Part shown: in pieces, positions 1 through 64,000 of the stretch
Numbering within the stretch: position 1 is the first letter of the stretch
Layout: the number at the start of each line of letters is the position of its first letter
Origin: Sphingomonadales bacterium
GTDB lineage: Bacteria; Pseudomonadota; Alphaproteobacteria; Sphingomonadales; Sphingomonadaceae
NCBI GenBank assembly: GCA_028289885.1
Contig: JAQGKX010000073.1
Coordinates: 1 to 64,000 of the forward strand
Length of the DNA stretch: 64,000 nt
Direction: 5' to 3'
Notes under the pieces: generated by a model
Seen by the model: only the letters and a program-made list of their open reading frames with translations
Database searches by the model: none
What the model was told of the DNA's origin: nothing
Position numbers and translations under genes: made by a program

Positions 1-687
1 GATGCCGAGAAGCACAGCAGCGACGCAGCCGTGCAGGCGGATTCAACTGCCTTCGTTGCTCTGATGACGCCGGTGGTGAAGGCATTGTTCACCGACCTCG
101 CTTCGGAGGCTGCGAACCTCGCCGTGCAGACTTATGGTGGCCACGGCTATATTCGCGATCACGGCATTGAACAGTTCGTTCGCGACGCCCGTATTACGCA
201 GATCTACGAGGGTACGAACGGCATTCAGGCGCTCGATCTCGTCGGCCGCAAGATGACGGCGGGCATGGGGCGGAACATGCGTCCGTTTTTCCATGCGGTA
301 TCGGGATTGTGCGAGGAAATGGCCGGCGAGACCGATCGCGATCTGGCGGGGTTCGCCGTCGCGCTGGCGCAAAATTTCGGCGTACTTCAGCTCACGACTG
401 GAATAATCGCGCGCAAGGCGATGAAAAATCCGGACGAGGCCGGGGCGGCGGCGACCGAATATCTGCGCCTGCTCGGGCTGGTCGGCATGGGCTATACCTT
501 CCTGAAAGCGGCGCGCATCGCCAAGTCGAATCTGGCTGCCGGAACGGAGGAAGCCGCGTTCTACAAGGCGAAGGTCGCGACGGCCGCTTTCTTCTTTGAC
601 CGCATCCTGCCACAGGCCACCGCCCTGTTCCTGTCGATCAAATCGGGTGCCCGGACGACGATGGCACTGGACGCCGATAGTTTTTGA
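1..687 (+). CDS. acyl-CoA dehydrogenase, C-terminal part (5' end outside window)
   Basis: Open from base 1 in the frame of ORF 31..687; 'QTYGGHGYIRDHGIEQFVRDARITQIYEGTNGIQALDLVGRK' is a typical ACAD C-terminal signature. Confidence 0.9.
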   Translation, partial: DAEKHSSDAAVQADSTAFVALMTPVVKALFTDLASEAANLAVQTYGGHGYIRDHGIEQFVRDARITQIYEGTNGIQALDLVGRKMTAGMGRNMRPFFHAVSGLCEEMAGETDRDLAGFAVALAQNFGVLQLTTGIIARKAMKNPDEAGAAATEYLRLLGLVGMGYTFLKAARIAKSNLAAGTEEAAFYKAKVATAAFFFDRILPQATALFLSIKSGARTTMALDADSF

Positions 688-849
688 GACGGGCTGAGGC
701 TTGACAGACCGCGCGGTAAGTCTCACTTCGCAACCTAACCTATAGGTCAATCTCTGGCTCTAAAGGTCATCACCCCGTCGTAGTGGTTCGCGGAACGAAT
801 GCTGCATTGAATCGATTGGCCCTGAAGGTCGGCATTGGAGAGGAAATTA

Positions 850-1257
850 ATGCCCTTGGTTGCATTGTTATTGCTGGCTGTTGCCGCGCCGCAGGGCGGT
901 GACGCGGTGGTCGGTCGCTGGAAGACCGAAACGCACAACGCCATTGTCGAGATCGACCGTTGCGGTCCGTCGATCTGTGGGCGCATCCTGACGTCGGACG
1001 CCTTGCGCACCAATCCCGATTACAGGGACATCAAGAACAGCGACGCTGCCTTGCGCAATCGCCCCTTGCGCAACCTTCAGATACTCGGCGGCTTTACGGC
1101 TGATGGCACGGGCTGGAGTGGTGGCAAAATCTACAATGCAGAAGACGGCAAGACTTATGGTGCCGACGTTACGCTGCTCGGCCCCAACCAACTGAAACTG
1201 CGCGGCTGCGTATTCAAACCGTTCTGCAAGACGCAGAACTGGACGCGCGTACGCTAA
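850..1257 (+). CDS. DUF2147 domain secreted protein
   Basis: Signal peptide from ATG 850, then 'VVGRWKTETHNAIVEIDRCGPSICGRI' typical of DUF2147. Confidence 0.75.
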   Translation: MPLVALLLLAVAAPQGGDAVVGRWKTETHNAIVEIDRCGPSICGRILTSDALRTNPDYRDIKNSDAALRNRPLRNLQILGGFTADGTGWSGGKIYNAEDGKTYGADVTLLGPNQLKLRGCVFKPFCKTQNWTRVR

Positions 1258-1301
1258 ATTCACCCCGCCCCTATCTTCCCCTCTCATAGTTCCGGATTAT
1301 C

Positions 1302-2603
1302 ATGTCAAAAATCAAAAACCTTGTTCTCGCCGCCACCTCGCTGTCGGGCGTTCTCGGCTTTGCCAGCGCTGCTCATGCGCAGGCATTCTACCTTCAGGAA
1401 CAGTCCGCTCGCGGTGCTGGACGCGCTTTCTCGGGCGAAGTTGCCGACACCGGTTCGCAGTCGCTGTGGTGGAATCCCGCGTCGATCGCCGGCATCGAAA
1501 AGGCAGAGGCTGCGCTGTCGGCCGCAGTCATCCTTCCGAAGGGTGATGTCGTTAACCGCGGCACCCTGATCCGCCGTCCCGGACAGACGTTTGTCCCCGT
1601 CGGGGGCCAGCAGGTTTCCAGCAATCCGATCAACAACGGCGTCCTGCCTTCGGGTTCTTTCGCGATGCCGCTGAATGATCGGCTCGCCGTCGGCCTCGCC
1701 ATCTCTTCGCCGTACAGCTTCACCACCAATTACGATTCGGACAGCTGGGCGCGCTATTCGGCGGATCGCACCAAGCTGCTGACGATCGACATCCAGCCAT
1801 CTGTCGCTTTTGCAGTAACCGACTGGCTGCGCGTCGGTGCGGCGGTGAACGTCGAATATTCATATGCGACATTCAGCAATAAGCTGCCCAATGTCCTCGC
1901 GACGCTGCCCGATGGCGAGCAGTTGCTCAAGGGCAACGGCTGGGACGTCGGCTGGAGCGCGGGTGCGCAGATGCACAACGACTTCATCACCGTCGGTGTC
2001 GCCTATAAATCGAGCATCAAGCATCATCTGAAGGGCGACCTGACCGTCAGCGGGCTGGTCGGTCCGCTCGCAGGATCGAACATGACGATTTCCGATGTCG
2101 AAGCGCGGTTCGCTACGCCGGCTCAGATCATCGTTGGTGCCCGGCTACGCGTTACGCCGCAGCTGACGCTCAACGGCCAGATGACGCGGTTCACCTGGGC
2201 TAACTTCAACACTATCCAGCTGGGAGCCCCGCTCAACACCGCGATCCCGGAAGGATATCGCAACACGCTGAGCCTGGCAGGTGGTGTCGACTATGCCGCC
2301 ACGCCGAAGCTGACGGTTCGTGCCGGTGTCCAGCACGGCCAGACTCCGACGCAGGATGGCCTGCGTGATGCCCGCGTTCCCGACTCAAACCGTTGGAACT
2401 ATGGCGTCGGCGGCACTTATCAGGTTTCGCCGCGTATCGCGGTCGATGCCGGAGCCAATTATGTCGACTTCAAGGATGCGTCGGTCGACCGCGTTACCGC
2501 TGCCTATGCGGGCACGGCGGCGCAGACTCCAATCCTCACTTCGGGCGAATTGCAGAACGCTCATGCCATTGTGCTTTCGTTGGGCGGCAAGTTCACGTTC
2601 TAA
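1302..2603 (+). CDS. OmpP1/FadL family outer membrane transporter
   Basis: Signal peptide; 'FYLQEQSARGAGRAFSGEVADTGSQSLWWNPASIAGI' FadL N-terminal motif; C-terminal F. Confidence 0.9.
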   Translation: MSKIKNLVLAATSLSGVLGFASAAHAQAFYLQEQSARGAGRAFSGEVADTGSQSLWWNPASIAGIEKAEAALSAAVILPKGDVVNRGTLIRRPGQTFVPVGGQQVSSNPINNGVLPSGSFAMPLNDRLAVGLAISSPYSFTTNYDSDSWARYSADRTKLLTIDIQPSVAFAVTDWLRVGAAVNVEYSYATFSNKLPNVLATLPDGEQLLKGNGWDVGWSAGAQMHNDFITVGVAYKSSIKHHLKGDLTVSGLVGPLAGSNMTISDVEARFATPAQIIVGARLRVTPQLTLNGQMTRFTWANFNTIQLGAPLNTAIPEGYRNTLSLAGGVDYAATPKLTVRAGVQHGQTPTQDGLRDARVPDSNRWNYGVGGTYQVSPRIAVDAGANYVDFKDASVDRVTAAYAGTAAQTPILTSGELQNAHAIVLSLGGKFTF

Positions 2604-2612
2604 ATTCGGTAA

Positions 2613-2647
2613 CGACGCGAATGGCAGGTTCAAATCCATTCGCGTCG
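2613..2647 (+). terminator. candidate hairpin terminator after the FadL gene
   Basis: Perfect 12-bp arms CGACGCGAATGG / CCATTCGCGTCG with 11-nt loop, 10 bp after the stop; no clear U-tract. Confidence 0.45.
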
Positions 2648-2784
2648 CCTCGCCGCCTGCCTTGCCTACCGACAGGCCGTGGGGTTAGTGTGATGGGCCG
2701 GTGACGGGGTAGGCTCCGTATCGGACACGTTCACGCAAAAAGGGGCTATAGCGGTCAGATGTTCGACGACGCACGAAACGCGCC

Positions 2785-4305
2785 TTGCTGACTCGCCGTG
2801 ACACGCTCGTGGCGCTCGCCACCGCCGCGCTTGCTTCCGGCAGAACTTTCGCGGCACCGTCGCGGACCCGGTCCAGCGGCACCCCGTTTTCCTGGGAGTC
2901 GCTGAAGGCCCTGGCACTGGAAAATGCCAACCGACCCTGGCAGGAAGTGCCGCCGATCGGCGCGGCCAAGCTGATCTCGTTCGACGATGTCGGACGCATC
3001 GAATTTCGGGCAGACAAGGCGATCTGGCCCGGCAGCGGCGATACCGAAACGCGCTTGTTCCCCTTGCATAAAGCGGCGCAGATGCCGGTCGAAATTGCGA
3101 TCGTCGAAAACGGCTTGGCGCGTCCCTTCATATTCTCACCAGACATGTTCACAGTAAAATCCGACATGGCAGGCAGCAGGCCGACGCCGGCAGCGGGCTT
3201 CGCCGGCTTCCGCGTCATGAACGCCGGGGAAGCTGGCGACTGGCTGGCGTTTCAGGGCGCGTCCTATTTCCGTACTGCAGGCGCGCTGAACCAATATGGT
3301 CTTTCGGCGCGCGGTTTGGCGATCAATACCGGCATCGACGGTCGCGAGGAATTCCCGGTATTTACGCGCTTCTGGCTAGAACGGGGGCCGGGCGGAGTGG
3401 TAACGGTGTACGCGCTGCTCGAGGGCAAAAGCGTGACCGGGGCATACCGCTTCGTGTCGCGCAAGACGGCGGCGGGGCCGGTGCAGGATGTCAGCCTTTC
3501 GATCCACCTGCGTTCGGATGTCGCCCGGCTGGGGTTTGCGCCTCTCACGAGCATGTTCTGGTATGGAGAGGGCAACCGCGAGGCATCGATCGATTGGCGC
3601 CCGGAAATTCACGATTCGGATGGATTGGCGCTGTTCACCGGAACGGGCGAGCGCATCTGGCGACCGCTCGTCAATCCATCGCGCCCGGTGATCAACAGCT
3701 TCGTCGACAGGACACCCCGCGGCTTCGGTTTGCTCCAGCGCGACCGGCGCTTTGCCGATTATCAGGACGATGGCGCGTTCTACGAGAAACGACCGAACCT
3801 CTGGGTCGAGCCGAAAGGCGACTGGCTGAACGGCGCGGTGATGCTTTACGAAATTCCGACCCGGAAAGAGACCGATGACAATATCGTTGCCTTCTGGGTG
3901 CCAGCGGCTCCTACGAAACGCGGGGATAGTTTTACGCTTGATTACCGGCTGAACTGGACGGCTACCGATCCGGTGCCGCAGCCGATGGCGCGGGTGGTGG
4001 ATTGCTGGACCGGGACCGCGGGGCCTCCGGGGCATGAGCCGATCCCGAATGCCCGCCGCCTCGTCGCCGATTTCGTGGGGAAGACGCTCAACGGACTGAC
4101 ACGAGACAGCGGGGTTGAGGCCGATATTTCCCTTGGAAGCGGACAACTGCTCGCGCATCACGTCTATCCCGTTGCAGGGGAACCGTCGCGGTGGCGCTTG
4201 ATCATCGATGTCGCTAAGGGTCGCCAAATACCGGCCAGCTTGCGGGCCTACCTCAAACATGGTGCCGATGCCTTGAGCGAAACATTACTGTATGACCTGA
4301 GTTGA
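2785..4305 (+). CDS. glucan biosynthesis protein, OpgG/OpgD (MdoG) family
   Basis: 'SWESLKALALENANRPW', 'GFAGFRVMN', 'FQGASYFRTAGALNQYGLSARGLAINTG' and 'EEFPVFTRFW' match the MdoG family; Tat-like N-terminus 'TRRDTL'. Confidence 0.85.
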   Translation: MLTRRDTLVALATAALASGRTFAAPSRTRSSGTPFSWESLKALALENANRPWQEVPPIGAAKLISFDDVGRIEFRADKAIWPGSGDTETRLFPLHKAAQMPVEIAIVENGLARPFIFSPDMFTVKSDMAGSRPTPAAGFAGFRVMNAGEAGDWLAFQGASYFRTAGALNQYGLSARGLAINTGIDGREEFPVFTRFWLERGPGGVVTVYALLEGKSVTGAYRFVSRKTAAGPVQDVSLSIHLRSDVARLGFAPLTSMFWYGEGNREASIDWRPEIHDSDGLALFTGTGERIWRPLVNPSRPVINSFVDRTPRGFGLLQRDRRFADYQDDGAFYEKRPNLWVEPKGDWLNGAVMLYEIPTRKETDDNIVAFWVPAAPTKRGDSFTLDYRLNWTATDPVPQPMARVVDCWTGTAGPPGHEPIPNARRLVADFVGKTLNGLTRDSGVEADISLGSGQLLAHHVYPVAGEPSRWRLIIDVAKGRQIPASLRAYLKHGADALSETLLYDLS

Positions 4306-6335
4306 CCGTGCTTCGTCTTGGCTGCCTGCCGCTGCTCGTAATGCTCCCGTTTCCCGCCTTGGCCCAGACAACGCCTGCGCCCGCTGCGGTTACCGAAGAC
4401 AATGGTGAAATCGTCGTGCTCGGGACAGGCCTGCCGCTTCCCCCCGGCACTCCGGCCTATGGATCGACGACGATCGACCGCACACGCCTGACCGGCGAAG
4501 CATCGGACCGGGTTGAAAATGTGCTGAAGGATGTAGCGGGATTCCAGCAATTTCGCCGCTCGGACAGCCGGTCCGCCAATCCATCGGCACAGGGGGTCAC
4601 GCTGCGGGCGCTCGGTGGCAATGCGTCGAGCCGTGCACTCGTCCTGCTTGACGGCGTACCGCTCGCGGACCCGTTCTTCGGTTATATCCCGTTCACCGCG
4701 ATCTCCGGCGACCGATTGTCCGGCGTACGCATTACGCGCGGCGGCGGTTCAGGGCCGTTCGGTGCAGGCGCGGTTGCCGGTACGGTCGAGCTCGTCAGCG
4801 CAACCCGCGCTGACTTGCCTCACTATTCGGGCAGTGCCTTCTACGGAAGCGACGATGCCATGAGCCTGGAGGGCGCGATTTCGCCCGACATCGGCGGGGG
4901 CTATGCCACGCTGTCCGGCCGGTTCGAACGGGGCGACGGCTTTTTCACCACGCCGGTCGATCAACGTGTTCCGGCAACAGTTCGTGCGCGATATCGCGAT
5001 TGGTCCACCGGATTGCGGGCCGTTGCGCCAGTCGATGCGCAAACCGAATTGCAGTTTCGCGGGCTGATGTTCGGCGACAGTCGTACCTTGCGGTTCAAGG
5101 GCGCGGACAGCACGTCGGAGGGTCAGGACGCCAGCGTCCGCCTGATCCATCGCGGCGACTGGCAGGTCGATGCGCTCGCTTATGTGCAGGGGCGCAATTT
5201 CAGCAACAAGGTCATCAGCAGCACCAGTTCCCGCCTGACTCTCGACCAGCGTAACACGCCGTCGACGGGTATCGGCGGCAAGATCGAGCTGAGGCCGCCA
5301 GTGGGGCCGAACCATGTCCTGCGGATCGGCGTTGATGCCCGCCTCGCCGAGGGGAAGCTCTACGAAGATGCCTATGGTGCCGTCACAATTCGGCGCAATG
5401 CTGGCGGCAGGACGAGCACGACGGGCCTGTTTGTCGAGGACGACTGGACGATCGGCCGGCTGGTCCTGACTGCGGGCGTACGCGGCGACCGATGGACGAT
5501 CACCGATGGATTCCAGCGTGAGAGAAACGCGGCGGGAGTTGTGACGCTCAACCGGAATTATGCCGACCGCGACGGCATCGAGGCGACCGGACGGGCAGGG
5601 GCCTTATTCCGGGCGAACGACACCGTGGCGCTTCGTGTCGCAGGCTATACCGGTTTTCGATTGCCGACCCTGAACGAACTCTATCGCCCGTTCGTCGTCT
5701 TTCCCGTTACGACCCAGGCGAACCCTAATCTGGGACTTGAGAAACTACGTGGGTTCGAGGGCGGCGTGGATCTGACCCCGGCGCGCGGCGTGAAGGTCGG
5801 GGTCACGGCTTTCTATAATCGTTTAAACGACGCCATTGCCAATGTGACCATCAGCACTATCAGCAACAACTCGCGCGAGCGCCAGAACGTCGATGCCGTC
5901 GTCGCAAAGGGCGTCGAGTTTACCGCGGAGATAAAGCGCGGACCGTTCTCGTTCGACGGCTCCTATGCTTTCAGCGACAGTGTCGTGCGCGAGTCCAACG
6001 TATTGGCGAATCTTGATGGCAAGATTCCCGCGCAAAGTCCCCGCCATGTCGGCAGCGCGACGCTGGGCTGGACGCCCCGCGCAAACTGGTTGCTATCGGG
6101 AACCGTGCGGTATGTCGGCAAGCAATATGAGGACGACCTTCAAAAATACGTCATGCCCGATGCATTGACCTTCGATGCTGTGGCGCGAATCGGTCTCAAT
6201 CATCACGTCGCGATCATTGTTCGCGGGGAAAATCTGTTCGATGAGACAGTGATTACGCGCAATCAGGGTGATCAGTCGGGATCGATCGATCTCGGCACGC
6301 CACGGACGTTATGGGTCGGTTTTCGGTTCAACTAG
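4302..6335 (+). CDS. TonB-dependent receptor
   Basis: Signal peptide; plug 'VLLDGVPLADPFFGYIPFTAI'; barrel ending 'RTLWVGFRFN'; overlaps the upstream stop by 4 bp. Confidence 0.9.
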   Translation: MTVLRLGCLPLLVMLPFPALAQTTPAPAAVTEDNGEIVVLGTGLPLPPGTPAYGSTTIDRTRLTGEASDRVENVLKDVAGFQQFRRSDSRSANPSAQGVTLRALGGNASSRALVLLDGVPLADPFFGYIPFTAISGDRLSGVRITRGGGSGPFGAGAVAGTVELVSATRADLPHYSGSAFYGSDDAMSLEGAISPDIGGGYATLSGRFERGDGFFTTPVDQRVPATVRARYRDWSTGLRAVAPVDAQTELQFRGLMFGDSRTLRFKGADSTSEGQDASVRLIHRGDWQVDALAYVQGRNFSNKVISSTSSRLTLDQRNTPSTGIGGKIELRPPVGPNHVLRIGVDARLAEGKLYEDAYGAVTIRRNAGGRTSTTGLFVEDDWTIGRLVLTAGVRGDRWTITDGFQRERNAAGVVTLNRNYADRDGIEATGRAGALFRANDTVALRVAGYTGFRLPTLNELYRPFVVFPVTTQANPNLGLEKLRGFEGGVDLTPARGVKVGVTAFYNRLNDAIANVTISTISNNSRERQNVDAVVAKGVEFTAEIKRGPFSFDGSYAFSDSVVRESNVLANLDGKIPAQSPRHVGSATLGWTPRANWLLSGTVRYVGKQYEDDLQKYVMPDALTFDAVARIGLNHHVAIIVRGENLFDETVITRNQGDQSGSIDLGTPRTLWVGFRFN

Positions 6336-6484
6336 GGGCGGCTTATGGAGCGTCGCCGGAGAGGTCGTGCAAGACCAACTTGCGTCGAAAAGTTCCGGAT
6401 ATGAAACGATAATCAAATCAGCTGCTTAACGGATTGTTCGTTACTCGGGGCTAGGTTTGCCAAGGTATCAATTGGCAAGTCGGG

Positions 6485-8146
6485 TTGACCGTGAACGCGT
6501 TAGGAACAAAAGCAAAAAAGGCCGGATACCGTGTGGGCATTTTGCTCCGCGCGTGCGTGCCTGCTGGCTTTTGCGTCATTCTTTATCTGGCGCATGAGCA
6601 TGCTCCCGAATCGTCCTATTTCGTGAGTCTGATCATCCTTGCAGCACTGTCGGGCTGGACGATCGTTCACGAACGATCCATCGACGTGCTGGCTGCCCAG
6701 CTCAACCAATGCCTGGTGAATGATGACGGGGCCGGCACGCAGCGACCCACACCAATGGCCCGGCTTGGATATGCCATCGATGCGATGGTCGTACAGGCGG
6801 GGCTTGTGCGCCACCGCCATTCGCACCGCAATCCGGTCACTGGAATGGACACGCGCGAAGCGTTGATCGAGGCGATAGACCGGCGCGCATCCGATGACCT
6901 CCATGGTTTTCTGGGCGTGATCGAGGTTTCCGATTTCGACCGGCTGTGCGCATTCGATGCGCAGAGCGGCGATCAACTGATCAAGGCAATCGCGTCGCGT
7001 ATTTCTAAAATGGTGCGATCCGATCGTGCGATTGCCCAGATCGATCGCGCGCGGTTCGCCATCTGGTTTTCAGGGACATCCCCCGCCGACGCTCGCAAGG
7101 AATTCGATGCGCTTTGCTACGCGTTACGAAACCGCGTCACGGCGGACACGATCGACCTCCTTCCCCAATTCGCCAGCGGTTTTGCCTTCGAACAAGACGA
7201 CCGTCTAAGCGCGATCGACCTTCTGGCACGAGCGATAGCCGACTTGACGATAGAGAGTGCGACGCCCGACAAGGTCGCCGAAACAAGGGATGCAGTCACT
7301 TTTGCGCGGCAGCAATTTACGTTTGAACAGGGCCTGCGGCTGGCGAGGGAGAGGCGCGAATTCGATCTCGTCTATCAGCCCTTCATTCGGCTCGACCAGC
7401 AACGTGTCTGTGGAGCGGAGGCGCTGCTGCGCTGGCGCAGCGCCGAACATGGCCTGGTTTCGCCAGCCGTCTTTATCCCCATCGTCGAGGCCATTGGCCT
7501 TGCCGAGGAGGTCGGATTATGGGTTCTCAACAGTGCCTGCGAGGAAGCCGCCCGCTGGCCCGATATCGGGCTGCATCACCTGAAGGTAGCGGTAAATCTC
7601 TCGGCTCTCCAATTCGGTCGCAACGATTTCGATACTGTGGTGCAACGCTTATTGAAGCACCACGCGATGCCGAGCAGCGCACTCGAACTCGAATTGACCG
7701 AGAGTGCGGCAGCCGACAAATCTCATGGCATTGGTGCGCTTTTCGAACGCTTGCGAGCGCTGGGTATCTCGATGTCCATCGACGATTTCGGTGCAGGCTA
7801 TTCCAGTCTCAGCTATCTGAAAAACCTGAAGTTCGACAAGCTCAAGATCGACCGGGAATTTGTCTCGGGTGTCGATCATCAGGCCGACAGCCAGGCGATC
7901 TGCCAGAGCATCATAGCGCTCGGTCGGGGGCTGGGTATCGAGGTCCTGGCCGAGGGTGTCGAGACTTGGGACGAATATGCCTGGCTCCGTCGCCATGGTT
8001 GTTCGTTCTACCAGGGTTATTATTTTTCACGTCCCCTGACGCCGCGCGATTTCGTCGCATTCGCGCGTGACACCGATCGTGTCCGGGTGTTGCTCGATGT
8101 CGGGCCAACCGCGCTGCACAGTAAAATTATCGAGAAAATAGCATGA
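6485..8146 (+). CDS. membrane protein with degenerate GGDEF and intact EAL phosphodiesterase domain
   Basis: N-terminal TM segments; GGDEF site replaced by 'IDRARF'; EAL motifs 'AEALLRW', 'VAVNLS', 'LELTES', 'DDFGAGYSSLSYLK', 'KIDREFV', 'LAEGVE' all present. Start TTG 6485 or GTG 6491. Confidence 0.9.
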   Translation: MTVNALGTKAKKAGYRVGILLRACVPAGFCVILYLAHEHAPESSYFVSLIILAALSGWTIVHERSIDVLAAQLNQCLVNDDGAGTQRPTPMARLGYAIDAMVVQAGLVRHRHSHRNPVTGMDTREALIEAIDRRASDDLHGFLGVIEVSDFDRLCAFDAQSGDQLIKAIASRISKMVRSDRAIAQIDRARFAIWFSGTSPADARKEFDALCYALRNRVTADTIDLLPQFASGFAFEQDDRLSAIDLLARAIADLTIESATPDKVAETRDAVTFARQQFTFEQGLRLARERREFDLVYQPFIRLDQQRVCGAEALLRWRSAEHGLVSPAVFIPIVEAIGLAEEVGLWVLNSACEEAARWPDIGLHHLKVAVNLSALQFGRNDFDTVVQRLLKHHAMPSSALELELTESAAADKSHGIGALFERLRALGISMSIDDFGAGYSSLSYLKNLKFDKLKIDREFVSGVDHQADSQAICQSIIALGRGLGIEVLAEGVETWDEYAWLRRHGCSFYQGYYFSRPLTPRDFVAFARDTDRVRVLLDVGPTALHSKIIEKIA

Positions 8147-8865
8147 CCCGTTCGCTTCGCATTTTGCCGCTGATCGCCGTATTGACGCTGGCCGCGTGTT
8201 CGCACGGACCCAAAAGCCATCCGGGCATGATCCAGCCGATCAGCAATCGCGTGCAATTCGAGGATGCGGTCGGCCTGCTGATGGATGGCAAGGTCAAGGC
8301 TGCCCGCGAGATGTTGGCGGTCATGGCCAAACGCGACCCCACCGATCGGCGTACAGCCATGCTCATGCAGACGCTCGAAGCCGACCCGGTTGCCGCGCTC
8401 GGCTCGCGAAACTTCAGTTACCGGGTGCAGTCGACTGACACGATGACCGGCATTTCGCAGCGCTTTCTTGCCGATCGTCTCAAGTTTTATCTGCTGGCGC
8501 GCTATAACGACATGGCGGTTCCAAAGGCACTTGTCGCCGGCCAGCTATTGCGCATTCCCGGGGTCGCACCCTCGGTTGCTCCCGCCCCGGCGCACAACGC
8601 GCGGCGTGTCCGAGACGAGCCGACACGCGACCCCGCGCCACTTGCGGCACCAAAGCCAGCCGCCAGCCCGACGACGTCCGTCGAGATGAAGCGCCGCGCG
8701 GTCCAGTTGCGTGGAGCAGGACTTGCAGCGTTGAACACCGGAAAGGTCAACCGCGCCGTTGCCTTGCTGCGACAGGCAAGCGCAGCCGACCCGACCAGTC
8801 CTGCGATCCGGAGCGATCTGGCACGGGCGGTGCGCATTCAGGTCACCGTGGCGGCGAAACGATGA
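8143..8865 (+). CDS. lipoprotein with LysM-like and TPR-like segments
   Basis: Lipobox 'LTLAAC'; 'SYRVQSTDTMTGISQRFLADRLKFYLLARYNDMAVPKALVAGQLLRIPG' is LysM-like; ATGA overlap with upstream gene. Confidence 0.75.
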   Translation: MTRSLRILPLIAVLTLAACSHGPKSHPGMIQPISNRVQFEDAVGLLMDGKVKAAREMLAVMAKRDPTDRRTAMLMQTLEADPVAALGSRNFSYRVQSTDTMTGISQRFLADRLKFYLLARYNDMAVPKALVAGQLLRIPGVAPSVAPAPAHNARRVRDEPTRDPAPLAAPKPAASPTTSVEMKRRAVQLRGAGLAALNTGKVNRAVALLRQASAADPTSPAIRSDLARAVRIQVTVAAKR

Positions 8866-10511
8866 CGCATATCGGTCGATACCGGCTTGGCGCCCCGATC
8901 GGTGAGGGCGCGATGGCGCAGGTTTTCCTGGCGCATGATCCCAGCATAGAGCGTTCCGTCGCGATCAAGGTTTTGCGGCAGGAATTGCGCGGTGATCCAG
9001 AAGTGGTGCGGCGCTTCCTGGCTGAATCACGCGCTGCCGGAATGCTATCACACGCACATATCGCGACCATCTACGACGTCGGCCAGTCCGATGGCATTCC
9101 GTATATTGCGATGGAGCATATCGATGGCGAACCGCTCGACAAGCTGCTTGAAAATCAGGGGCGGCTGACCACCGAACGCGTGTTGACGTTGTCGATGCAG
9201 ATCGCCGACGCGCTGGACTTCGCGCACAGGCACGGTGTCGTTCATCGCGATATCAAGCCATCAAATATCATGATCTGCGATGGTGGCCGCACTGCAAAGC
9301 TGCTCGATTTCGGCATCGCGCGCATCGACGCGCTCGGCGGGGCGTATGGTGAGCGCGAAGCTTGCAAGACGGTGGTGGGCCAGATCATGGGAACGCCGCG
9401 CTACATGAGCCCCGAACAGGCGATGGGGATGCCGGTCGACAAAAGCTCTGACCTGTTTTCGCTTGGATCAGTCATTTACGAGATGACCGTCGGCAAGCCT
9501 GCCTTTCCGGCGAATGGGTTGGCCAGCCTCGCCATACAAATCGCCCAAGGGTCTCCGATCCCGGTCGGCGAGGCGGTTTCCGACTGCCCGCAGGGACTGC
9601 GGTTCATCATCAAACGGCTTCTCGCCAAAAAACCTGCGGAGCGTTTCGCTAGTGCAGGGGCGGTGAAGAACGCTTTGGCGCTCGAATTGATCACCCTCCG
9701 TCAGGATCGCGACGTACGGCGGCGGGGTATCACGCTGCGGGGAAAATTATCCCTGACATTGGCTTTGACTGCAGCGGTCGCGCTTGGAGGCGGCGCCAGC
9801 CTCGTCCTTGACCGCCAGCGCTCGGCGCTTGAGACGATGGCACTGACCTCCGCCTCCTCGATGACGAACTTCGTCGCGCGTAACGTCGCGGTCAAGATGG
9901 CTGAAAATGCGAGCCTTCCGGTCGATCAGCAAGACTGGCTGCCGTTGCAGGCTTTTGCCGAAACGGCATCAGCCCAGGGGGATGTGCATTTGCTGACCGT
10001 CGCGGACGATCGCGGCTTCATCCGCGCCAGCAATCGGACCGCTCTGGTAGGGCGCCATCTCGCCAACGCTGCGACGGGGGATGTCGCGATGCTCGGTGCC
10101 GATGGCTTCCGGCTGACCCGCATGGTTCGCTATGCCGGCCATGATTTCGGGCGCGTCGATATGATGCTCGGTCGAGACGGTCTCGACGGTGCGATGCGGA
10201 CAGTCGAATTGTTGCTGCTCGCACTATCGACCTTCGTCGTTCTGGTTGTGGCGGCGGCGAGCTACGTCACCGCCCAGCAGCTTTCCTCGCCGCTTCGCCG
10301 GTTGAACAAGGCGCTGGGCGATGTGGCGGACGGTAACACCGCGTTTCGCCTGTCGCACCGGCGGCATGATGAAATTGGGAAACTGTTCGACACGTTCAAT
10401 GAACTTGTCGAAACTCTCGAGCGCGATCAGCCCGGGCAAAGGGACAATGCGGTCAGTGACGCGACCGTGATCTTCGCTCCACCCGCCGTCCCAACGCAAA
10501 AAGTCGCCTGA
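8862..10511 (+). CDS. Ser/Thr protein kinase with periplasmic sensor region and HAMP domain
   Basis: 'HRDIKPSNIMI', 'DFGIARI', 'GTPRYMSPEQ'; two TM segments; HAMP 'QLSSPLRRLNKALGDVADGNTAFRL'. Confidence 0.93.
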   Translation: MTHIGRYRLGAPIGEGAMAQVFLAHDPSIERSVAIKVLRQELRGDPEVVRRFLAESRAAGMLSHAHIATIYDVGQSDGIPYIAMEHIDGEPLDKLLENQGRLTTERVLTLSMQIADALDFAHRHGVVHRDIKPSNIMICDGGRTAKLLDFGIARIDALGGAYGEREACKTVVGQIMGTPRYMSPEQAMGMPVDKSSDLFSLGSVIYEMTVGKPAFPANGLASLAIQIAQGSPIPVGEAVSDCPQGLRFIIKRLLAKKPAERFASAGAVKNALALELITLRQDRDVRRRGITLRGKLSLTLALTAAVALGGGASLVLDRQRSALETMALTSASSMTNFVARNVAVKMAENASLPVDQQDWLPLQAFAETASAQGDVHLLTVADDRGFIRASNRTALVGRHLANAATGDVAMLGADGFRLTRMVRYAGHDFGRVDMMLGRDGLDGAMRTVELLLLALSTFVVLVVAAASYVTAQQLSSPLRRLNKALGDVADGNTAFRLSHRRHDEIGKLFDTFNELVETLERDQPGQRDNAVSDATVIFAPPAVPTQKVA

Positions 10512-11533
10512 TGGCTGCCTTGTATATTCTCAAGCTGTACGAGGAAAGCGACCTCATCCAGCCGATCGATGCCCGCCTCTTGCGCGCCGGATCGCTGCTG
10601 ATCGGGCGCGATCCCGACACCGACTGGACGATCGCCGATCCAAACAGCGAAATCTCGCGACGGCATTGTCAATTCGACGCAACGCTGCACAGCCTGACCC
10701 TGACGGTTCTGGGCGCAAACGGGGTTTATGACGGCGAAACGCAATTGCGGCTGCCCGACAATTTGCCGGTTCCGATCGACACACCGAGCAGCATCGTGTT
10801 GGGATCGTACCGCATCGTCGTCGCACCCGCCCCGCAGAACAATGCGGAACTGCATCGCGAGGCACAGACGCTCATCCTGTCGCCCCCGCTGGGCACATCG
10901 ATCGATATTCCCGGCGATTACGACGACGGCAACGAAGCGCCCCTGTCCGGCGATGGTTCGCTTCTCGGTGCGTTCTGTCAGGGCGCGGGACTCGACGTAT
11001 CGGCCTTCGTCCATGAGGATCCCGACGCGATTATGCGCCGCGCGGGGGCCGTCTATCGCCAGATGGTGCTGGGTCTTGGCGACCTGATGGTTGAGCGCGA
11101 GCGGGTTCGCCAGCAGTTTCGGATTGCCCGTACGACGATCGGCAGTTCGAACAATAATCCTTTTAAATGGGCTCCGACTCAGCGACTTGCGCTCGACCTG
11201 CTGCTTGCCGAGGAACATGGTTTTCTCAGCGGGCCTGCTGCGCTGAAGGCCTCATTCAAGGACATCAAAAAGCATCTGATCGCGACGTTCGCCGGTTTAC
11301 ACAAGTCGTTGATCCTCGCGGTGAAGACATTCGATCCTGCCGCCATCGAGCAGGCAAGCGAGGGGCAGGGATCGTTGTTGAAATCACGCTCGGCAGTGCA
11401 GATGGAAGAGGTTAAACGCCGTCACGCCTGTCTGGCCGCCCAAGTCGAGGGTGGTGAAGACGGCACGCTGAACAGCGCTTTCGTAGCGGAATATGACACC
11501 ATATCCGCAAATCTCGAAAACGATCAATCATGA
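10511..11533 (+). CDS. FHA domain protein with T6SS TagH-like C-terminal domain
   Basis: FHA core 'LLIGRDPDTDWTIADPNSEISRRHCQF...GANGVYDG'; C-terminus 'PFKWAPTQRLALDLLL...GFLSGPAALKASFKDIKKHLIATFAGLHKSL' resembles T6SS-associated FHA proteins. Confidence 0.85.
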   Translation: MAALYILKLYEESDLIQPIDARLLRAGSLLIGRDPDTDWTIADPNSEISRRHCQFDATLHSLTLTVLGANGVYDGETQLRLPDNLPVPIDTPSSIVLGSYRIVVAPAPQNNAELHREAQTLILSPPLGTSIDIPGDYDDGNEAPLSGDGSLLGAFCQGAGLDVSAFVHEDPDAIMRRAGAVYRQMVLGLGDLMVERERVRQQFRIARTTIGSSNNNPFKWAPTQRLALDLLLAEEHGFLSGPAALKASFKDIKKHLIATFAGLHKSLILAVKTFDPAAIEQASEGQGSLLKSRSAVQMEEVKRRHACLAAQVEGGEDGTLNSAFVAEYDTISANLENDQS

Positions 11534-12306
11534 CCGGATCGGTTACCAAATCAACGCAGATCGACCGTTTCGAGACTGCCTCGCGGACCCATGTCGGCAT
11601 CGTGCGCGAAACGAACGAGGACCGCGTGCTCGCGCAGCCGCAATCGGGACTGTGGGCGATTGCCGACGGTATGGGGGGGCATAGCCTTGGCGATCGGGCG
11701 GCGGCTTTGGTCGTGTCGGCGCTTTCCGCCATCGAACCATCGGACCAGGGAGTACGGGAAGCACTGGAGTCCGCCAACGCGTCCATACGCGCCATGGGCC
11801 GAAAAGCAGAGGTAACTTGTGGATCGACGGTCGCGGGACTGTGCATTTCACAGGCAAGTGGTTTCGTTTTCTGGGTCGGGGACAGCCGCGTCTATCGTCT
11901 GCGAGACGACCGCCTGACGCGCCTGACCCGCGACCATAGTTTCGTCCAAGAACTTAGGGATGCGGGCGTCTTGACTGATGTCCAAGCGCGGGCGGACCCC
12001 CGGAGCAACATCATCACCCGAGCGGTAGGGATCGCGGATATGATCGCGGTGGATATCACGCCGATCGACGTGCGCAGTGACGATTTGTACCTGATCTGCT
12101 CCGACGGCCTCAGCGATCTGGTGGACGATGCAACGATACTGAGCTTGCTCGACAGGCGACAGCCAGAGGACAGTGCCGATAAACTGGTCCGCGCAGCACT
12201 GGCTGCCGGGGGAGCCGACAACATCAGTTTGACGATCATCGCCGACCGGGCTTCGATGAAGCAGGCCGACCCTGAAGTTCCATCCCCGGATGGTGCAGGA
12301 ACTTAA
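11530..12306 (+). CDS. PP2C-family Ser/Thr phosphatase (PppA-like)
   Basis: 'TNEDRVL', 'WAIADGMGGHSLGDRAA', 'WVGDSRVYRLR', 'LICSDGLSDLV', 'GGADNISL'. Confidence 0.93.
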   Translation: MTGSVTKSTQIDRFETASRTHVGIVRETNEDRVLAQPQSGLWAIADGMGGHSLGDRAAALVVSALSAIEPSDQGVREALESANASIRAMGRKAEVTCGSTVAGLCISQASGFVFWVGDSRVYRLRDDRLTRLTRDHSFVQELRDAGVLTDVQARADPRSNIITRAVGIADMIAVDITPIDVRSDDLYLICSDGLSDLVDDATILSLLDRRQPEDSADKLVRAALAAGGADNISLTIIADRASMKQADPEVPSPDGAGT

Positions 12307-12348
12307 CCCAACGGAACCATCGAGCGCGCCACTCGCTCAAGCCAAACC

Positions 12349-13011
12349 ATGACAATCAAGGCAATCTTCTTCGATATTGACGGTACTCTGGTCGACAGCA
12401 ACGATTTTCATGTGCTCGCATGGGAAGAAGCCTTTGCAGGCGTCGATGCCCGCTTTGATCGGCAAGTGGTCCATGATCAGATCGGCAAGGGGACGGACAT
12501 GCTGGTGCCGACGCTGTTGCCCGATCTTGACGAGGAAGCCATCGATGCGCTCGGTGAGAGTCATGGCGCGGTCTTTAAATCGAAGTTCCTCAATCGGGTC
12601 CGCCCGTTTCCGATGGCGCATGACCTGCTGGCGCGGGTTCAGGCTGACGGCATGTCGGTCGTATTCGCATCGTCCGCAGGCAAATCGGAACTCGACCATT
12701 ATCTCGACTTGCTCGATGCCCATGATCTTGTTGCCGCAAGCACGAGCGCTGACGACGTGGCCAACACGAAGCCTGCCCCCGATATCTTTGCCGTGGCCCT
12801 GAAGAAAATAGACCTGGCTCCCGACGAGGTCCTCGTCGTCGGCGACACGCCCTATGATGTCGAAGCGGCGGGAAAATGCGGGATTACCGCGGTGGCTGTT
12901 CGCTCGGGCGGGTTTACCGACAAGGCCTTGCGATCGGCGGGCGCGGTCGAGATTTACGACGATGTCGCCGCTTTGCTCGCGGACTTTGAGAGTTCGCCGC
13001 TGAAGGGTTAA
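12349..13011 (+). CDS. HAD-superfamily hydrolase
   Basis: 'FFDIDGTLVDSNDFH', 'VFASSAGKSELDHYL', 'VVGDTPYDVEAAGKCG'. Confidence 0.9.
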   Translation: MTIKAIFFDIDGTLVDSNDFHVLAWEEAFAGVDARFDRQVVHDQIGKGTDMLVPTLLPDLDEEAIDALGESHGAVFKSKFLNRVRPFPMAHDLLARVQADGMSVVFASSAGKSELDHYLDLLDAHDLVAASTSADDVANTKPAPDIFAVALKKIDLAPDEVLVVGDTPYDVEAAGKCGITAVAVRSGGFTDKALRSAGAVEIYDDVAALLADFESSPLKG

Positions 13012-13988
13012 GCCCTTTGCCGACCGGACAGATACTCGCTTCGCTGCCAGATGATCAGGGCGGGGACGCCGATGATCAGGTCTCTCGCGCGCTTGAGCAA
13101 CGAGACTGCAACCGCTGTCGTGGGCGGCAGGCCGAATAATGGTCCGATCAGCGCATAGGCCGCTTCTTGGACGCCGACCGCGCCCGGGATGAAAAAGGCG
13201 ACGCTGCGTAGCGTAAAGATCAAGGCTTCGAGCGCAATGATCGCCCAGAGCGGAGCCGATATCCCCATGAATTTTAACGCAATCCAAGCACCCGCCGCGC
13301 TGGCGATCCATGCCAGCAGGTTGAAGACGAAGGCCGCGATGACGCGCCGCGGTTCGCGGTAGATAGCGTCCAAAAGAGCGCGGACCGTCGCCAGTGCACC
13401 AGCCGATCCGGGCAGGAAGCGTGTCGCCAATCCGGTAGCAAGGCGAAGCATCGGGCGTTGCGCAAAGGCGAGCACGGCAACGATCGCCGCCATGCCCCCC
13501 GTACCGAGCAAAGCAAGCGGCATGATGCTCGCGCGCACAGGCTGGTCGGCGAGGATAAGCAGCAGGACCGCGACACCCGCGAGCGTGAACAGAAGTTGCG
13601 AGGCGAGTTCGGTCGTCATGTCGGCAATCATCGATGCGTAGACGACCGGCATGGCAACGCGCCGCTCGGTCAGCGTCCGCGCTCCGACCACCAACCCACC
13701 CAGTTGTGAGAATGGCAGGACGTCGGTCGCCGCCTCGCGCGTGGTGCGCGCCCAGATGAAGAGAGGCAATCGGTGGAGCGACTCGCCCGGCGCGACCGCC
13801 AGCCACGCCGCGCCCAGCAGTGCCAGCACCCCGATCGACCATGCCACGAAGGCCAGCATCCCGATCCAGCCAACCGTCGCCACCGCAGCCAGAACCTGCT
13901 GCGCGCCGATCGCACCGATCGTCCATCCGGCGACGATCAGGCCGACGACCGTCGCCAACAGGAAACCAAGCCGCGCGTAGTTTTTCAT
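13008..13988 (-). CDS. hpnL: hopanoid-associated membrane protein HpnL (LPG synthase TM-region family)
   Basis: Polytopic; 'REAATDVLPFSQLGGLVVGARTL', 'FFIPGAVGVQEAAYALIGPLFGL'; sits in hpn cluster. Confidence 0.85.
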   Translation of the reverse strand: MKNYARLGFLLATVVGLIVAGWTIGAIGAQQVLAAVATVGWIGMLAFVAWSIGVLALLGAAWLAVAPGESLHRLPLFIWARTTREAATDVLPFSQLGGLVVGARTLTERRVAMPVVYASMIADMTTELASQLLFTLAGVAVLLLILADQPVRASIMPLALLGTGGMAAIVAVLAFAQRPMLRLATGLATRFLPGSAGALATVRALLDAIYREPRRVIAAFVFNLLAWIASAAGAWIALKFMGISAPLWAIIALEALIFTLRSVAFFIPGAVGVQEAAYALIGPLFGLPPTTAVAVSLLKRARDLIIGVPALIIWQRSEYLSGRQRA

Positions 13989-14818
13989 GGCCGCAGGTCG
14001 GCAAAGCGAGCAAGGGTGATGCCGTGTTCACGCACACCTTTGCGTGAGGCGATCAGCGCGTCATACTCATCGCGATACTGATAGCCCGGAGCATGGCCGG
14101 GCCATGTATCGGTCATCGCCGGATGAGTGTAAATTTCGGTTATCCCGTCCGGAAGCCGCTCGATCAGACCCGCGAACCGCGCGGTGTTCATCGCGCCGCT
14201 CCACGCCAGGCCGAACACCTGATCGGGCGTCGCGAAGCCCGCTGCCCGCAGCCGTCTGCGCATCAGCCTTGCCCACAGGATCGCGGGATCGCGGTACAAT
14301 GTCGCATCGGGCTCGACAGCCGACAGCACGGCGCGCGGCTCGACCGGCGCGCGCGCTGCTTTCAGCCCATGCCGCTTGCCGCTTTTCAGCATCAACGAGG
14401 CGATTACCGGGTGCAGGTGAAAATGCTTGTGCGCGTTGACGTGATCGAGCGGCAGGCCGGTCGCGGCAAAAGCGGCAAACTGCGCCTCGATTTCCGCTGC
14501 AAGCTGACGTCGCGCTTCGGGTGCAAAAGTCATGGCGATTGCCGAGCGCACCATGTCAGTCCGAAAATTGCCTGTAGTGTCGACCAGTCGCGAGACCTGT
14601 TCGGGCGGCAGCGTCGGGCGGCCCTCGACCAGTACCAGATGCAGCCCGACTCCAAGAGTTGGCATCCGCCGCGCGCGTTCGACGGCATCGGCAACCGCCT
14701 TGCCGCCGACCATCAGACTTGCAGCCGTAAGGATGCCCTCACGATGCCCGCGCTCGACTGCTTCATTGACCGCCACGTCCACGCCGAAATCGTCGGCGGT
14801 GACGATCAGGGTTTTCAC
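13985..14818 (-). CDS. hpnK: hopanoid biosynthesis protein HpnK (ChbG/YdjC-like deacetylase)
   Basis: 'LIVTADDFGVDVAVNEAVERGHREGILTAASLMVGG', 'DHVNAHKHFHLHPVIASLML'. Confidence 0.92.
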   Translation of the reverse strand: MKTLIVTADDFGVDVAVNEAVERGHREGILTAASLMVGGKAVADAVERARRMPTLGVGLHLVLVEGRPTLPPEQVSRLVDTTGNFRTDMVRSAIAMTFAPEARRQLAAEIEAQFAAFAATGLPLDHVNAHKHFHLHPVIASLMLKSGKRHGLKAARAPVEPRAVLSAVEPDATLYRDPAILWARLMRRRLRAAGFATPDQVFGLAWSGAMNTARFAGLIERLPDGITEIYTHPAMTDTWPGHAPGYQYRDEYDALIASRKGVREHGITLARFADLRP

Positions 14819-16251
14819 CGGGCAATTTCGACGGTCTTGCGCCGTCGCAGGAAGTCGAAAAACTCGACGCCTTCGCGCAGGCGGCGCTTCATCATGTCCC
14901 AGTCGCGGAGCATTTCGGACACGATTTCCCAGATTTTCGTCGGGCGGAAATAGAAGCGTTTGTAGAACTCCTCAACCTTGTCGAAGATGACGCTGGCGGG
15001 AAGGTGGGGATAACTGAGCTGGGCGATCTGATTGCCGCCGTCGGTCAGCAGATGGTCCGAACCGTCAAACCAGCCATTCTCGGTCGCCTGCTTGTACAGG
15101 AACGTCCCAGGGTATGGCGCGGCCAGCGACACCTGAATCGTGTGGGGGTTGATTTCCTTGGCGTAGAGGATGGTTTCCTCGATCGTCTCGGTGGTTTCGC
15201 CGGGCAGGCCGAGGATGAAGGTGCCGTGGATGACGATGCCGAGCGCGTGGCAATCCTTGGTGAACTGCCGCGCGACGTCGGTGCGCAGGCCCTTTTTGAT
15301 GTTGTGCAGGATCTGCTGGTTGCCGCTTTCATAGCCGACGAGCAGCAGGCGCAGGCCATTTTCCTTCATGATCTTCAGCGTCTTGTACGGCACGTTGGCC
15401 TTGGCATTGCACGACCATGTGACGCCGAGCTTGCCGAGTTCGATCGCCAGTTCCTCGACCCGCGTGGTGTGGTCGGTCAGCGTGTCGTCGTCGAAAAAGA
15501 TTTCCTTCGTCTGCGGGATTTCACGCTGGACGTATCTCACTTCCTCGATGACATGCGCGATCGAGCGCGTGCGATAATTGTGGCCGCCGACGGTCTGCGG
15601 CCAAAGGCAGAAGGTGCAGCGGCTCTTGCAACCGCGCCCGGTGTAGAAGCTGACATAGGGGTGGAGGAGGTAGCCGCCGAAGTATTTCTCAATCGTCAGG
15701 TCGCGCTTGTAGATTGGGCTGACGAACGGCAGCGAGTCCATGTTTTCAAGGACCGCGCGGTCACGGTTGTTGACGATTTCCCCGGCGTCGTTGCGCCACG
15801 AAATGCCATCGACTTCGGACAGAGGCATGCCGTTGGCGATGTCGAGGATGGTGAAGTCGAATTCGTTGCGGGCGACGAAATCGATTGCCGTGGAGGCTTC
15901 CATGGATTTCTGCGTTTCGACGGCGACCTTTGCCCCGATCAAGCCGATCATGATGTTCGGGTTGCGCGCCTTGATCAGTTCGGCGGTGTGGACGTCCTGC
16001 CGGAACGACGGCGTCGAGGTGTGCAGGATGACGAGGTCGCGGTCGTCGACTTCATGCTTGATGTCGTCCCAGCTCTGGTCGTGGGCGGGGGCGTCGATCA
16101 GCTTCGATCCTTCGACCAGCGCCGCGGGCTGGGCGAGCCATGTCGGATACCAGAACGACTTCACTTCGCGCTTCATCTGGTAACGGGCACCGGCGCCGCC
16201 GTCATAGCCGTCGAACGAGGGTGCCTGAAGAAAAAGGGTGCGGAGTGTCAT
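14815..16251 (-). CDS. hpnJ: hopanoid biosynthesis radical SAM protein HpnJ
   Basis: 'TLFLQAPSFDGYDGGAGARYQMKREVKSFWYP', radical SAM 'GRGCKSRCTFCLWPQ'. Start reset to ATG at 16251. Confidence 0.95.
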   Translation of the reverse strand: MTLRTLFLQAPSFDGYDGGAGARYQMKREVKSFWYPTWLAQPAALVEGSKLIDAPAHDQSWDDIKHEVDDRDLVILHTSTPSFRQDVHTAELIKARNPNIMIGLIGAKVAVETQKSMEASTAIDFVARNEFDFTILDIANGMPLSEVDGISWRNDAGEIVNNRDRAVLENMDSLPFVSPIYKRDLTIEKYFGGYLLHPYVSFYTGRGCKSRCTFCLWPQTVGGHNYRTRSIAHVIEEVRYVQREIPQTKEIFFDDDTLTDHTTRVEELAIELGKLGVTWSCNAKANVPYKTLKIMKENGLRLLLVGYESGNQQILHNIKKGLRTDVARQFTKDCHALGIVIHGTFILGLPGETTETIEETILYAKEINPHTIQVSLAAPYPGTFLYKQATENGWFDGSDHLLTDGGNQIAQLSYPHLPASVIFDKVEEFYKRFYFRPTKIWEIVSEMLRDWDMMKRRLREGVEFFDFLRRRKTVEIAR

Positions 16252-17390
16252 TGAACATTGTCCTGGTGCGTCGAGAGCCTGCCCGTCGGATCGACTGTAA
16301 ATGCTGTGCCACGCCAATCAACCGCTCGCCCGAAGAATGTCCAGAAAAACAGGACGAAAGACAGAAGGTCGCGCGGTGCGATCCATAGCAGCGGTGCCGT
16401 CCGGTTGCCAGTGGTGCGATCGACAAGCAATGCGATCGCCGTCCGCGCGAGGAGAGCCGCCATCAAAATCGCGGTGGCGATCAGCCATAGGCGCGAAAGC
16501 GTCGCCCCTAGTAGGGAGAGGGGAAGGGGATGGAGCACGATGCTGCCGATGAATCCCATTGGATCGAGTTGCGTGATCGTCCGGTTCCAGCGCAGTTCCT
16601 GCCGGACCAGCGCGGCAAGGCTCGCTTCCGTACAGGCGTGGGTGAGCAACAGGTTGGGCAAGGCCACGGTTTTGCCGCGCTGACGGACCGCGTTCCCGAT
16701 CGCATAATCATCGGCAAGCAGATCCGCAAAGGCATCGAGGCCACCAATGGCATCGAGCGTCGTCCGGCGCAGCGCGATCGTCGATCCCATGCACGGCGTA
16801 GCGAGACCAAGGGCCGTGCCGAGCAGCACACTCGGCAGGAAATGCTGGCTGATTCCCATCGCCGCCAACTTCGACCAGCCCCCTGCATCGCCGCGTCCGT
16901 GATACAGGCAGGTGACGGCTCCCACGCCCGGCGCGGCAAGCGCGGCCGTGACTGTGGCGAGATAGTTGGCACGCACGGCCATGTCGCTGTCGCTCAGGAT
17001 GAGGACCGGATGGCGGGCATGGGCGACCATGGCTATCAAGTTTGACACTTTCGCATTGGTGCCGCGCGCGCTGCTTTCCACCGTCAACACGATATCCGCC
17101 TGCGGATAGAGCGTCTGTAACGCTTCAACGACCGACACCGCCGGATCGGTCCTGCTGTGCACGCCGCAGATCAACTGGATTTCGCCCGCGTGATCCTGCT
17201 GCAGGAATGTGGATAGATTGGCCAGAAGCTGCGGCTCTGCGCCGTATAGCGGTTTCAGGATCGTGACTGCATCGTGTCGTGCTTCCACTGGGCGCACATG
17301 GCCGATCCGCCACAGTCGGACCGCCGCGATCATCAGGCACAACGTCCCGACTGCCGAGAGAAAGAGGAGCACGGAGCCGATAAATTGCAT
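16248..17390 (-). CDS. hpnI: hopanoid biosynthesis glycosyltransferase HpnI
   Basis: GT2 fold 'VTILKPLYGAEPQLLANLSTFLQQD', 'LILSDSDMAV', 'LRWNRTI'; ATG overlap with hpnJ. Start set to MQFIGS; ORF extends to 17444. Confidence 0.9.
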   Translation of the reverse strand: MQFIGSVLLFLSAVGTLCLMIAAVRLWRIGHVRPVEARHDAVTILKPLYGAEPQLLANLSTFLQQDHAGEIQLICGVHSRTDPAVSVVEALQTLYPQADIVLTVESSARGTNAKVSNLIAMVAHARHPVLILSDSDMAVRANYLATVTAALAAPGVGAVTCLYHGRGDAGGWSKLAAMGISQHFLPSVLLGTALGLATPCMGSTIALRRTTLDAIGGLDAFADLLADDYAIGNAVRQRGKTVALPNLLLTHACTEASLAALVRQELRWNRTITQLDPMGFIGSIVLHPLPLSLLGATLSRLWLIATAILMAALLARTAIALLVDRTTGNRTAPLLWIAPRDLLSFVLFFWTFFGRAVDWRGTAFTVDPTGRLSTHQDNVQ

Positions 17391-17476
17391 TGCCCGTCCA
17401 TGCCTCAATGACGAACAAAGGTCGATGACGGCATCGTCTAACAAGGCTAGGGCTGCGTGAAATTCTGGAGGAAGCG

Positions 17477-18478
17477 CTGACTCAACCGTCCGAACTTGTA
17501 CTGGTTACCGGCGCGTCGGGTTTCGTCGGGGCGGCGGTGGCGCGCGCGTTGCGTCGTCACGGATATGGCGTGCGGGCGATGGTCCGCGAAAACAGTCCCC
17601 GAACCAATCTGGCGGGCCTCGATGCAGAGATCGTGACCGGCGACCTGCTCGACCGTGAGTCGCTCGACCGGGCGATGTCGGGGGTCCGGTCGGTCTGCCA
17701 TGTCGCGGCGGACTATCGCATCTGGGCGGCGGACCCCGAGGAGATCGTTCGCAACAATCTGGCGGGTACGCGCAACATGATGGAGGCCGCGCTCGCGTGC
17801 CGGGTCGAGCGCCTCGTCTACACAAGCAGCGTGGCAACGCTGAGGCCCGATCCGAACGGCCCGGCGGATGAAAGCCGTGCCGCGACGCCCGAACAGGCGG
17901 TCGGTGCCTATAAGCGGAGCAAGGTAATCGCCGAACGCCTTGTCGAAAAGATGATAGCGGACGATGGATTGCAGGCCACGATCGTCATGCCGTCCACGCC
18001 GATCGGCCCGCGCGACGTCCGGCCCACGCCGACGGGGCGGATCGTGGTGGAGGCTGCATCAGGACGGATGCCCGCCTTTGTCGAAAGCGGGCTGAACCTC
18101 GTTCATGTCGATGACGTCGCGGAGGGTCATGTGCTGGCGTTAGAGAAGGGACGCGTTGGCGAAAAATACATATTAGGCGGGCAGGACGTCAGTCTGCGCG
18201 AGATGCTCGGGACGATTGCGCGATTGGTCGGGCGACGTCCACCGACCGTCAATATCCCGCGCAGAAGCCTGCTTCCACTGGCCTGGGCGAACGAGAAACT
18301 GGCGCAGGCAACGGGACGCGAACCGTTCCTGACGCTCGATGGGCTGCGCATGGCGGCGCACAATATGTATTTCACTATTGCCAAGGCAGAGGCGGAACTG
18401 GGATATCGCGCGCGGCCTTACGAAGAGGCGCTGGTCGATGCGATCGCTTGGTTCAGGCAGGCCGGGATGATAAAGTGA
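17477..18478 (+). CDS. hpnA: hopanoid-associated sugar epimerase HpnA (NAD-dependent, apparent CTG start)
   Basis: 'LTQPSELVLVTGASGFVGAAVARALRRHG...NSPRTNLAGLDAEIVTGDLLD'; the Rossmann motif lies upstream of the first in-frame ATG/GTG/TTG (17537); GGAGG lies 5 nt before CTG 17477. Confidence 0.85.
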   Translation: MTQPSELVLVTGASGFVGAAVARALRRHGYGVRAMVRENSPRTNLAGLDAEIVTGDLLDRESLDRAMSGVRSVCHVAADYRIWAADPEEIVRNNLAGTRNMMEAALACRVERLVYTSSVATLRPDPNGPADESRAATPEQAVGAYKRSKVIAERLVEKMIADDGLQATIVMPSTPIGPRDVRPTPTGRIVVEAASGRMPAFVESGLNLVHVDDVAEGHVLALEKGRVGEKYILGGQDVSLREMLGTIARLVGRRPPTVNIPRRSLLPLAWANEKLAQATGREPFLTLDGLRMAAHNMYFTIAKAEAELGYRARPYEEALVDAIAWFRQAGMIK

Positions 18479-19602
18479 TCGGCTGGCTGGCGCTGGCCAT
18501 TTGGCTGGTCATCATCGGCGGGCGGCACGGGTTTTGGCTCGCACGTGAACGCGACCGAATGAATTTCGGGCCTGCACCTGAGACATGGCCGCGTGTCACC
18601 GCAATCGTTCCCGCCCGCGATGAAGCCGAATTGATCGGAAAGTCGATCGCCAGCCTGTTCGCGCAGGATTATCCGGGGCCGTTCGATGTCGTGCTCATCG
18701 ACGATGGCAGCAGCGATCAGACTGCACAGCACGCTCGCGCCGCTGGAACGGACCGCCTGACGATCATCGACGGTGCAACGCCGCCGACGGGATGGACCGG
18801 CAAATTGTGGGCGGTGTCGCAGGGGATCGTCGCGGCGGGGACATCGCCCGATTATCTGTTGCTCACCGATGCCGACATCACCCACGCACCCGATACGCTG
18901 CGGTCGCTGGTGTCGCGCGCGGTGAACGACGACCGCGTGCTGGTGTCGCTGATGGCGCGGCTACGGTGTGAAAGTCTGGCCGAAAGAGCTTTGGTCCCGG
19001 CATTCGTCTTCTTTTTCCAGCTTTTGTACCCGTTCGGCGAGATCAACAGCCGCACCCCGGGACGGGGCGCTGCCGCCGGTGGCGTGATGCTGGTCGATCG
19101 GCGGGCGCTGGAAAAGGCGGGCGGTGTTGCAGCCGTTCGTGGTGCCCTGATCGACGATTGTGCTTTCGGTGCGCTGATGAAGCGGCAGGGAGCGATCTGG
19201 CTGGGGCTGACCGACCGCGCCATCAGTATCCGGCGCTATGATACGGTGGGTTCGATTGCGGCGATGATCTCGCGGTCGGCCTACGCGCAGCTTGGCTATT
19301 CCCGATGGGCGCTGATCGGCACAATTGGCGGACTTGGTCTCACTTACCTCGCGCCGCCCTTGCTGGCGGTGTTCGGACATGGTTATGGGCAGTGGACTGG
19401 TTTTGCGGCTTGGACACTGATGGCAATTGCGTTTCAGCCGATGCTGAGATTTTACCACCGCTCGCCCTTATGGGGTGTGGGCCTGCCGCTCATCGCCAGT
19501 TTTTATGCGGGCTGCACCCTGTTGTCGGCGTGGCAGCACGCGCGGGGGCAGGGCGGCATGTGGAAGGGCCGCGCGCAGGCCGCAGCAGGGGTTCGGGCAT
19601 GA
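18475..19602 (+). CDS. hpnB: hopanoid biosynthesis glycosyltransferase HpnB
   Basis: 'AIVPARDEAELIGKSIASLFAQDYPGPFDVVLIDDGSSDQTA', 'LLLTDADI'; GTG start overlaps hpnA stop. Confidence 0.92.
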   Translation: MIGWLALAIWLVIIGGRHGFWLARERDRMNFGPAPETWPRVTAIVPARDEAELIGKSIASLFAQDYPGPFDVVLIDDGSSDQTAQHARAAGTDRLTIIDGATPPTGWTGKLWAVSQGIVAAGTSPDYLLLTDADITHAPDTLRSLVSRAVNDDRVLVSLMARLRCESLAERALVPAFVFFFQLLYPFGEINSRTPGRGAAAGGVMLVDRRALEKAGGVAAVRGALIDDCAFGALMKRQGAIWLGLTDRAISIRRYDTVGSIAAMISRSAYAQLGYSRWALIGTIGGLGLTYLAPPLLAVFGHGYGQWTGFAAWTLMAIAFQPMLRFYHRSPLWGVGLPLIASFYAGCTLLSAWQHARGQGGMWKGRAQAAAGVRA

Positions 19603-20438
19603 CCGCAACCGCCGGTGCACTGGCTTCGGGCAAAGGCCATAAGAACGAAAACTTTCCTGTCGCATCGGTGCTGTTAAAACGCGAACATCGCGCGCCGGTG
19701 ATGGCATTCTATCGCTTTGCTCGTGCCGCTGACGATGTCGCGGATAACGCAACGGCGCGTGCCGAGGACCGCCTAGCACTGCTGCGGGCGATGCGCGAGA
19801 CATTGCGCGGGGTCAGCGATGCCGATCCGCAGGCGCGGGCGTTGCGCCAAACGCTTTCGGAACATGGCCTGTCCCCGCGACATGGCCTTGACCTGCTGAC
19901 CGCTTTCGAGCGGGATTGCCGGGTCGATCATTGTCGGGATTGGGCCGCGCTGATCGATTATTGTCGCTACAGCGCGATGCCGGTCGGGCGTTACGTGCTG
20001 GACGTGCATGGCGAATCCGAAACATGCTGGCCAGCATCGGATGCGCTCTGTGCAGCGCTCCAGATCATCAATCATTTGCAGGATTGCGCGAAGGATTACC
20101 GCGCCATCGACCGCGTATACATTCCGCTGGACGTGTTGGCCGAACATGGCGCGACTGTGTCCGATCTGGGAGCATCCGTAGCGACGCCGGCCTTGCGTGC
20201 CACCATCGTCGATCTGGCAAAGCGGACTGACGATCTACTGCGACAGTCGGCGGGATTTGCAGGGCAGATTCGAGATCGGCGACTGGCGATGGAAGTCGCA
20301 ATCATCCACCGCCTCGCCGTCAGCCTGAACTCTTATCTGAAAACGCGTGATCCGTTGTCGGAGCGCGTTCATCATACGAAACCGCAGGCCCTAGGACTGG
20401 CGGCAATGGCAGCTTTGTCGCAATGGGCCGGGCGATGA
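19599..20438 (+). CDS. hpnC: squalene/phytoene synthase family protein HpnC
   Basis: 'GHKNENFPVASVLLKREHRAPVMAFYRFARAADDVADNATA'; ATGA overlap with hpnB. Confidence 0.93.
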   Translation: MTATAGALASGKGHKNENFPVASVLLKREHRAPVMAFYRFARAADDVADNATARAEDRLALLRAMRETLRGVSDADPQARALRQTLSEHGLSPRHGLDLLTAFERDCRVDHCRDWAALIDYCRYSAMPVGRYVLDVHGESETCWPASDALCAALQIINHLQDCAKDYRAIDRVYIPLDVLAEHGATVSDLGASVATPALRATIVDLAKRTDDLLRQSAGFAGQIRDRRLAMEVAIIHRLAVSLNSYLKTRDPLSERVHHTKPQALGLAAMAALSQWAGR

Positions 20439-21274
20439 ATGACATGACGGCCACCCGTTCGCTCCAGGCGCAGGTTTCGGGCAGCTCCTTCTACGCCGGG
20501 ATGAGCGTTTTGCCCAAAGCCTAGCGCGAGGCGATGTACGCGATCTATGCCTTTTGCCGCGCCGTCGACGATATCGCCGACGACGAAGAGGGGAGCCGCG
20601 CCGAGCGGAGCGATGCTCTCGACGGCTGGAGGACTGATGTCGAATCGCTTTATGCCGGGCGCGCGCCCGGTCGCGCGGCGCTGGTGGAAAGCGCGGTCCG
20701 GCAGTTCGGTCTGGCCAAGGCCGATTTCCTCGCGGTGATCGATGGCATGGCGATGGATGTGGCGGGCGACATCCGCTGGCCTCCGCTGGCAACGCTGGAC
20801 CTGTATTGCGACCGCGTTGCTTCGGCTGTCGGCAGGCTGTCGGTTCGGATTTTCGGCATGGAGGAAGCGCCGGGAATCGAACTGGCCTTCCACTTGGGCC
20901 GCGCGTTGCAACTGACGAATATCTTGCGCGATATCGACGAGGATGCGGCGATCGGGCGTGTATATCTGGCCGCCGAGCCGTTGCTGGCGGCGGGGATCGT
21001 GTTCACGACGCCGTTGGAAGTCGCTGCCGATCCCCGCATCGAGGGTGCCTGTCGCGAACTCGCGCTGCTGGCGCACCGGCATTACGACGCCGCTAACGCG
21101 GTGCTGGCAAAACGTCCGCGCGGGCATCTGATCGCGCCGCGCCTGATGGCGGCAATCTATGCGAAGATCTTGCGGCGGATGGAAGCGGCGGGATGGGGTG
21201 CCCCGCGCGAGCGCATCCGGATCAACAAGACCGCCCTCGTCATGACGGTGGTGCGCCTGAGCCTGATTCGTTGA
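20435..21274 (+). pseudogene. hpnD: presqualene diphosphate synthase HpnD with in-frame TAG at 20522-20524
   Basis: Reading from ATG 20435: 'MNDMTATRSLQAQVSGSSFYAGMSVLPKA*REAMYAIYAFCRAVDDIADD...'. Single frame throughout; stop falls where the family usually has Glu/Lys. Next ATG is 20534. Confidence 0.85.
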
Positions 21275-22524
21275 GCCGAAAGGCGTGGGTCGTCGGCGCG
21301 GGGCTTGCCGGGCTGTCGGCTGCGGTCGCGCTGACCCGAAGCGGATTTGCGGTCGATCTTTGCGATAGCGCGACACAGGCGGGCGGGCGATGCCGCAGTT
21401 ATCACGATCCCCAGCTTGATCGGGCAATCGACAATGGCAATCATCTGGTGCTGTCCGGAAACGAAGCCGTCGCCGACTATCTGCAAACGATCGGCGCGGA
21501 GGATGCGCTGACCGGCCCGGATCATGCCGCGTTCGATTTTGTCGACCGGGCAAATGGCGAGCGCTGGTCGTTTCGTCCCAACGACGGACGTCTGCCGTGG
21601 TGGGTGTTCGCGCAGGACCGGCGTGTACCGAACACGCGGGTCGTGGACTATCTGCGGCTTGCGCGGCTGATGGCTGGCAGCGCGTCACAGACGGTAGCGG
21701 ACCGGATCGCAACGTCTGGCGCGGTGTGGGACCGGTTGCTGGAGCCGGTGCTCCTCGCCGCACTGAACACATCAGTGGCCGATGGTTCGGCCAGGCTGAC
21801 CGCTAATGTCCTGCGGCAATCGATGGCGCGGGGAGGTCGGGCGATGCGCCCGCGTATCGCAGGGCCGACGCTGGCTGCTGCGTTCGTCGACCCGGCTTTG
21901 GCGTGGTTGGATGCGCGGGGGGCGAGCGTTGCGCTGGGGCGACGGCTACGCGGATTACGGTTTTCGGGTGATGTTCTGGCGGGGATCGATTTCGGCGATG
22001 GTGAGGTGTCGGTTGCGGCGGACCAGCCCGTCTTGCTGGCCCTGCCGCCCTGGGTCGCTTCCGCGCTGGTACCCGACTTGACGGTGCCCGATGACTTTCG
22101 CGCGATCGTCAACGCGCATTTTGCGTTTGCGCCGCCGGTTGGAACGCCAGCCATGATTGGGGTGATCAATGGGTTGGCCGAGTGGATATTCGCCTTTCCC
22201 GACCGGATATCGGTAACGGTCAGTGCTGCGGATCATCTGGTCGATCGCGATCGCGCGGAACTGGCGGCAGGGTTCTGGGCTGACATCGTGGCCATCCATG
22301 GGTTCCCCGCAGAGATGCCGCCGTGGCAGATCGTCAAGGAAAAGCGCGCCACTTTTGCGGCGACGCCTGAACAGGATGCACGACGTCCGGGGGCGGTGAC
22401 ACGGTGGCGGAACCTATTCCTCGCGGGCGACTGGACGCAGACCGGTTTGCCCGCAACCATCGAAGGCGCGTTGCGTTCGGGTGTGACGGCCGCGCGGCTG
22501 GCTGGCGCGACCGGGGCGGGTTAG
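21271..22524 (+). CDS. hpnE: hydroxysqualene dehydroxylase HpnE (FAD amine oxidase family)
   Basis: 'AWVVGAGLAGLSAAVALTRSGFAVDLCDSATQAGGRCRSY'; TTG start overlaps the hpnD TGA. Confidence 0.93.
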   Translation: MSRKAWVVGAGLAGLSAAVALTRSGFAVDLCDSATQAGGRCRSYHDPQLDRAIDNGNHLVLSGNEAVADYLQTIGAEDALTGPDHAAFDFVDRANGERWSFRPNDGRLPWWVFAQDRRVPNTRVVDYLRLARLMAGSASQTVADRIATSGAVWDRLLEPVLLAALNTSVADGSARLTANVLRQSMARGGRAMRPRIAGPTLAAAFVDPALAWLDARGASVALGRRLRGLRFSGDVLAGIDFGDGEVSVAADQPVLLALPPWVASALVPDLTVPDDFRAIVNAHFAFAPPVGTPAMIGVINGLAEWIFAFPDRISVTVSAADHLVDRDRAELAAGFWADIVAIHGFPAEMPPWQIVKEKRATFAATPEQDARRPGAVTRWRNLFLAGDWTQTGLPATIEGALRSGVTAARLAGATGAG

Positions 22525-22535
22525 GGGGGGATCAT

Positions 22536-24479
22536 ATGGCAACTCAGATCGAACCCCTCGATATTGTAAGCGCGGCGGATGATTGTGCGAACCGCGCTGC
22601 CGAAGCACTGGCTGCCATGCAGCGGGACGACGGGCATTGGGTTTTCGAACTCGAGGCCGATGCGACGATCCCGGCTGAATTCATCTTGCTCAGACACTAT
22701 CTCGGCGAGCCGCGCGATCCCGTGATCGAAAGCAAGATCGGTCGCTATCTGCGGCGGATACAGGCCGATCATGGCGGGTGGCCGTTGTTCAACGGCGGCG
22801 CTTTCGATGTCAGCGCGACGGTGAAGGCTTATTACGCGCTGAAGATGATCGGCGACGACGTGGACGCCCTACATATGGTCCGTGCGCGCAATGCGATTCG
22901 GGCCGCAGGGGGCGCAGAGGCGGCGAATGTCTTTACGCGTATCCAATTGGCGCTTTTCGGCGCGGGCCCTTGGGCGGCGGTGCCGACGCTGCCGGTCGAA
23001 CTGATCCTGTTGCCCCGCTGGTTTCCGATCCACCTTTCCAAAATGTCCTATTGGGCGCGGACGGTGATCGTGCCGCTGCTGGTTCTCGGCGCGCTGAAGC
23101 CGGTTGCGCGCAACCCGTCGGGCGTGCTGGTCAATGAACTCTTCACCGGCAAGAGGGTGGCCCCGACGAGCAAGGCACAGGACACCAAGCCCGGATGGAC
23201 GCGGTTTTTCAACGGCCTCGATGTCGTGCTGAAAGTCGGTGAGCCGTTATGGCCGCACCGGTTGCGCGCGCGAGCGGTCGCGGCCTGCGTCGCGTTCGTG
23301 ACCGAACGCTTGAACGGCGAGGATGGGTTGGGGGCGATCTATCCGGCGATGGCGAACAGCGTGATGATGTTCGACTGCCTTGGCTATGCCGAGGATCATC
23401 CGGATCGGGCGATTGCGCGGGCTTCGGTCGAGCGGCTCTTGGTGGTGGGTGACGACGAGGCCTATTGCCAGCCCTGCGTGTCGCCGGTCTGGGATACCGC
23501 GCTGGCCGCTCATGCGATGATGGAGGCGGGCGGCGACGATGCCTGCGCCCGCGCGGACGCGGCGCTGGCGTGGCTGAAACCGCTGCAAGTTCTCGACGTG
23601 AAGGGCGATTGGGCCAACCAGCGCCCGAACGTGCGACCGGGGGGCTGGGCGTTTCAGTATAACAACGCGCACTACCCCGACCTCGACGATACCGCCGTCG
23701 TCGTGATGGCGATGGACCGGGCCAAGGAGCGATCCGGGACGGCGTATGACGAGGCTGTATCACGAGGGGTCGAATGGACGGTCGGCCTGCAGAGCCGAGA
23801 CGGCGGCTGGGGCGCGTTTGATGCGGACAACAGCCATCATTATTTGAACAACATCCCGTTCGCCGACCACGGCGCGCTGCTCGATCCGCCGACGAGCGAC
23901 GTCAGCGCGCGCTGTGTTTCGATGCTGGCGCAACTGGGGGAACGGGATTGCCCCCGGATGGCGGCGGCTTTGGGTTTCCTCGCGGAGGAGCAGGCGGCGG
24001 ACGGGAGCTGGTTCGGGCGCTGGGGGGTCAATTACATCTACGGGACGTGGTCTGTGCTGTGCGCCCTGAATGCGGCGGGGATCGATCATGCATCGCCGAT
24101 GGTGCGCGGCGGGGTCGAGTGGCTGGTGCGAACGCAGAACGCCGATGGCGGCTGGGGCGAGGACTGCGAAAGTTACGACCTAGCCTATACGGGCTACACG
24201 CCTGCGCCTTCGACGGCTTCGCAAACGGGTTGGGCGCTGCTCGGATTGATGGCAGCGGGGGAGGTCGATCATCCGGCGGTCGAACGCGGTGTGCAATACC
24301 TGATGGCGACGCAGAATGCGGGAGGATTGTGGTCGCAGGAAGCCTATACCGGCGGCGGTTTCCCGCGCGTGTTTTACCTTCGCTATCACGGATATCCGGC
24401 GTATTTCCCGTTGTGGGCAGTGGCGCGGTACCGCAATCTGAAGAGGTCGAATTCGGCGCGGGTCGAGGTGGGCATGTGA
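22536..24479 (+). CDS. shc: squalene-hopene cyclase
   Basis: QW repeats; 'DLDDTAVVVMAMD' (DxDD motif); 'QSRDGGWGAFDADN', 'GSWFGRWGVNYIYGTW'. Start reset to ATG 22536. Confidence 0.97.
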   Translation: MATQIEPLDIVSAADDCANRAAEALAAMQRDDGHWVFELEADATIPAEFILLRHYLGEPRDPVIESKIGRYLRRIQADHGGWPLFNGGAFDVSATVKAYYALKMIGDDVDALHMVRARNAIRAAGGAEAANVFTRIQLALFGAGPWAAVPTLPVELILLPRWFPIHLSKMSYWARTVIVPLLVLGALKPVARNPSGVLVNELFTGKRVAPTSKAQDTKPGWTRFFNGLDVVLKVGEPLWPHRLRARAVAACVAFVTERLNGEDGLGAIYPAMANSVMMFDCLGYAEDHPDRAIARASVERLLVVGDDEAYCQPCVSPVWDTALAAHAMMEAGGDDACARADAALAWLKPLQVLDVKGDWANQRPNVRPGGWAFQYNNAHYPDLDDTAVVVMAMDRAKERSGTAYDEAVSRGVEWTVGLQSRDGGWGAFDADNSHHYLNNIPFADHGALLDPPTSDVSARCVSMLAQLGERDCPRMAAALGFLAEEQAADGSWFGRWGVNYIYGTWSVLCALNAAGIDHASPMVRGGVEWLVRTQNADGGWGEDCESYDLAYTGYTPAPSTASQTGWALLGLMAAGEVDHPAVERGVQYLMATQNAGGLWSQEAYTGGGFPRVFYLRYHGYPAYFPLWAVARYRNLKRSNSARVEVGM

Positions 24480-25123
24480 TCCTGATCGCATGTGGGCTGC
24501 TGCGAGAGGCGCGGGCCATGGCGCGGAACGGAACCGTGATCGTTGGCGGCGGGGACGCGGTGCGGCTGGAGGCGGAACTGGAGGCTGCGGCCCCGGGTGC
24601 GCAGGTCATATTGTCGAGTGGGATTGCGGGGGCCGTGGCTCCGGGGTTGAACGCTGGCGATGTCGTGATCGACGGATCGGACCGGCTGGTCGAGGTTTTG
24701 CGGCGGGTCTTGCCGGATGCTCGTGCAGGTATTGTTGTGGGCAGCGATGCCATCGTGGCGAGGGTTCCCGAGAAATGCGCACTTTACGAACGTACCGGCG
24801 CGCTGGCGGTGGATATGGAGACGCACATCGCCGAGCGCGTGGCGGCCCGGCATGGACTTCCCTTTGCGGCCTTGCGCGTAATCTCGGATGCCGCGAACGA
24901 AACCCTGCCGCCTGCCGCGCTTGTTGGCATGCGGCCAGATGGCGGCATGGCGCTCGGCCCGGTGCTCGCTTCACTGGCGCGTCACCCCGGCCAACTGCCC
25001 GCGCTCATCTGGACCGGCTTGAGCGCAGGGCGGGCGTTCCGAAGTCTAGAGCGCTGCCACGACGTGCTTCGACGCGCTGGGATTGGCCAGCTTGATCTTG
25101 GCGAGTTCGCGCTCGACGTGTGA
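24476..25123 (+). CDS. hpnG: hopanoid-associated phosphorylase HpnG
   Basis: 'ILIACGLLREARAMA...GTVIVGGGDAVRLEAELE...VILSSGIAGAVAPGLNAGDVVI', 'LAVDMETHIAERVA'; GTG start overlaps shc stop. Confidence 0.92.
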   Translation: MILIACGLLREARAMARNGTVIVGGGDAVRLEAELEAAAPGAQVILSSGIAGAVAPGLNAGDVVIDGSDRLVEVLRRVLPDARAGIVVGSDAIVARVPEKCALYERTGALAVDMETHIAERVAARHGLPFAALRVISDAANETLPPAALVGMRPDGGMALGPVLASLARHPGQLPALIWTGLSAGRAFRSLERCHDVLRRAGIGQLDLGEFALDV

Positions 25124-26191
25124 CATATGCACTTCTTCGGTCGGCCGCTGGTTGCTCAGGTCTATATCGGGTGCAAACGGGCCATCGGTACGCACCCCCT
25201 TTCGACTGACGCCCATCATCTTCAGCGGGTGCCGCATCGAATCGGCGGCGGCGGTGCCTTCGAAGCCGCAATGGACCATGCAGTCGGCGCACTTCTCATA
25301 TTTGCCGACGCCGTACTGGTCCCATTCGGTGCCCTCCATCAATTCCTTGAAGGTTCCGACATAGCCTTCGCCGACCAAATAGCAGGGTTTCTGCCACCCA
25401 AAGACGGTGCGTAGCGGCATCGACCAGGGGGTGCATTCGTACGTCTGGTTGCCAGCAAGGAAATCGAGGAACAGCGGCGAGTTGGTAAAGCTCCACGCGC
25501 GGCCACCGTCGCCGCGCTTGAACACGTCGCGGAAGAACTGACGGGTTTTCTGGCGGTTCAGGAAGTGCGTCTGGTCGGCAGCGCGTTCATAGGCATAGCC
25601 GGGCGAAATGGTGATCTCGACGCCCATTTCCTGCATGGTGTCGAAGAAACCGGCGAGGCGTTCGGGCGATGCGCCGTCGAACACGGTGCAATTGACCTGA
25701 ACGCGAAAGCCCTTTGATTTCGCCAGTTCGATGGCTTCGTAAGCGACTTCGTACACGCCATCCTGACACACGGCATGGTCGTGCATCGCCTTGTCGCCGT
25801 CGAGGTGGATCGACCATGTGAAGCCGGGATCGGGCTTATAATCGTCGATCTTCTTCTTCATCAACAGCGCGTTGGTGCAGAGGATGACGAACTTCTTTTT
25901 CTTCAGATACCCCTCGACGATGCGCGGCATGTCACGGTGGAGCAACGGTTCGCCGCCCGCGATCGAGACGGCAGGAGCACCACATTCGTCGATCGCCTCC
26001 ATGCACTGATCGTAGCTGAGGCGCTGGTTCAGGATCGGGTCCGGATAGTCGATCTTGCCGCACCCGGCGCAGGCCAGATTGCAGCGAAGCAACGGCTCCA
26101 GCATCAGGACGAGCGGATATTTACCGCCCTTGAGCTGCTTTGTGACAGCATAGGAGCCGATCCGGAAAAGCTGAGTGAGGGGGAGACTCAT
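25046..26191 (-). CDS. hpnH: adenosyl-hopene transferase HpnH (radical SAM)
   Basis: 'PLVLMLEPLLRCNLACAGCGKIDYPDPILNQRLSYDQCMEAIDECGAPAVSIAGGEPLLH'. Confidence 0.96.
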   Translation of the reverse strand: MSLPLTQLFRIGSYAVTKQLKGGKYPLVLMLEPLLRCNLACAGCGKIDYPDPILNQRLSYDQCMEAIDECGAPAVSIAGGEPLLHRDMPRIVEGYLKKKKFVILCTNALLMKKKIDDYKPDPGFTWSIHLDGDKAMHDHAVCQDGVYEVAYEAIELAKSKGFRVQVNCTVFDGASPERLAGFFDTMQEMGVEITISPGYAYERAADQTHFLNRQKTRQFFRDVFKRGDGGRAWSFTNSPLFLDFLAGNQTYECTPWSMPLRTVFGWQKPCYLVGEGYVGTFKELMEGTEWDQYGVGKYEKCADCMVHCGFEGTAAADSMRHPLKMMGVSRKGVRTDGPFAPDIDLSNQRPTEEVHMSHVERELAKIKLANPSASKHVVAAL

Positions 26192-26200
26192 CGATAAATC

Positions 26201-27178
26201 CTATACTGCGATTGCGGGAACGGGCGCAGCGCGTGTCGGCATGTCCCTTAGCTCACGTGGCAGGCCGAATTCCAGATTTTCCTCGACACCGTCGAGTTGT
26301 GAAACCGTGACCGGCCCGATGCGGCGCAATGCCGCGATGACGCTGTCCACCAGTTCATCGGGAGCGGACGCCCCGGCGGTCAGTCCGACAGCCTCGATCC
26401 CGTCGAACCATGCGGGGTCCAGTGCGTCACCGTCGGCGACAAGATAGCTGGGCAGTCCCTCGGTAACGCCGATCTCGCGCAAGCGGCTGGAATTGCTGCT
26501 GTTCGGCGAACCGACCACCAATAACACCTGCGCAACCCGGCAAAGGTCACGCACGGCGGTCTGGCGGTTCTGCGTGGCATAGCAGATTTCGGAGACATCC
26601 GGTCCCATCACGTCGTCAAACCGTGCGTTAAGCGCTTCGATGACGTCGCGCGTATCGTCCACGCTGAGCGTCGTCTGGGTGATATAGGCGACAGGCGTAT
26701 CTGTCGCGATGTCGAGCGCTGCCACGTCGGTGACAGACTCAACGAGATTGACGGGAACGCCGACCTGTCCGACCGTACCCTCCACTTCGGCATGGCCATG
26801 ATGCCCGATCATGATCAGCGTGCGTCCGGTATTGCCATAACGCCGCCCTTGCAAATGGACCTTGGTGACGAGGGGACAGGTGGCGTCGAGCACCGGAAGC
26901 CCACGCGCCTTGGCCTCTTCCTCGACCGCGCGCGGTACGCCGTGGGCGCTGAACACCGTCATATTGCCTGCAGGAACTTCGGAAAGATGATCGACGAACA
27001 CCGCGCCCTTGCGCCGCAGCGTGTTCACGACATGCTGGTTATGAACGATCTCGTGACGGACATAGACCGGCGCGCCATATTTTTCGATTGCCCGCTCGAC
27101 GATCTCGATCGCACGGACGACTCCGGCACAGAAACCACGGGGCTTGGCGAGGATGACTTGCAAATGGTGTCCTTTCAT
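26201..27178 (-). CDS. ispH: 4-hydroxy-3-methylbut-2-enyl diphosphate reductase
   Basis: '[42 protein letters not shown]', 'FSAHGV', '[11 protein letters not shown]'. Confidence 0.97.
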
Positions 27179-27423
27179 TCCCTGAATGGAAATGACGAAT
27201 CCCGATGTACGCTCCGGTAACGGGGCTAGCCTTTAACCGCAGATAGTCACAACAAAAAGCTGCAATTGATGGTTCGAGTGTATTGCGCGATGTTCCGCCA
27301 GCAAATTCAGCAATTTATAGTGCGCAGCGATGGACTGGAACGATCGACATTCAGGCGATATAGGCTGAAGGTTCAGCTTTCGGCCAGTATTTTTGGAGCA
27401 TGGCCAGTATTTCGGAGTATGAA

Positions 27424-28029
27424 ATGCCTGCCAAATACCGATCCCTTGCCCTCTCTTTGGTGATGGTGGCCGCGATTCCGGTGGTTACCTATGCGCAGGA
27501 CGCGGCGAGTGGCCCTGTGCAAACTCTCGACGATGGCCTGCTCGCCATCATGAAGGGCGGCAAGGCGATGGGTTTCGCCGGTCGTGCCGCGCGGATCGGG
27601 CCGGTCGTGGATCGCGTGTTCGACCTGCCGCTGATGACGCGGCTTGCGGTGGGACCAGCGTGGACGGGCATGACGCCGGGTGACAAAACGGCGCTGGTGG
27701 CCGCGTTCCGGCGTCTGACGATCGCGCAATATGCCGGAAATTTCGACGGCTGGTCGGGTGAGACTTTCAGCATCGATGCAAAGGTAGAGGCGCGGGGCGA
27801 AGACCGGCTGGTCAGGACCACACTCAAATCGCCAAAGGGGAGCCCCACCCAACTGGCCTATCGGTTGCGGCAGGGGGCCGGGGGATGGCGCGTCATCGAC
27901 GTCTTCTACCAGAACTCGATCAGCCAGCTGGCTACCCGTCGATCCGATTTCGGACGAAGCGTCGCCACCGGGGGTGCAAAGGGGCTGATCGCGCACCTCG
28001 ACCAGCTTTCCGAAAAGGCGGCGCGCTGA
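27424..28029 (+). CDS. hpnM: HpnM, hopanoid-associated MlaC/Ttg2-like periplasmic protein
   Basis: Signal peptide; 'RAARIGPVVDRVFDLPLMTRLAVGPAWTGMTPGDKTALVAAFRRLTIAQYAGNF'. Confidence 0.85.
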   Translation: MPAKYRSLALSLVMVAAIPVVTYAQDAASGPVQTLDDGLLAIMKGGKAMGFAGRAARIGPVVDRVFDLPLMTRLAVGPAWTGMTPGDKTALVAAFRRLTIAQYAGNFDGWSGETFSIDAKVEARGEDRLVRTTLKSPKGSPTQLAYRLRQGAGGWRVIDVFYQNSISQLATRRSDFGRSVATGGAKGLIAHLDQLSEKAAR

Positions 28030-28049
28030 CACGTTCGCGGGTTCTCGGA

Positions 28050-28952
28050 ATGCGGAAAGTGCTGATTGCTGCGGCTTTAGCGATGCCCGGTCTGGCCAGC
28101 GCTCAAACTGTGACGCCGCCCGCTGTCGTGAACGGCATCACTGAACCGGGGGCGAAAGCGCAACCGGTCCGGGCGCGTGGTCATGCTGCCGCAGGTGATC
28201 CGGCCGAGGGCGTGAACCGCGGGCTTTTCTCCGTCCACCAGTTCCTCGACCGGCTGTTATTCCGGCCCGTTGCGATGGTGTATAAGACGATTGTCCCGAA
28301 GTTCGTTCGCACCGGCGTTCGTCACGTCATCTCCAACATGTCCGAGCCGGTGGTGTTCCTGAATGACGTCCTGCAGCTCAAGCCCAAGCGTGCGGTGCGG
28401 ACGTTCGGGCGGTTTGCGATCAACACGACCTTGGGTGTCGGCGGGATCATCGACGTGGCGAAGGGCGAAAAGCTGCCGCACCGGAACAATGGTTTTGGTA
28501 ATACATTGGGCCGCTACGGCGTTGGGCCGGGACCCTATCTGTTTATTCCGTTGGTCGGACCAACCGATCTGCGAGACCTGATCGGGGGGCAGGCCGATGG
28601 CGCGGTGTTGCCGCTGGCGGTGGGTGATCCGTTCAACCGGACCGCCTATATCATTCCGACGCTGGCGCTGGGGGGGCTGGACCAGCGCATGGAGTTAGAT
28701 GCGGACCTAAATGCGCTGCTGTCTGGGGCCGCCGACCCTTATGCGACGTTGCGATCGGTGTACCTGCAAAGTCGTGCGGCAGAGGTCGGCGAAATCAGGC
28801 ACGGTCGGGGCGGTGGTACGCTGGATGACCCGCTCGTCGATCCAGAAGCCGCGACGGGGCATGTTGCGCCACCGGCCCCTGCGGATGTTTTCGATACGAC
28901 GCCTGCTGATCCGGATGCCTCAGCGGATGGTGCTGAGTCGGGGAAGCCGTGA
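28050..28952 (+). CDS. mlaA: MlaA/VacJ family lipid-transport protein
   Basis: 'DPAEGVNRGLFSVHQFLDRLLFRPVAMVY', 'FAINTTLGVGGIIDVAKGEKLPHRNNGFGNTLGRYGVGPGPYLFIPLVGPTDLRD'. Confidence 0.92.
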   Translation: MRKVLIAAALAMPGLASAQTVTPPAVVNGITEPGAKAQPVRARGHAAAGDPAEGVNRGLFSVHQFLDRLLFRPVAMVYKTIVPKFVRTGVRHVISNMSEPVVFLNDVLQLKPKRAVRTFGRFAINTTLGVGGIIDVAKGEKLPHRNNGFGNTLGRYGVGPGPYLFIPLVGPTDLRDLIGGQADGAVLPLAVGDPFNRTAYIIPTLALGGLDQRMELDADLNALLSGAADPYATLRSVYLQSRAAEVGEIRHGRGGGTLDDPLVDPEAATGHVAPPAPADVFDTTPADPDASADGAESGKP

Positions 28953-28964
28953 ATAACCGTTGAC

Positions 28965-28993
28965 TGGCAGCTAACGCCCAGTGGCGGTCATTC
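28965..28993 (+). repeat. imperfect direct repeat, copy 1
   Basis: TGGCAGCTAACGCCCAGTGGCGGTCATTC; 24/29 identical to 29438-29466. Confidence 0.7.
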
Positions 28994-29402
28994 AGGGACC
29001 ACCCGACGTCGGCCACTCTTTTGCGTTCCACCCCTCGCTACAGCGAGAGTGAGGGCCTTTACACATTGGGGCGGTGTTCATGATGGAACGGACCTCTTTA
29101 ACCCGTTCGCACAAAGCCGCCGGAGAAACTTCAAGCACGACCTGCGGCACCGGGTTCGTGCCGCTCAGTTCAATCATGTACGAACGCAACTTGTTATTGG
29201 AGGTCGGCATCTTGTCATAGATGACTGTCCCATCCGACCCCAAGAAAAAGGGTGCCAAAGGCAACAGGTGACCTACGCCATCCTTTTCCGTCCCCCAGTT
29301 TGACAATGGAACAGCACACGCGGCGGCATAGGTCTTTTGAGATGTATGGCATCCCGACAGTGTCGCTCCGACGATTAGTGAGATGGTCAGGCAGCGGATC
29401 AT
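28992..29402 (-). CDS. putative small lipoprotein, unknown function
   Basis: 136-aa ORF; 'MIRCLTISLIVGATLSGC' lipobox. Confidence 0.5.
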   Translation of the reverse strand: MIRCLTISLIVGATLSGCHTSQKTYAAACAVPLSNWGTEKDGVGHLLPLAPFFLGSDGTVIYDKMPTSNNKLRSYMIELSGTNPVPQVVLEVSPAALCERVKEVRSIMNTAPMCKGPHSRCSEGWNAKEWPTSGGP

Positions 29403-29437
29403 GGCTGTATGATGGTGCTTGAATTCGTATTAGGCAA

Positions 29438-29466
29438 TGGCAGCTAACCACCAGTAGCAGACATTC
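29438..29466 (+). repeat. imperfect direct repeat, copy 2
   Basis: TGGCAGCTAACCACCAGTAGCAGACATTC; see copy 1. Confidence 0.7.
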
Positions 29467-29484
29467 GTTGGCTAGGGGAATGGA

Positions 29485-29703
29485 GTGCGCATTCGCTATA
29501 CCGTCGTGATGCAAGTGTTTTCGGGCTTATTAATAATGGCGCTTTGCGTCACGTTCCTAGTGATCGGCTTTGTGACAGGCCGACTCCCGAATAGTGTGAT
29601 CGAGCCTGAGCGCGCAACCCAACCTTGGGGCTTTTGGGCGCTAGCGACGGTCTATGCCTTTGGTGCGTTGGTTGGTCTGATGATCGTATGCGAAAATTTA
29701 TGA
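29485..29703 (+). CDS. small hypothetical membrane protein
   Basis: 72 aa with two hydrophobic segments 'FSGLLIMALCVTFLVIGFVTG' and 'FWALATVYAFGALVGLMIV'. Confidence 0.45.
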   Translation: MRIRYTVVMQVFSGLLIMALCVTFLVIGFVTGRLPNSVIEPERATQPWGFWALATVYAFGALVGLMIVCENL

Positions 29704-29744
29704 TTATGCCCGCTTTCCACCATTTTTAGACATTGCCCCGAAGG

Positions 29745-32336
29745 CTACTCAACCCGATCCCCGGGCGGCCCCAACAACGCGGGTTCGAAGATCAGCGCGC
29801 AGACCAGTGTCCATGCGAGTGAGATCATCAATATCATCCCCATGCTCGCGGTGCCGGGATGGTGCGACAGGGCGAGGCTGCCGAAGGCGCTGCCGGTGGC
29901 GATTGCGCTGAACAAGACGGCGCGCGCGAGGCTCGACTGGAGCAGGTCGGTTGCGCCGCCGCGCCATGCCATGACGAAATAGATGTGGAACGCCACCCCG
30001 ACCCCGAACAGCAACGGAAAAGCGATGATGTTGGCAAAGTTGATCTGCTGGCCGATCACCGCGCAGGTGCCGAGCGTCAGGAAGCCCGAAAGGACCACCG
30101 GGGCAAGCGTAAAGGCCACTTCGCGGACGTTTCGCAGGACGAGGAACAGCAATATGCTGACCAGCGCCAGCGCGAGGACGCCGGCCTGGATAAAGGCGAA
30201 TGCCACGGTTTTGGCGGCTTCCTGCGTGGCGACGGGCAGGCCGCTCGCTTCGGGGGCGATGCTGCGTACGGCCTTGGTAAAGCGGGTGAGCACGCGATTG
30301 TCGTTGCTGTCGCCGCGTGGAAAGACCTGCACCAGTGCGCGACCGTCCTTTGCCACCCAGTCTCCTGCGACCTCGGGCGGCAGCGAGGCGCGTGTCACCG
30401 GTCCCGCAGTAAGCGAGGCGCGTACCTGATCGAGCATGGTGCCCAGCGGCGTGACCAGCAGTTCGGCAGCGCGCGTCCGGGCGGCGGGTGTCGCGCGCGC
30501 CAGACGGTCGAAGGTCCACCCGAGCGCAAGGGCCTCCGTGGCGGACCGCCCGGTTTGCGACGCTCCGACTTTGGCAAGCTGCGCCGCAGTCGCGGACAGG
30601 GCGGTGACAGTCTCCGCATCGGTCGGCGGCGGCGTGATGTCGAACGGATTGACCGTCGCGTCGAGCAACAGCGAAGCATCCTCGATCAGCGAGAGCTTGG
30701 CCGGTTGATCGGCGGGGACGAAGCTGTCGACGGTAATCGCCTCGGCAACCTCGGGCAGTGCCGACAGCCGCCGGGCAAGCACGGCAGCCTGTTCGGGGTT
30801 CGCTGCCAGCACGTTGATCGTGTTCGGTGTACGCAGCGGATCATGCATCAAATCGGCCAGCGCGCGCATGGCGGGCCCATCGGGGTTGCGCAGATGCAGG
30901 GGGTTGAAGTCGAAACGCACGACCGGCAACAGGGCGATGCTCCCCACCATCGACACGCCGAACGCCCATAATATCGCGCGGCGATGGCGCACCAGCCAGC
31001 GATCGGTCGCCGCCGCGCCGGGGAGGATGGCCTCTGTTTTAGGCGCGTTGGGCTTCAGCAAAACGAGCAGCGCGGGGAGCAGGGTGATGCTCAACAACAG
31101 CGCGATCACCATGCCGAGCCCTGCGATGATGCCGAGTTCGGAAATGCCGACATAATCGGTCGGCAGGAACGCGCCAAAGCCGAGGAACACCGCGCCAGCC
31201 GCAAGGGTGAGCGGCGCGGCGAGCGCAATGGCGGCGTTTTTCAGCGCGACATCGACGGCGGCACCATCCCGGCGTTCGGCATTGAAGCGGACGCTGACCT
31301 GAATGCCGAAATCGACGCCGAGGCCGACGAACAGCGGAATGAACGCGACCGAGATCAGGTTGAGCGTACCGACCGCGAACAGCCCGACTGCGGTGGTGAT
31401 GACCAGCCCCGCGACCGTCGTGACGAGGATGGCAGCTACAATCCGGACAGATCGCGTCGCCAGCCACAGCGTCAGCAGCATGGCGGCTGCCATGACGAAG
31501 CCGACGAAGCCGATGTTCTCCTGAAGGCTCGCAAACTCCTCGTCGGCAAGCGGCACTTCACCGGTCGCGCGCACCGAAACGCCATGAGCCGCGTCCAGAC
31601 CCAGCGCTGCGGCATGGGACATAATGGCGGCGACGGCGACATTGCCGGGTTCGAGCGAGCCATAGTCGAGTTTCGGCTGGACGAGTATGAGCCGCCTTAG
31701 CGGAGCGACGGTCGTGCCGCCTTTTGCGAACAATTGCTGCCACGAGAATGTGGCGGGTTTGCCCTGCATCGACAGGTCGAGGCTGACGCGCATCGCCCGC
31801 ACAGGCCCCACGATTCGGTCGAACGATGTCGAGCCATTTTCCACGCCGGTCAGCAACGTCGCAACCGCATTGGCCACGCCGCGCAACGATGGGTCAGCTG
31901 CCAGCGGTCCGAGCAGCGGCTGCGCCCCGATCAACGAAGCGGTCGCGGCCTTCACTTCGGCGGTCGATCCGAACAACAGGCCCTCGCGGTCGAAAAACGC
32001 CCCGCCATCGGGTCGGCGGACAAGACGAAAATGCGTCGCATCGGTGGAAAGACGCGCAGTTAACTTGATCGTGGCTGCCTCGGCAATCTCGGCCGTCCTG
32101 CCATCGACGATTATCAGCACGGCGTCGGTCAAATGCGGGAATGCGGTCTCGACCTTGCTTTCGTTTCGACGCCAGTCGACATCGGGCGATATCAGTGCAC
32201 CGGTGTCCGTCGTCATCGCAAAATGGCCCGCCGCAAAGGCCAGCGCACCAACAACCAGCGCCAGACCGAGAAGCAAAACGGCAAGTGGACGTACTATGCC
32301 GATCTTTACGAGCCTGATGATTCCCGCGACGATCAT
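29745..32336 (-). CDS. hpnN: hopanoid transporter HpnN (RND/MMPL superfamily)
   Basis: 863 aa, multiple TM; 'ISVAFIPLFVGLGVDFGIQVSVRFNAERR', 'PLLFGVGVAFHIYFVMAWR'; in hpn locus. Confidence 0.92.
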   Translation of the reverse strand: MIVAGIIRLVKIGIVRPLAVLLLGLALVVGALAFAAGHFAMTTDTGALISPDVDWRRNESKVETAFPHLTDAVLIIVDGRTAEIAEAATIKLTARLSTDATHFRLVRRPDGGAFFDREGLLFGSTAEVKAATASLIGAQPLLGPLAADPSLRGVANAVATLLTGVENGSTSFDRIVGPVRAMRVSLDLSMQGKPATFSWQQLFAKGGTTVAPLRRLILVQPKLDYGSLEPGNVAVAAIMSHAAALGLDAAHGVSVRATGEVPLADEEFASLQENIGFVGFVMAAAMLLTLWLATRSVRIVAAILVTTVAGLVITTAVGLFAVGTLNLISVAFIPLFVGLGVDFGIQVSVRFNAERRDGAAVDVALKNAAIALAAPLTLAAGAVFLGFGAFLPTDYVGISELGIIAGLGMVIALLLSITLLPALLVLLKPNAPKTEAILPGAAATDRWLVRHRRAILWAFGVSMVGSIALLPVVRFDFNPLHLRNPDGPAMRALADLMHDPLRTPNTINVLAANPEQAAVLARRLSALPEVAEAITVDSFVPADQPAKLSLIEDASLLLDATVNPFDITPPPTDAETVTALSATAAQLAKVGASQTGRSATEALALGWTFDRLARATPAARTRAAELLVTPLGTMLDQVRASLTAGPVTRASLPPEVAGDWVAKDGRALVQVFPRGDSNDNRVLTRFTKAVRSIAPEASGLPVATQEAAKTVAFAFIQAGVLALALVSILLFLVLRNVREVAFTLAPVVLSGFLTLGTCAVIGQQINFANIIAFPLLFGVGVAFHIYFVMAWRGGATDLLQSSLARAVLFSAIATGSAFGSLALSHHPGTASMGMILMISLAWTLVCALIFEPALLGPPGDRVE

Positions 32337-32343
32337 TGCGAAA

Positions 32344-32823
32344 TCATCTTGGCGGAGTCGGCGCGTTGCGGCCGATGAAATAGCGCAGCTTCAACTGTAT
32401 CGTGCGTGGCTGCCCGTCATAGGCAAAAACTGCTTCTTCCCATTTCGGCGGCGCAAAGCGAATCCTGGCGTCGTTGGAAAAGCCGACGCCTTCCCTGGGG
32501 ATACCGAACAGTGCACGATCGATCTTGCGGTTGCCGTTTTCATCATAATAAACCTGCGCGGCGTAACGTCCGGGCGGCAGGCCGGCGAGTGTAACGGTCG
32601 TCGTGCCAACGATCGCGGGCGCTTCGGCAGAACGCGGGCAATCCCTCAGGAACTGGGCCTCGGTGCAGATATCGACATGGACGGTTCCGGTGCGCGCGCG
32701 AACGTTTGAAATCTCCACTCGGAGGGTCCCGGGAGCGTTTGCGGCACCAAGCAAGGCTCCGACCGCAATCGCCGCAATCGCCGCAATCATCGCCGCAGTT
32801 TCGGGGGCTCGGCGGGCCATCAT
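32344..32823 (-). CDS. DUF2141 domain secreted protein
   Basis: Signal peptide; 'GTLRVEISNVRARTGTVHVDIC', 'LPPGRYAAQVYYDENGNRKIDRALFGIPREGVGFSNDA'. Confidence 0.88.
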   Translation of the reverse strand: MMARRAPETAAMIAAIAAIAVGALLGAANAPGTLRVEISNVRARTGTVHVDICTEAQFLRDCPRSAEAPAIVGTTTVTLAGLPPGRYAAQVYYDENGNRKIDRALFGIPREGVGFSNDARIRFAPPKWEEAVFAYDGQPRTIQLKLRYFIGRNAPTPPR

Positions 32824-32950
32824 CTAAACTCGGGCGTGGTCGGCATGAACGTCATCGATAGGGTACCAATCGAAACCGGATTAGGAGGCCAGGTCTTGCA
32901 CGGCAAGGCCAAGCCGCTGTGCAAGCCGTTTGAATTTGGTATGCGGCGGA

Positions 32951-33376
32951 ATGATCTTTTTGATATTGGCCATACTGGCAACGCAAAACGCACCGGCCCG
33001 ATCCAGTGGGAATTGGGGACCGAAAGACATTGCCGCGCGAAAAGCTGCGCATGACCGAACGCTTCCGCCGTTCCGGTCAGCCATGACGCAATGGAAGGCG
33101 TGCCTCGTCCCGCAAGCCAAACGCAGGGCGTCATCACCGGGAGCACCCGTGGTCATCGCCAACGCGGCCCTGGCGGCCTGCTCGAAGTGGGAGAAGCCGA
33201 TCAAGGCCGGACTGCCGACGCAAATGGCGCTTAACAACACAGGGATGCCGTTTGCCTCCGCGATGAAGTTCGCCGATAATCTGGTCGAAGAGAGCTTTGT
33301 GATGCTCAGATCGGGCGTGCAGCAGCAGATCACGTCGATCGTCGTCACCCAGCGTGCCACACGAGCCAAGCGATAG
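32951..33376 (+). CDS. hypothetical exported protein
   Basis: Signal-like 'MIFLILAILATQNAPARS'; competing minus-strand ORF lacks such structure. Confidence 0.4.
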   Translation: MIFLILAILATQNAPARSSGNWGPKDIAARKAAHDRTLPPFRSAMTQWKACLVPQAKRRASSPGAPVVIANAALAACSKWEKPIKAGLPTQMALNNTGMPFASAMKFADNLVEESFVMLRSGVQQQITSIVVTQRATRAKR

Positions 33377-33526
33377 GCCCACTTGCCCTTTACCGCGATC
33401 AGGGAACGCACGAGCTTACCTGCTGTGTTGCAACAAATATGTCTCTCACTTGTAAACTGCTTGCCTTAATCCACCCCTACCCGTCCCCAATCGCGTTCCG
33501 GCCAACGGTTCGCTCCGGGGAATATC

Positions 33527-35941
33527 ATGCATCGATCCGTCAAATTCCTGCTCGCCAGTACCATGTCGCTTGCGGTCGTTTCAGCCATGCCAGCGTGGGC
33601 GGCCAATGCGCCTGACCTTGCTCCGGAAGCGGAGGCTGCATACGCGGCGGCAGATCAGGGCGGCAACGATATCATCGTCACTGGCCGCTCCACGCGCTCA
33701 GTCACGCAGATGACCGGTGTTGAAATCCAGAAGATCCTGCCGGGTATCAGCCCGCTGAAAGCATTGCAGACGCTGCCCGGCGTGACGTTCCTGACCGCCG
33801 ATCCATGGGGCAATAACGAGCAGAATATCTCGCTCTACGTCCACGGATTCAACGCGCAGCAGCTTGGCTATACGCTCGACGGTATTCCACTGGGCGACCA
33901 GAGCTACGGCAATTACAACGGTCTGTCGCCACAGCGCGCGATCATATCCGAGAACGTCGGGCGCGTGACGCTGGCTTCGGGTGCGGGCGACCTCGGCACC
34001 GCATCGACCAGCAACCTCGGCGGCACCATCGATACGTTTTCCAGCGATCCCAAGGAAGACATGGGAGCAACGATCGCCCAGACCATCGGTAGCTATTCCA
34101 GCTTCCGCACCTTCGTCCGCGTCGACAGCGGCACGTTCGGCAACGGGAATTCACTCTATCTCTCCGGCGCTCGGCAAGATGGCCGCGCCTGGGACTTCAA
34201 CGGCAAACAGGGTGGCTATCAGGCCAACGGCAAGTTCGTGCATGACGATGCGACCGGCAGACTGACCATCTATGGCGCCTATTCGGATAAAACCGAGCCG
34301 AACGAGGATGCGACCGTGATTACGCCCGCCAACCGTGCCACTGCACCTTATGCGCGGCCGTTCCTCTATCCCGATTTCGCAGCGGCGCAGGCTTATTTGA
34401 ACTCAGGTGCGTACAAGGCCGATGGGTCGAACTATCGCAACTATTACAGCGATGCTCAGCGAACCGACTATCTCGGCTACATCAAATACGACTGGAAGAT
34501 CAGCGACAAGATCACGTTTTCCAATCAAGGCTATTATCACCACAATGATGGTGTCGGCGTCGTTGCGGGTCCGATCGATGTCGCCGGACTCCCCGGCCTG
34601 TTCTCCTTCTACTTCCCCGGCGGTACGGGCGCTGCAACGACGCCTGCCAACCTCGCACGGCTCAGCACGATCTTCGGCGGTTCGGGCCTTGCGACGCGCA
34701 CGACCGAATATCGGATCGACCGCGAAGGCCTGATCTCGACGGTGCAGGCCGAACTGGGCAAACACAAGATCGAATTCGGCGGCTGGTACGAACATCAGAG
34801 TTCATCGGCCTTCCGTCGGTGGTATGCCCTCGACGTCAATAATCCTTCGACTCCTTACCAGCGTCCGGGCGACACGCTGACCCCGCTGATCACGCAATAT
34901 GGCAGCGAAATTCGGGTCAACGAAATCCAGACGCACATTCAGGATAGCTGGCATGTCCTGCCAACCCTGACCATTCTTGCGGGGTTCAAGAGCACTTTCC
35001 AGAAAGCTAGCCAGCAGGTCCCGGTCCAGCCGATCCCCGGTTCGTTCGCGAACTCGACCGCACTCCCGGTCGGCAAGATCAACACCGACAAGGCCTTCCT
35101 GCCGCAGGTCGGCGCGTTGTGGGACGTCACCGGCAGCGAGCAGATCTTCGTCAACGCCCAGCAGAACATCCGCCAGTTCCCGACCAGCGCGGCGGCGGGC
35201 CTGTCCCCCTTTGCGCTCGGCAGCCAGCAGGTGTTCGAGGATTTCAAGAACACCGTGAAGCCCGAAACGAGCTGGACCTATGAGATCGGTGCACGCAGCC
35301 AGCGTTCGCTGAACTTCGGCCCGATCACAGGGTTTGAGGGCCAGATCAGCTATTACCACGTCGATTTCAGCAACCGCTTGCTGGCGATCAGCCCGACAAC
35401 GGTCATCACGTCGATCATCAGTGGCGCGGCGATCCTCCAGAACGTCGGCAGCGTGAAAACCGACGGCGTCGATCTGGCGGGCACGTTGCGTTTCGGACCG
35501 CATTTCTCAATCTATAACGCGGTGTCTTACAACAATTCGAAGTTCCAGGATAGTTACACCGTCGGCATCGCGCAGACGGTCGTACCCACTGCGGGCAAGC
35601 AGGTTCCCGGGTCGCCAAAGTGGACGAACAAGACCGTGGTTTCGGCAAATTACGGTATCTTCGACGGGCAACTGGTCGGTGACTATCTTGGGAAGCGTTT
35701 CGCAACCTTCACCAACGATCTGTCGGTGCCGGGTTACTTCACACTCGCCGCACGGATCGGCGCGACGATCCCGATGTCGGAGGGTTCGCACATCAAGCGG
35801 CTCAACGTCAGCGTGAATGTCACCAACATCACCGACAAAAAGGCGGCATCGACGCTCAGCATCGGGGCGGCAAGCGGCACCTTCAACGAGTTCCCGCTGG
35901 CACCGCGTCAGGTGTTCGGTACGATCAGCGTCGGGTTTTAA
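33527..35941 (+). CDS. TonB-dependent receptor (TBDR-1)
   Basis: Signal peptide; 'GNDIIVTGRSTRSVTQMTGVEIQKILPGISPLKALQTLPGV', 'LGYTLDGIPLGDQSYGNYNG'; C-terminal 'RQVFGTISVGF'. Confidence 0.95.
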   Translation: MHRSVKFLLASTMSLAVVSAMPAWAANAPDLAPEAEAAYAAADQGGNDIIVTGRSTRSVTQMTGVEIQKILPGISPLKALQTLPGVTFLTADPWGNNEQNISLYVHGFNAQQLGYTLDGIPLGDQSYGNYNGLSPQRAIISENVGRVTLASGAGDLGTASTSNLGGTIDTFSSDPKEDMGATIAQTIGSYSSFRTFVRVDSGTFGNGNSLYLSGARQDGRAWDFNGKQGGYQANGKFVHDDATGRLTIYGAYSDKTEPNEDATVITPANRATAPYARPFLYPDFAAAQAYLNSGAYKADGSNYRNYYSDAQRTDYLGYIKYDWKISDKITFSNQGYYHHNDGVGVVAGPIDVAGLPGLFSFYFPGGTGAATTPANLARLSTIFGGSGLATRTTEYRIDREGLISTVQAELGKHKIEFGGWYEHQSSSAFRRWYALDVNNPSTPYQRPGDTLTPLITQYGSEIRVNEIQTHIQDSWHVLPTLTILAGFKSTFQKASQQVPVQPIPGSFANSTALPVGKINTDKAFLPQVGALWDVTGSEQIFVNAQQNIRQFPTSAAAGLSPFALGSQQVFEDFKNTVKPETSWTYEIGARSQRSLNFGPITGFEGQISYYHVDFSNRLLAISPTTVITSIISGAAILQNVGSVKTDGVDLAGTLRFGPHFSIYNAVSYNNSKFQDSYTVGIAQTVVPTAGKQVPGSPKWTNKTVVSANYGIFDGQLVGDYLGKRFATFTNDLSVPGYFTLAARIGATIPMSEGSHIKRLNVSVNVTNITDKKAASTLSIGAASGTFNEFPLAPRQVFGTISVGF

Positions 35942-35952
35942 AAGGACTTACA

Positions 35953-37065
35953 ATGGCCAGCATCACTCGCCGGGATAGTATCAAGATCGCGGGCGCGGCG
36001 ATGCTGGTTGGTTCCACAGGCGCAGCATTCGCGGCCCCCGCCCGCGCGAAACCGCTCGTGTTCGGGCACCGGGGATGTTCGGCGCTGCGGCCCGAACACA
36101 CACTTGGTTCCTATGCCAAGGCAATTCAGGACGGTGCCGATTTCATCGAACCCGATCTGGTCATCACCAAAGATGGCGTGCTGGTTGCGCGGCATGAAAA
36201 CAACATTGCCGAGACGACGGATATCGCGCGTCATCCTGAATTTGCATCACGAAAGACGACCAAGACCATCGACGGCGAGCCGCAAACGGGCTGGTTCGTC
36301 GAGGATTTCACTCTGGTCGAACTGAAGACCCTCCGCACGGTCGAACGGCTTGGCAAGATGCGTTCCGAAAGCAGCAGTTATGACGGTCAGTTCCAGATAC
36401 TGACGTTCGAGGAGATCATCGACTTCACCGCCGCCGAATCTGCAGCGCGCGGGCGTACCGTTGGGCTCGTCCCCGAATTGAAGCACTCGACCTATTTCAC
36501 CGGCATCAACATGCCGCTCGAGGACCGTTTTCTGGCGGTGCTGGCAGCGCACGAATACACCCGCCGCGCACCGGTTGAAGTTCAGTCCTTCGAGGTCGCC
36601 AATCTGCGCTATCTTCGCCGCAAGCTCGGTCGCCCCGCCAATATCCGCCTGATGCAATTGGTCGGCGACAATGCGCAGATTCCCGCCGATGTCGTGGCGA
36701 CCGGCGGCACGCTCAGCTTCGGCGCGATGACGAATGCTGCCGGCCTGCGCGAGATGGCGACCTATGCCGATGTCGTCGCCCCACAGGTGCGCGGCGTCAT
36801 TCCGCTCGGGCCGGACGGCAAGCTTGGCAAGCCAACGGCCATCGTCGCCGACGCCCATGCCGCCGGGTTGCTGATCCGCGTCTGGACCTTTCGCCCCGAA
36901 AACCATTTCCTTGCCGCCGATTTCAAGAACGGCGACGGCGATGGCGCGCGCAATCCCATGGGGTCGGTCGCTGAGATCCGGCGTTACCTTGCGACCGGCA
37001 TCGACGGGTTTTTCACCGACGATCCGGCTCTGGGTCGCCTAGCGGTCGATGGTTTGACATCCTGA
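35953..37065 (+). CDS. glycerophosphodiester phosphodiesterase, secreted
   Basis: Tat-like N-terminus; 'LVFGHRGCSALRPEHTLGSYAKAIQDGADFIEPDLVITKDGVLVARHE'. Confidence 0.95.
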   Translation: MASITRRDSIKIAGAAMLVGSTGAAFAAPARAKPLVFGHRGCSALRPEHTLGSYAKAIQDGADFIEPDLVITKDGVLVARHENNIAETTDIARHPEFASRKTTKTIDGEPQTGWFVEDFTLVELKTLRTVERLGKMRSESSSYDGQFQILTFEEIIDFTAAESAARGRTVGLVPELKHSTYFTGINMPLEDRFLAVLAAHEYTRRAPVEVQSFEVANLRYLRRKLGRPANIRLMQLVGDNAQIPADVVATGGTLSFGAMTNAAGLREMATYADVVAPQVRGVIPLGPDGKLGKPTAIVADAHAAGLLIRVWTFRPENHFLAADFKNGDGDGARNPMGSVAEIRRYLATGIDGFFTDDPALGRLAVDGLTS

Positions 37066-37191
37066 CCTCAGCGGCCGGTCTCCTTGCGTCGAACGGGGAC
37101 TGACCGCTTACGGACTCGGATAGCGGAATTCTATGAGGCGAAAAGCTCGACTGTTCGTTATGGATCATTCCGGACATTCGAGGAGCAAGCA

Positions 37192-38994
37192 ATGTACGCT
37201 GACCGCCGCCAGTTTCTCGCCGGGACCGCTGCCACAGCGGTGCTGTCCGCCACGCCGGGCTGGGCCGCTATCCCGACTCCGCTTTCCGCGATGTTCGACG
37301 AATTCGTTCAGGCGCAGCTTCGTCGCAGTCCCGAAGGTGCGACGTCGCTCGGCCTCGACACCGGCGCGAATGCCGATCTCCGCGCGCGGCTGAGCGACCA
37401 GTCCCCCGCCGCAATCGCCGCGAGCAAGGCGGAGACCAACGCCCAGCTGAAACGTCTGGAGGCCGTCGATCGTGCGGCGCTGTCGACCGAGCAGAAGGTC
37501 GATTTCGACTGCGTGCTGTTCACGCGCCGGTCGGCGGTTGCGGTACAGGCGTTTGATTTCGGCGGGTCATCCTATGGGCCAAGCCCCTATGTCGTGTCGC
37601 AACAGTCGGGCGCCTATCAGTCGGTGCCCGACTTCCTCGACACCAAGCACAAGATCGAGAGCAAGGGCGATGCCGACGCCTATCTGCAGCGCGTTCAGGC
37701 GTTCGGACGGCAAATCGACGAGCAGACCGAACGATTGCGCCACGATGCCGCCGCCGGTGTGGTGCCGCCCGATTTCATCCTCGATCTGACGATCGAGCAG
37801 ATGGGCAAAACCGCCGTGTCCGCCGCCGATGCGCTGGTCGTGCAATCGATCGCAAGGCGCGCTGCGGCAAAGGGGCTTGGTGATGGCTATGGCAAGCAGG
37901 CCGCTGCGATCTACACGGCCAGCGTGTTGCCCGCGTTACAGCGCCAACTCGCCGAAGTGCGGCAATTGCGCGCCAGGGCGTCGCATGATGCCGGGATCTG
38001 GAAGCTGCCGCAGGGCGAGGCCTTTTATCCCGTCGCGCTGAAGGCGACGACGACCGCGAGCATGAGCGCTGAGGAGGTTCACAAGTTCGGGCTGGATCAG
38101 GCGAAGATGCTGACCGCGCGGCTCGATAGTGAATTACGCAAACAGGGTTTCACCAAAGGCACCGTGGGGCAACGTATGGCGGCGCTCTACAAGAACCCCG
38201 ACCAGCTTTACCCCAACACCGATGCTGGAAAGCAGCAGGCCATCGCCTATTGCAACCGGCGCCTCGACGCGGTCCGGATCAAGCTGCCGACGGTGTTCGA
38301 GCGCGTTCCGCCCTATAGTTTCGAGGTCCGCCGCGTACCGCCGCAGACCGAGGCGGGGGCTGCAGCGGCGTTCAGCCAATCACCCGCAATCGACGGGTCG
38401 CGGCCTGGCCTCGTTTATTTCAACATGAAGGATTCGGGCGACTGGCCGAAATTCTGCCTCGCCACGACTGTCTATCATGAAGGGTTGCCGGGGCATCAGG
38501 AGGAAGGCGGCCTCGCTTTGTCGAACATGGAACTGCCACTGATCCGCAAGATCAGCGGGTTTTCGGGCTATGGCGAAGGCTGGGCCCTCTATGCCGAGCA
38601 ACTGGCGGACGAGATCGGCATGTATGACGACGATCCGCTCGGGCGGCTCGGTTATCTGAAATTCATGCTGTTTCGCGCCAATCGGTGCGTCGTCGATACC
38701 GGCTTGCACCATTTCAGATGGACGCGCGAACAGGCGATAAAGCGCTTTGTCGATCAGGAAGGCGAGACGCTCAACTTCGCGACGCGTGAGGTCGATCGCT
38801 ATTGCGTCAATCCGGGGCAGGCCTGCAGCTATAAGATCGGCCATTCGGTGTTCACCGATGTTCGTGAGCGGGCGAAGGCGAAGATGGGCCAGCGGTTTAC
38901 CCTCAAAGCCTATCACACCGCCGTGCTGCGCTATGGCCGCGTGCCGCTCGACGTGCTGCGGCAGATCGGCGATGACTGGATCGCGCGGGCTTAA
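37192..38994 (+). CDS. DUF885 domain secreted protein
   Basis: 'MYADRRQFLAGTAATAVLS' Tat-like leader; 'YHEGLPGHQEEGGLAL', 'FSGYGEGWALYAEQLADEIGMYDDDPLGRLGYL'. Confidence 0.92.
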   Translation: MYADRRQFLAGTAATAVLSATPGWAAIPTPLSAMFDEFVQAQLRRSPEGATSLGLDTGANADLRARLSDQSPAAIAASKAETNAQLKRLEAVDRAALSTEQKVDFDCVLFTRRSAVAVQAFDFGGSSYGPSPYVVSQQSGAYQSVPDFLDTKHKIESKGDADAYLQRVQAFGRQIDEQTERLRHDAAAGVVPPDFILDLTIEQMGKTAVSAADALVVQSIARRAAAKGLGDGYGKQAAAIYTASVLPALQRQLAEVRQLRARASHDAGIWKLPQGEAFYPVALKATTTASMSAEEVHKFGLDQAKMLTARLDSELRKQGFTKGTVGQRMAALYKNPDQLYPNTDAGKQQAIAYCNRRLDAVRIKLPTVFERVPPYSFEVRRVPPQTEAGAAAAFSQSPAIDGSRPGLVYFNMKDSGDWPKFCLATTVYHEGLPGHQEEGGLALSNMELPLIRKISGFSGYGEGWALYAEQLADEIGMYDDDPLGRLGYLKFMLFRANRCVVDTGLHHFRWTREQAIKRFVDQEGETLNFATREVDRYCVNPGQACSYKIGHSVFTDVRERAKAKMGQRFTLKAYHTAVLRYGRVPLDVLRQIGDDWIARA

Positions 38995-39011
38995 ACCCCG
39001 CGCTCTCCCCG

Positions 39012-40877
39012 TCAGGCCGCGACCAGCACCCGGTTCCGTCCGTTCGCTTTTGCCTCGTAAAGCAGGCGATCGGCTCGGTCGCAGATATCCACGCCGCTCA
39101 GTTCGGGCTCGATTGCGGTCAGGCCCAGACTGGCGGTGACGACGATGTGAACCCCGCCGGAGGTCACGACCCTGCACGCAGCTATCGCAGCGCGGACGCG
39201 TTCGCATGTCGCCGCCGCCTGATCGAGAGTGGCACCCCATAAAACAAGGCCGAATTCTTCGCCCCCGATCCGGGCAACCATGTCGCCACTCCTCAGCGCA
39301 CCCCGCGCGGCGACCGCGATCGCCCTGAGCACCATATCACCGGTTATATGACCATGCGTATCATTGACCCGTTTGAAAAAATCGACGTCAAGCAGTGCGA
39401 CGCAACCCACCCCCAAGCCTGTATCGGTTTCGTTTCGAGCGTGGTCGAGATGGCTGAGGAACGCTCTCCGATTGGGGAGCCCGGTCAATTCATCGGTTGT
39501 CGCCTGCAAGTTCAGCTGTGCTTCGGAGGCCCTCCGCGCGGTCGCATTGCGCACGACGAGGATGACTCCTGCGGGGAAGCCGTCGCCATCCACATAGCTG
39601 CGCATCCTGGTGTCGACCCAGACGACTTCGCCACTCCGGGCGCGTATTCGATACTGGACGTCGATCGTGTGCTCGCTATCGGCAAGTGCGACAGTTCTGG
39701 CAGCTTCCACGGCGGCAAGATCGTCAGCAATGATAAAGTCGCGTGAGTTCCGACCCATCACATCACCCGTATCGTACCCCGTCAGTTCATGAATGGCAGG
39801 AGAGACAAACCGGATATCGCCCGAAAGGTTGGTGTGGATCATGGTGTCGCCTAGCTTTTCGGCCAACAACCGGTAACTGGCTTCACTTTCCAGCGACCTC
39901 GACATGAGGGCGTTGCGTTGCTTCAGCTCGACCGCTGCTGGGAGTACCATCAGAACGGTCACTGCCAGATAAAATTGAAAGAACTGGGCACGCTGTCCGG
40001 TCGAGACATCCATCAGGCTGATAGGGCCATGCCCCTTGAGTGTTAGTATCCCCCCGATCACCGCGAGCAGGACGACCGACGACGCCGCGCCAAGGCGACC
40101 GATGCGAAAGGTCGCTACGAAAATCGGGAGCAGCGGAAGGAACAGCAGCGGCATTTTTTCCTGATCGAACACCATGAAACTTGCCAGCCCCACGCCGAAA
40201 AGCAAGGTGACGGTCTCGATCTTTCGCCATTCGGGGGCTCGACGGGACCACAAACGGCTGCCCCTTTCGAAGAACAGCAGGATCAGCGGCGCAAACGTCA
40301 TCGTGCCGAGGCCGTGAGCGGCAAACCATGCCCACCAGTTTGGCCAGAAAGCCTGATGCGTGTGCATTGCGATCGTCAGACCGGCAATGAGCGCGCTTAA
40401 TGCTGGCGCGACGATTCCGGTGGCAAGAGCAAAAAGGCCAAACGACGGCAGTGTGTCGAAAGGCGCAAAGCCCTTGCGCGCGGTCCGGAGAATCGTCGCT
40501 GCCACAAGGGCCTCGCCAACGGAGGCCAAGGTAAGCGGGATGGCGGTGACGGGTCCAAGGCCAAAGACCGTCGATGCCAGCCAGAAAGCGAACCCGGCGG
40601 CGCAAACGGGCAACAACCAGTCACGAGGCGAGCGGATAGCAATGACAGCCAACAATGGCGCGGTTGCTGGCCAGATGAATGCAGCGCCACCTTCGAAGCG
40701 GGTCAGGGCGATACTGCTGGACGCGATCAGGAATACTATGACCCCGAGCGCTAGCGCCTTGAAGAGCGAGGCGGCGGATGGCCACGCCATCGACTGATGT
40801 AGCTGGGGGGAAATATCACGCGTTGGCAGAACTGATCGGGGCATAGCTAAACTCTCATCGCTGGAGACCCCACCCAT
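39012..40877 (-). CDS. MASE1-PAS-GGDEF diguanylate cyclase
   Basis: MASE1-like TM N-terminus; PAS; 'RSGDMVARIGGEEFGLVL' (GGEEF with RxxD I-site). Confidence 0.92.
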   Translation of the reverse strand: MGGVSSDESLAMPRSVLPTRDISPQLHQSMAWPSAASLFKALALGVIVFLIASSSIALTRFEGGAAFIWPATAPLLAVIAIRSPRDWLLPVCAAGFAFWLASTVFGLGPVTAIPLTLASVGEALVAATILRTARKGFAPFDTLPSFGLFALATGIVAPALSALIAGLTIAMHTHQAFWPNWWAWFAAHGLGTMTFAPLILLFFERGSRLWSRRAPEWRKIETVTLLFGVGLASFMVFDQEKMPLLFLPLLPIFVATFRIGRLGAASSVVLLAVIGGILTLKGHGPISLMDVSTGQRAQFFQFYLAVTVLMVLPAAVELKQRNALMSRSLESEASYRLLAEKLGDTMIHTNLSGDIRFVSPAIHELTGYDTGDVMGRNSRDFIIADDLAAVEAARTVALADSEHTIDVQYRIRARSGEVVWVDTRMRSYVDGDGFPAGVILVVRNATARRASEAQLNLQATTDELTGLPNRRAFLSHLDHARNETDTGLGVGCVALLDVDFFKRVNDTHGHITGDMVLRAIAVAARGALRSGDMVARIGGEEFGLVLWGATLDQAAATCERVRAAIAACRVVTSGGVHIVVTASLGLTAIEPELSGVDICDRADRLLYEAKANGRNRVLVAA

Positions 40878-41454
40878 CGATGATCCTGTATTAGCCGGTT
40901 TTGGTTACGGAAACGTTAGTGACTTCCTGGAAACGGTCGTTAACCTGACCAGGGAAGGGTCGCGGCAGTTCCTGCACCTGTTGCAACCTTTCCCCATCAA
41001 TACCGTTTGGGCACAATGCCGCTGCAAAAACGATCTTTGGGTGACAGGGCTATGTTGATCGGTCTCGCTCCGATCCTGGCGCTTATTTACCTCGGCTGCC
41101 TGATCCACCTGAGTTATCTTTATGCGAGAATGCTGATCGGCAACTTCGGGCCGTCGCCGGACGCGAGAGGGCATTTGAACGGACAATCCGTTCTTTCCAA
41201 TATGCGAAACGGGGTAGGTTGAAAGTCGATGCGATGGAGCAACGTTCTGAAGCTGGATAGAGCGTAGCAAAGGGTTTTTTAGCCATTTCAGTCACTTGCC
41301 AGGACCTGCGGTTGGGTAACGTGACAATGCTTACCGATATGCCTTATGTATGGTCGATACCGTACGAAACCGAGATAACATCGGTTTCTCGCCGACATCC
41401 ACCTAAGCGCGGCGAGCATGTATTCGTCGGATCGACTGCATCATAGGATTTGGT

Positions 41455-42456
41455 TTGGAACTTTCCGAGATGACCCGGCCGCAATGGCAGCCGGAACACC
41501 TGCGCCTGGCCATCAAGGCGGCTTGTGTTGCCCTGTGGTCCTGGAACGTGGAGGGCAACGACTTCATGATGGACGAAGTCGCCTTCGATTTATGGAATTT
41601 GCCCTGGTCGGAGCGTGTGAGTTTCGAGCAACTGTCGGCGCACATCCATCCGGCGGATCGTGACCGGGTACGTTCGGCCTTTGTCGCAACCCGCTCGGTT
41701 GCCGGCTCATACGAAATCGATTTCCGCATCATGGTCGAGGACGAGATACGCTGGATTTCGGCGCGGGGTCAGGGCGCCGACTCAGAGCTCGCCGACGGGC
41801 TGATGTATGGGATATTTCTCGACGTAACCGGTCGCAAGCAGGCCGAGGAAAGCAACGAATTGCTCGCCGGCGAGATGAGCCACCGGGTCAAGAACCTGCT
41901 GACCATCGCCAATGGCCTCACCCATCTTACCTCGCGTTCGGCTTCCTCGGTCGAGGGGATGGCGCACGAACTTACGCAACGCCTGACCGCGCTTGGCCGT
42001 GCGCACGATCTGGTGCGACCACTGCCCGGCGAACAGGGCAGGGCCGCGTTGCTCGGCGATTTGTTCAGCGTCCTTCTGGCACCCTATGACGAGACCGCCG
42101 CCTTTTCTGGTCGCATTCGCGTTTCCGTACCCCGGATGGGCGTTGGCGAACGCGCAGCGACGACGCTTGCCATGATCGTCCACGAACTTGCGACTAACGC
42201 GGTAAAACACGGCTGCCTGTCTTGCGAGGCGGGCGCGCTCGACATCTCGAGCCACGCCGATGACACCGACCTGTTCGTGACATGGGCCGAGACCGGCGGC
42301 CCGGAAATCGGCGACGCGCCTGAAATGCAGGGTTTCGGCAGCCAGCTCATAATCCGGAGTATTTCGAGCCAGTTCCGCGGCACTTTGGACTATGACTGGC
42401 AATCGACAGGGCTCGTCGCGACGCTGCGCACGCGCAAGGACCGGCTGGCGAACTGA
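41455..42456 (+). CDS. PAS-containing HWE-family sensor histidine kinase
   Basis: 'MSHRVKNLLTIANGLTHLTSRSASS...LTQRLTALGRAHDLVRP', 'IVHELATNAVKHGCLS', 'WAETGGP'. Confidence 0.92.
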   Translation: MELSEMTRPQWQPEHLRLAIKAACVALWSWNVEGNDFMMDEVAFDLWNLPWSERVSFEQLSAHIHPADRDRVRSAFVATRSVAGSYEIDFRIMVEDEIRWISARGQGADSELADGLMYGIFLDVTGRKQAEESNELLAGEMSHRVKNLLTIANGLTHLTSRSASSVEGMAHELTQRLTALGRAHDLVRPLPGEQGRAALLGDLFSVLLAPYDETAAFSGRIRVSVPRMGVGERAATTLAMIVHELATNAVKHGCLSCEAGALDISSHADDTDLFVTWAETGGPEIGDAPEMQGFGSQLIIRSISSQFRGTLDYDWQSTGLVATLRTRKDRLAN

Positions 42457-42492
42457 AGTTTTGCGCGGTGGCGCTGACTATCCGGCCAGAGA

Positions 42493-43833
42493 TCAGTGGG
42501 TTGCGACGTCCAAAGCAGGCGTTTGAGCCGTTGGCAGCGCGATCCCCAAGACATTCGCCAGCGTGGGTGCAATGGCGCGCATGTCGATGTCACCCAGGCT
42601 TTTGCCCTTCGCGACCCCCGGTCCCATGATCAGGAAGGTCGAACGCATTTCGGGATTGGTCGGGAAATAACCGTGCATGCCGCGATAGCCCGCAGCCTTG
42701 CTGAGCGGTGCCTTTGCATCGAACAATCCGGTCAGCGCGCCTTTCGACAGTTCGATATAGCATGAAGCATCGGGATTGCCGCCGCGCTTCCGGATTTCCG
42801 CGCGGTCGATGATGGTGGCGATTTGTGCATCGGGATTGGCTTTCAACCGGTCGAGCAACGCACGCACGCGGGCAATCAGGGCAGCGTCGTCGGGCCGAGC
42901 GAGTATGATCGCGACCGAACCGCCCGATATCCACGGCGTCGCTTCCCAGCTTTTGACCTTGCCGTCGGGACTGACGACGATCAGCCCTTCGTCGATGAAC
43001 GGGCGAAAGAAGTTGATCTCCTTCGTCGTGGCAGCGAAGCCGTGATCCGAAACGACCGAGACGACAGCATCGGGCCGGGCCGCATGTTCCGCCGCGATCA
43101 GTCGACCAACGATTGCGTCGATGCGCTCTAGCACGGCATGGGACTCCGCCGATCCGGGACCGGTCAGATGCTCGGTGTGGTCAAGCGCCGTCAGATATAC
43201 CGTCAGGAAATCGGGCTTTTTGTCGTTGATCAACTTGACCGCAAACTTGCCACGCGTTTCGTCGGCCTCGATCGTCTCAGCGATACCCGGAGCGTATTTT
43301 CCGAGCGCCTTTTCCATCGGTTCCAGCAGCCCCGGTGTTGTGAGGGCACCGATCAGCTTGTCGTCGTCGGCATGGCCGCTGCGCCATATCTGGGGCAGGT
43401 TCCAGGTGATGCTTTGTGCACCGACGCTGACGGGCCAGTGAACGTTGCCAACGGTCATGCCGCTGGCGCGCGCAGCATCCCACAAGGTCGGCACCCGGAT
43501 GTCGCTGGAATACCAGAACCAGCCGCCTCCGTTGATGTTATAGGGATCGAACGTGGTGTTGCTGACGATGCCGTGCGTCGCCGGATCGACACCCGTTAGC
43601 AATGTGGTGTGGCTGGGATAGGTCAGTGTTGGCATCACGCCGGTGACGCTGTCGGCATAGCTGCCTTCGGTCAGAAAACGCCGAAGGTTCGGGATTTTCA
43701 GGCCACGCTTTTGGGCCTCGATCACTTCGCCGGGGCGCATTCCATCTATCGAGATGAGCAGCACCGGAGCGGCATAAGCGGTCGAGGCACCAAGCAACAC
43801 GAGAAACGCGCAGAGCGATTTGATCCAGGACAT
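42493..43833 (-). CDS. alkaline phosphatase superfamily, nucleotide pyrophosphatase/phosphodiesterase-like, secreted
   Basis: 'PVLLISIDGMRPGEVIEAQKRGLKIPNLRRFLTEGSYADSVTGVMPTLTYPSHTTLLTGVDPATHGI', 'SVVSDHGF'. Confidence 0.93.
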   Translation of the reverse strand: MSWIKSLCAFLVLLGASTAYAAPVLLISIDGMRPGEVIEAQKRGLKIPNLRRFLTEGSYADSVTGVMPTLTYPSHTTLLTGVDPATHGIVSNTTFDPYNINGGGWFWYSSDIRVPTLWDAARASGMTVGNVHWPVSVGAQSITWNLPQIWRSGHADDDKLIGALTTPGLLEPMEKALGKYAPGIAETIEADETRGKFAVKLINDKKPDFLTVYLTALDHTEHLTGPGSAESHAVLERIDAIVGRLIAAEHAARPDAVVSVVSDHGFAATTKEINFFRPFIDEGLIVVSPDGKVKSWEATPWISGGSVAIILARPDDAALIARVRALLDRLKANPDAQIATIIDRAEIRKRGGNPDASCYIELSKGALTGLFDAKAPLSKAAGYRGMHGYFPTNPEMRSTFLIMGPGVAKGKSLGDIDMRAIAPTLANVLGIALPTAQTPALDVATH

Positions 43834-43874
43834 ATCGTTCTTTCAAAAAGCGAGCGCGGTTCAGGTCGTGAGTA

Positions 43875-46190
43875 TCAGAAGCCCTTCTTTACGGTCACGA
43901 AGAACTGGCGCGGAGCACCTGCGAGCAATGTCTGGTTGTCGCCGCTGAACCCAAACCCGTTCGAACCGATAGTCGAGACGTATTTTAGATCGGTCAGGTT
44001 CGTTACGCTGCCTTCAATTGCGAAGCCCTTGGCAAAGCCATCGCTGGGCAGTTTGAAGCCGATCGTGGCGTCGACGAGCACGCGCCCTGGCACTGACTGG
44101 TCGTTGAGATATGTGAAGTAGCGTTGCGACATGTAATTCGCGCCGACCCGCGCGAGGAACTGCCCGTCGTCATAGACGATTTCCCCCTTCAGCATGTGCT
44201 CGGGACTGTCGGGAACGGTCTTGCCGCGCGTCGGTGCGTTGGCTCCGCCGGTCGTGCTGACCACGTCGTCCCGATATTCCGCCCTGCTGTAGGAATAGGA
44301 GGCGAACAGCGACAAGGCTGGTACGACTTTGTAAATCGCGGTGAGTTCGACACCGTAATTGCGGACCGAACCAACGTTCTGCAACGTCGTCGGGTTGCCC
44401 GCGCCGCCGGTACCGTTTGGCAGCGAAAGCAGGCGGTTTTTAAAGTCTACGTAATAACCGGCGATCGATCCCTGGAACCCGCCGCTATGGAAGCGACTAC
44501 CAGCCTCATAGGTGTCCGACCGTTCGGGTTTCAGCGTGTTGCGGATCAGGTTGAGACCGGCCTGCGTCGTGGCGAACGGCGATCCCCCGACAGCCGCAGA
44601 CGTAAAGGCGCGCATGTTCTGGGTGAAGTTGGCGAAGACCTCCGTAGAACCGCCGAAGCGATAGAGAGCACCTGCCTGTGGCAGAAACCAGTCCTTTGCC
44701 TCGATCCGTCCAGCCGCAAGCGCTCCGACGATCCGGGTCGCGTTGTTCGTGACCTTCAATCCCTTCCAGCCGCCCGTCAGCGTCACGTCGCCAAGCGCGA
44801 GCTTGTCTTGCACATAATACATCAACGTGTCGGTGTTGAACTTCATGTCGAACTGGGTGAACAGCGGGTTCGTCTTATATTCGAGCGTCGGTAGCGATGC
44901 GGTGGACTGGTTGGCCAGGCCATAGAAGCGGCGGGCATTCTCGAAATCGTTCGATTCATACCAGCCGCCGATCTCAAGCCGGTTGGCATCCGCTTCGTAA
45001 GCCACGTGTCCGACCACGCCACCGCGATTAATGTCATATTCGGTGGTGCGAACCGACAGCGCGGCACCGCCCGGCGTCGGGGTGTAAGGGAGATACCAGA
45101 CGCCCTGACCATGATTGTTGTGATAATATCCGGTCAGACTGACCGATAGTCGGTCAGTCAGATTGGCATCGACGGTTGCCCCCGCCAGATAGTCGCGACG
45201 CAAGCCGCCAGCATCGTAATAGACGTCATCGACCGACGTATACGGCGCAGGAAATACCACGCCGGCGGTTGGGTAGGGCAGCGGAGTGCCCTTGGCGGCA
45301 TTCTGGTTGGCGTAGATCTGCGCCAGCCGGTTGGCGAGCGGGAAATCGTTCGAGATATTATCGGTGTCATAGCCAAGGCGCTTGATCATTTCGAGGCTGA
45401 GATCCTGGTAATCCTGCTCGCGTCGGTCGGAGAAGTTGAAGAATCCGGTAATCGACCCCTTGTCACCAAGGTCCTGGACCAGCTTGGTATTGACCTGATG
45501 CTGGCGCTGTTCGCCAAAGCCCTTCCACTTGTCGGTTTTCAGATAGCCATAGCTGAGATAACCCTTCAGCCCGCTTCCGGTGATGTCGCCGCTCTCGACC
45601 CGGATGAAGCCGCGATAGGTCGCATCGCTGCCATATGTCGCCGAACCGACGATGTCGAAATGATCGAGCGGCTTGACCGAATTAAACTCGATCGTGCCCC
45701 CCAGATTGCTGCTCGATGCCGTTCCCAACGCGCCCGCGCCCTGCGCAACAGTCGCCGCGCCGAGGTTTTCTGAGATGATCGCGCGGCTGATGTGCAATCC
45801 GTTCGAGTTGCCATAGCTCATGTTGCCAAGCGGTACGCCGTCGAGCGTGAAGCCAAGCTGGTTCTGGTTGAAACCACGCAGCGTGATCCGCGACGACCAT
45901 TCATAGGCGCCGAATGCGTCGGCGGCCTGATAGTTCACGCCGGGCAGCTTGCTGATCGCCTTCAACGGTGTCGAACCCGGCGTCAGCAAATCAATGTCGT
46001 GCGCCGTTACGGTCTGAACCTGTCGCGATTGTCCGAACCCGAGCACGACGATGTCGTTGCTGCCATCCGCCGGAGCATCGGACTCTGCGTCTGCCACCGT
46101 CTGCGCTGGCCTCGTTTGTGCCCATGCGTTCGTCGAAGTGCAGGCAAGCAGGATTGACCCGCAAAGCAGGTGCGATAGGCGAATGGACAT
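43875..46190 (-). CDS. TonB-dependent receptor (TBDR-2), related to TBDR-1
   Basis: 'SRQVQTVTAHDIDLLTPGSTPLKAISKLPGVNYQAADAFG', 'LGFTLDGVPLGNMSYGNSNGL'; start set to ATG 46190. Confidence 0.95.
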   Translation of the reverse strand: MSIRLSHLLCGSILLACTSTNAWAQTRPAQTVADAESDAPADGSNDIVVLGFGQSRQVQTVTAHDIDLLTPGSTPLKAISKLPGVNYQAADAFGAYEWSSRITLRGFNQNQLGFTLDGVPLGNMSYGNSNGLHISRAIISENLGAATVAQGAGALGTASSSNLGGTIEFNSVKPLDHFDIVGSATYGSDATYRGFIRVESGDITGSGLKGYLSYGYLKTDKWKGFGEQRQHQVNTKLVQDLGDKGSITGFFNFSDRREQDYQDLSLEMIKRLGYDTDNISNDFPLANRLAQIYANQNAAKGTPLPYPTAGVVFPAPYTSVDDVYYDAGGLRRDYLAGATVDANLTDRLSVSLTGYYHNNHGQGVWYLPYTPTPGGAALSVRTTEYDINRGGVVGHVAYEADANRLEIGGWYESNDFENARRFYGLANQSTASLPTLEYKTNPLFTQFDMKFNTDTLMYYVQDKLALGDVTLTGGWKGLKVTNNATRIVGALAAGRIEAKDWFLPQAGALYRFGGSTEVFANFTQNMRAFTSAAVGGSPFATTQAGLNLIRNTLKPERSDTYEAGSRFHSGGFQGSIAGYYVDFKNRLLSLPNGTGGAGNPTTLQNVGSVRNYGVELTAIYKVVPALSLFASYSYSRAEYRDDVVSTTGGANAPTRGKTVPDSPEHMLKGEIVYDDGQFLARVGANYMSQRYFTYLNDQSVPGRVLVDATIGFKLPSDGFAKGFAIEGSVTNLTDLKYVSTIGSNGFGFSGDNQTLLAGAPRQFFVTVKKGF

Positions 46191-46245
46191 TGGTGCTCCC
46201 TTTGGCACGCCGTTGATCGGCTTGATCGCCGAGTGCACGTTCGGT

Positions 46246-46263
46246 GTTACCGGGGCATGACTG
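46246..46263 (-). promoter_or_regulatory. candidate Pho-box-like site upstream of TBDR-2
   Basis: Minus strand CAGTCAT-GCCC-CGGTAAC versus CTGTCAT-N4-CTGTCAT (6/7 and 4/7), 56-73 bp before the ATG. Confidence 0.3.
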
Positions 46264-46344
46264 ATTCGAGGCGGTAATGTTTCAGTGGGGGTCAACACGA
46301 AAGGGGGGCATCATCGCCAGTGACGACTTACCGCACGCGATGAC

Positions 46345-47802
46345 CTACCGCCAAAAGGGTTTCGTATCGATCAGCGCGTCATGGGCCTCGGCTGCGGCAT
46401 CGATCAGCTTTTTCTTGTTACCCTTGGCCAACAACGGGACAACGTCCGGGTCGTCGGCCAGTCCAAGCGCCTCAAGCACGAGCGGCGCAGTGGCGAGGTC
46501 GTTCAACAGGCCGAGCTGATCCTGAAGCGCTTCCAGCGCCGCGATGAACCGCTTCTGCCGCAGCTTTTGCTTTTTACCATCGAACAGTGCGTCAAAGAAT
46601 TCGGCTGCATAGCGAAGTTTCTTGGCATCCTTGCGCAGTTCGTGACGGGCTTCGTCATCAGCTTTCTCCAGCCCGCGCCCGTCTTTCTTCACGCGCCTGC
46701 GCAGCCGGTCGAGGATGCCCCCGGTGAAGTCATGAACCGGCCCGTCGCGCAGTTTCTGCGTCTCCGGTTCCCGCAGCCACGTGCCGCTGTTCGTCCATTG
46801 CGCGAGGTCGAGCATCAGCGCGCGCACCCGGTCCGAAGCGAGTGCATTCTCGACTTTGTGATAAGCATCCTCGCGCGCTGCGGACAGGCGATGGTGGAGT
46901 GGACCGGCGTTCGAACGTTCCAGCAGGACGTCGAGGTTGCGCGCATCGCCAAGCTCCGACGCGAGCCATTTCAGGCCCTCTTGCAAAGGCAGTTCGCCAT
47001 CGTGGTTGAGCAACGGTCGAAAAATCGAAAAAGCCGATCTTAACCGCCGGATACCGACGCGTGCCTGATGCAGCGCATCGGGCTCACGATTTTCGAGCAG
47101 AACCGCCTCGTTCAGCCGATATTGGCGCACGCACGTCTGGACGATATGCTGGAATGCCTGTGCTGCACTCAGCTCTTCGGTCAGCTTCACCTTTTCGGCC
47201 TTGAAGGCGGTGATGTCGGGCCCGGTCAACCGATACCCCCGTTCCGATTTTGCCAGAACGCCCAGCCGGACCGGTGCCACCGCATCGAGCCGACGCGCCA
47301 GCGCAAACAACGCATCGGGATCACCCGTTTTCAGTTCGAGTTCGATCTCGCAGATCGGCGATTTCTGGTCCCCGACAGCGACATGGCCACGGTCCAGCAC
47401 GGCCTCGATCAAAGTATCGCCGTCGCGCACGTCCCACGTCCGCCGTTCGACGTGCACTTCGAAAAGCGGTGCGACATCATCGCCGCCGGTGCCAATCAGC
47501 GCGGGAACGGGGGTGGTATCGTCGAGGACCGGGACGTCGGCCTCTACGGCACGTTCCCATTCGGACCGCGCAAATAGGCCAGCCGCGCTCGCCCCATCGG
47601 CCTTGACCGTCTGGATGCGCTGGCCCTTCGACGACCTGATGCGCAAGGTCAGCCCGGCGGCATGCAGGCTGTGGGTCGGGGTGTCGAAATATATCGAACG
47701 TTGCTCTGCCTTCCTGGAGTCACCGGGCAGCACTCGCGAAGCGACGATAAGGTCGGCTGCTTGCGACGTCAGCGCGAGTTTAAGTTCGATTTCGTCCGCC
47801 AT
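46345..47802 (-). CDS. CYTH and CHAD domain protein
   Basis: CYTH 'EIELKLALTS...RSIYFDTPTHSLHAAGLTLRIRSS'; CHAD 'LHQARVGIRRLRSAFSIFRPL...RHELRKDAKKLRYAAEFFDALF'. Confidence 0.95.
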   Translation of the reverse strand: MADEIELKLALTSQAADLIVASRVLPGDSRKAEQRSIYFDTPTHSLHAAGLTLRIRSSKGQRIQTVKADGASAAGLFARSEWERAVEADVPVLDDTTPVPALIGTGGDDVAPLFEVHVERRTWDVRDGDTLIEAVLDRGHVAVGDQKSPICEIELELKTGDPDALFALARRLDAVAPVRLGVLAKSERGYRLTGPDITAFKAEKVKLTEELSAAQAFQHIVQTCVRQYRLNEAVLLENREPDALHQARVGIRRLRSAFSIFRPLLNHDGELPLQEGLKWLASELGDARNLDVLLERSNAGPLHHRLSAAREDAYHKVENALASDRVRALMLDLAQWTNSGTWLREPETQKLRDGPVHDFTGGILDRLRRRVKKDGRGLEKADDEARHELRKDAKKLRYAAEFFDALFDGKKQKLRQKRFIAALEALQDQLGLLNDLATAPLVLEALGLADDPDVVPLLAKGNKKKLIDAAAEAHDALIDTKPFWR

Positions 47803-47886
47803 TTTTCGTGCCTGCTTCTTAAAGGTCACCAGTCCGGTGAACGATGTTACTACGGGCAGTTGATTACAGAAACGAGAAATGCGCGA

Positions 47887-48146
47887 CTAAAAGGTCTTGC
47901 GCAGCGTAACGCCATAGGTGCGCGGTTGGTTGGATAGCCGCTGTAGCTGCCATCCTGCGCAAGCGTGGGAAAGGCTCCGATAAGCTGGCGGTCATCCAGC
48001 AGGTTGCGCGCCCACAGCATAATATCGATCTGCTGGGCCGCGCTCACCGTTGACACTGTTCGTCCCGTAAGATCAGGTCGGGGGAGTCGTGTCGGACAAT
48101 TGGGTCTTGCTCGCATAATCATAGCTGCCTTTCATCCTCTCGGTTG
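47887..48146 (-). pseudogene. C-terminal remnant of a TonB-dependent receptor with frameshifts
   Basis: Minus-strand pieces in different frames: 'GSYDYASKTQLSDTTPP', 'QIDIMLWARNLLDDRQLIGAFPTLAQDGSYSGYPTN', 'QPRTYGVTLRKTF*'. Confidence 0.7.
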
Positions 48147-48220
48147 AAAAACGTGGTGCCCGATGCTTTCCGATAGGATATCAGCAAGCGATTAGCCTCG
48201 CACGATTCCAAGGACTGGCT

Positions 48221-48484
48221 GTGAACGAGATTACAGATGCAATGGCCGCAGCGGCATTCAGAAGATTAATCGGGCACCTGCGTGCTCGTCCCGATGTGGC
48301 CAATATCGACCTGATGGGGATGGCAGGATTTTGCCGAAACTGTCTGGCGGATTGGGTCGCGGATGCGGGCGATCTATCGCGAGACGACGCACGCCAGCTT
48401 GTTTACGGCATGCCCTATTCGGAATGGAAAGCCACGCAGCCCGAAGCGACCCCCGAACAACTTGCGCGACTGAAAAGCGGCTGA
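48221..48484 (+). CDS. DUF1244 family protein
   Basis: 'FRRLIGHLRARPDVANIDLMGMAGFCRNCLADWV...YGMPYSEWKA'. Confidence 0.9.
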   Translation: MNEITDAMAAAAFRRLIGHLRARPDVANIDLMGMAGFCRNCLADWVADAGDLSRDDARQLVYGMPYSEWKATQPEATPEQLARLKSG

Positions 48485-48500
48485 GGACCACTGGACACAT

Positions 48501-48743
48501 TCAGCGACCGGAACACTTACGGTCGGGATGTTGCGATGCTCGACAGGTCGGGCATCGGAGGCTGATCCGGATTGCGAGTGCGGCCAGTGTGACCAGTAGC
48601 AGCGCCGCGCCTGTCGCAGCAACCGCGCCGACGGGTACGCCGAGCGGTTCAAGCAGGAAGAACCCGGCGAGCAGCAGGACTAGAACGAGCCAACCAGCCT
48701 TGAACGCGGCAATGTCGCGAATGGCTTCCCGGCGCAGGCGCAA
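48501..48743 (-). CDS. small hypothetical membrane protein
   Basis: 80 aa with two long hydrophobic stretches. Confidence 0.35.
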
Positions 48744-48860
48744 CGGGGTGAGATCGTAGCGTCCGGAGCATGGCGATGACGATTGGCGTCAGGATCAGCG
48801 CCACAACTGGGTTCGGCTCGTGACATATTGAAACGTCAGGAGCCGAACCGTCAGACGATC

Positions 48861-49154
48861 TTAGCAGCCGTTGCGATGCCGCGTGTGAGTCTTGTCGAGA
48901 TGACGACCGAGCAACGCACCGCCGACACCGCCGGCGACCGTGCCGAGCACGCCACCGCCCACCGCATTGCCAAGCAATGCGCCTCCGGCACCACCTGCGA
49001 TCGTGCCAACAGCGCCGTTTCCGCCTCCACAGCGGTGATTATAATATCGGTTCTGGCCGCGGTATACGTGATGACGCGCGAGCGCGGGCGTCGGCAGAAT
49101 TGTCGGCACAGTGACCATTGCGGCCATGGCAGCCAGGGCGATCTTGTTTTTCAT
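48861..49154 (-). CDS. glycine-zipper outer-membrane-type small protein
   Basis: Signal peptide; 'GAVGTIAGGAGGALLGNAVGGGVLGTVAGGVGGALLGRHLD'. Confidence 0.75.
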   Translation of the reverse strand: MKNKIALAAMAAMVTVPTILPTPALARHHVYRGQNRYYNHRCGGGNGAVGTIAGGAGGALLGNAVGGGVLGTVAGGVGGALLGRHLDKTHTRHRNGC

Positions 49155-49251
49155 GTCATTCTCCTTCGGGGTTAATCTCAATCAGGCAGATAATATGTTC
49201 TGATTTGATAACGATTATTCATCCGGCATGTCGCCGTGGCTAGTCCCTGAA

Positions 49252-49578
49252 TTAGTCGTCGTCATTTTCACTATGCCGTTCGCGGTGGTCCCACCCACCT
49301 CGGTTCCAGTCGCTGCGGCCTTCATTCTGGCGTTCCCAACGCTCATGTTGCCAATAACGGCGACGGGCCTGTTCCTGTTCCCAGCGCTCGTGCCGCTCGT
49401 GCGCGATCCAGGCCGCGCGCCGATCGCCGTATCCATCGTAGCGGCTACGGTACTCATCCTGTCGAAAAAAACTGGGGTCGCTGTAGCGGTAACGATCTTG
49501 CGCCATCGCTGTTGCAGGCATTACCACAGTGACCAATGTCGCTGCGGCGGCTGCAATCATGATCATCTTGCGTGCCAT
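49252..49578 (-). CDS. small secreted Arg/Trp/Glu-rich protein
   Basis: Signal 'MARKMIMIAAAAATLVTVVMPATAMAQ' then charged 'RHERWEQEQARRRYWQHERWERQ'. Confidence 0.6.
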   Translation of the reverse strand: MARKMIMIAAAAATLVTVVMPATAMAQDRYRYSDPSFFRQDEYRSRYDGYGDRRAAWIAHERHERWEQEQARRRYWQHERWERQNEGRSDWNRGGWDHRERHSENDDD

Positions 49579-49779
49579 CACTATTCTCCGTGTCGGCTCA
49601 ATTGCCGACGACAGAAGATTATTGAAACTCACATGATGTCTTGCTGAATACGTCTGGCAGGATGAGTTCATCTACATTGAGCACAATCAACCTTGCGAGC
49701 ACCGTGCCGCACCGCTTCGATGCTTTGCGGCTGTCAGGGCGATACGATATTTTGAAAACGCGCTGACGCACATACCGTA

Positions 49780-49836
49780 TTGGGAAATCCCAATAATTCG
49801 TTTCGTCACAGACGCGCAACTTTAGTGTCACGAAAC
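49780..49836 (+). promoter_or_regulatory. two inverted repeats upstream of TBDR-3
   Basis: TTGGGA-AA-TCCCAA at 49780-49793; GTTTCGTCACA-N15-TGTCACGAAAC at 49800-49836 (10/11 arm match). Confidence 0.4.
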
Positions 49837-49881
49837 AATCCTAGCGCCGCCTCGATCGACAGGGTCCGGGGAATAACGACA

Positions 49882-52164
49882 ATGAAAAACATGACCGCAG
49901 GCCGCGCGCGCCTGTTCGGTGCCAGCACTTTCGCTCTCGCGATTATATGCGCACAACCTGCCTTTGCAGCGGCCGATATGGCACCATCGGAAAATGCTCC
50001 GGACGCGTCGAGCGACGATCAGCGAATTGCCGAAGGATCGGACATCATCGTCAGCGCCACCAGCGCCAACGAGATCGCGCCGGTCACCGCGTCGCTGCAA
50101 ACGACACAGCCGCAGGCGATCGTGTCGCGCTCCTTCATCGAGGAATCGCTGCCAGCCACCGTCGATTTCAATCAGATTGCGCTGATCACGCCCAGCGTTT
50201 CCAACAATGGCGGGAACAACGGCATCGGCCTGTCCGAATCCAAGGCGCAGATTCGCGGCTTTCAGGACGGCGAATATAACATCACCTATGACGGCGTGCC
50301 GTTCGGTGACACCAACGACCCCACACACCATTCTACGACCTTTTTTCCGTCGAACACGATCGAAACATTGGTCGTCGATCGCGGCCCCGGCAACGCCAGC
50401 CAGCTTGGTCAGGCGACCTTCGGTGGCACGTTCAACCTGTTTTCCCGAGCAACCCGCGACGATTTCGGCGGGCAACTGGTCGCCAGCTATGGCAGCTTCA
50501 ACACCTATCTCGCGCGCGGCCTGCTCGAGACCGGCGCGATCAAGGGCCTCGGCGGCACCGAAGCAGTATTCAGTGGCCAATATGTCCATAGCGACGGTCG
50601 CTCGTCGGAATCGAAATACCAGAATTACAATTTCTTCGGCAAAGTCATGGTCCCGATCAGCCCCGATGTGCGGCTGACCTTCCTTGCAACCTATAACAAA
50701 AACCGCTTCAACCAGGCCGACAGCGACGGCTCGACGCTGGCGCAGCAGGCCTTGTTCGGCAAATATTATGCGCTGAACGACGATCCAAAATCGTCGCAAT
50801 ATTATGGTTATAACCATACCGACAAGACGACCGATTTCGAGATCGTCAAGCTCGAGGCGAACCTGTCCTCCAACGCGACATTCGAAAACCGCGCCTACAC
50901 CTATTATTACGACAACGAAACGCTTTCGGCCAACGACGTGACGACGCTGCCGGGGGCTGCTTCTTCCACCAAGCCCTCCGCCACCGGCACGCCGATCAAT
51001 GGCGACATTCCCGGCTATACCAAGACGAACAAATATCGCGTGTTCGGCGACATTGCCAAGGTACGCATCGACTTCGGATTCGGTGCCCTGACAGCGGGTG
51101 CGTGGCTCGAATTCAGTCACACCTATCGACAGCAGCGCGACGTCGATCTTACCACTGGCGGCTTCAATTACACCGAGAAGGCCGTGACCGCGCCATTGAC
51201 CGGCCTGAACCCCGGACAGGTGACACCGCAATATATCAAATTCGACCAGAATTCGCAGGGCAACCATACCGAGGAATTCGTTGAACTCGAACTGCGCCCG
51301 CTGCCCAATCTAAAGATCACGCCCGGTTTCAAGCACGTGGATTTCAACCGCAAGATCGACGCGGCGTACAATCAGACGACACGCTATGCCCAGCGCCTGT
51401 CGAACACCTATACCGCCAACCTGCCGTTCCTCACGGTCAATTATCAGCCGACATCGAACCTGTCGGTTTATGGGCAATACGCAAAAGGGTTCCTGATCCC
51501 GGCGCTCAGCCAACTCTATGTCGCCAATCCGACATTCTCGAACGTGGTGCCACAGCGGTCCACCAACTATCAGGCAGGCGCGGTTTATCACGGCAGTCAT
51601 CTGTCGCTTGATGCTGACGTCTATGTGATCAATTTTACCAACAAGTTCACCAGCTATACCGACCAGAGCCCGGACAAGCTGGGTACGATTTTCACCAACA
51701 TCGGTGGTGCGCTGTACAAGGGCGTCGAGGCGCAGGCGACTTACGCATTCGGCAATGGCTTCGCTGTTTTCGCCAACGGATCGCGCAACTACGCCAAGAC
51801 CGTTGTCTATATCGATCCGAACAGTGGAAAGCTGATTCCACGGACGAATGTTGCCAAGGCCCCGGTTTCGACGGCGGCCGCAGGGATATTCTATAAGCAC
51901 GGCCCCGTCCGCTTTTCGCTCACCGACAAATGGACCGGCGCGCAATATGCCGACCTGCCTAACGCCGTACGGATTTCGCCTTATAACACCGCCAATCTGG
52001 CGGCGAGCTATGACGTCGGGCCGTTCCGCGTCGGCATCGACGTGACCGACCTGTTCAACTCGCAAAAGATCAACCAGATCTCTGGCACCCCGGTCAACGC
52101 ATCGACGCAATTCTATTATCAGCCGGGCCGCGCGATTTCCGGCGAAGTCACTTACACATTCTGA
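49882..52164 (+). CDS. TonB-dependent receptor (TBDR-3)
   Basis: Signal peptide; 'IRGFQDGEYNITYDGVPFGDTNDPTHHSTTFFPSNTIETLVVDRGPGNASQLGQATFGGTFNL'; C-terminal 'GRAISGEVTYTF'. Confidence 0.95.
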   Translation: MKNMTAGRARLFGASTFALAIICAQPAFAAADMAPSENAPDASSDDQRIAEGSDIIVSATSANEIAPVTASLQTTQPQAIVSRSFIEESLPATVDFNQIALITPSVSNNGGNNGIGLSESKAQIRGFQDGEYNITYDGVPFGDTNDPTHHSTTFFPSNTIETLVVDRGPGNASQLGQATFGGTFNLFSRATRDDFGGQLVASYGSFNTYLARGLLETGAIKGLGGTEAVFSGQYVHSDGRSSESKYQNYNFFGKVMVPISPDVRLTFLATYNKNRFNQADSDGSTLAQQALFGKYYALNDDPKSSQYYGYNHTDKTTDFEIVKLEANLSSNATFENRAYTYYYDNETLSANDVTTLPGAASSTKPSATGTPINGDIPGYTKTNKYRVFGDIAKVRIDFGFGALTAGAWLEFSHTYRQQRDVDLTTGGFNYTEKAVTAPLTGLNPGQVTPQYIKFDQNSQGNHTEEFVELELRPLPNLKITPGFKHVDFNRKIDAAYNQTTRYAQRLSNTYTANLPFLTVNYQPTSNLSVYGQYAKGFLIPALSQLYVANPTFSNVVPQRSTNYQAGAVYHGSHLSLDADVYVINFTNKFTSYTDQSPDKLGTIFTNIGGALYKGVEAQATYAFGNGFAVFANGSRNYAKTVVYIDPNSGKLIPRTNVAKAPVSTAAAGIFYKHGPVRFSLTDKWTGAQYADLPNAVRISPYNTANLAASYDVGPFRVGIDVTDLFNSQKINQISGTPVNASTQFYYQPGRAISGEVTYTF

Positions 52165-52178
52165 TGCAGGGGATCATC

Positions 52179-52892
52179 ATGAAATCCGGATATCTCGCGG
52201 CAGTCGCCACTGTCGCGCTGCTCTGCGGCGGGGGCACCGCGTCTGCCGATCCAAAGGACCGCCTGCACTATCTGACCATCGCCGATGTCGATCCCGGTCT
52301 GATCCTGCCGAAACCCTTTGCCTCTGGCTCCGAAGGCGAGAAGGCGGAGCTCGTCGAGCTGCACCGGGTCGTCGCATCGGCCAGCCCGGCGCGGCTGGCA
52401 CAGGCGAAATGGGACGACGAAAATGAAGATCCCGCGATCTTCGACGGCGTCCTCGGGATCAAGCTCGAGGCAATGCCCGCAACCTGGGCGTTGCTGAAGG
52501 AAGTACAGGAAGAGGGCGAGGCGGCAGCAGACGTGTCAAAGACCTATTTTAACCGCGCGCGCCCGTGGTCGACGGACCCCACGCTACCGAACTGCGACGC
52601 GGGTAAGAAAGCCAATCCACGACGCTCATATCCAAGCGGCCACTCGACCCTCAGCTATTCGGTCGGATACGTGCTCGCCCATCTGGCCCCGGAAAAAGCT
52701 GATATCATCCTGTCGCGTGCCGCAGACTATGCCATGAGCCGGGAAATCTGCGGGGTCCATTATCCGTCCGACACCGAGGCAAGCCATGTTCTCGCGACGA
52801 TCATCGGGGTCAAATTAGTTGGCAGTCCGGTATTCGTGGCCAAAATGGCTGCCGCCCGTGGCGAGCTCCGGACTGCGCATCTGACAAATTGA
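52179..52892 (+). CDS. PAP2-family class A-like acid phosphatase, secreted
   Basis: Signal peptide; 'KTYFNRARPW', 'RRSYPSGHSTLSYSVGYVLA', 'SREICGVHYPSDTEASHVLA'. Confidence 0.95.
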   Translation: MKSGYLAAVATVALLCGGGTASADPKDRLHYLTIADVDPGLILPKPFASGSEGEKAELVELHRVVASASPARLAQAKWDDENEDPAIFDGVLGIKLEAMPATWALLKEVQEEGEAAADVSKTYFNRARPWSTDPTLPNCDAGKKANPRRSYPSGHSTLSYSVGYVLAHLAPEKADIILSRAADYAMSREICGVHYPSDTEASHVLATIIGVKLVGSPVFVAKMAAARGELRTAHLTN

Positions 52893-52931
52893 CCACGCGC
52901 CGACAGGTTGGCCAATAGTGTTGGCGGCAAA

Positions 52932-53942
52932 TTACCGCCGCGACATCACCGCCACGTGGAACGAACCCGGGGTCGCCGCGGGCCGTCCGCCGGCACTGGC
53001 GGGCGGCGAAAACGCTGCGGTCGGCAGGTATACCGTCCCATCGGCCATATCGAGCGCCCCCGTCCGCGCGCCCTTTTCCGATTTCGCGGTGCCCACGACC
53101 TTTGCTCCGCCAGTGCCGTCCAGCGCAACGATGCTCAGTGTTCCGTCGCGACCGCAAGGAATGATCGCGACCCGCCGCGCTATGTCCATGATGACCGCAT
53201 CGGGACCGCTGCCGATCGACAGCAGCTTGACCATCTTGTGCGATACAGCGTCAACCACGGCGGCCTTGCCGTTCGCGCAGGCGCTGATCAACTGGCCAGT
53301 GCGCTCATCATAGCCGAGCCCCGTCGGTCCGGTGCAGCCGGGCAGGGGGATCGTCGCGCTGACCTTGCCGGTGGTCAGGTTCGCGCTTTCGATCTCGTTC
53401 AGATCCTCGTTGTTGACGTAAAGCATATCGTTCTTGCCCAGCACGCCGAATTCCAGCGCGGGCTTCAGCGTGATCGTGCGAACGACCTTCCGCGCGGCCA
53501 TGTCGATCACCGACACCGTCCCGTCCTTGGCGTTCATGACCACGGCACGGCCACCGGCGGTGTCGTAGAACGCTGCGTCGGGATCGGCTCCGACGGATAT
53601 CCGTGCCAGTTCGCGACCATCGCCAGCCGCCAGCAACCGCACGCTATTGTCGTGGCCGCTGGTCACCAGCAGCATCGACTTGCCCGTTATGGGAACCACA
53701 GCGTGCGCTTTGGCAATCGCGCCGAACGAGCGAACCGCCTTTGTCCTCAGATCGACTTCGGTGACGACGTTGCCGTGCGCTATGTAGAGCCGGTGCGCCT
53801 CGCTATCGACACTGGCATAATCCCACCCGCCGTCAGGTCCGGCAATCGACCCCGAGATCACATAGGTCGGCGCAGGTGCAGCTGCGATCAACGTGGCCGC
53901 CGCAACGGAAACGAGCAAATATTTATAGGCGGCGCGCAGCAT
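52932..53942 (-). CDS. YncE-like beta-propeller secreted protein
   Basis: Signal peptide; repeats 'DGGWDYASVDSEAHRLYIAHGNVVTEVDL', 'GRAVVMNAKDGTVSVIDMAARKVVRTI'. Confidence 0.85.
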   Translation of the reverse strand: MLRAAYKYLLVSVAAATLIAAAPAPTYVISGSIAGPDGGWDYASVDSEAHRLYIAHGNVVTEVDLRTKAVRSFGAIAKAHAVVPITGKSMLLVTSGHDNSVRLLAAGDGRELARISVGADPDAAFYDTAGGRAVVMNAKDGTVSVIDMAARKVVRTITLKPALEFGVLGKNDMLYVNNEDLNEIESANLTTGKVSATIPLPGCTGPTGLGYDERTGQLISACANGKAAVVDAVSHKMVKLLSIGSGPDAVIMDIARRVAIIPCGRDGTLSIVALDGTGGAKVVGTAKSEKGARTGALDMADGTVYLPTAAFSPPASAGGRPAATPGSFHVAVMSRR

Positions 53943-54090
53943 GGAGAGGCCTCGATTTCAATTGGGAAGGGGCGTTCAGGATGGCGCCGCGGGCGGCCGA
54001 GAGCCAGCGACTTTGCGAGACATTGGGAAGAATTATAACTAAGGCCGCACGTTCCCGCTATCGGAATAGCAACCCGTGAGGTCCGACGAA

Positions 54091-54768
54091 ATGCGCGTAT
54101 TGATTGCCGAGGACGACGCCGAGACCACTGACCTCGTCACGCGCGCACTGGGCAAGCTGGGGCATGTCGTGACCTCGGTCGGAACGGGCGGCGACGCGCT
54201 TCATGCGGGCGTTGCCGGAGCCTATGACGTCATCATACTGGACCGTATGCTGCCCGGCATCGACGGCGTCGAGGTGCTCGAACGCTGGCGTGCTGCGGGC
54301 GTCCATACGCCGGTTCTGATGCTGACCGCGCTCGGAGGTATTGCCGACAGGGTTGGCGGGCTGGAGGCCGGTGCCGACGATTATCTCGTCAAACCCTTCG
54401 CCACCGCCGAACTGGCGGCGCGCCTGACGGCATTACATCGCAGGCCGGTGATCGCCGCCCTGCCGACCCGGCTTCAGGTTGGTGCCATCACGCTCGACCT
54501 TTTGAAGCGGGAGGTGACGCGTGAGGGGCGCGAGGTGCATCTCCAACCCCGCGAATTCGCGCTTCTCGAACAGCTTATGCGTCACGCCGGGGAGGTCGTG
54601 ACACGCTCGATGTTCCTTGAACGCATCTGGGGTTTTCATTTCGATCCGCAGACCAACATCGTGGAAAGCCACCTGAGCCGCCTGCGTTCGAAGCTGAAAG
54701 AGGGGTTTGTCTTCGACCCGATCGAGACATTGCGCGGCGTCGGATATCGAATGCGCAATGATGCCTAG
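54091..54768 (+). CDS. OmpR-family response regulator
   Basis: 'MRVLIAEDDAETTDLV', 'YDVIILDRMLPGIDGVEVL', 'GADDYLVKPFATAEL', winged helix C-terminus. Confidence 0.95.
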   Translation: MRVLIAEDDAETTDLVTRALGKLGHVVTSVGTGGDALHAGVAGAYDVIILDRMLPGIDGVEVLERWRAAGVHTPVLMLTALGGIADRVGGLEAGADDYLVKPFATAELAARLTALHRRPVIAALPTRLQVGAITLDLLKREVTREGREVHLQPREFALLEQLMRHAGEVVTRSMFLERIWGFHFDPQTNIVESHLSRLRSKLKEGFVFDPIETLRGVGYRMRNDA

Positions 54769-56119
54769 GCTCGGTGCCAGCGCGGCCTATCGCATCGCCT
54801 TCACTTATTCATGTGCCTTTGCGTTGGCTATCCTCGTGCTCGGCATCGCGGTCTATTATGCAGCCGACGCGCAGTTCCGCCACCAGCAGGACGTGGGCAT
54901 CGCAGCCGGCAGCACGCTGCTCATGCGCGAATATCGTGAAGGCGGAATCCCCGACTTGCGAGAGGCGATCACCAAGCGGGAGGTGCACGAATCCGACGGC
55001 GGTTATCACTACGCGCTGTTCGATGAGGCGGGCGTTCGCAGCGGCGGGACGCTCGATATTGCCCGTCCGGAGCCCGGTCGGCGAGATCTGATTGTCAAAG
55101 CGCCCGATGGCCAAACCAGGCCGGAACGCGCGCTCGTCACCCAGTTGCCCGGTGGGTACCGCTTCGTGATAGCCGCCGATCTGGAGGCGCTCGAGCGGAT
55201 AGACAGGATCATCCTCGAACTGTTCTCAGCCGCATTCCTGATCGTCGTCCTGATGGGCGTTGCGGGCGCGTTGTTGCTCGGCACCTATTTGCGCAGTCGT
55301 TTGAGCAGGATCAGCGGCACCGCGCAGGCTATTGCCGGCGGCGACCTCGACCACCGTATTGCTGTTAGCGATCGCAACGACGAATTCGACCAGCTCGGTT
55401 CGGCGCTGAACGCGATGCTCGACCGGATCGCGCGGCTGCTCGAAAACCTGCGTCAGGTGTCGAGCGATGTCGCTCACGACCTGCGAACGCCGCTTGCACG
55501 GCTGCGCGGGCAGGTCGAGGCCGCGCTCGATGGCGATCAGGACCCGGCGGTTCTTCGCCGTTCGCTGAAGCGTGCACTGGCGCAAAGCGACGAACTTTTG
55601 TCTTTGTTTGCGGCGATATTGCGCATCGCAGAGGTCGAATCGGGTGCATTGGCGCGGCATTTCACGGCCGTGAACATAACCGACCTGGCGACCGATCTGT
55701 ACGAATCCTATGCGCCAGCGGTGGCCGATCAGGGCCGCACGCTGGAAAGTACCGTCCAGGCCGGGGTGAATATCGTCGGCGACCGCGAACTGATAGCCCA
55801 GGCGCTGATCAACCTGCTCGACAATGCCCAGCGTCATACGCCGGTCGCGACCGATATTCTTATTTCTGCAAAGGCAACCACCCAGCACATCATCCTGTCG
55901 GTGTCCGACAATGGACCGGGCGTCGTGCCGCACGATCGCACGCTGATCGTGCGGCGGTTTGCCCGGCTGGATGCAAGCCGGTCGATGCCGGGTCATGGAC
56001 TGGGGTTGAATCTGGCCGCGGCGATTGCCGAAGCGCACAAGGGCCGCTTGCTGATCGAAGACAATGGCCCCGGCCTGCGTGTGTCGCTCCTCCTCCCGGT
56101 ACACTCCACAAAGGCCTGA
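54758..56119 (+). CDS. HAMP sensor histidine kinase
   Basis: 'SSDVAHDLRTPLARLRGQVEAAL', 'LINLLDNAQRHTP', 'SDNGPGVV', 'GHGLGLNLAAAI'. Confidence 0.95.
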   Translation: MMPRLGASAAYRIAFTYSCAFALAILVLGIAVYYAADAQFRHQQDVGIAAGSTLLMREYREGGIPDLREAITKREVHESDGGYHYALFDEAGVRSGGTLDIARPEPGRRDLIVKAPDGQTRPERALVTQLPGGYRFVIAADLEALERIDRIILELFSAAFLIVVLMGVAGALLLGTYLRSRLSRISGTAQAIAGGDLDHRIAVSDRNDEFDQLGSALNAMLDRIARLLENLRQVSSDVAHDLRTPLARLRGQVEAALDGDQDPAVLRRSLKRALAQSDELLSLFAAILRIAEVESGALARHFTAVNITDLATDLYESYAPAVADQGRTLESTVQAGVNIVGDRELIAQALINLLDNAQRHTPVATDILISAKATTQHIILSVSDNGPGVVPHDRTLIVRRFARLDASRSMPGHGLGLNLAAAIAEAHKGRLLIEDNGPGLRVSLLLPVHSTKA

Positions 56120-56262
56120 CAAGTTTGCCACTGCGTCGCGTCGTGCGAACATTGGTTTTCCCCAATCCCGGCACGCTGGTCCGTTGTGTGGTTTCGTGCG
56201 GCGATACGATGTACTAACGCGCTGGCAATGACAGTGCAGGGCGGTCTTGGAATGGAACTGGG

Positions 56263-57612
56263 ATGAAGCGCCGGGCAGCACTAATCGGCGCGTGTCTGGT
56301 CGCGACCCTGAACGGTTGCGCGACCTATAAACCCGCGCCGCTCGGACAGCCCGATACCGTTCTGTTGAAACCCGACCTAGCGATCCTATCCGCCAAAGCG
56401 GCGCGGATCGACCGACCGTGGCTCGTGCCGCAACCGATCGACCTAAGCCGACCACTGACCCCTAATGCGCTCGCCGTGATTGCGATTCTGGAAAATCCGG
56501 ACCTGAAGGCTTTACGGGCGAAATCGGGGGTTGCCGATGCGCAGGCATTTTCCGCGCGCCTGCTTCCCGATCCCACCGCGCAGCTCGGCTTCGACAAGCT
56601 GCTGTCGGGTCCCGACGTCTACAACGGCCTGTCGGGACAACTCGGCATCGACCTCATGGCGCTGCGCACCGCACGAGTGACACGCCAAAGCGGTGAAGCG
56701 ACAAAGCGGCAGGTGCGGCTCGATCTCGCCTGGGCCGAATGGCAAACGGCGGGACAGGCGCGGTTGCAGGGCGTGCGGATCGTGGCGCTCGAAGCGCAGC
56801 TTGAACTCGCAAAGCTGACCGCGGCGTCTGCCGACCGGCTGTTGCTTGCCGTCCAGCACGCGGCCGGGCGCGGCGATCTTGCTGCCAGCGAAGTCGATGC
56901 GCGGCGTCTGGCGGCACTCGATGCCAGTGACAAATTGCGAACCGCGACGCGCGACCTGACGACCGCGCGCGGAGAGTTGAACAAGCTTCTAGGCCTGCCG
57001 CCCGAGACTGTCCTGCGCCTTGCCACGCCGCCCGAACCAGCAATTGCGCCTGCGACTGCGATACTTGTCACCCACGCAATCGATCGCCGCCTCGACTTGC
57101 AGGCGTTGCGCGCCGGTTATGAGGCGGCAGAGGGCGACGTGCACAAGGCGATCCTGAGCCAGTTTCCCAATCTTTCGCTCACCGTTGCGGGTGCGCGCGA
57201 TACGGCGAACAACATCACGCTCGGACCGCAGGTGGGCTTCACCCTGCCGCTCTGGAACCGCAATCGTGGTGGCATTGCGGTTGCACAGGCAAGCCGCGCG
57301 CAACTGCGTGCCGAATATGAAGCGCGGCTGTTCCAGACCCGCTCGGAAATTGCGGCGGCCGTCGCGGGACTCGCCATCATCCGCGGACAACGCGCCGAAT
57401 TGTTGCGAAACTTACCGGCGATCCAACGCTTTGCGGACAGCGCGTCGCGTGCCGCAATGCGCGGCGATCTGGCACCTGCGGTCGCCGAAACCTCGGCGCA
57501 ATCGTTGCGCGACCGAAAGACGACATTGTTGCAACTCGACCAGCAGGCAGCCGAAGCGACTATCGCGCTCGAGCTATTGTCCGGCGGTCCAAGCGAAGGA
57601 TGGGCCCGTTGA
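56263..57612 (+). CDS. TolC-family outer membrane factor
   Basis: Lipoprotein-like N-terminus 'TLNGC'; OEP repeats 'RRLDLQALRAGYEAAEGDVHKAILSQFPNLSL', 'GFTLPLWNRNRGGIAVAQASRAQL'. Confidence 0.92.
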   Translation: MKRRAALIGACLVATLNGCATYKPAPLGQPDTVLLKPDLAILSAKAARIDRPWLVPQPIDLSRPLTPNALAVIAILENPDLKALRAKSGVADAQAFSARLLPDPTAQLGFDKLLSGPDVYNGLSGQLGIDLMALRTARVTRQSGEATKRQVRLDLAWAEWQTAGQARLQGVRIVALEAQLELAKLTAASADRLLLAVQHAAGRGDLAASEVDARRLAALDASDKLRTATRDLTTARGELNKLLGLPPETVLRLATPPEPAIAPATAILVTHAIDRRLDLQALRAGYEAAEGDVHKAILSQFPNLSLTVAGARDTANNITLGPQVGFTLPLWNRNRGGIAVAQASRAQLRAEYEARLFQTRSEIAAAVAGLAIIRGQRAELLRNLPAIQRFADSASRAAMRGDLAPAVAETSAQSLRDRKTTLLQLDQQAAEATIALELLSGGPSEGWAR

Positions 57613-58646
57613 AATCCAGCCCGATCAATGCGCCGCTGATATGGCTCCCGCTGATGTTATTGGCGGGTTGCGGCGCGTCGAAGGCTCCAAAGGCGGAAGA
57701 CGCTCCGATTGCCACGGTCAAGTCCTCCGTGGCCACGCTCGGCGCTTCGCGCGACGATCTGACGGTCTATGGGGTGACAGAGGCTGGTCCCGGCGGTGAG
57801 CGGTCGGTGGTCGCCGCGCGTGAGGCGATACTCGTTTCGATCCTTGCACCCACGGGAACGGCGGTGGTCGCCGGGCAGCCCATTGCCACTCTTCGTCCCA
57901 GCCCAACGGCTGCGCTCGAACTGGCCAAGGCGTCGAGCGATGCGACCGTCGCAAGCGCCGCTCTCGCGCGGGCGATTCGTCTGCGCGGCGATGGTCTTGT
58001 CAGTAACGCCGATGTGGAGACTGCCCGCGCCGCCCTCCGCACCGCCACGGCGACACGGATAGCGGCATCGAGCGGCAGCAATGTCCTGCGTGCGCCTGCC
58101 GGTGGCACGGTGCAGGCCCTGAACGCCAAACCCGGCGACCAGATTGCCGCAGGGACTGCGGTGGCGTCGATTGCCGCCGCCGGAGAACGCCGCGCCCGTT
58201 TCGGCGTCGATCCGGCAACGGCCTCGCGCATCCATGCCGGACAAGGCATTACGATCAGCGCCCTCAGTGGCGGGCCTGCGGTGGCAGCTACGGTGGTAGG
58301 CATCGATCCCGCAGTGGATGCGACAACACGGCTGGCCTCGGTTTTCGCGCGCGTGTCCGCAACATTCGCCGTCGGGGCTCCCTTGCGCGGTCAGATCTCG
58401 GTCGGGGGAACGGCGTCGGGCGTCACCATCCCCTATGCGGCGTTGCTCGACGATGGTGGCCAGAGCTTCGTGTTCGTCATCGAAAAAGGGCTCGTCAAAA
58501 AGCGCGATGTTTCGCCGGGCAGTTCGTCGGGCGACCGCGTGACGATAGCGAACGGCCTGCAACCCGGCGAACACGTCGTGACCGAGGGCGGGACCGCGCT
58601 TGAGGATGGCATGAAAATACGCGAAGACGGAACTGCTTCCAAATGA
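57600..58646 (+). CDS. RND efflux periplasmic adaptor (membrane fusion protein)
   Basis: 'LAGCGASK' lipobox; 'NVLRAPAGGTVQALNAKPGDQIAAGTAVASI'; 'GVTIPYAALLDDGGQSFVFVIEKGLVKKRDV'. Confidence 0.92.
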   Translation: MGPLKSSPINAPLIWLPLMLLAGCGASKAPKAEDAPIATVKSSVATLGASRDDLTVYGVTEAGPGGERSVVAAREAILVSILAPTGTAVVAGQPIATLRPSPTAALELAKASSDATVASAALARAIRLRGDGLVSNADVETARAALRTATATRIAASSGSNVLRAPAGGTVQALNAKPGDQIAAGTAVASIAAAGERRARFGVDPATASRIHAGQGITISALSGGPAVAATVVGIDPAVDATTRLASVFARVSATFAVGAPLRGQISVGGTASGVTIPYAALLDDGGQSFVFVIEKGLVKKRDVSPGSSSGDRVTIANGLQPGEHVVTEGGTALEDGMKIREDGTASK

Positions 58647-61600
58647 GGGAGCTGATCCAGCGCCACAGCCGGTCGATCTGGCTGAGCGTCTGCCTCGCCA
58701 CTTTGGCGGGGCTGGTTGCCGCGACGCGCCTGCCGGTGACGCTGTTTCCGCACATCGATTATCCGCGCGTCGTCGTCGCCATCGACGCCGGGGATCGCGA
58801 CGCCACGCAGATGGCGAGTGTCGTCACCCGGCCCGCCGAGATCGCCTTGCGCGCGATCCCGGGCGTCACCCAGATCCGTTCGGTGACCAGTCGCGGTTCG
58901 GCGGAGGTTTCGCTGACCTTTGGCTGGGGCGACGACATGGTTGCCGCCACTCAGGCCACACAGGGCGCGCTGGCCACGATCATTCCCGATTTGCCGACGG
59001 GTACGCGCTTCACCGTCCGCCGTTCCGATCCGACGATCTTTCCGGTGGTCGGCCTGTCGCTGACCTCGATGAAGCGGTCGGACACCGAACTGGCGCAACT
59101 TGCCCAGTTGCAATTGCGGCCGGTGCTCTCGACCGTTCCGGGCGTGGCGGGCGTCGATGTCCTCGGCGGGTCGGCTCCCGAGCTGGAGGTTGAGGTCGAC
59201 CCGGCGCGGCTGCAAGGGCTTGGCCTGACGACCAGCGATGTCGCCACCGCACTCACCAGCGCCAACAGTGTCGCTGCGGTTGGCCGGTTCGAGGACCGCC
59301 TCCGCCTCTATCTGGCGCTTGTCGAGAACCGCATCGCCACCGAGGCCGATATTGCCGCAATTCCGGTCAAATCGGGCGCCGGGGCAGGCGTGGTCACGGT
59401 CGGGCAGGTCGCAACCATTCGCCGCGCTGCCGCTCCCGCATGGACAAAGGTAACGTCGAACGGCACGCGTGCAGTGCTGGTGAACGTCCGGCAAACGCCG
59501 ACTGCTGATGCCGTCGCGCTGGTCAAGGCGGTCAATCAACGAATCGCGAGCGCGGCGCTGCCTGCCGATGTGAAGATCAGCATATTCTACGACCAGTCCG
59601 AACTCGTCACCGGCGCTGCCAATGCCGTGCGTGATGCCATACTGCTTGGTGCCGCGCTTGCCGGAGTCGTGCTGTTCGTGTTCCTGCGCAGCTGGCGATT
59701 GATGGTCATCACGGCCTCGATGTTGCCCGCCGTATTGGCCGCAGCCTGCCTGGTCCTGTACGTTTTCGGCATGAGTTTCAATATGATGACCCTCGGCGGT
59801 ATGGCGGCCGCAGTGGGGCTTGTGGTCGATGACGCCGTCGTCATGCTCGAACACCTGATGCGCCGGCTCCAGGAGTATAAACGAGATGCTCCGCCAACCG
59901 AGGCACCACCCTCGCTACTCCCCGCCGCCCGCGAGATGGCCCGACCGCTGTTCGGCTCGACAATGGCCACCATCGTCGTGTTCCTGCCGCTCGCTTTCAT
60001 CACCGGAGTCACTGGCGGGTTCTTCAAGGCACTCGCCATCACCATCGTCGCGGCACTCGGCGTCTCGCTTCTCTACGCCCGTTATGTCCTGCCGCTGGTC
60101 GCTGACCGCTGGCTGACGCTGAAAGATGCCGAGGCCGCCGAAAAGGCCGAGAACTTTATGGGCGGTATCACGCGCCGCTACGATGGCGGCATCACCCGCG
60201 CGCTGAAACGACCCGGCCTGTTCGCGGGCGGAGTGGCCGTGGTGATGATCGTGATCGGCGCTTTTTCGTGGAGCCACGTCCAGTCGGGCTTCATGCCAAA
60301 GATGGACGAGGGTGGCTTCATCCTCGACTATAAGGCAAAGTCGGGCGCGGCACTCAGCGACACCGATCGACTGCTCCGACAGGTGGAAAAGATCATCCGG
60401 ACCACACCCGAAGTCACGAGTTACTCGCGGCGGACCGGTCTTCAACTGGGTGGCGGCTTGACTGAGGCCGACGAGGGCGATTTCTTCGTCCGCCTCAACA
60501 ATGGCAGCCGCCGCAACATCGAAGAGGTCATGTCGGAAGCCCGTGACAAGGTCGCCGCGCAGGTGCCCGGCCTCGAAATCGAAACCGCGCAGTTGATGGA
60601 AGACCTGATCGGCGACCTGACCGCGGTTCCGCAGCCGATCGAGGTGAAGCTGTTCGGCGACGACGAGGCGCAGCTTGCCGACGCCGCCCAAAAGGTTGCG
60701 GACGGGATCGGCAAGATCACCGGCATTGCGGAGGTCAACAACGGACTGCGCGTCGCAGGCGATGCGATCGTCATCAGTGTGGACCGCGCCGCTGCTGCGC
60801 TTGCGGGGCTCGATGCCGCAGCCGTTGCCACTCAGGTGGGGGCGCAGGTCGACGGTGTTATCGCCACGCAGGTTCAGACGGGCGAGCAGGTCATCAACGT
60901 CCGCGTTCGCCTGCCGCAGGAACTCCGCCGCCGTGCGGCTACGCTGTCGGCGCTGTCGTTGCGGGCGACGGACGGACGGATTGTTTCCCTCGGCTCGGTC
61001 GCGAAAGTCAGCATTGCGTCCGGACAGCGGCAGATCAAGCGCGAGGATCTTTCGCCCTACATCCCGGTCACCGCACGGCTCGACAATCTTGACCTCGGGA
61101 CTGCCATCAAACAGGTGCAGGCCAAGGTTGCGCAACTGAAACTGCCCCCTGCGGTCCGCGTCGAATATGGCGGGCTTTACCAGCAGCAGACCCAGTCGTT
61201 CCGCGATCTGGCCACCGTGTTCGTGGCGGCGCTGTTGCTGTCGGCGCTGCTGCTGACATTGTTGTTCGAGGAATGGGCGTACACGCTGGCGGTGATCGGC
61301 ACCGTCCTTGTGTCGGTAATGGCGGTTTTTGCGGGGCTTTGGATTACGGGAACGGAACTCGACATTTCCGCGCTGATGGGGCTGACGATGGTTGTCGGCA
61401 TGATCACCGAACTGGCGATCTTTTACCTTGCCGAGATCGAGGACGACCACCCGCTTAGCGCCCAAAGCCTGATCGCAGCGGGCAACGCGCGCCTGCGCCC
61501 GATCCTGATGTCGGCGTTGATCGCAATCCTGACGCTGCTGCCGCTCGCGCTCGGCATTGGTCGTGGTTCGGGACTGCAAAAGCCACTCGCCACCGCGATT

Positions 61601-61699
61601 ATCTTTGGGCTGGCGGTCGGTGCACCATTGGTTGTAACCTTGCTGCCCATGCTCGTGCTGGTGATGACGCGAGGTCGAAAGGACGTTATTGCTCGCTGA
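58643..61699 (+). CDS. RND efflux permease (AcrB/CzcA superfamily)
   Basis: 1018 aa; 'VTLFPHIDYPRVVV', 'GGMAAAVGLVVDDAVVMLEHLMR', 'FMPKMDEGGF', 'ALMGLTMVVGMITELAIFYLAEIED'. Confidence 0.95.
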   Translation: MRELIQRHSRSIWLSVCLATLAGLVAATRLPVTLFPHIDYPRVVVAIDAGDRDATQMASVVTRPAEIALRAIPGVTQIRSVTSRGSAEVSLTFGWGDDMVAATQATQGALATIIPDLPTGTRFTVRRSDPTIFPVVGLSLTSMKRSDTELAQLAQLQLRPVLSTVPGVAGVDVLGGSAPELEVEVDPARLQGLGLTTSDVATALTSANSVAAVGRFEDRLRLYLALVENRIATEADIAAIPVKSGAGAGVVTVGQVATIRRAAAPAWTKVTSNGTRAVLVNVRQTPTADAVALVKAVNQRIASAALPADVKISIFYDQSELVTGAANAVRDAILLGAALAGVVLFVFLRSWRLMVITASMLPAVLAAACLVLYVFGMSFNMMTLGGMAAAVGLVVDDAVVMLEHLMRRLQEYKRDAPPTEAPPSLLPAAREMARPLFGSTMATIVVFLPLAFITGVTGGFFKALAITIVAALGVSLLYARYVLPLVADRWLTLKDAEAAEKAENFMGGITRRYDGGITRALKRPGLFAGGVAVVMIVIGAFSWSHVQSGFMPKMDEGGFILDYKAKSGAALSDTDRLLRQVEKIIRTTPEVTSYSRRTGLQLGGGLTEADEGDFFVRLNNGSRRNIEEVMSEARDKVAAQVPGLEIETAQLMEDLIGDLTAVPQPIEVKLFGDDEAQLADAAQKVADGIGKITGIAEVNNGLRVAGDAIVISVDRAAAALAGLDAAAVATQVGAQVDGVIATQVQTGEQVINVRVRLPQELRRRAATLSALSLRATDGRIVSLGSVAKVSIASGQRQIKREDLSPYIPVTARLDNLDLGTAIKQVQAKVAQLKLPPAVRVEYGGLYQQQTQSFRDLATVFVAALLLSALLLTLLFEEWAYTLAVIGTVLVSVMAVFAGLWITGTELDISALMGLTMVVGMITELAIFYLAEIEDDHPLSAQSLIAAGNARLRPILMSALIAILTLLPLALGIGRGSGLQKPLATAIIFGLAVGAPLVVTLLPMLVLVMTRGRKDVIAR

Positions 61700-61714
61700 C
61701 CGGCGATCTAACAC

Positions 61715-62272
61715 ATGAGTGCGGATGGATTGCTGGCTGCCCTTATGGACGACCGGGCGATGTTGCTGCGTTTCCTGATCGCGCGCGGTGCCTTGCAAAC
61801 GGAGGGCGAGGATATCCTGCAGGATCTCTTTCTGAAACTTGGATCGACGCAGATTGGCCCTGTCAGCGAGCCAAAGGCCTATCTTTATCGCATGGCGCAC
61901 AATCTGCTGAATGACCGGAAGCGCACTGCTGCACGACAGAAAACGCGCGAATCCACATGGGCATCAACGCGTGTCGGGGTGGACGGGCAGTCGCTTTCAG
62001 CCGCGTCGGCCGAAGAAAGCCTGATTCAGCGCGAGCGGCTGCAAGCTGTCGAAGATACGCTGGCCGGGCTGCCCGAACGCACGTCGGCTATCCTGCGGCA
62101 GTACCGTATCGACGGTGTGTCGCAAAAGGCTATCGCCGCAAATCTAGGCATCACGATCAGCGCAGTCGAAAAGCATTTGCAGCGCGCCTATCGCGCGATC
62201 CTCGACGTGCGCCGTCATCTGGATGCGGATATCGACGATCAGCGGCGTCTTGGCACAAAGGGCGGAAACTGA
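61715..62272 (+). CDS. FecI-like ECF sigma factor
   Basis: 'LLRFLIARGALQTEGEDILQDLFLKL', 'AYLYRMAHNLLNDRKR', 'LPERTSAILRQYRIDGVSQKAIAANLGITISAVEKHLQRA'. Confidence 0.93.
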   Translation: MSADGLLAALMDDRAMLLRFLIARGALQTEGEDILQDLFLKLGSTQIGPVSEPKAYLYRMAHNLLNDRKRTAARQKTRESTWASTRVGVDGQSLSAASAEESLIQRERLQAVEDTLAGLPERTSAILRQYRIDGVSQKAIAANLGITISAVEKHLQRAYRAILDVRRHLDADIDDQRRLGTKGGN

Positions 62273-62274
62273 TC

Positions 62275-63228
62275 ATGAGCGAAGCAGGAGAACCGACGGA
62301 TACCGATGCCATTGAGGCACGGGCAATTGCGTGGCACTTCGATCTTTGCGACGCGGACGCTGGAGGGTGGGAAGATTTTACAACCTGGCTTGAGGCGGAT
62401 AGCCGACATGTTGCCGCCTACGACCGAGTGCTTGCTGCCGAAAACGACATTGATAATGCGCTGCCGATGTTTTTGGTGGCTGCGAATGAAAATTACAACG
62501 ACGGTGGGCGTGGTCGCGGACGATGGTTGGGCGCAGGGGCGGGGTTCGCCGCTGCCGCTGCGATTGCCGTGTTTTATTCAGGGTTGGGAGGTTCCCATCC
62601 TGAACCTTTCGACATCGCGACGAGACCCGGTCAACAGCGGGCCGTGACACTCAAGGATGGGACGCAGATCGCCCTTAACGGAAGCAGCCTGGTCACCCTG
62701 GATCGCCGTAATCCCCGGCTTGCGCTGTTAAAATCGGGCGAAGCCACTTTCACCGTGATGCACGATGAAAAGGCACCATTTACCGTCAGTGTCGGAGATC
62801 GCCGGATCGAAGATGTCGGCACAATATTTAACGTGGTCGCTGTCGGCAAATCCGTGACGGTGGCGGTTAAAGAAGGCAGCGTTCGCTACACCTCTGGCGC
62901 AAATAATGTCCCCTTGAAGCGTGGGCAGAGCTTGACGGACACTGGTGATAGTGGCCCGATTATCATTGGTAACAGGGCGACCGACACGGTCGCATCGTGG
63001 CGAACGGGGCGACTGGACTATGACATGCAGCCGCTTGGCACCGTTGCACAGGATCTCGCCCGCTATCTCGGGGTACCAGTTACGATCGACACGTCGCTTG
63101 CCGCGCGACAGTTCAGCGGCACGATCCAGATCGACAGGGATCGTCCCCGCTTTTTCGCGCGCCTCGGTAAGTTGCTGGGTGTAAAGGCAAGTCCGGATGG
63201 CAACGGCTGGAAGCTTACAGCGCGATAA
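62275..63228 (+). CDS. FecR-family anti-sigma regulator
   Basis: DUF4880-like N-terminus 'AIAWHFDLCDADAGGWEDFTTWLEADSRHVAAYDRV'; FecR 'RPGQQRAVTLKDGTQIALNGSSLVTLDR'. Confidence 0.93.
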   Translation: MSEAGEPTDTDAIEARAIAWHFDLCDADAGGWEDFTTWLEADSRHVAAYDRVLAAENDIDNALPMFLVAANENYNDGGRGRGRWLGAGAGFAAAAAIAVFYSGLGGSHPEPFDIATRPGQQRAVTLKDGTQIALNGSSLVTLDRRNPRLALLKSGEATFTVMHDEKAPFTVSVGDRRIEDVGTIFNVVAVGKSVTVAVKEGSVRYTSGANNVPLKRGQSLTDTGDSGPIIIGNRATDTVASWRTGRLDYDMQPLGTVAQDLARYLGVPVTIDTSLAARQFSGTIQIDRDRPRFFARLGKLLGVKASPDGNGWKLTAR

Positions 63229-63229
63229 T

Positions 63230-64000
63230 ATGCGCAAATGGTGTGTTGCCGTGGCTGCTATCGGCCTGTCGGTTACGCCTGCAACAGCAAAGACCGGGCA
63301 GGTTTTCGACATTCCAGCGGGGAATGTGGGAACTGCTCTCGTCATTTTCGGCAGGCAAGCCGGATGGAACGTTGGCCTGACCGACCCGGCGCTCGCGCGT
63401 CGCCCATCGAACGGGGTAAGGGGTCGCCACAAGCCGATCGAGGCGCTTCGTCTTCTGCTCCGGTTGACAGGCGCGAATTTCGCGATGCTCGATGACCATT
63501 CGGCGAAAGTGTTTGCGGAACGTCGGTCCGAGGTGCGCCCGCCCCAGGCGATGCACCAGACAGACACCGGCCCGGGCGCCGAAATCCTTGTGATCGCCAG
63601 CAAACAACAAACCCCTCTTGTGCGGTTCCCCGGAACGGTAACGGTGGTCAGTCTGGATGCCGCGTCTCCGTCGTCGAACAGTGCGCAGGGAACGGCAGCA
63701 CTCGTTGCGCGGCTTCCCATGCTATCATCGACCGAGCTGGGGCCGGGGCGCAACAAGGTCTTCATTCGCGGCATTGCCGACAGCAGCTTCAATGGCGCGT
63801 CGCAGTCCACGATCGGTCATTATCTTGGCGACGCAAGGCTGACTTTCAACGCGCCCGACCCCGATCTCAACCTGTATGACATGGACCGCGTCGAGGTTCT
63901 CGAAGGGCCGCAGGGCACGATCTATGGGACCGGGACGCTCGGTGGGATCATCCGGTTCGTGCCCAACGCTCCCGATATGACCCATGTGAAGGGGTCGCTC
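63230..64000 (+). CDS. STN-domain TonB-dependent receptor, truncated by window end
   Basis: Not in ORF track; translation from ATG 63230: signal peptide, STN 'TGQVFDIPAGNVGTALVIFGRQAGWNVGLTDPALARRPSNGVRGRHKPIEALRLLL', plug 'MDRVEVLEGPQGTIYGTGTLGGIIRFVPN'. Confidence 0.9.
   Translation, partial: MRKWCVAVAAIGLSVTPATAKTGQVFDIPAGNVGTALVIFGRQAGWNVGLTDPALARRPSNGVRGRHKPIEALRLLLRLTGANFAMLDDHSAKVFAERRSEVRPPQAMHQTDTGPGAEILVIASKQQTPLVRFPGTVTVVSLDAASPSSNSAQGTAALVARLPMLSSTELGPGRNKVFIRGIADSSFNGASQSTIGHYLGDARLTFNAPDPDLNLYDMDRVEVLEGPQGTIYGTGTLGGIIRFVPNAPDMTHVKGSL

Follow-up and report, generated by a model that had tools for sequence, protein, structure and literature searches.

The locus at positions 6485-12306 of the window (the whole stretch of 64,000 nucleotides that was analysed) raises the question of what an FHA protein of the type VI secretion system (T6SS) kind, with its kinase and phosphatase, does in an operon that also encodes an EAL protein and a LysM lipoprotein. 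The five genes are joined by stop/start overlaps (8143-8146, 8862-8865, 10511, 11530-11533), exactly where an earlier note on this DNA had placed them, and Pfam, which was used for domain assignment, agreed with the domains read there from the letters (EAL, LysM, kinase with HAMP, FHA, PP2C). The features are as follows:

6485-12306, + strand: EAL, LysM, kinase, FHA and PP2C genes, ORFs overlapping end to end
6485..8146, + strand: predicted EAL phosphodiesterase with a non-canonical GGDEF domain (Pfam EAL 6.9e-69, catalytic residues, hydropathy)
7043..7057, + strand: degenerate GGDEF motif DRARF, with Asp-Arg at the first two positions in nearly all relatives
8143..8865, + strand: LysM-TPR lipoprotein with lipobox LAAC (LysM 4.4e-6, TPR_19 1.9e-7)
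8862..10511, + strand: Ser/Thr kinase, Hanks type, PknB-like (Pfam Pkinase 2.1e-44 and HAMP, model, PknB fold match, hydropathy)
9810..10202, + strand: periplasmic sensor domain of the kinase (secondary structure of the model, borderline match in a relative)
10464..10466, + strand: codon of Thr535 in the C-terminal tail of the kinase, candidate phosphothreonine docking site (T-x-[IVLF])
10511..11533, + strand: FHA protein (Pfam FHA and T6SS_FHA_C PF20232 1.2e-34)
10868..10870, + strand: codon of Thr120 in the FHA linker, candidate phosphosite ([K/R/Q]T[M/L][V/I][L/M] motif)
11530..12306, + strand: PP2C-type phosphatase (Pfam/NCBIfam, invariant residues)

Conservation of the gene order, on which the earlier note had staked its reading, proved substantial: 57 of 73 loci keep the order, their genes overlapping or separated by short gaps, so that the arrangement is far from chance, and EAL and LysM hold a conserved position in most relatives. 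The hosts are mostly Sphingomonadales, with a few Caulobacterales and Hyphomonadaceae. Most of the other loci are interrupted by contig ends or lack the PP2C gene, which was not found at six module loci (L122, L147, L148, L155, L158, L159). The EAL gene comes first in all complete loci and is inherited together with the other genes (distance correlations: 0.87 with the kinase, 0.85 with the FHA protein). Purifying selection acts on each of the five genes (dN/dS 0.02-0.24), and across about 70 species the ORFs are intact and the catalytic residues invariant. No sixth conserved gene family was found in the flanks of the module loci; a further operon member was rejected, the neighbours being antisense shadow ORFs or rare families. 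A literature search that reached few subscription papers returned no account of this five-gene operon.

The EAL protein has two N-terminal membrane segments according to hydropathy (residues 17-35 and 43-61), and its TTG start at 6485 is uncertain because a GTG lies only two codons downstream at 6491. The catalytic residues characteristic of c-di-GMP phosphodiesterases, namely E312 (of EAL), N371, E403, D433, D434, K454, E490, E493, and Q510, each have a conservation of 1.0 in 62 aligned sequences, and the protein is predicted to hydrolyse c-di-GMP. The GGDEF domain is matched weakly (25.5 bits versus a Pfam cut-off of 23.8) and lacks the GG(D/E)EF active-site motif of diguanylate cyclases, which is replaced by x-D-R (D187 1.00, R188 0.95 in the motif column of the aligned EAL proteins). 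The motif is degenerate throughout the 62 sequences, and the combination of a catalytic EAL and a degenerate GGDEF domain, as noted earlier for this protein, thus extends to its relatives. The second protein carries a LysM domain and a lipobox whose Cys19 is conserved (1.0 in the alignment).

The product once labelled a ‘sensor-HAMP kinase’ is a Ser/Thr kinase with its catalytic domain at the N-terminus and HAMP at the C-terminus. The kinase domain (7-268) is followed by a transmembrane segment (~298-316), a periplasmic domain, a second transmembrane segment (~448-466), HAMP (470-520), and a disordered tail (524-549); residues K36, D130, N135, D149, and T170 are invariant in the alignment. In a Foldseek search with the kinase model, all matches were to kinase domains, PknB being the closest fold, and the assignment of the sensor fold therefore rests on secondary structure and on a homologous kinase (L196) that scored 28.1 bits against sCache_3_2, just below the cut-off of 28.4. 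The periplasmic domain is probably single-Cache-like. Thr535 is the single strongly conserved residue in the variable part of the tail (96% in the aligned column), and T-x-[IVLF] occurs in 68 of 69 kinase tails, compared with a mean of 21.7 and a maximum of 32 after shuffling.

In the FHA protein, an FHA domain (30-80) and a T6SS_FHA_C domain (157-329) flank a disordered linker (110-147). Profile searches placed it in the T6SS FHA families, as the earlier note had supposed, with PF20232 joined by TagH (NCBIfam TIGR03354; 158.8 versus 120.25 bits). The phosphothreonine-binding residues R33, S49, H52, and N70 are invariant in 69 FHA proteins, and the T6SS_FHA_C domain is strongly conserved, with an NNPFKW block and an invariant T208. 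Most linkers carry a threonine similar to Thr120 (at least 90% of A1), which is absent in a few members from the Caulobacterales (including Phenylobacterium) and Hyphomonadaceae. In the PP2C protein, D46, G47, D192, and D230 are invariant in the alignment.

A membrane Hanks kinase with intact catalytic residues, a T6SS_FHA_C protein able, by its residues, to bind phosphothreonine, and a co-encoded PP2C are also the components of the T6SS threonine-phosphorylation pathway (PpkA-Fha-PppA) of the Pseudomonas, Serratia, and Agrobacterium types, with which the module would further share envelope-facing sensing and phosphothreonine recognition by FHA. In both the kinase and the FHA tree, the module is linked with a single T6SS subtype that has two tssC copies, found in sphingomonad loci (G116:C4, G061, G165, G220; L065, L068-L070, L077, L078, L083, L084). 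Like the module, this cluster carries related LysM and FHA genes, a PP2C gene (seen in the G116, G061, and G220 loci), and a HAMP-containing kinase that is about 43% identical to the module kinase over nearly its full length. Unlike in the module, these genes are scattered through the cluster, the kinase tail is longer and bears a T[LV][IVT]G motif close to its end, the FHA linker differs, and no EAL gene was found there, EAL being the gene added in the module. These similarities show shared ancestry with the T6SS pathway, from which the module is most probably derived, a direction based on parsimony in the unrooted FHA tree, as the kinase tree cannot root it.

We consider it fairly probable that the operon is a stand-alone system in which a T6SS-type threonine-phosphorylation switch became rewired to the turnover of c-di-GMP. 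The periplasmic domain of the kinase, with the LysM lipoprotein touching peptidoglycan, would sense a cue from the envelope or cell wall, which HAMP would pass on to the cytoplasm. The kinase may then phosphorylate itself at the conserved tail threonine and also, in the majority of members, the FHA protein at linker Thr120. Reading of these phosphothreonines by the FHA domain would move the FHA protein to or from the membrane kinase and thereby alter the membrane-anchored EAL phosphodiesterase, in whichever direction, and the local c-di-GMP level, until PP2C resets the switch. The anatomy fits the wiring proposed earlier, from lipoprotein and sensor through a phospho-switch to c-di-GMP hydrolysis; a shared operon is no proof that the FHA protein or the kinase acts on EAL, and this coupling, like the signal, the phosphorylation events, and the direction of control, is presumptive.

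A possible, though less probable, alternative is that the FHA protein acts on an unrelated partner of T6SS_FHA_C in the cytoplasm or membrane, such as envelope or cell-wall machinery, with EAL upstream or beside it; c-di-GMP or the DR-type GGDEF domain might, for example, tune the kinase. With the T6SS partners gone, the conserved T6SS_FHA_C domain must bind something, and the uniformly kept degenerate GGDEF would suit a regulatory binding domain. However, EAL is the sole added gene and leads the operon, and its conserved catalytic residues are those expected of an enzymatic output.

Although the membership of its FHA protein in the T6SS_FHA_C and TagH families might suggest it, the module is very unlikely to be an accessory regulator for a T6SS located at another site in the genome. 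Genome-wide family searches detected no TssC, TssK, TssM, or DotU in 19 of the 22 module genomes (12 of the 19 being at least 98% complete and two single-contig), so that no sheath, baseplate, or membrane complex gene, including that of TssL, was found in them, and Hcp was absent from the seven module genomes tested. The genome containing the window (84% complete) yielded no core gene, and neither did a 100%-complete genome of the same genus with the same operon; with EAL and LysM also keeping their place in most relatives, neither outcome that the earlier note had named as refuting its reading was observed. A role for the module beside a nearby T6SS was rejected, with none within 10 kb of module loci. 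Three genomes (G116, G075, G154) do hold T6SS loci elsewhere, but on contigs bearing another FHA_C gene of their own, and module and TssC occur together in 3 of 401 genomes versus 1.15 expected (p = 0.10); in these three, control of a T6SS by the module may apply. The earlier note had left open control of a distant T6SS or repurposing: the former is excluded as a general role by the 19 genomes, and the latter finds support in the trees, in purifying selection, and in the conserved threonines that resemble phosphosites. The fixed five-gene set without a T6SS and with EAL added suggests reuse of the switch for a different cell response. A functionless, decaying relic of a lost T6SS, compatible with the homology and with the six loci lacking PP2C, was rejected as the least probable explanation given the selection on intact ORFs and the co-inherited EAL gene.

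The module thus differs from the T6SS pathway in mostly lacking a T6SS with which it is encoded and which it controls, and in lacking the TssL substrate, whose pThr14 is bound by Fha in Agrobacterium (PMC3953482); its EAL and LysM proteins are fixed members, and its candidate phosphosites are in the tail of the kinase and the linker of the FHA protein. Membrane GGDEF-EAL phosphodiesterases with an inactive GGDEF share the GGDEF-like domain ahead of an intact EAL, whereas the x-D-R signature and co-encoding with kinase, FHA, and PP2C set the module protein apart; the nearest curated models (DibA, GepA, DosP) were all far under cut-off. With mycobacterial PknB-GarA/FHA signalling it shares the PknB-like kinase fold and FHA proteins as kinase-linked adaptors, but its kinase has no PASTA domains and instead a Cache-like periplasmic domain, HAMP, and the pThr-like tail motif.

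Ser/Thr phosphorylation and c-di-GMP are signalling layers that are rarely joined, and the module is a concrete candidate link between the eukaryotic-like form of the former and the latter, with the kinase-tail threonine as a direct experimental handle. Chances are about even that it represents a distinct signalling class, in which a T6SS-derived switch of kinase, FHA reader, and PP2C eraser, responsive to peptidoglycan or the envelope, directly controls a membrane phosphodiesterase; it would then count among the three or more uses of a T6SS_FHA_C protein without a T6SS that were found here. Since the ‘T6SS-associated’ FHA protein and kinase/phosphatase pair persist intact and conserved without a T6SS in many alphaproteobacterial species, automatic TagH/TIGR03354 and PF20232 labels mislead there, and surveys requiring five clustered T6SS genes (PMC2660368) cannot see such modules. 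Among individual loci, L164, on a short contig, was rejected as a T6SS locus by its tree position and adjacent PP2C and is probably a module fragment, and L167 and L168, considered as distant modules, both turned out to belong to another kind of set, DotU-FHA-PP2C.

The earlier note had placed five coding sequences, joined by overlaps of 1–4 bases, on the plus strand of the window (6485-12306), and an ORF check recovered all of them with these overlaps. The domain assignments of the five products are firm:

6485-8146, plus strand: EAL protein, with an EAL domain (6.9e-69 in the domain search) and a weak GGDEF match; start codon ambiguous (TTG at 6485 or GTG at 6491)
8143-8865, plus strand: protein with LysM and TPR domains and a lipobox
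8862-10511, plus strand: kinase with an N-terminal protein kinase domain, a periplasmic stretch between two hydrophobic segments, and HAMP
10511-11533, plus strand: FHA protein with FHA and T6SS_FHA_C (PF20232, hereafter FHA_C) domains
11530-12306, plus strand: PP2C

The fourth product had rightly been called a T6SS-type FHA protein, as it scores 158.8 bits against a curated TagH cut-off of 120.25 bits. The region 5' of the operon (2785-6335) encodes an OpgG/MdoG periplasmic glucan protein and a TonB-dependent receptor; in relatives, these two are not conserved neighbors of the module. On the minus strand (13008-16317), an LPG_synthase_TM family gene (the one of these on which Pfam was run), a deacetylase-like gene, and a radical SAM gene resemble a hopanoid set on visual inspection.

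When the FHA alignment was used to scan 84,980 species genomes, an approach that may miss distant relatives because it is based on short conserved peptides, 72 loci were obtained. Conservation of the gene order, proposed earlier as a check, was borne out: together with G006, a genome of the window's genus, 57 of 73 loci carry the full EAL-LysM-kinase-FHA-PP2C order on one strand. Among the remainder, L161 and L162 are T6SS loci, L164 is a short fragment, and most others end at contig edges. No PP2C gene was found beside the FHA gene at L122, L147, L148, L155, L158, and L159, where dephosphorylation may be performed by another phosphatase or have been lost. Hosts include Sphingomonas, Sphingobium, Novosphingobium, Sphingopyxis, Stakelama, Qipengyuania, Allopontixanthobacter, Parasphingorhabdus, Phenylobacterium, and Hyphomonas. 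When 385 genomes from across the class were searched with a profile, no further clear case turned up beyond the host groups. Since there is no additional conserved family among the genes up to 10 kb away, the unit consists of five genes. All five have dN/dS values of 0.02–0.24 among the near relatives compared, and over 51 loci the distances of the EAL protein correlate with those of the kinase (0.87), FHA (0.85), LysM (0.85), and PP2C (0.82) proteins, as expected for co-inheritance, which is no proof of interaction. The literature searched contained no description of this operon; its parts are known, but their combination and T6SS-free life are undescribed there.

The absence of a T6SS from the window's own genome is by itself weak evidence, because the assembly is 84% complete and in 211 contigs. 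G006 (100% complete, three contigs) carries the same operon (FHA 77%, kinase 74% identity), and no T6SS was found in it. Within the family, PF20232 occurs in 46 and TssC (PF05943) in 21 of 401 genomes. The module was identified in 22 genomes, and in 19 of them TssC, TssK, TssM, and DotU are all missing; completeness reaches 98% or more in 12 of these 19, two of which are assembled as one contig each. Hcp was missing in all seven module genomes tested. G116, G075, and G154 possess the module and T6SS loci elsewhere, with a second FHA_C gene on the T6SS contig. Module and TssC coincide in three genomes versus 1.15 expected, which is not above expectation by a simple test (Fisher p = 0.10). One TssC-bearing genome (G387:C417) has no PF20232 match, so that this T6SS apparently lacks an FHA_C protein or the assembly is incomplete.

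Other FHA_C sets also occur without a T6SS. Sphingosinicella-type loci (L037, L038, L039, L043; L039:6810-18285) encode PP2C, a Ser/Thr kinase, FHA_C, OmpA, and TPR proteins, together with an FAD/cNMP/4Fe-4S oxidoreductase and a multihaem cytochrome bearing an FHA domain, and no TssC was found in their genomes. Elsewhere in the class, L196, L197, and L198 (genomes G589, G761, and G462) combine FHA, DotU/TssL, and PP2C genes, with a HAMP kinase and LysM nearby; TssC and TssM were not found in these genomes, and the set is a piece of the T6SS membrane complex without the machine. Thus, the FHA_C protein either left the T6SS repeatedly or is broader than its name. L041 and L042 (G347, G389) have an FHA_C gene in TssC-free genomes, with no kinase or PP2C homologs detected within 10 kb.

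Trees join the module to a T6SS subtype of the window's family with two tssC copies (G116:C4, G061, G165, G220). Its cluster contains a kinase homologous to that of the module (about 43% identity along almost the whole length), a LysM protein, and, in G116, G061, and G220, PP2C. In the unrooted FHA tree, a starred clade unites the module with this subtype, and the other T6SS FHAs fall outside it; in the unrooted kinase tree, they are joined with a support of 100, distant from other PpkA-like kinases, and monophyly of the module is not rejected (p-AU 0.69). The simplest history would be a single departure of a regulatory cassette from the T6SS and its union with an EAL gene; with the trees unrooted, parsimony is the basis for this direction.

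Kinase, FHA, and PP2C are known to switch T6SSs (reviewed in PMC10482370), Agrobacterium Fha reads pThr14 of TssL (PMC3953482), and Vibrio cholerae TagH acts beyond the T6SS, in haemolysin control (PMC8993066). The proposed mechanism, modeled on the switch and on Fha-pThr recognition, would end in control of the EAL protein (favored) or of some FHA_C partner, this output being its least certain step. The EAL catalytic motifs are, as had been claimed, intact (conserved in 62 of 62 sequences), and the GGDEF motif is indeed degenerate, being replaced family-wide by x-D-R (D187 100%, R188 95%), so that cyclase activity is not expected; the GGDEF-like domain itself is retained despite this signature. 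Invariant are also kinase K36, D130, N135, D149, and activation-loop T170 (n = 69), FHA R33, S49, H52, and N70, the PP2C aspartates, and the lipobox cysteine.

AlphaFold2 models are disordered at FHA residues 110–147 and kinase residues 524–549. Thr535 in the kinase tail is 96% conserved among aligned sequences amid variable neighbors, the next most conserved residue being the C-terminal Ala (83%). Of 69 tails, 68 contain T-x-[IVLF], versus 21.7 expected from shuffles (maximum 32). FHA domains reading pThr commonly prefer a hydrophobic or acidic residue at +3; the fit of Thr535 is only suggestive, because its conserved hydrophobic residue is at +2. Related T6SS kinases have a similar T[LV][IVT]G close to their ends, and the FHA linkers of most sphingomonads contain a threonine within [K/R/Q]T[M/L][V/I][L/M]. 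The sequence pattern suggests the kinase-tail threonine as a candidate phospho-docking site for the FHA protein. The module kinases end in Ala-Ala in 46 of 70 cases (window 10503-10508) and in Val-Ala in eight more, termini that resemble ClpXP C-degrons and may indicate regulated turnover.
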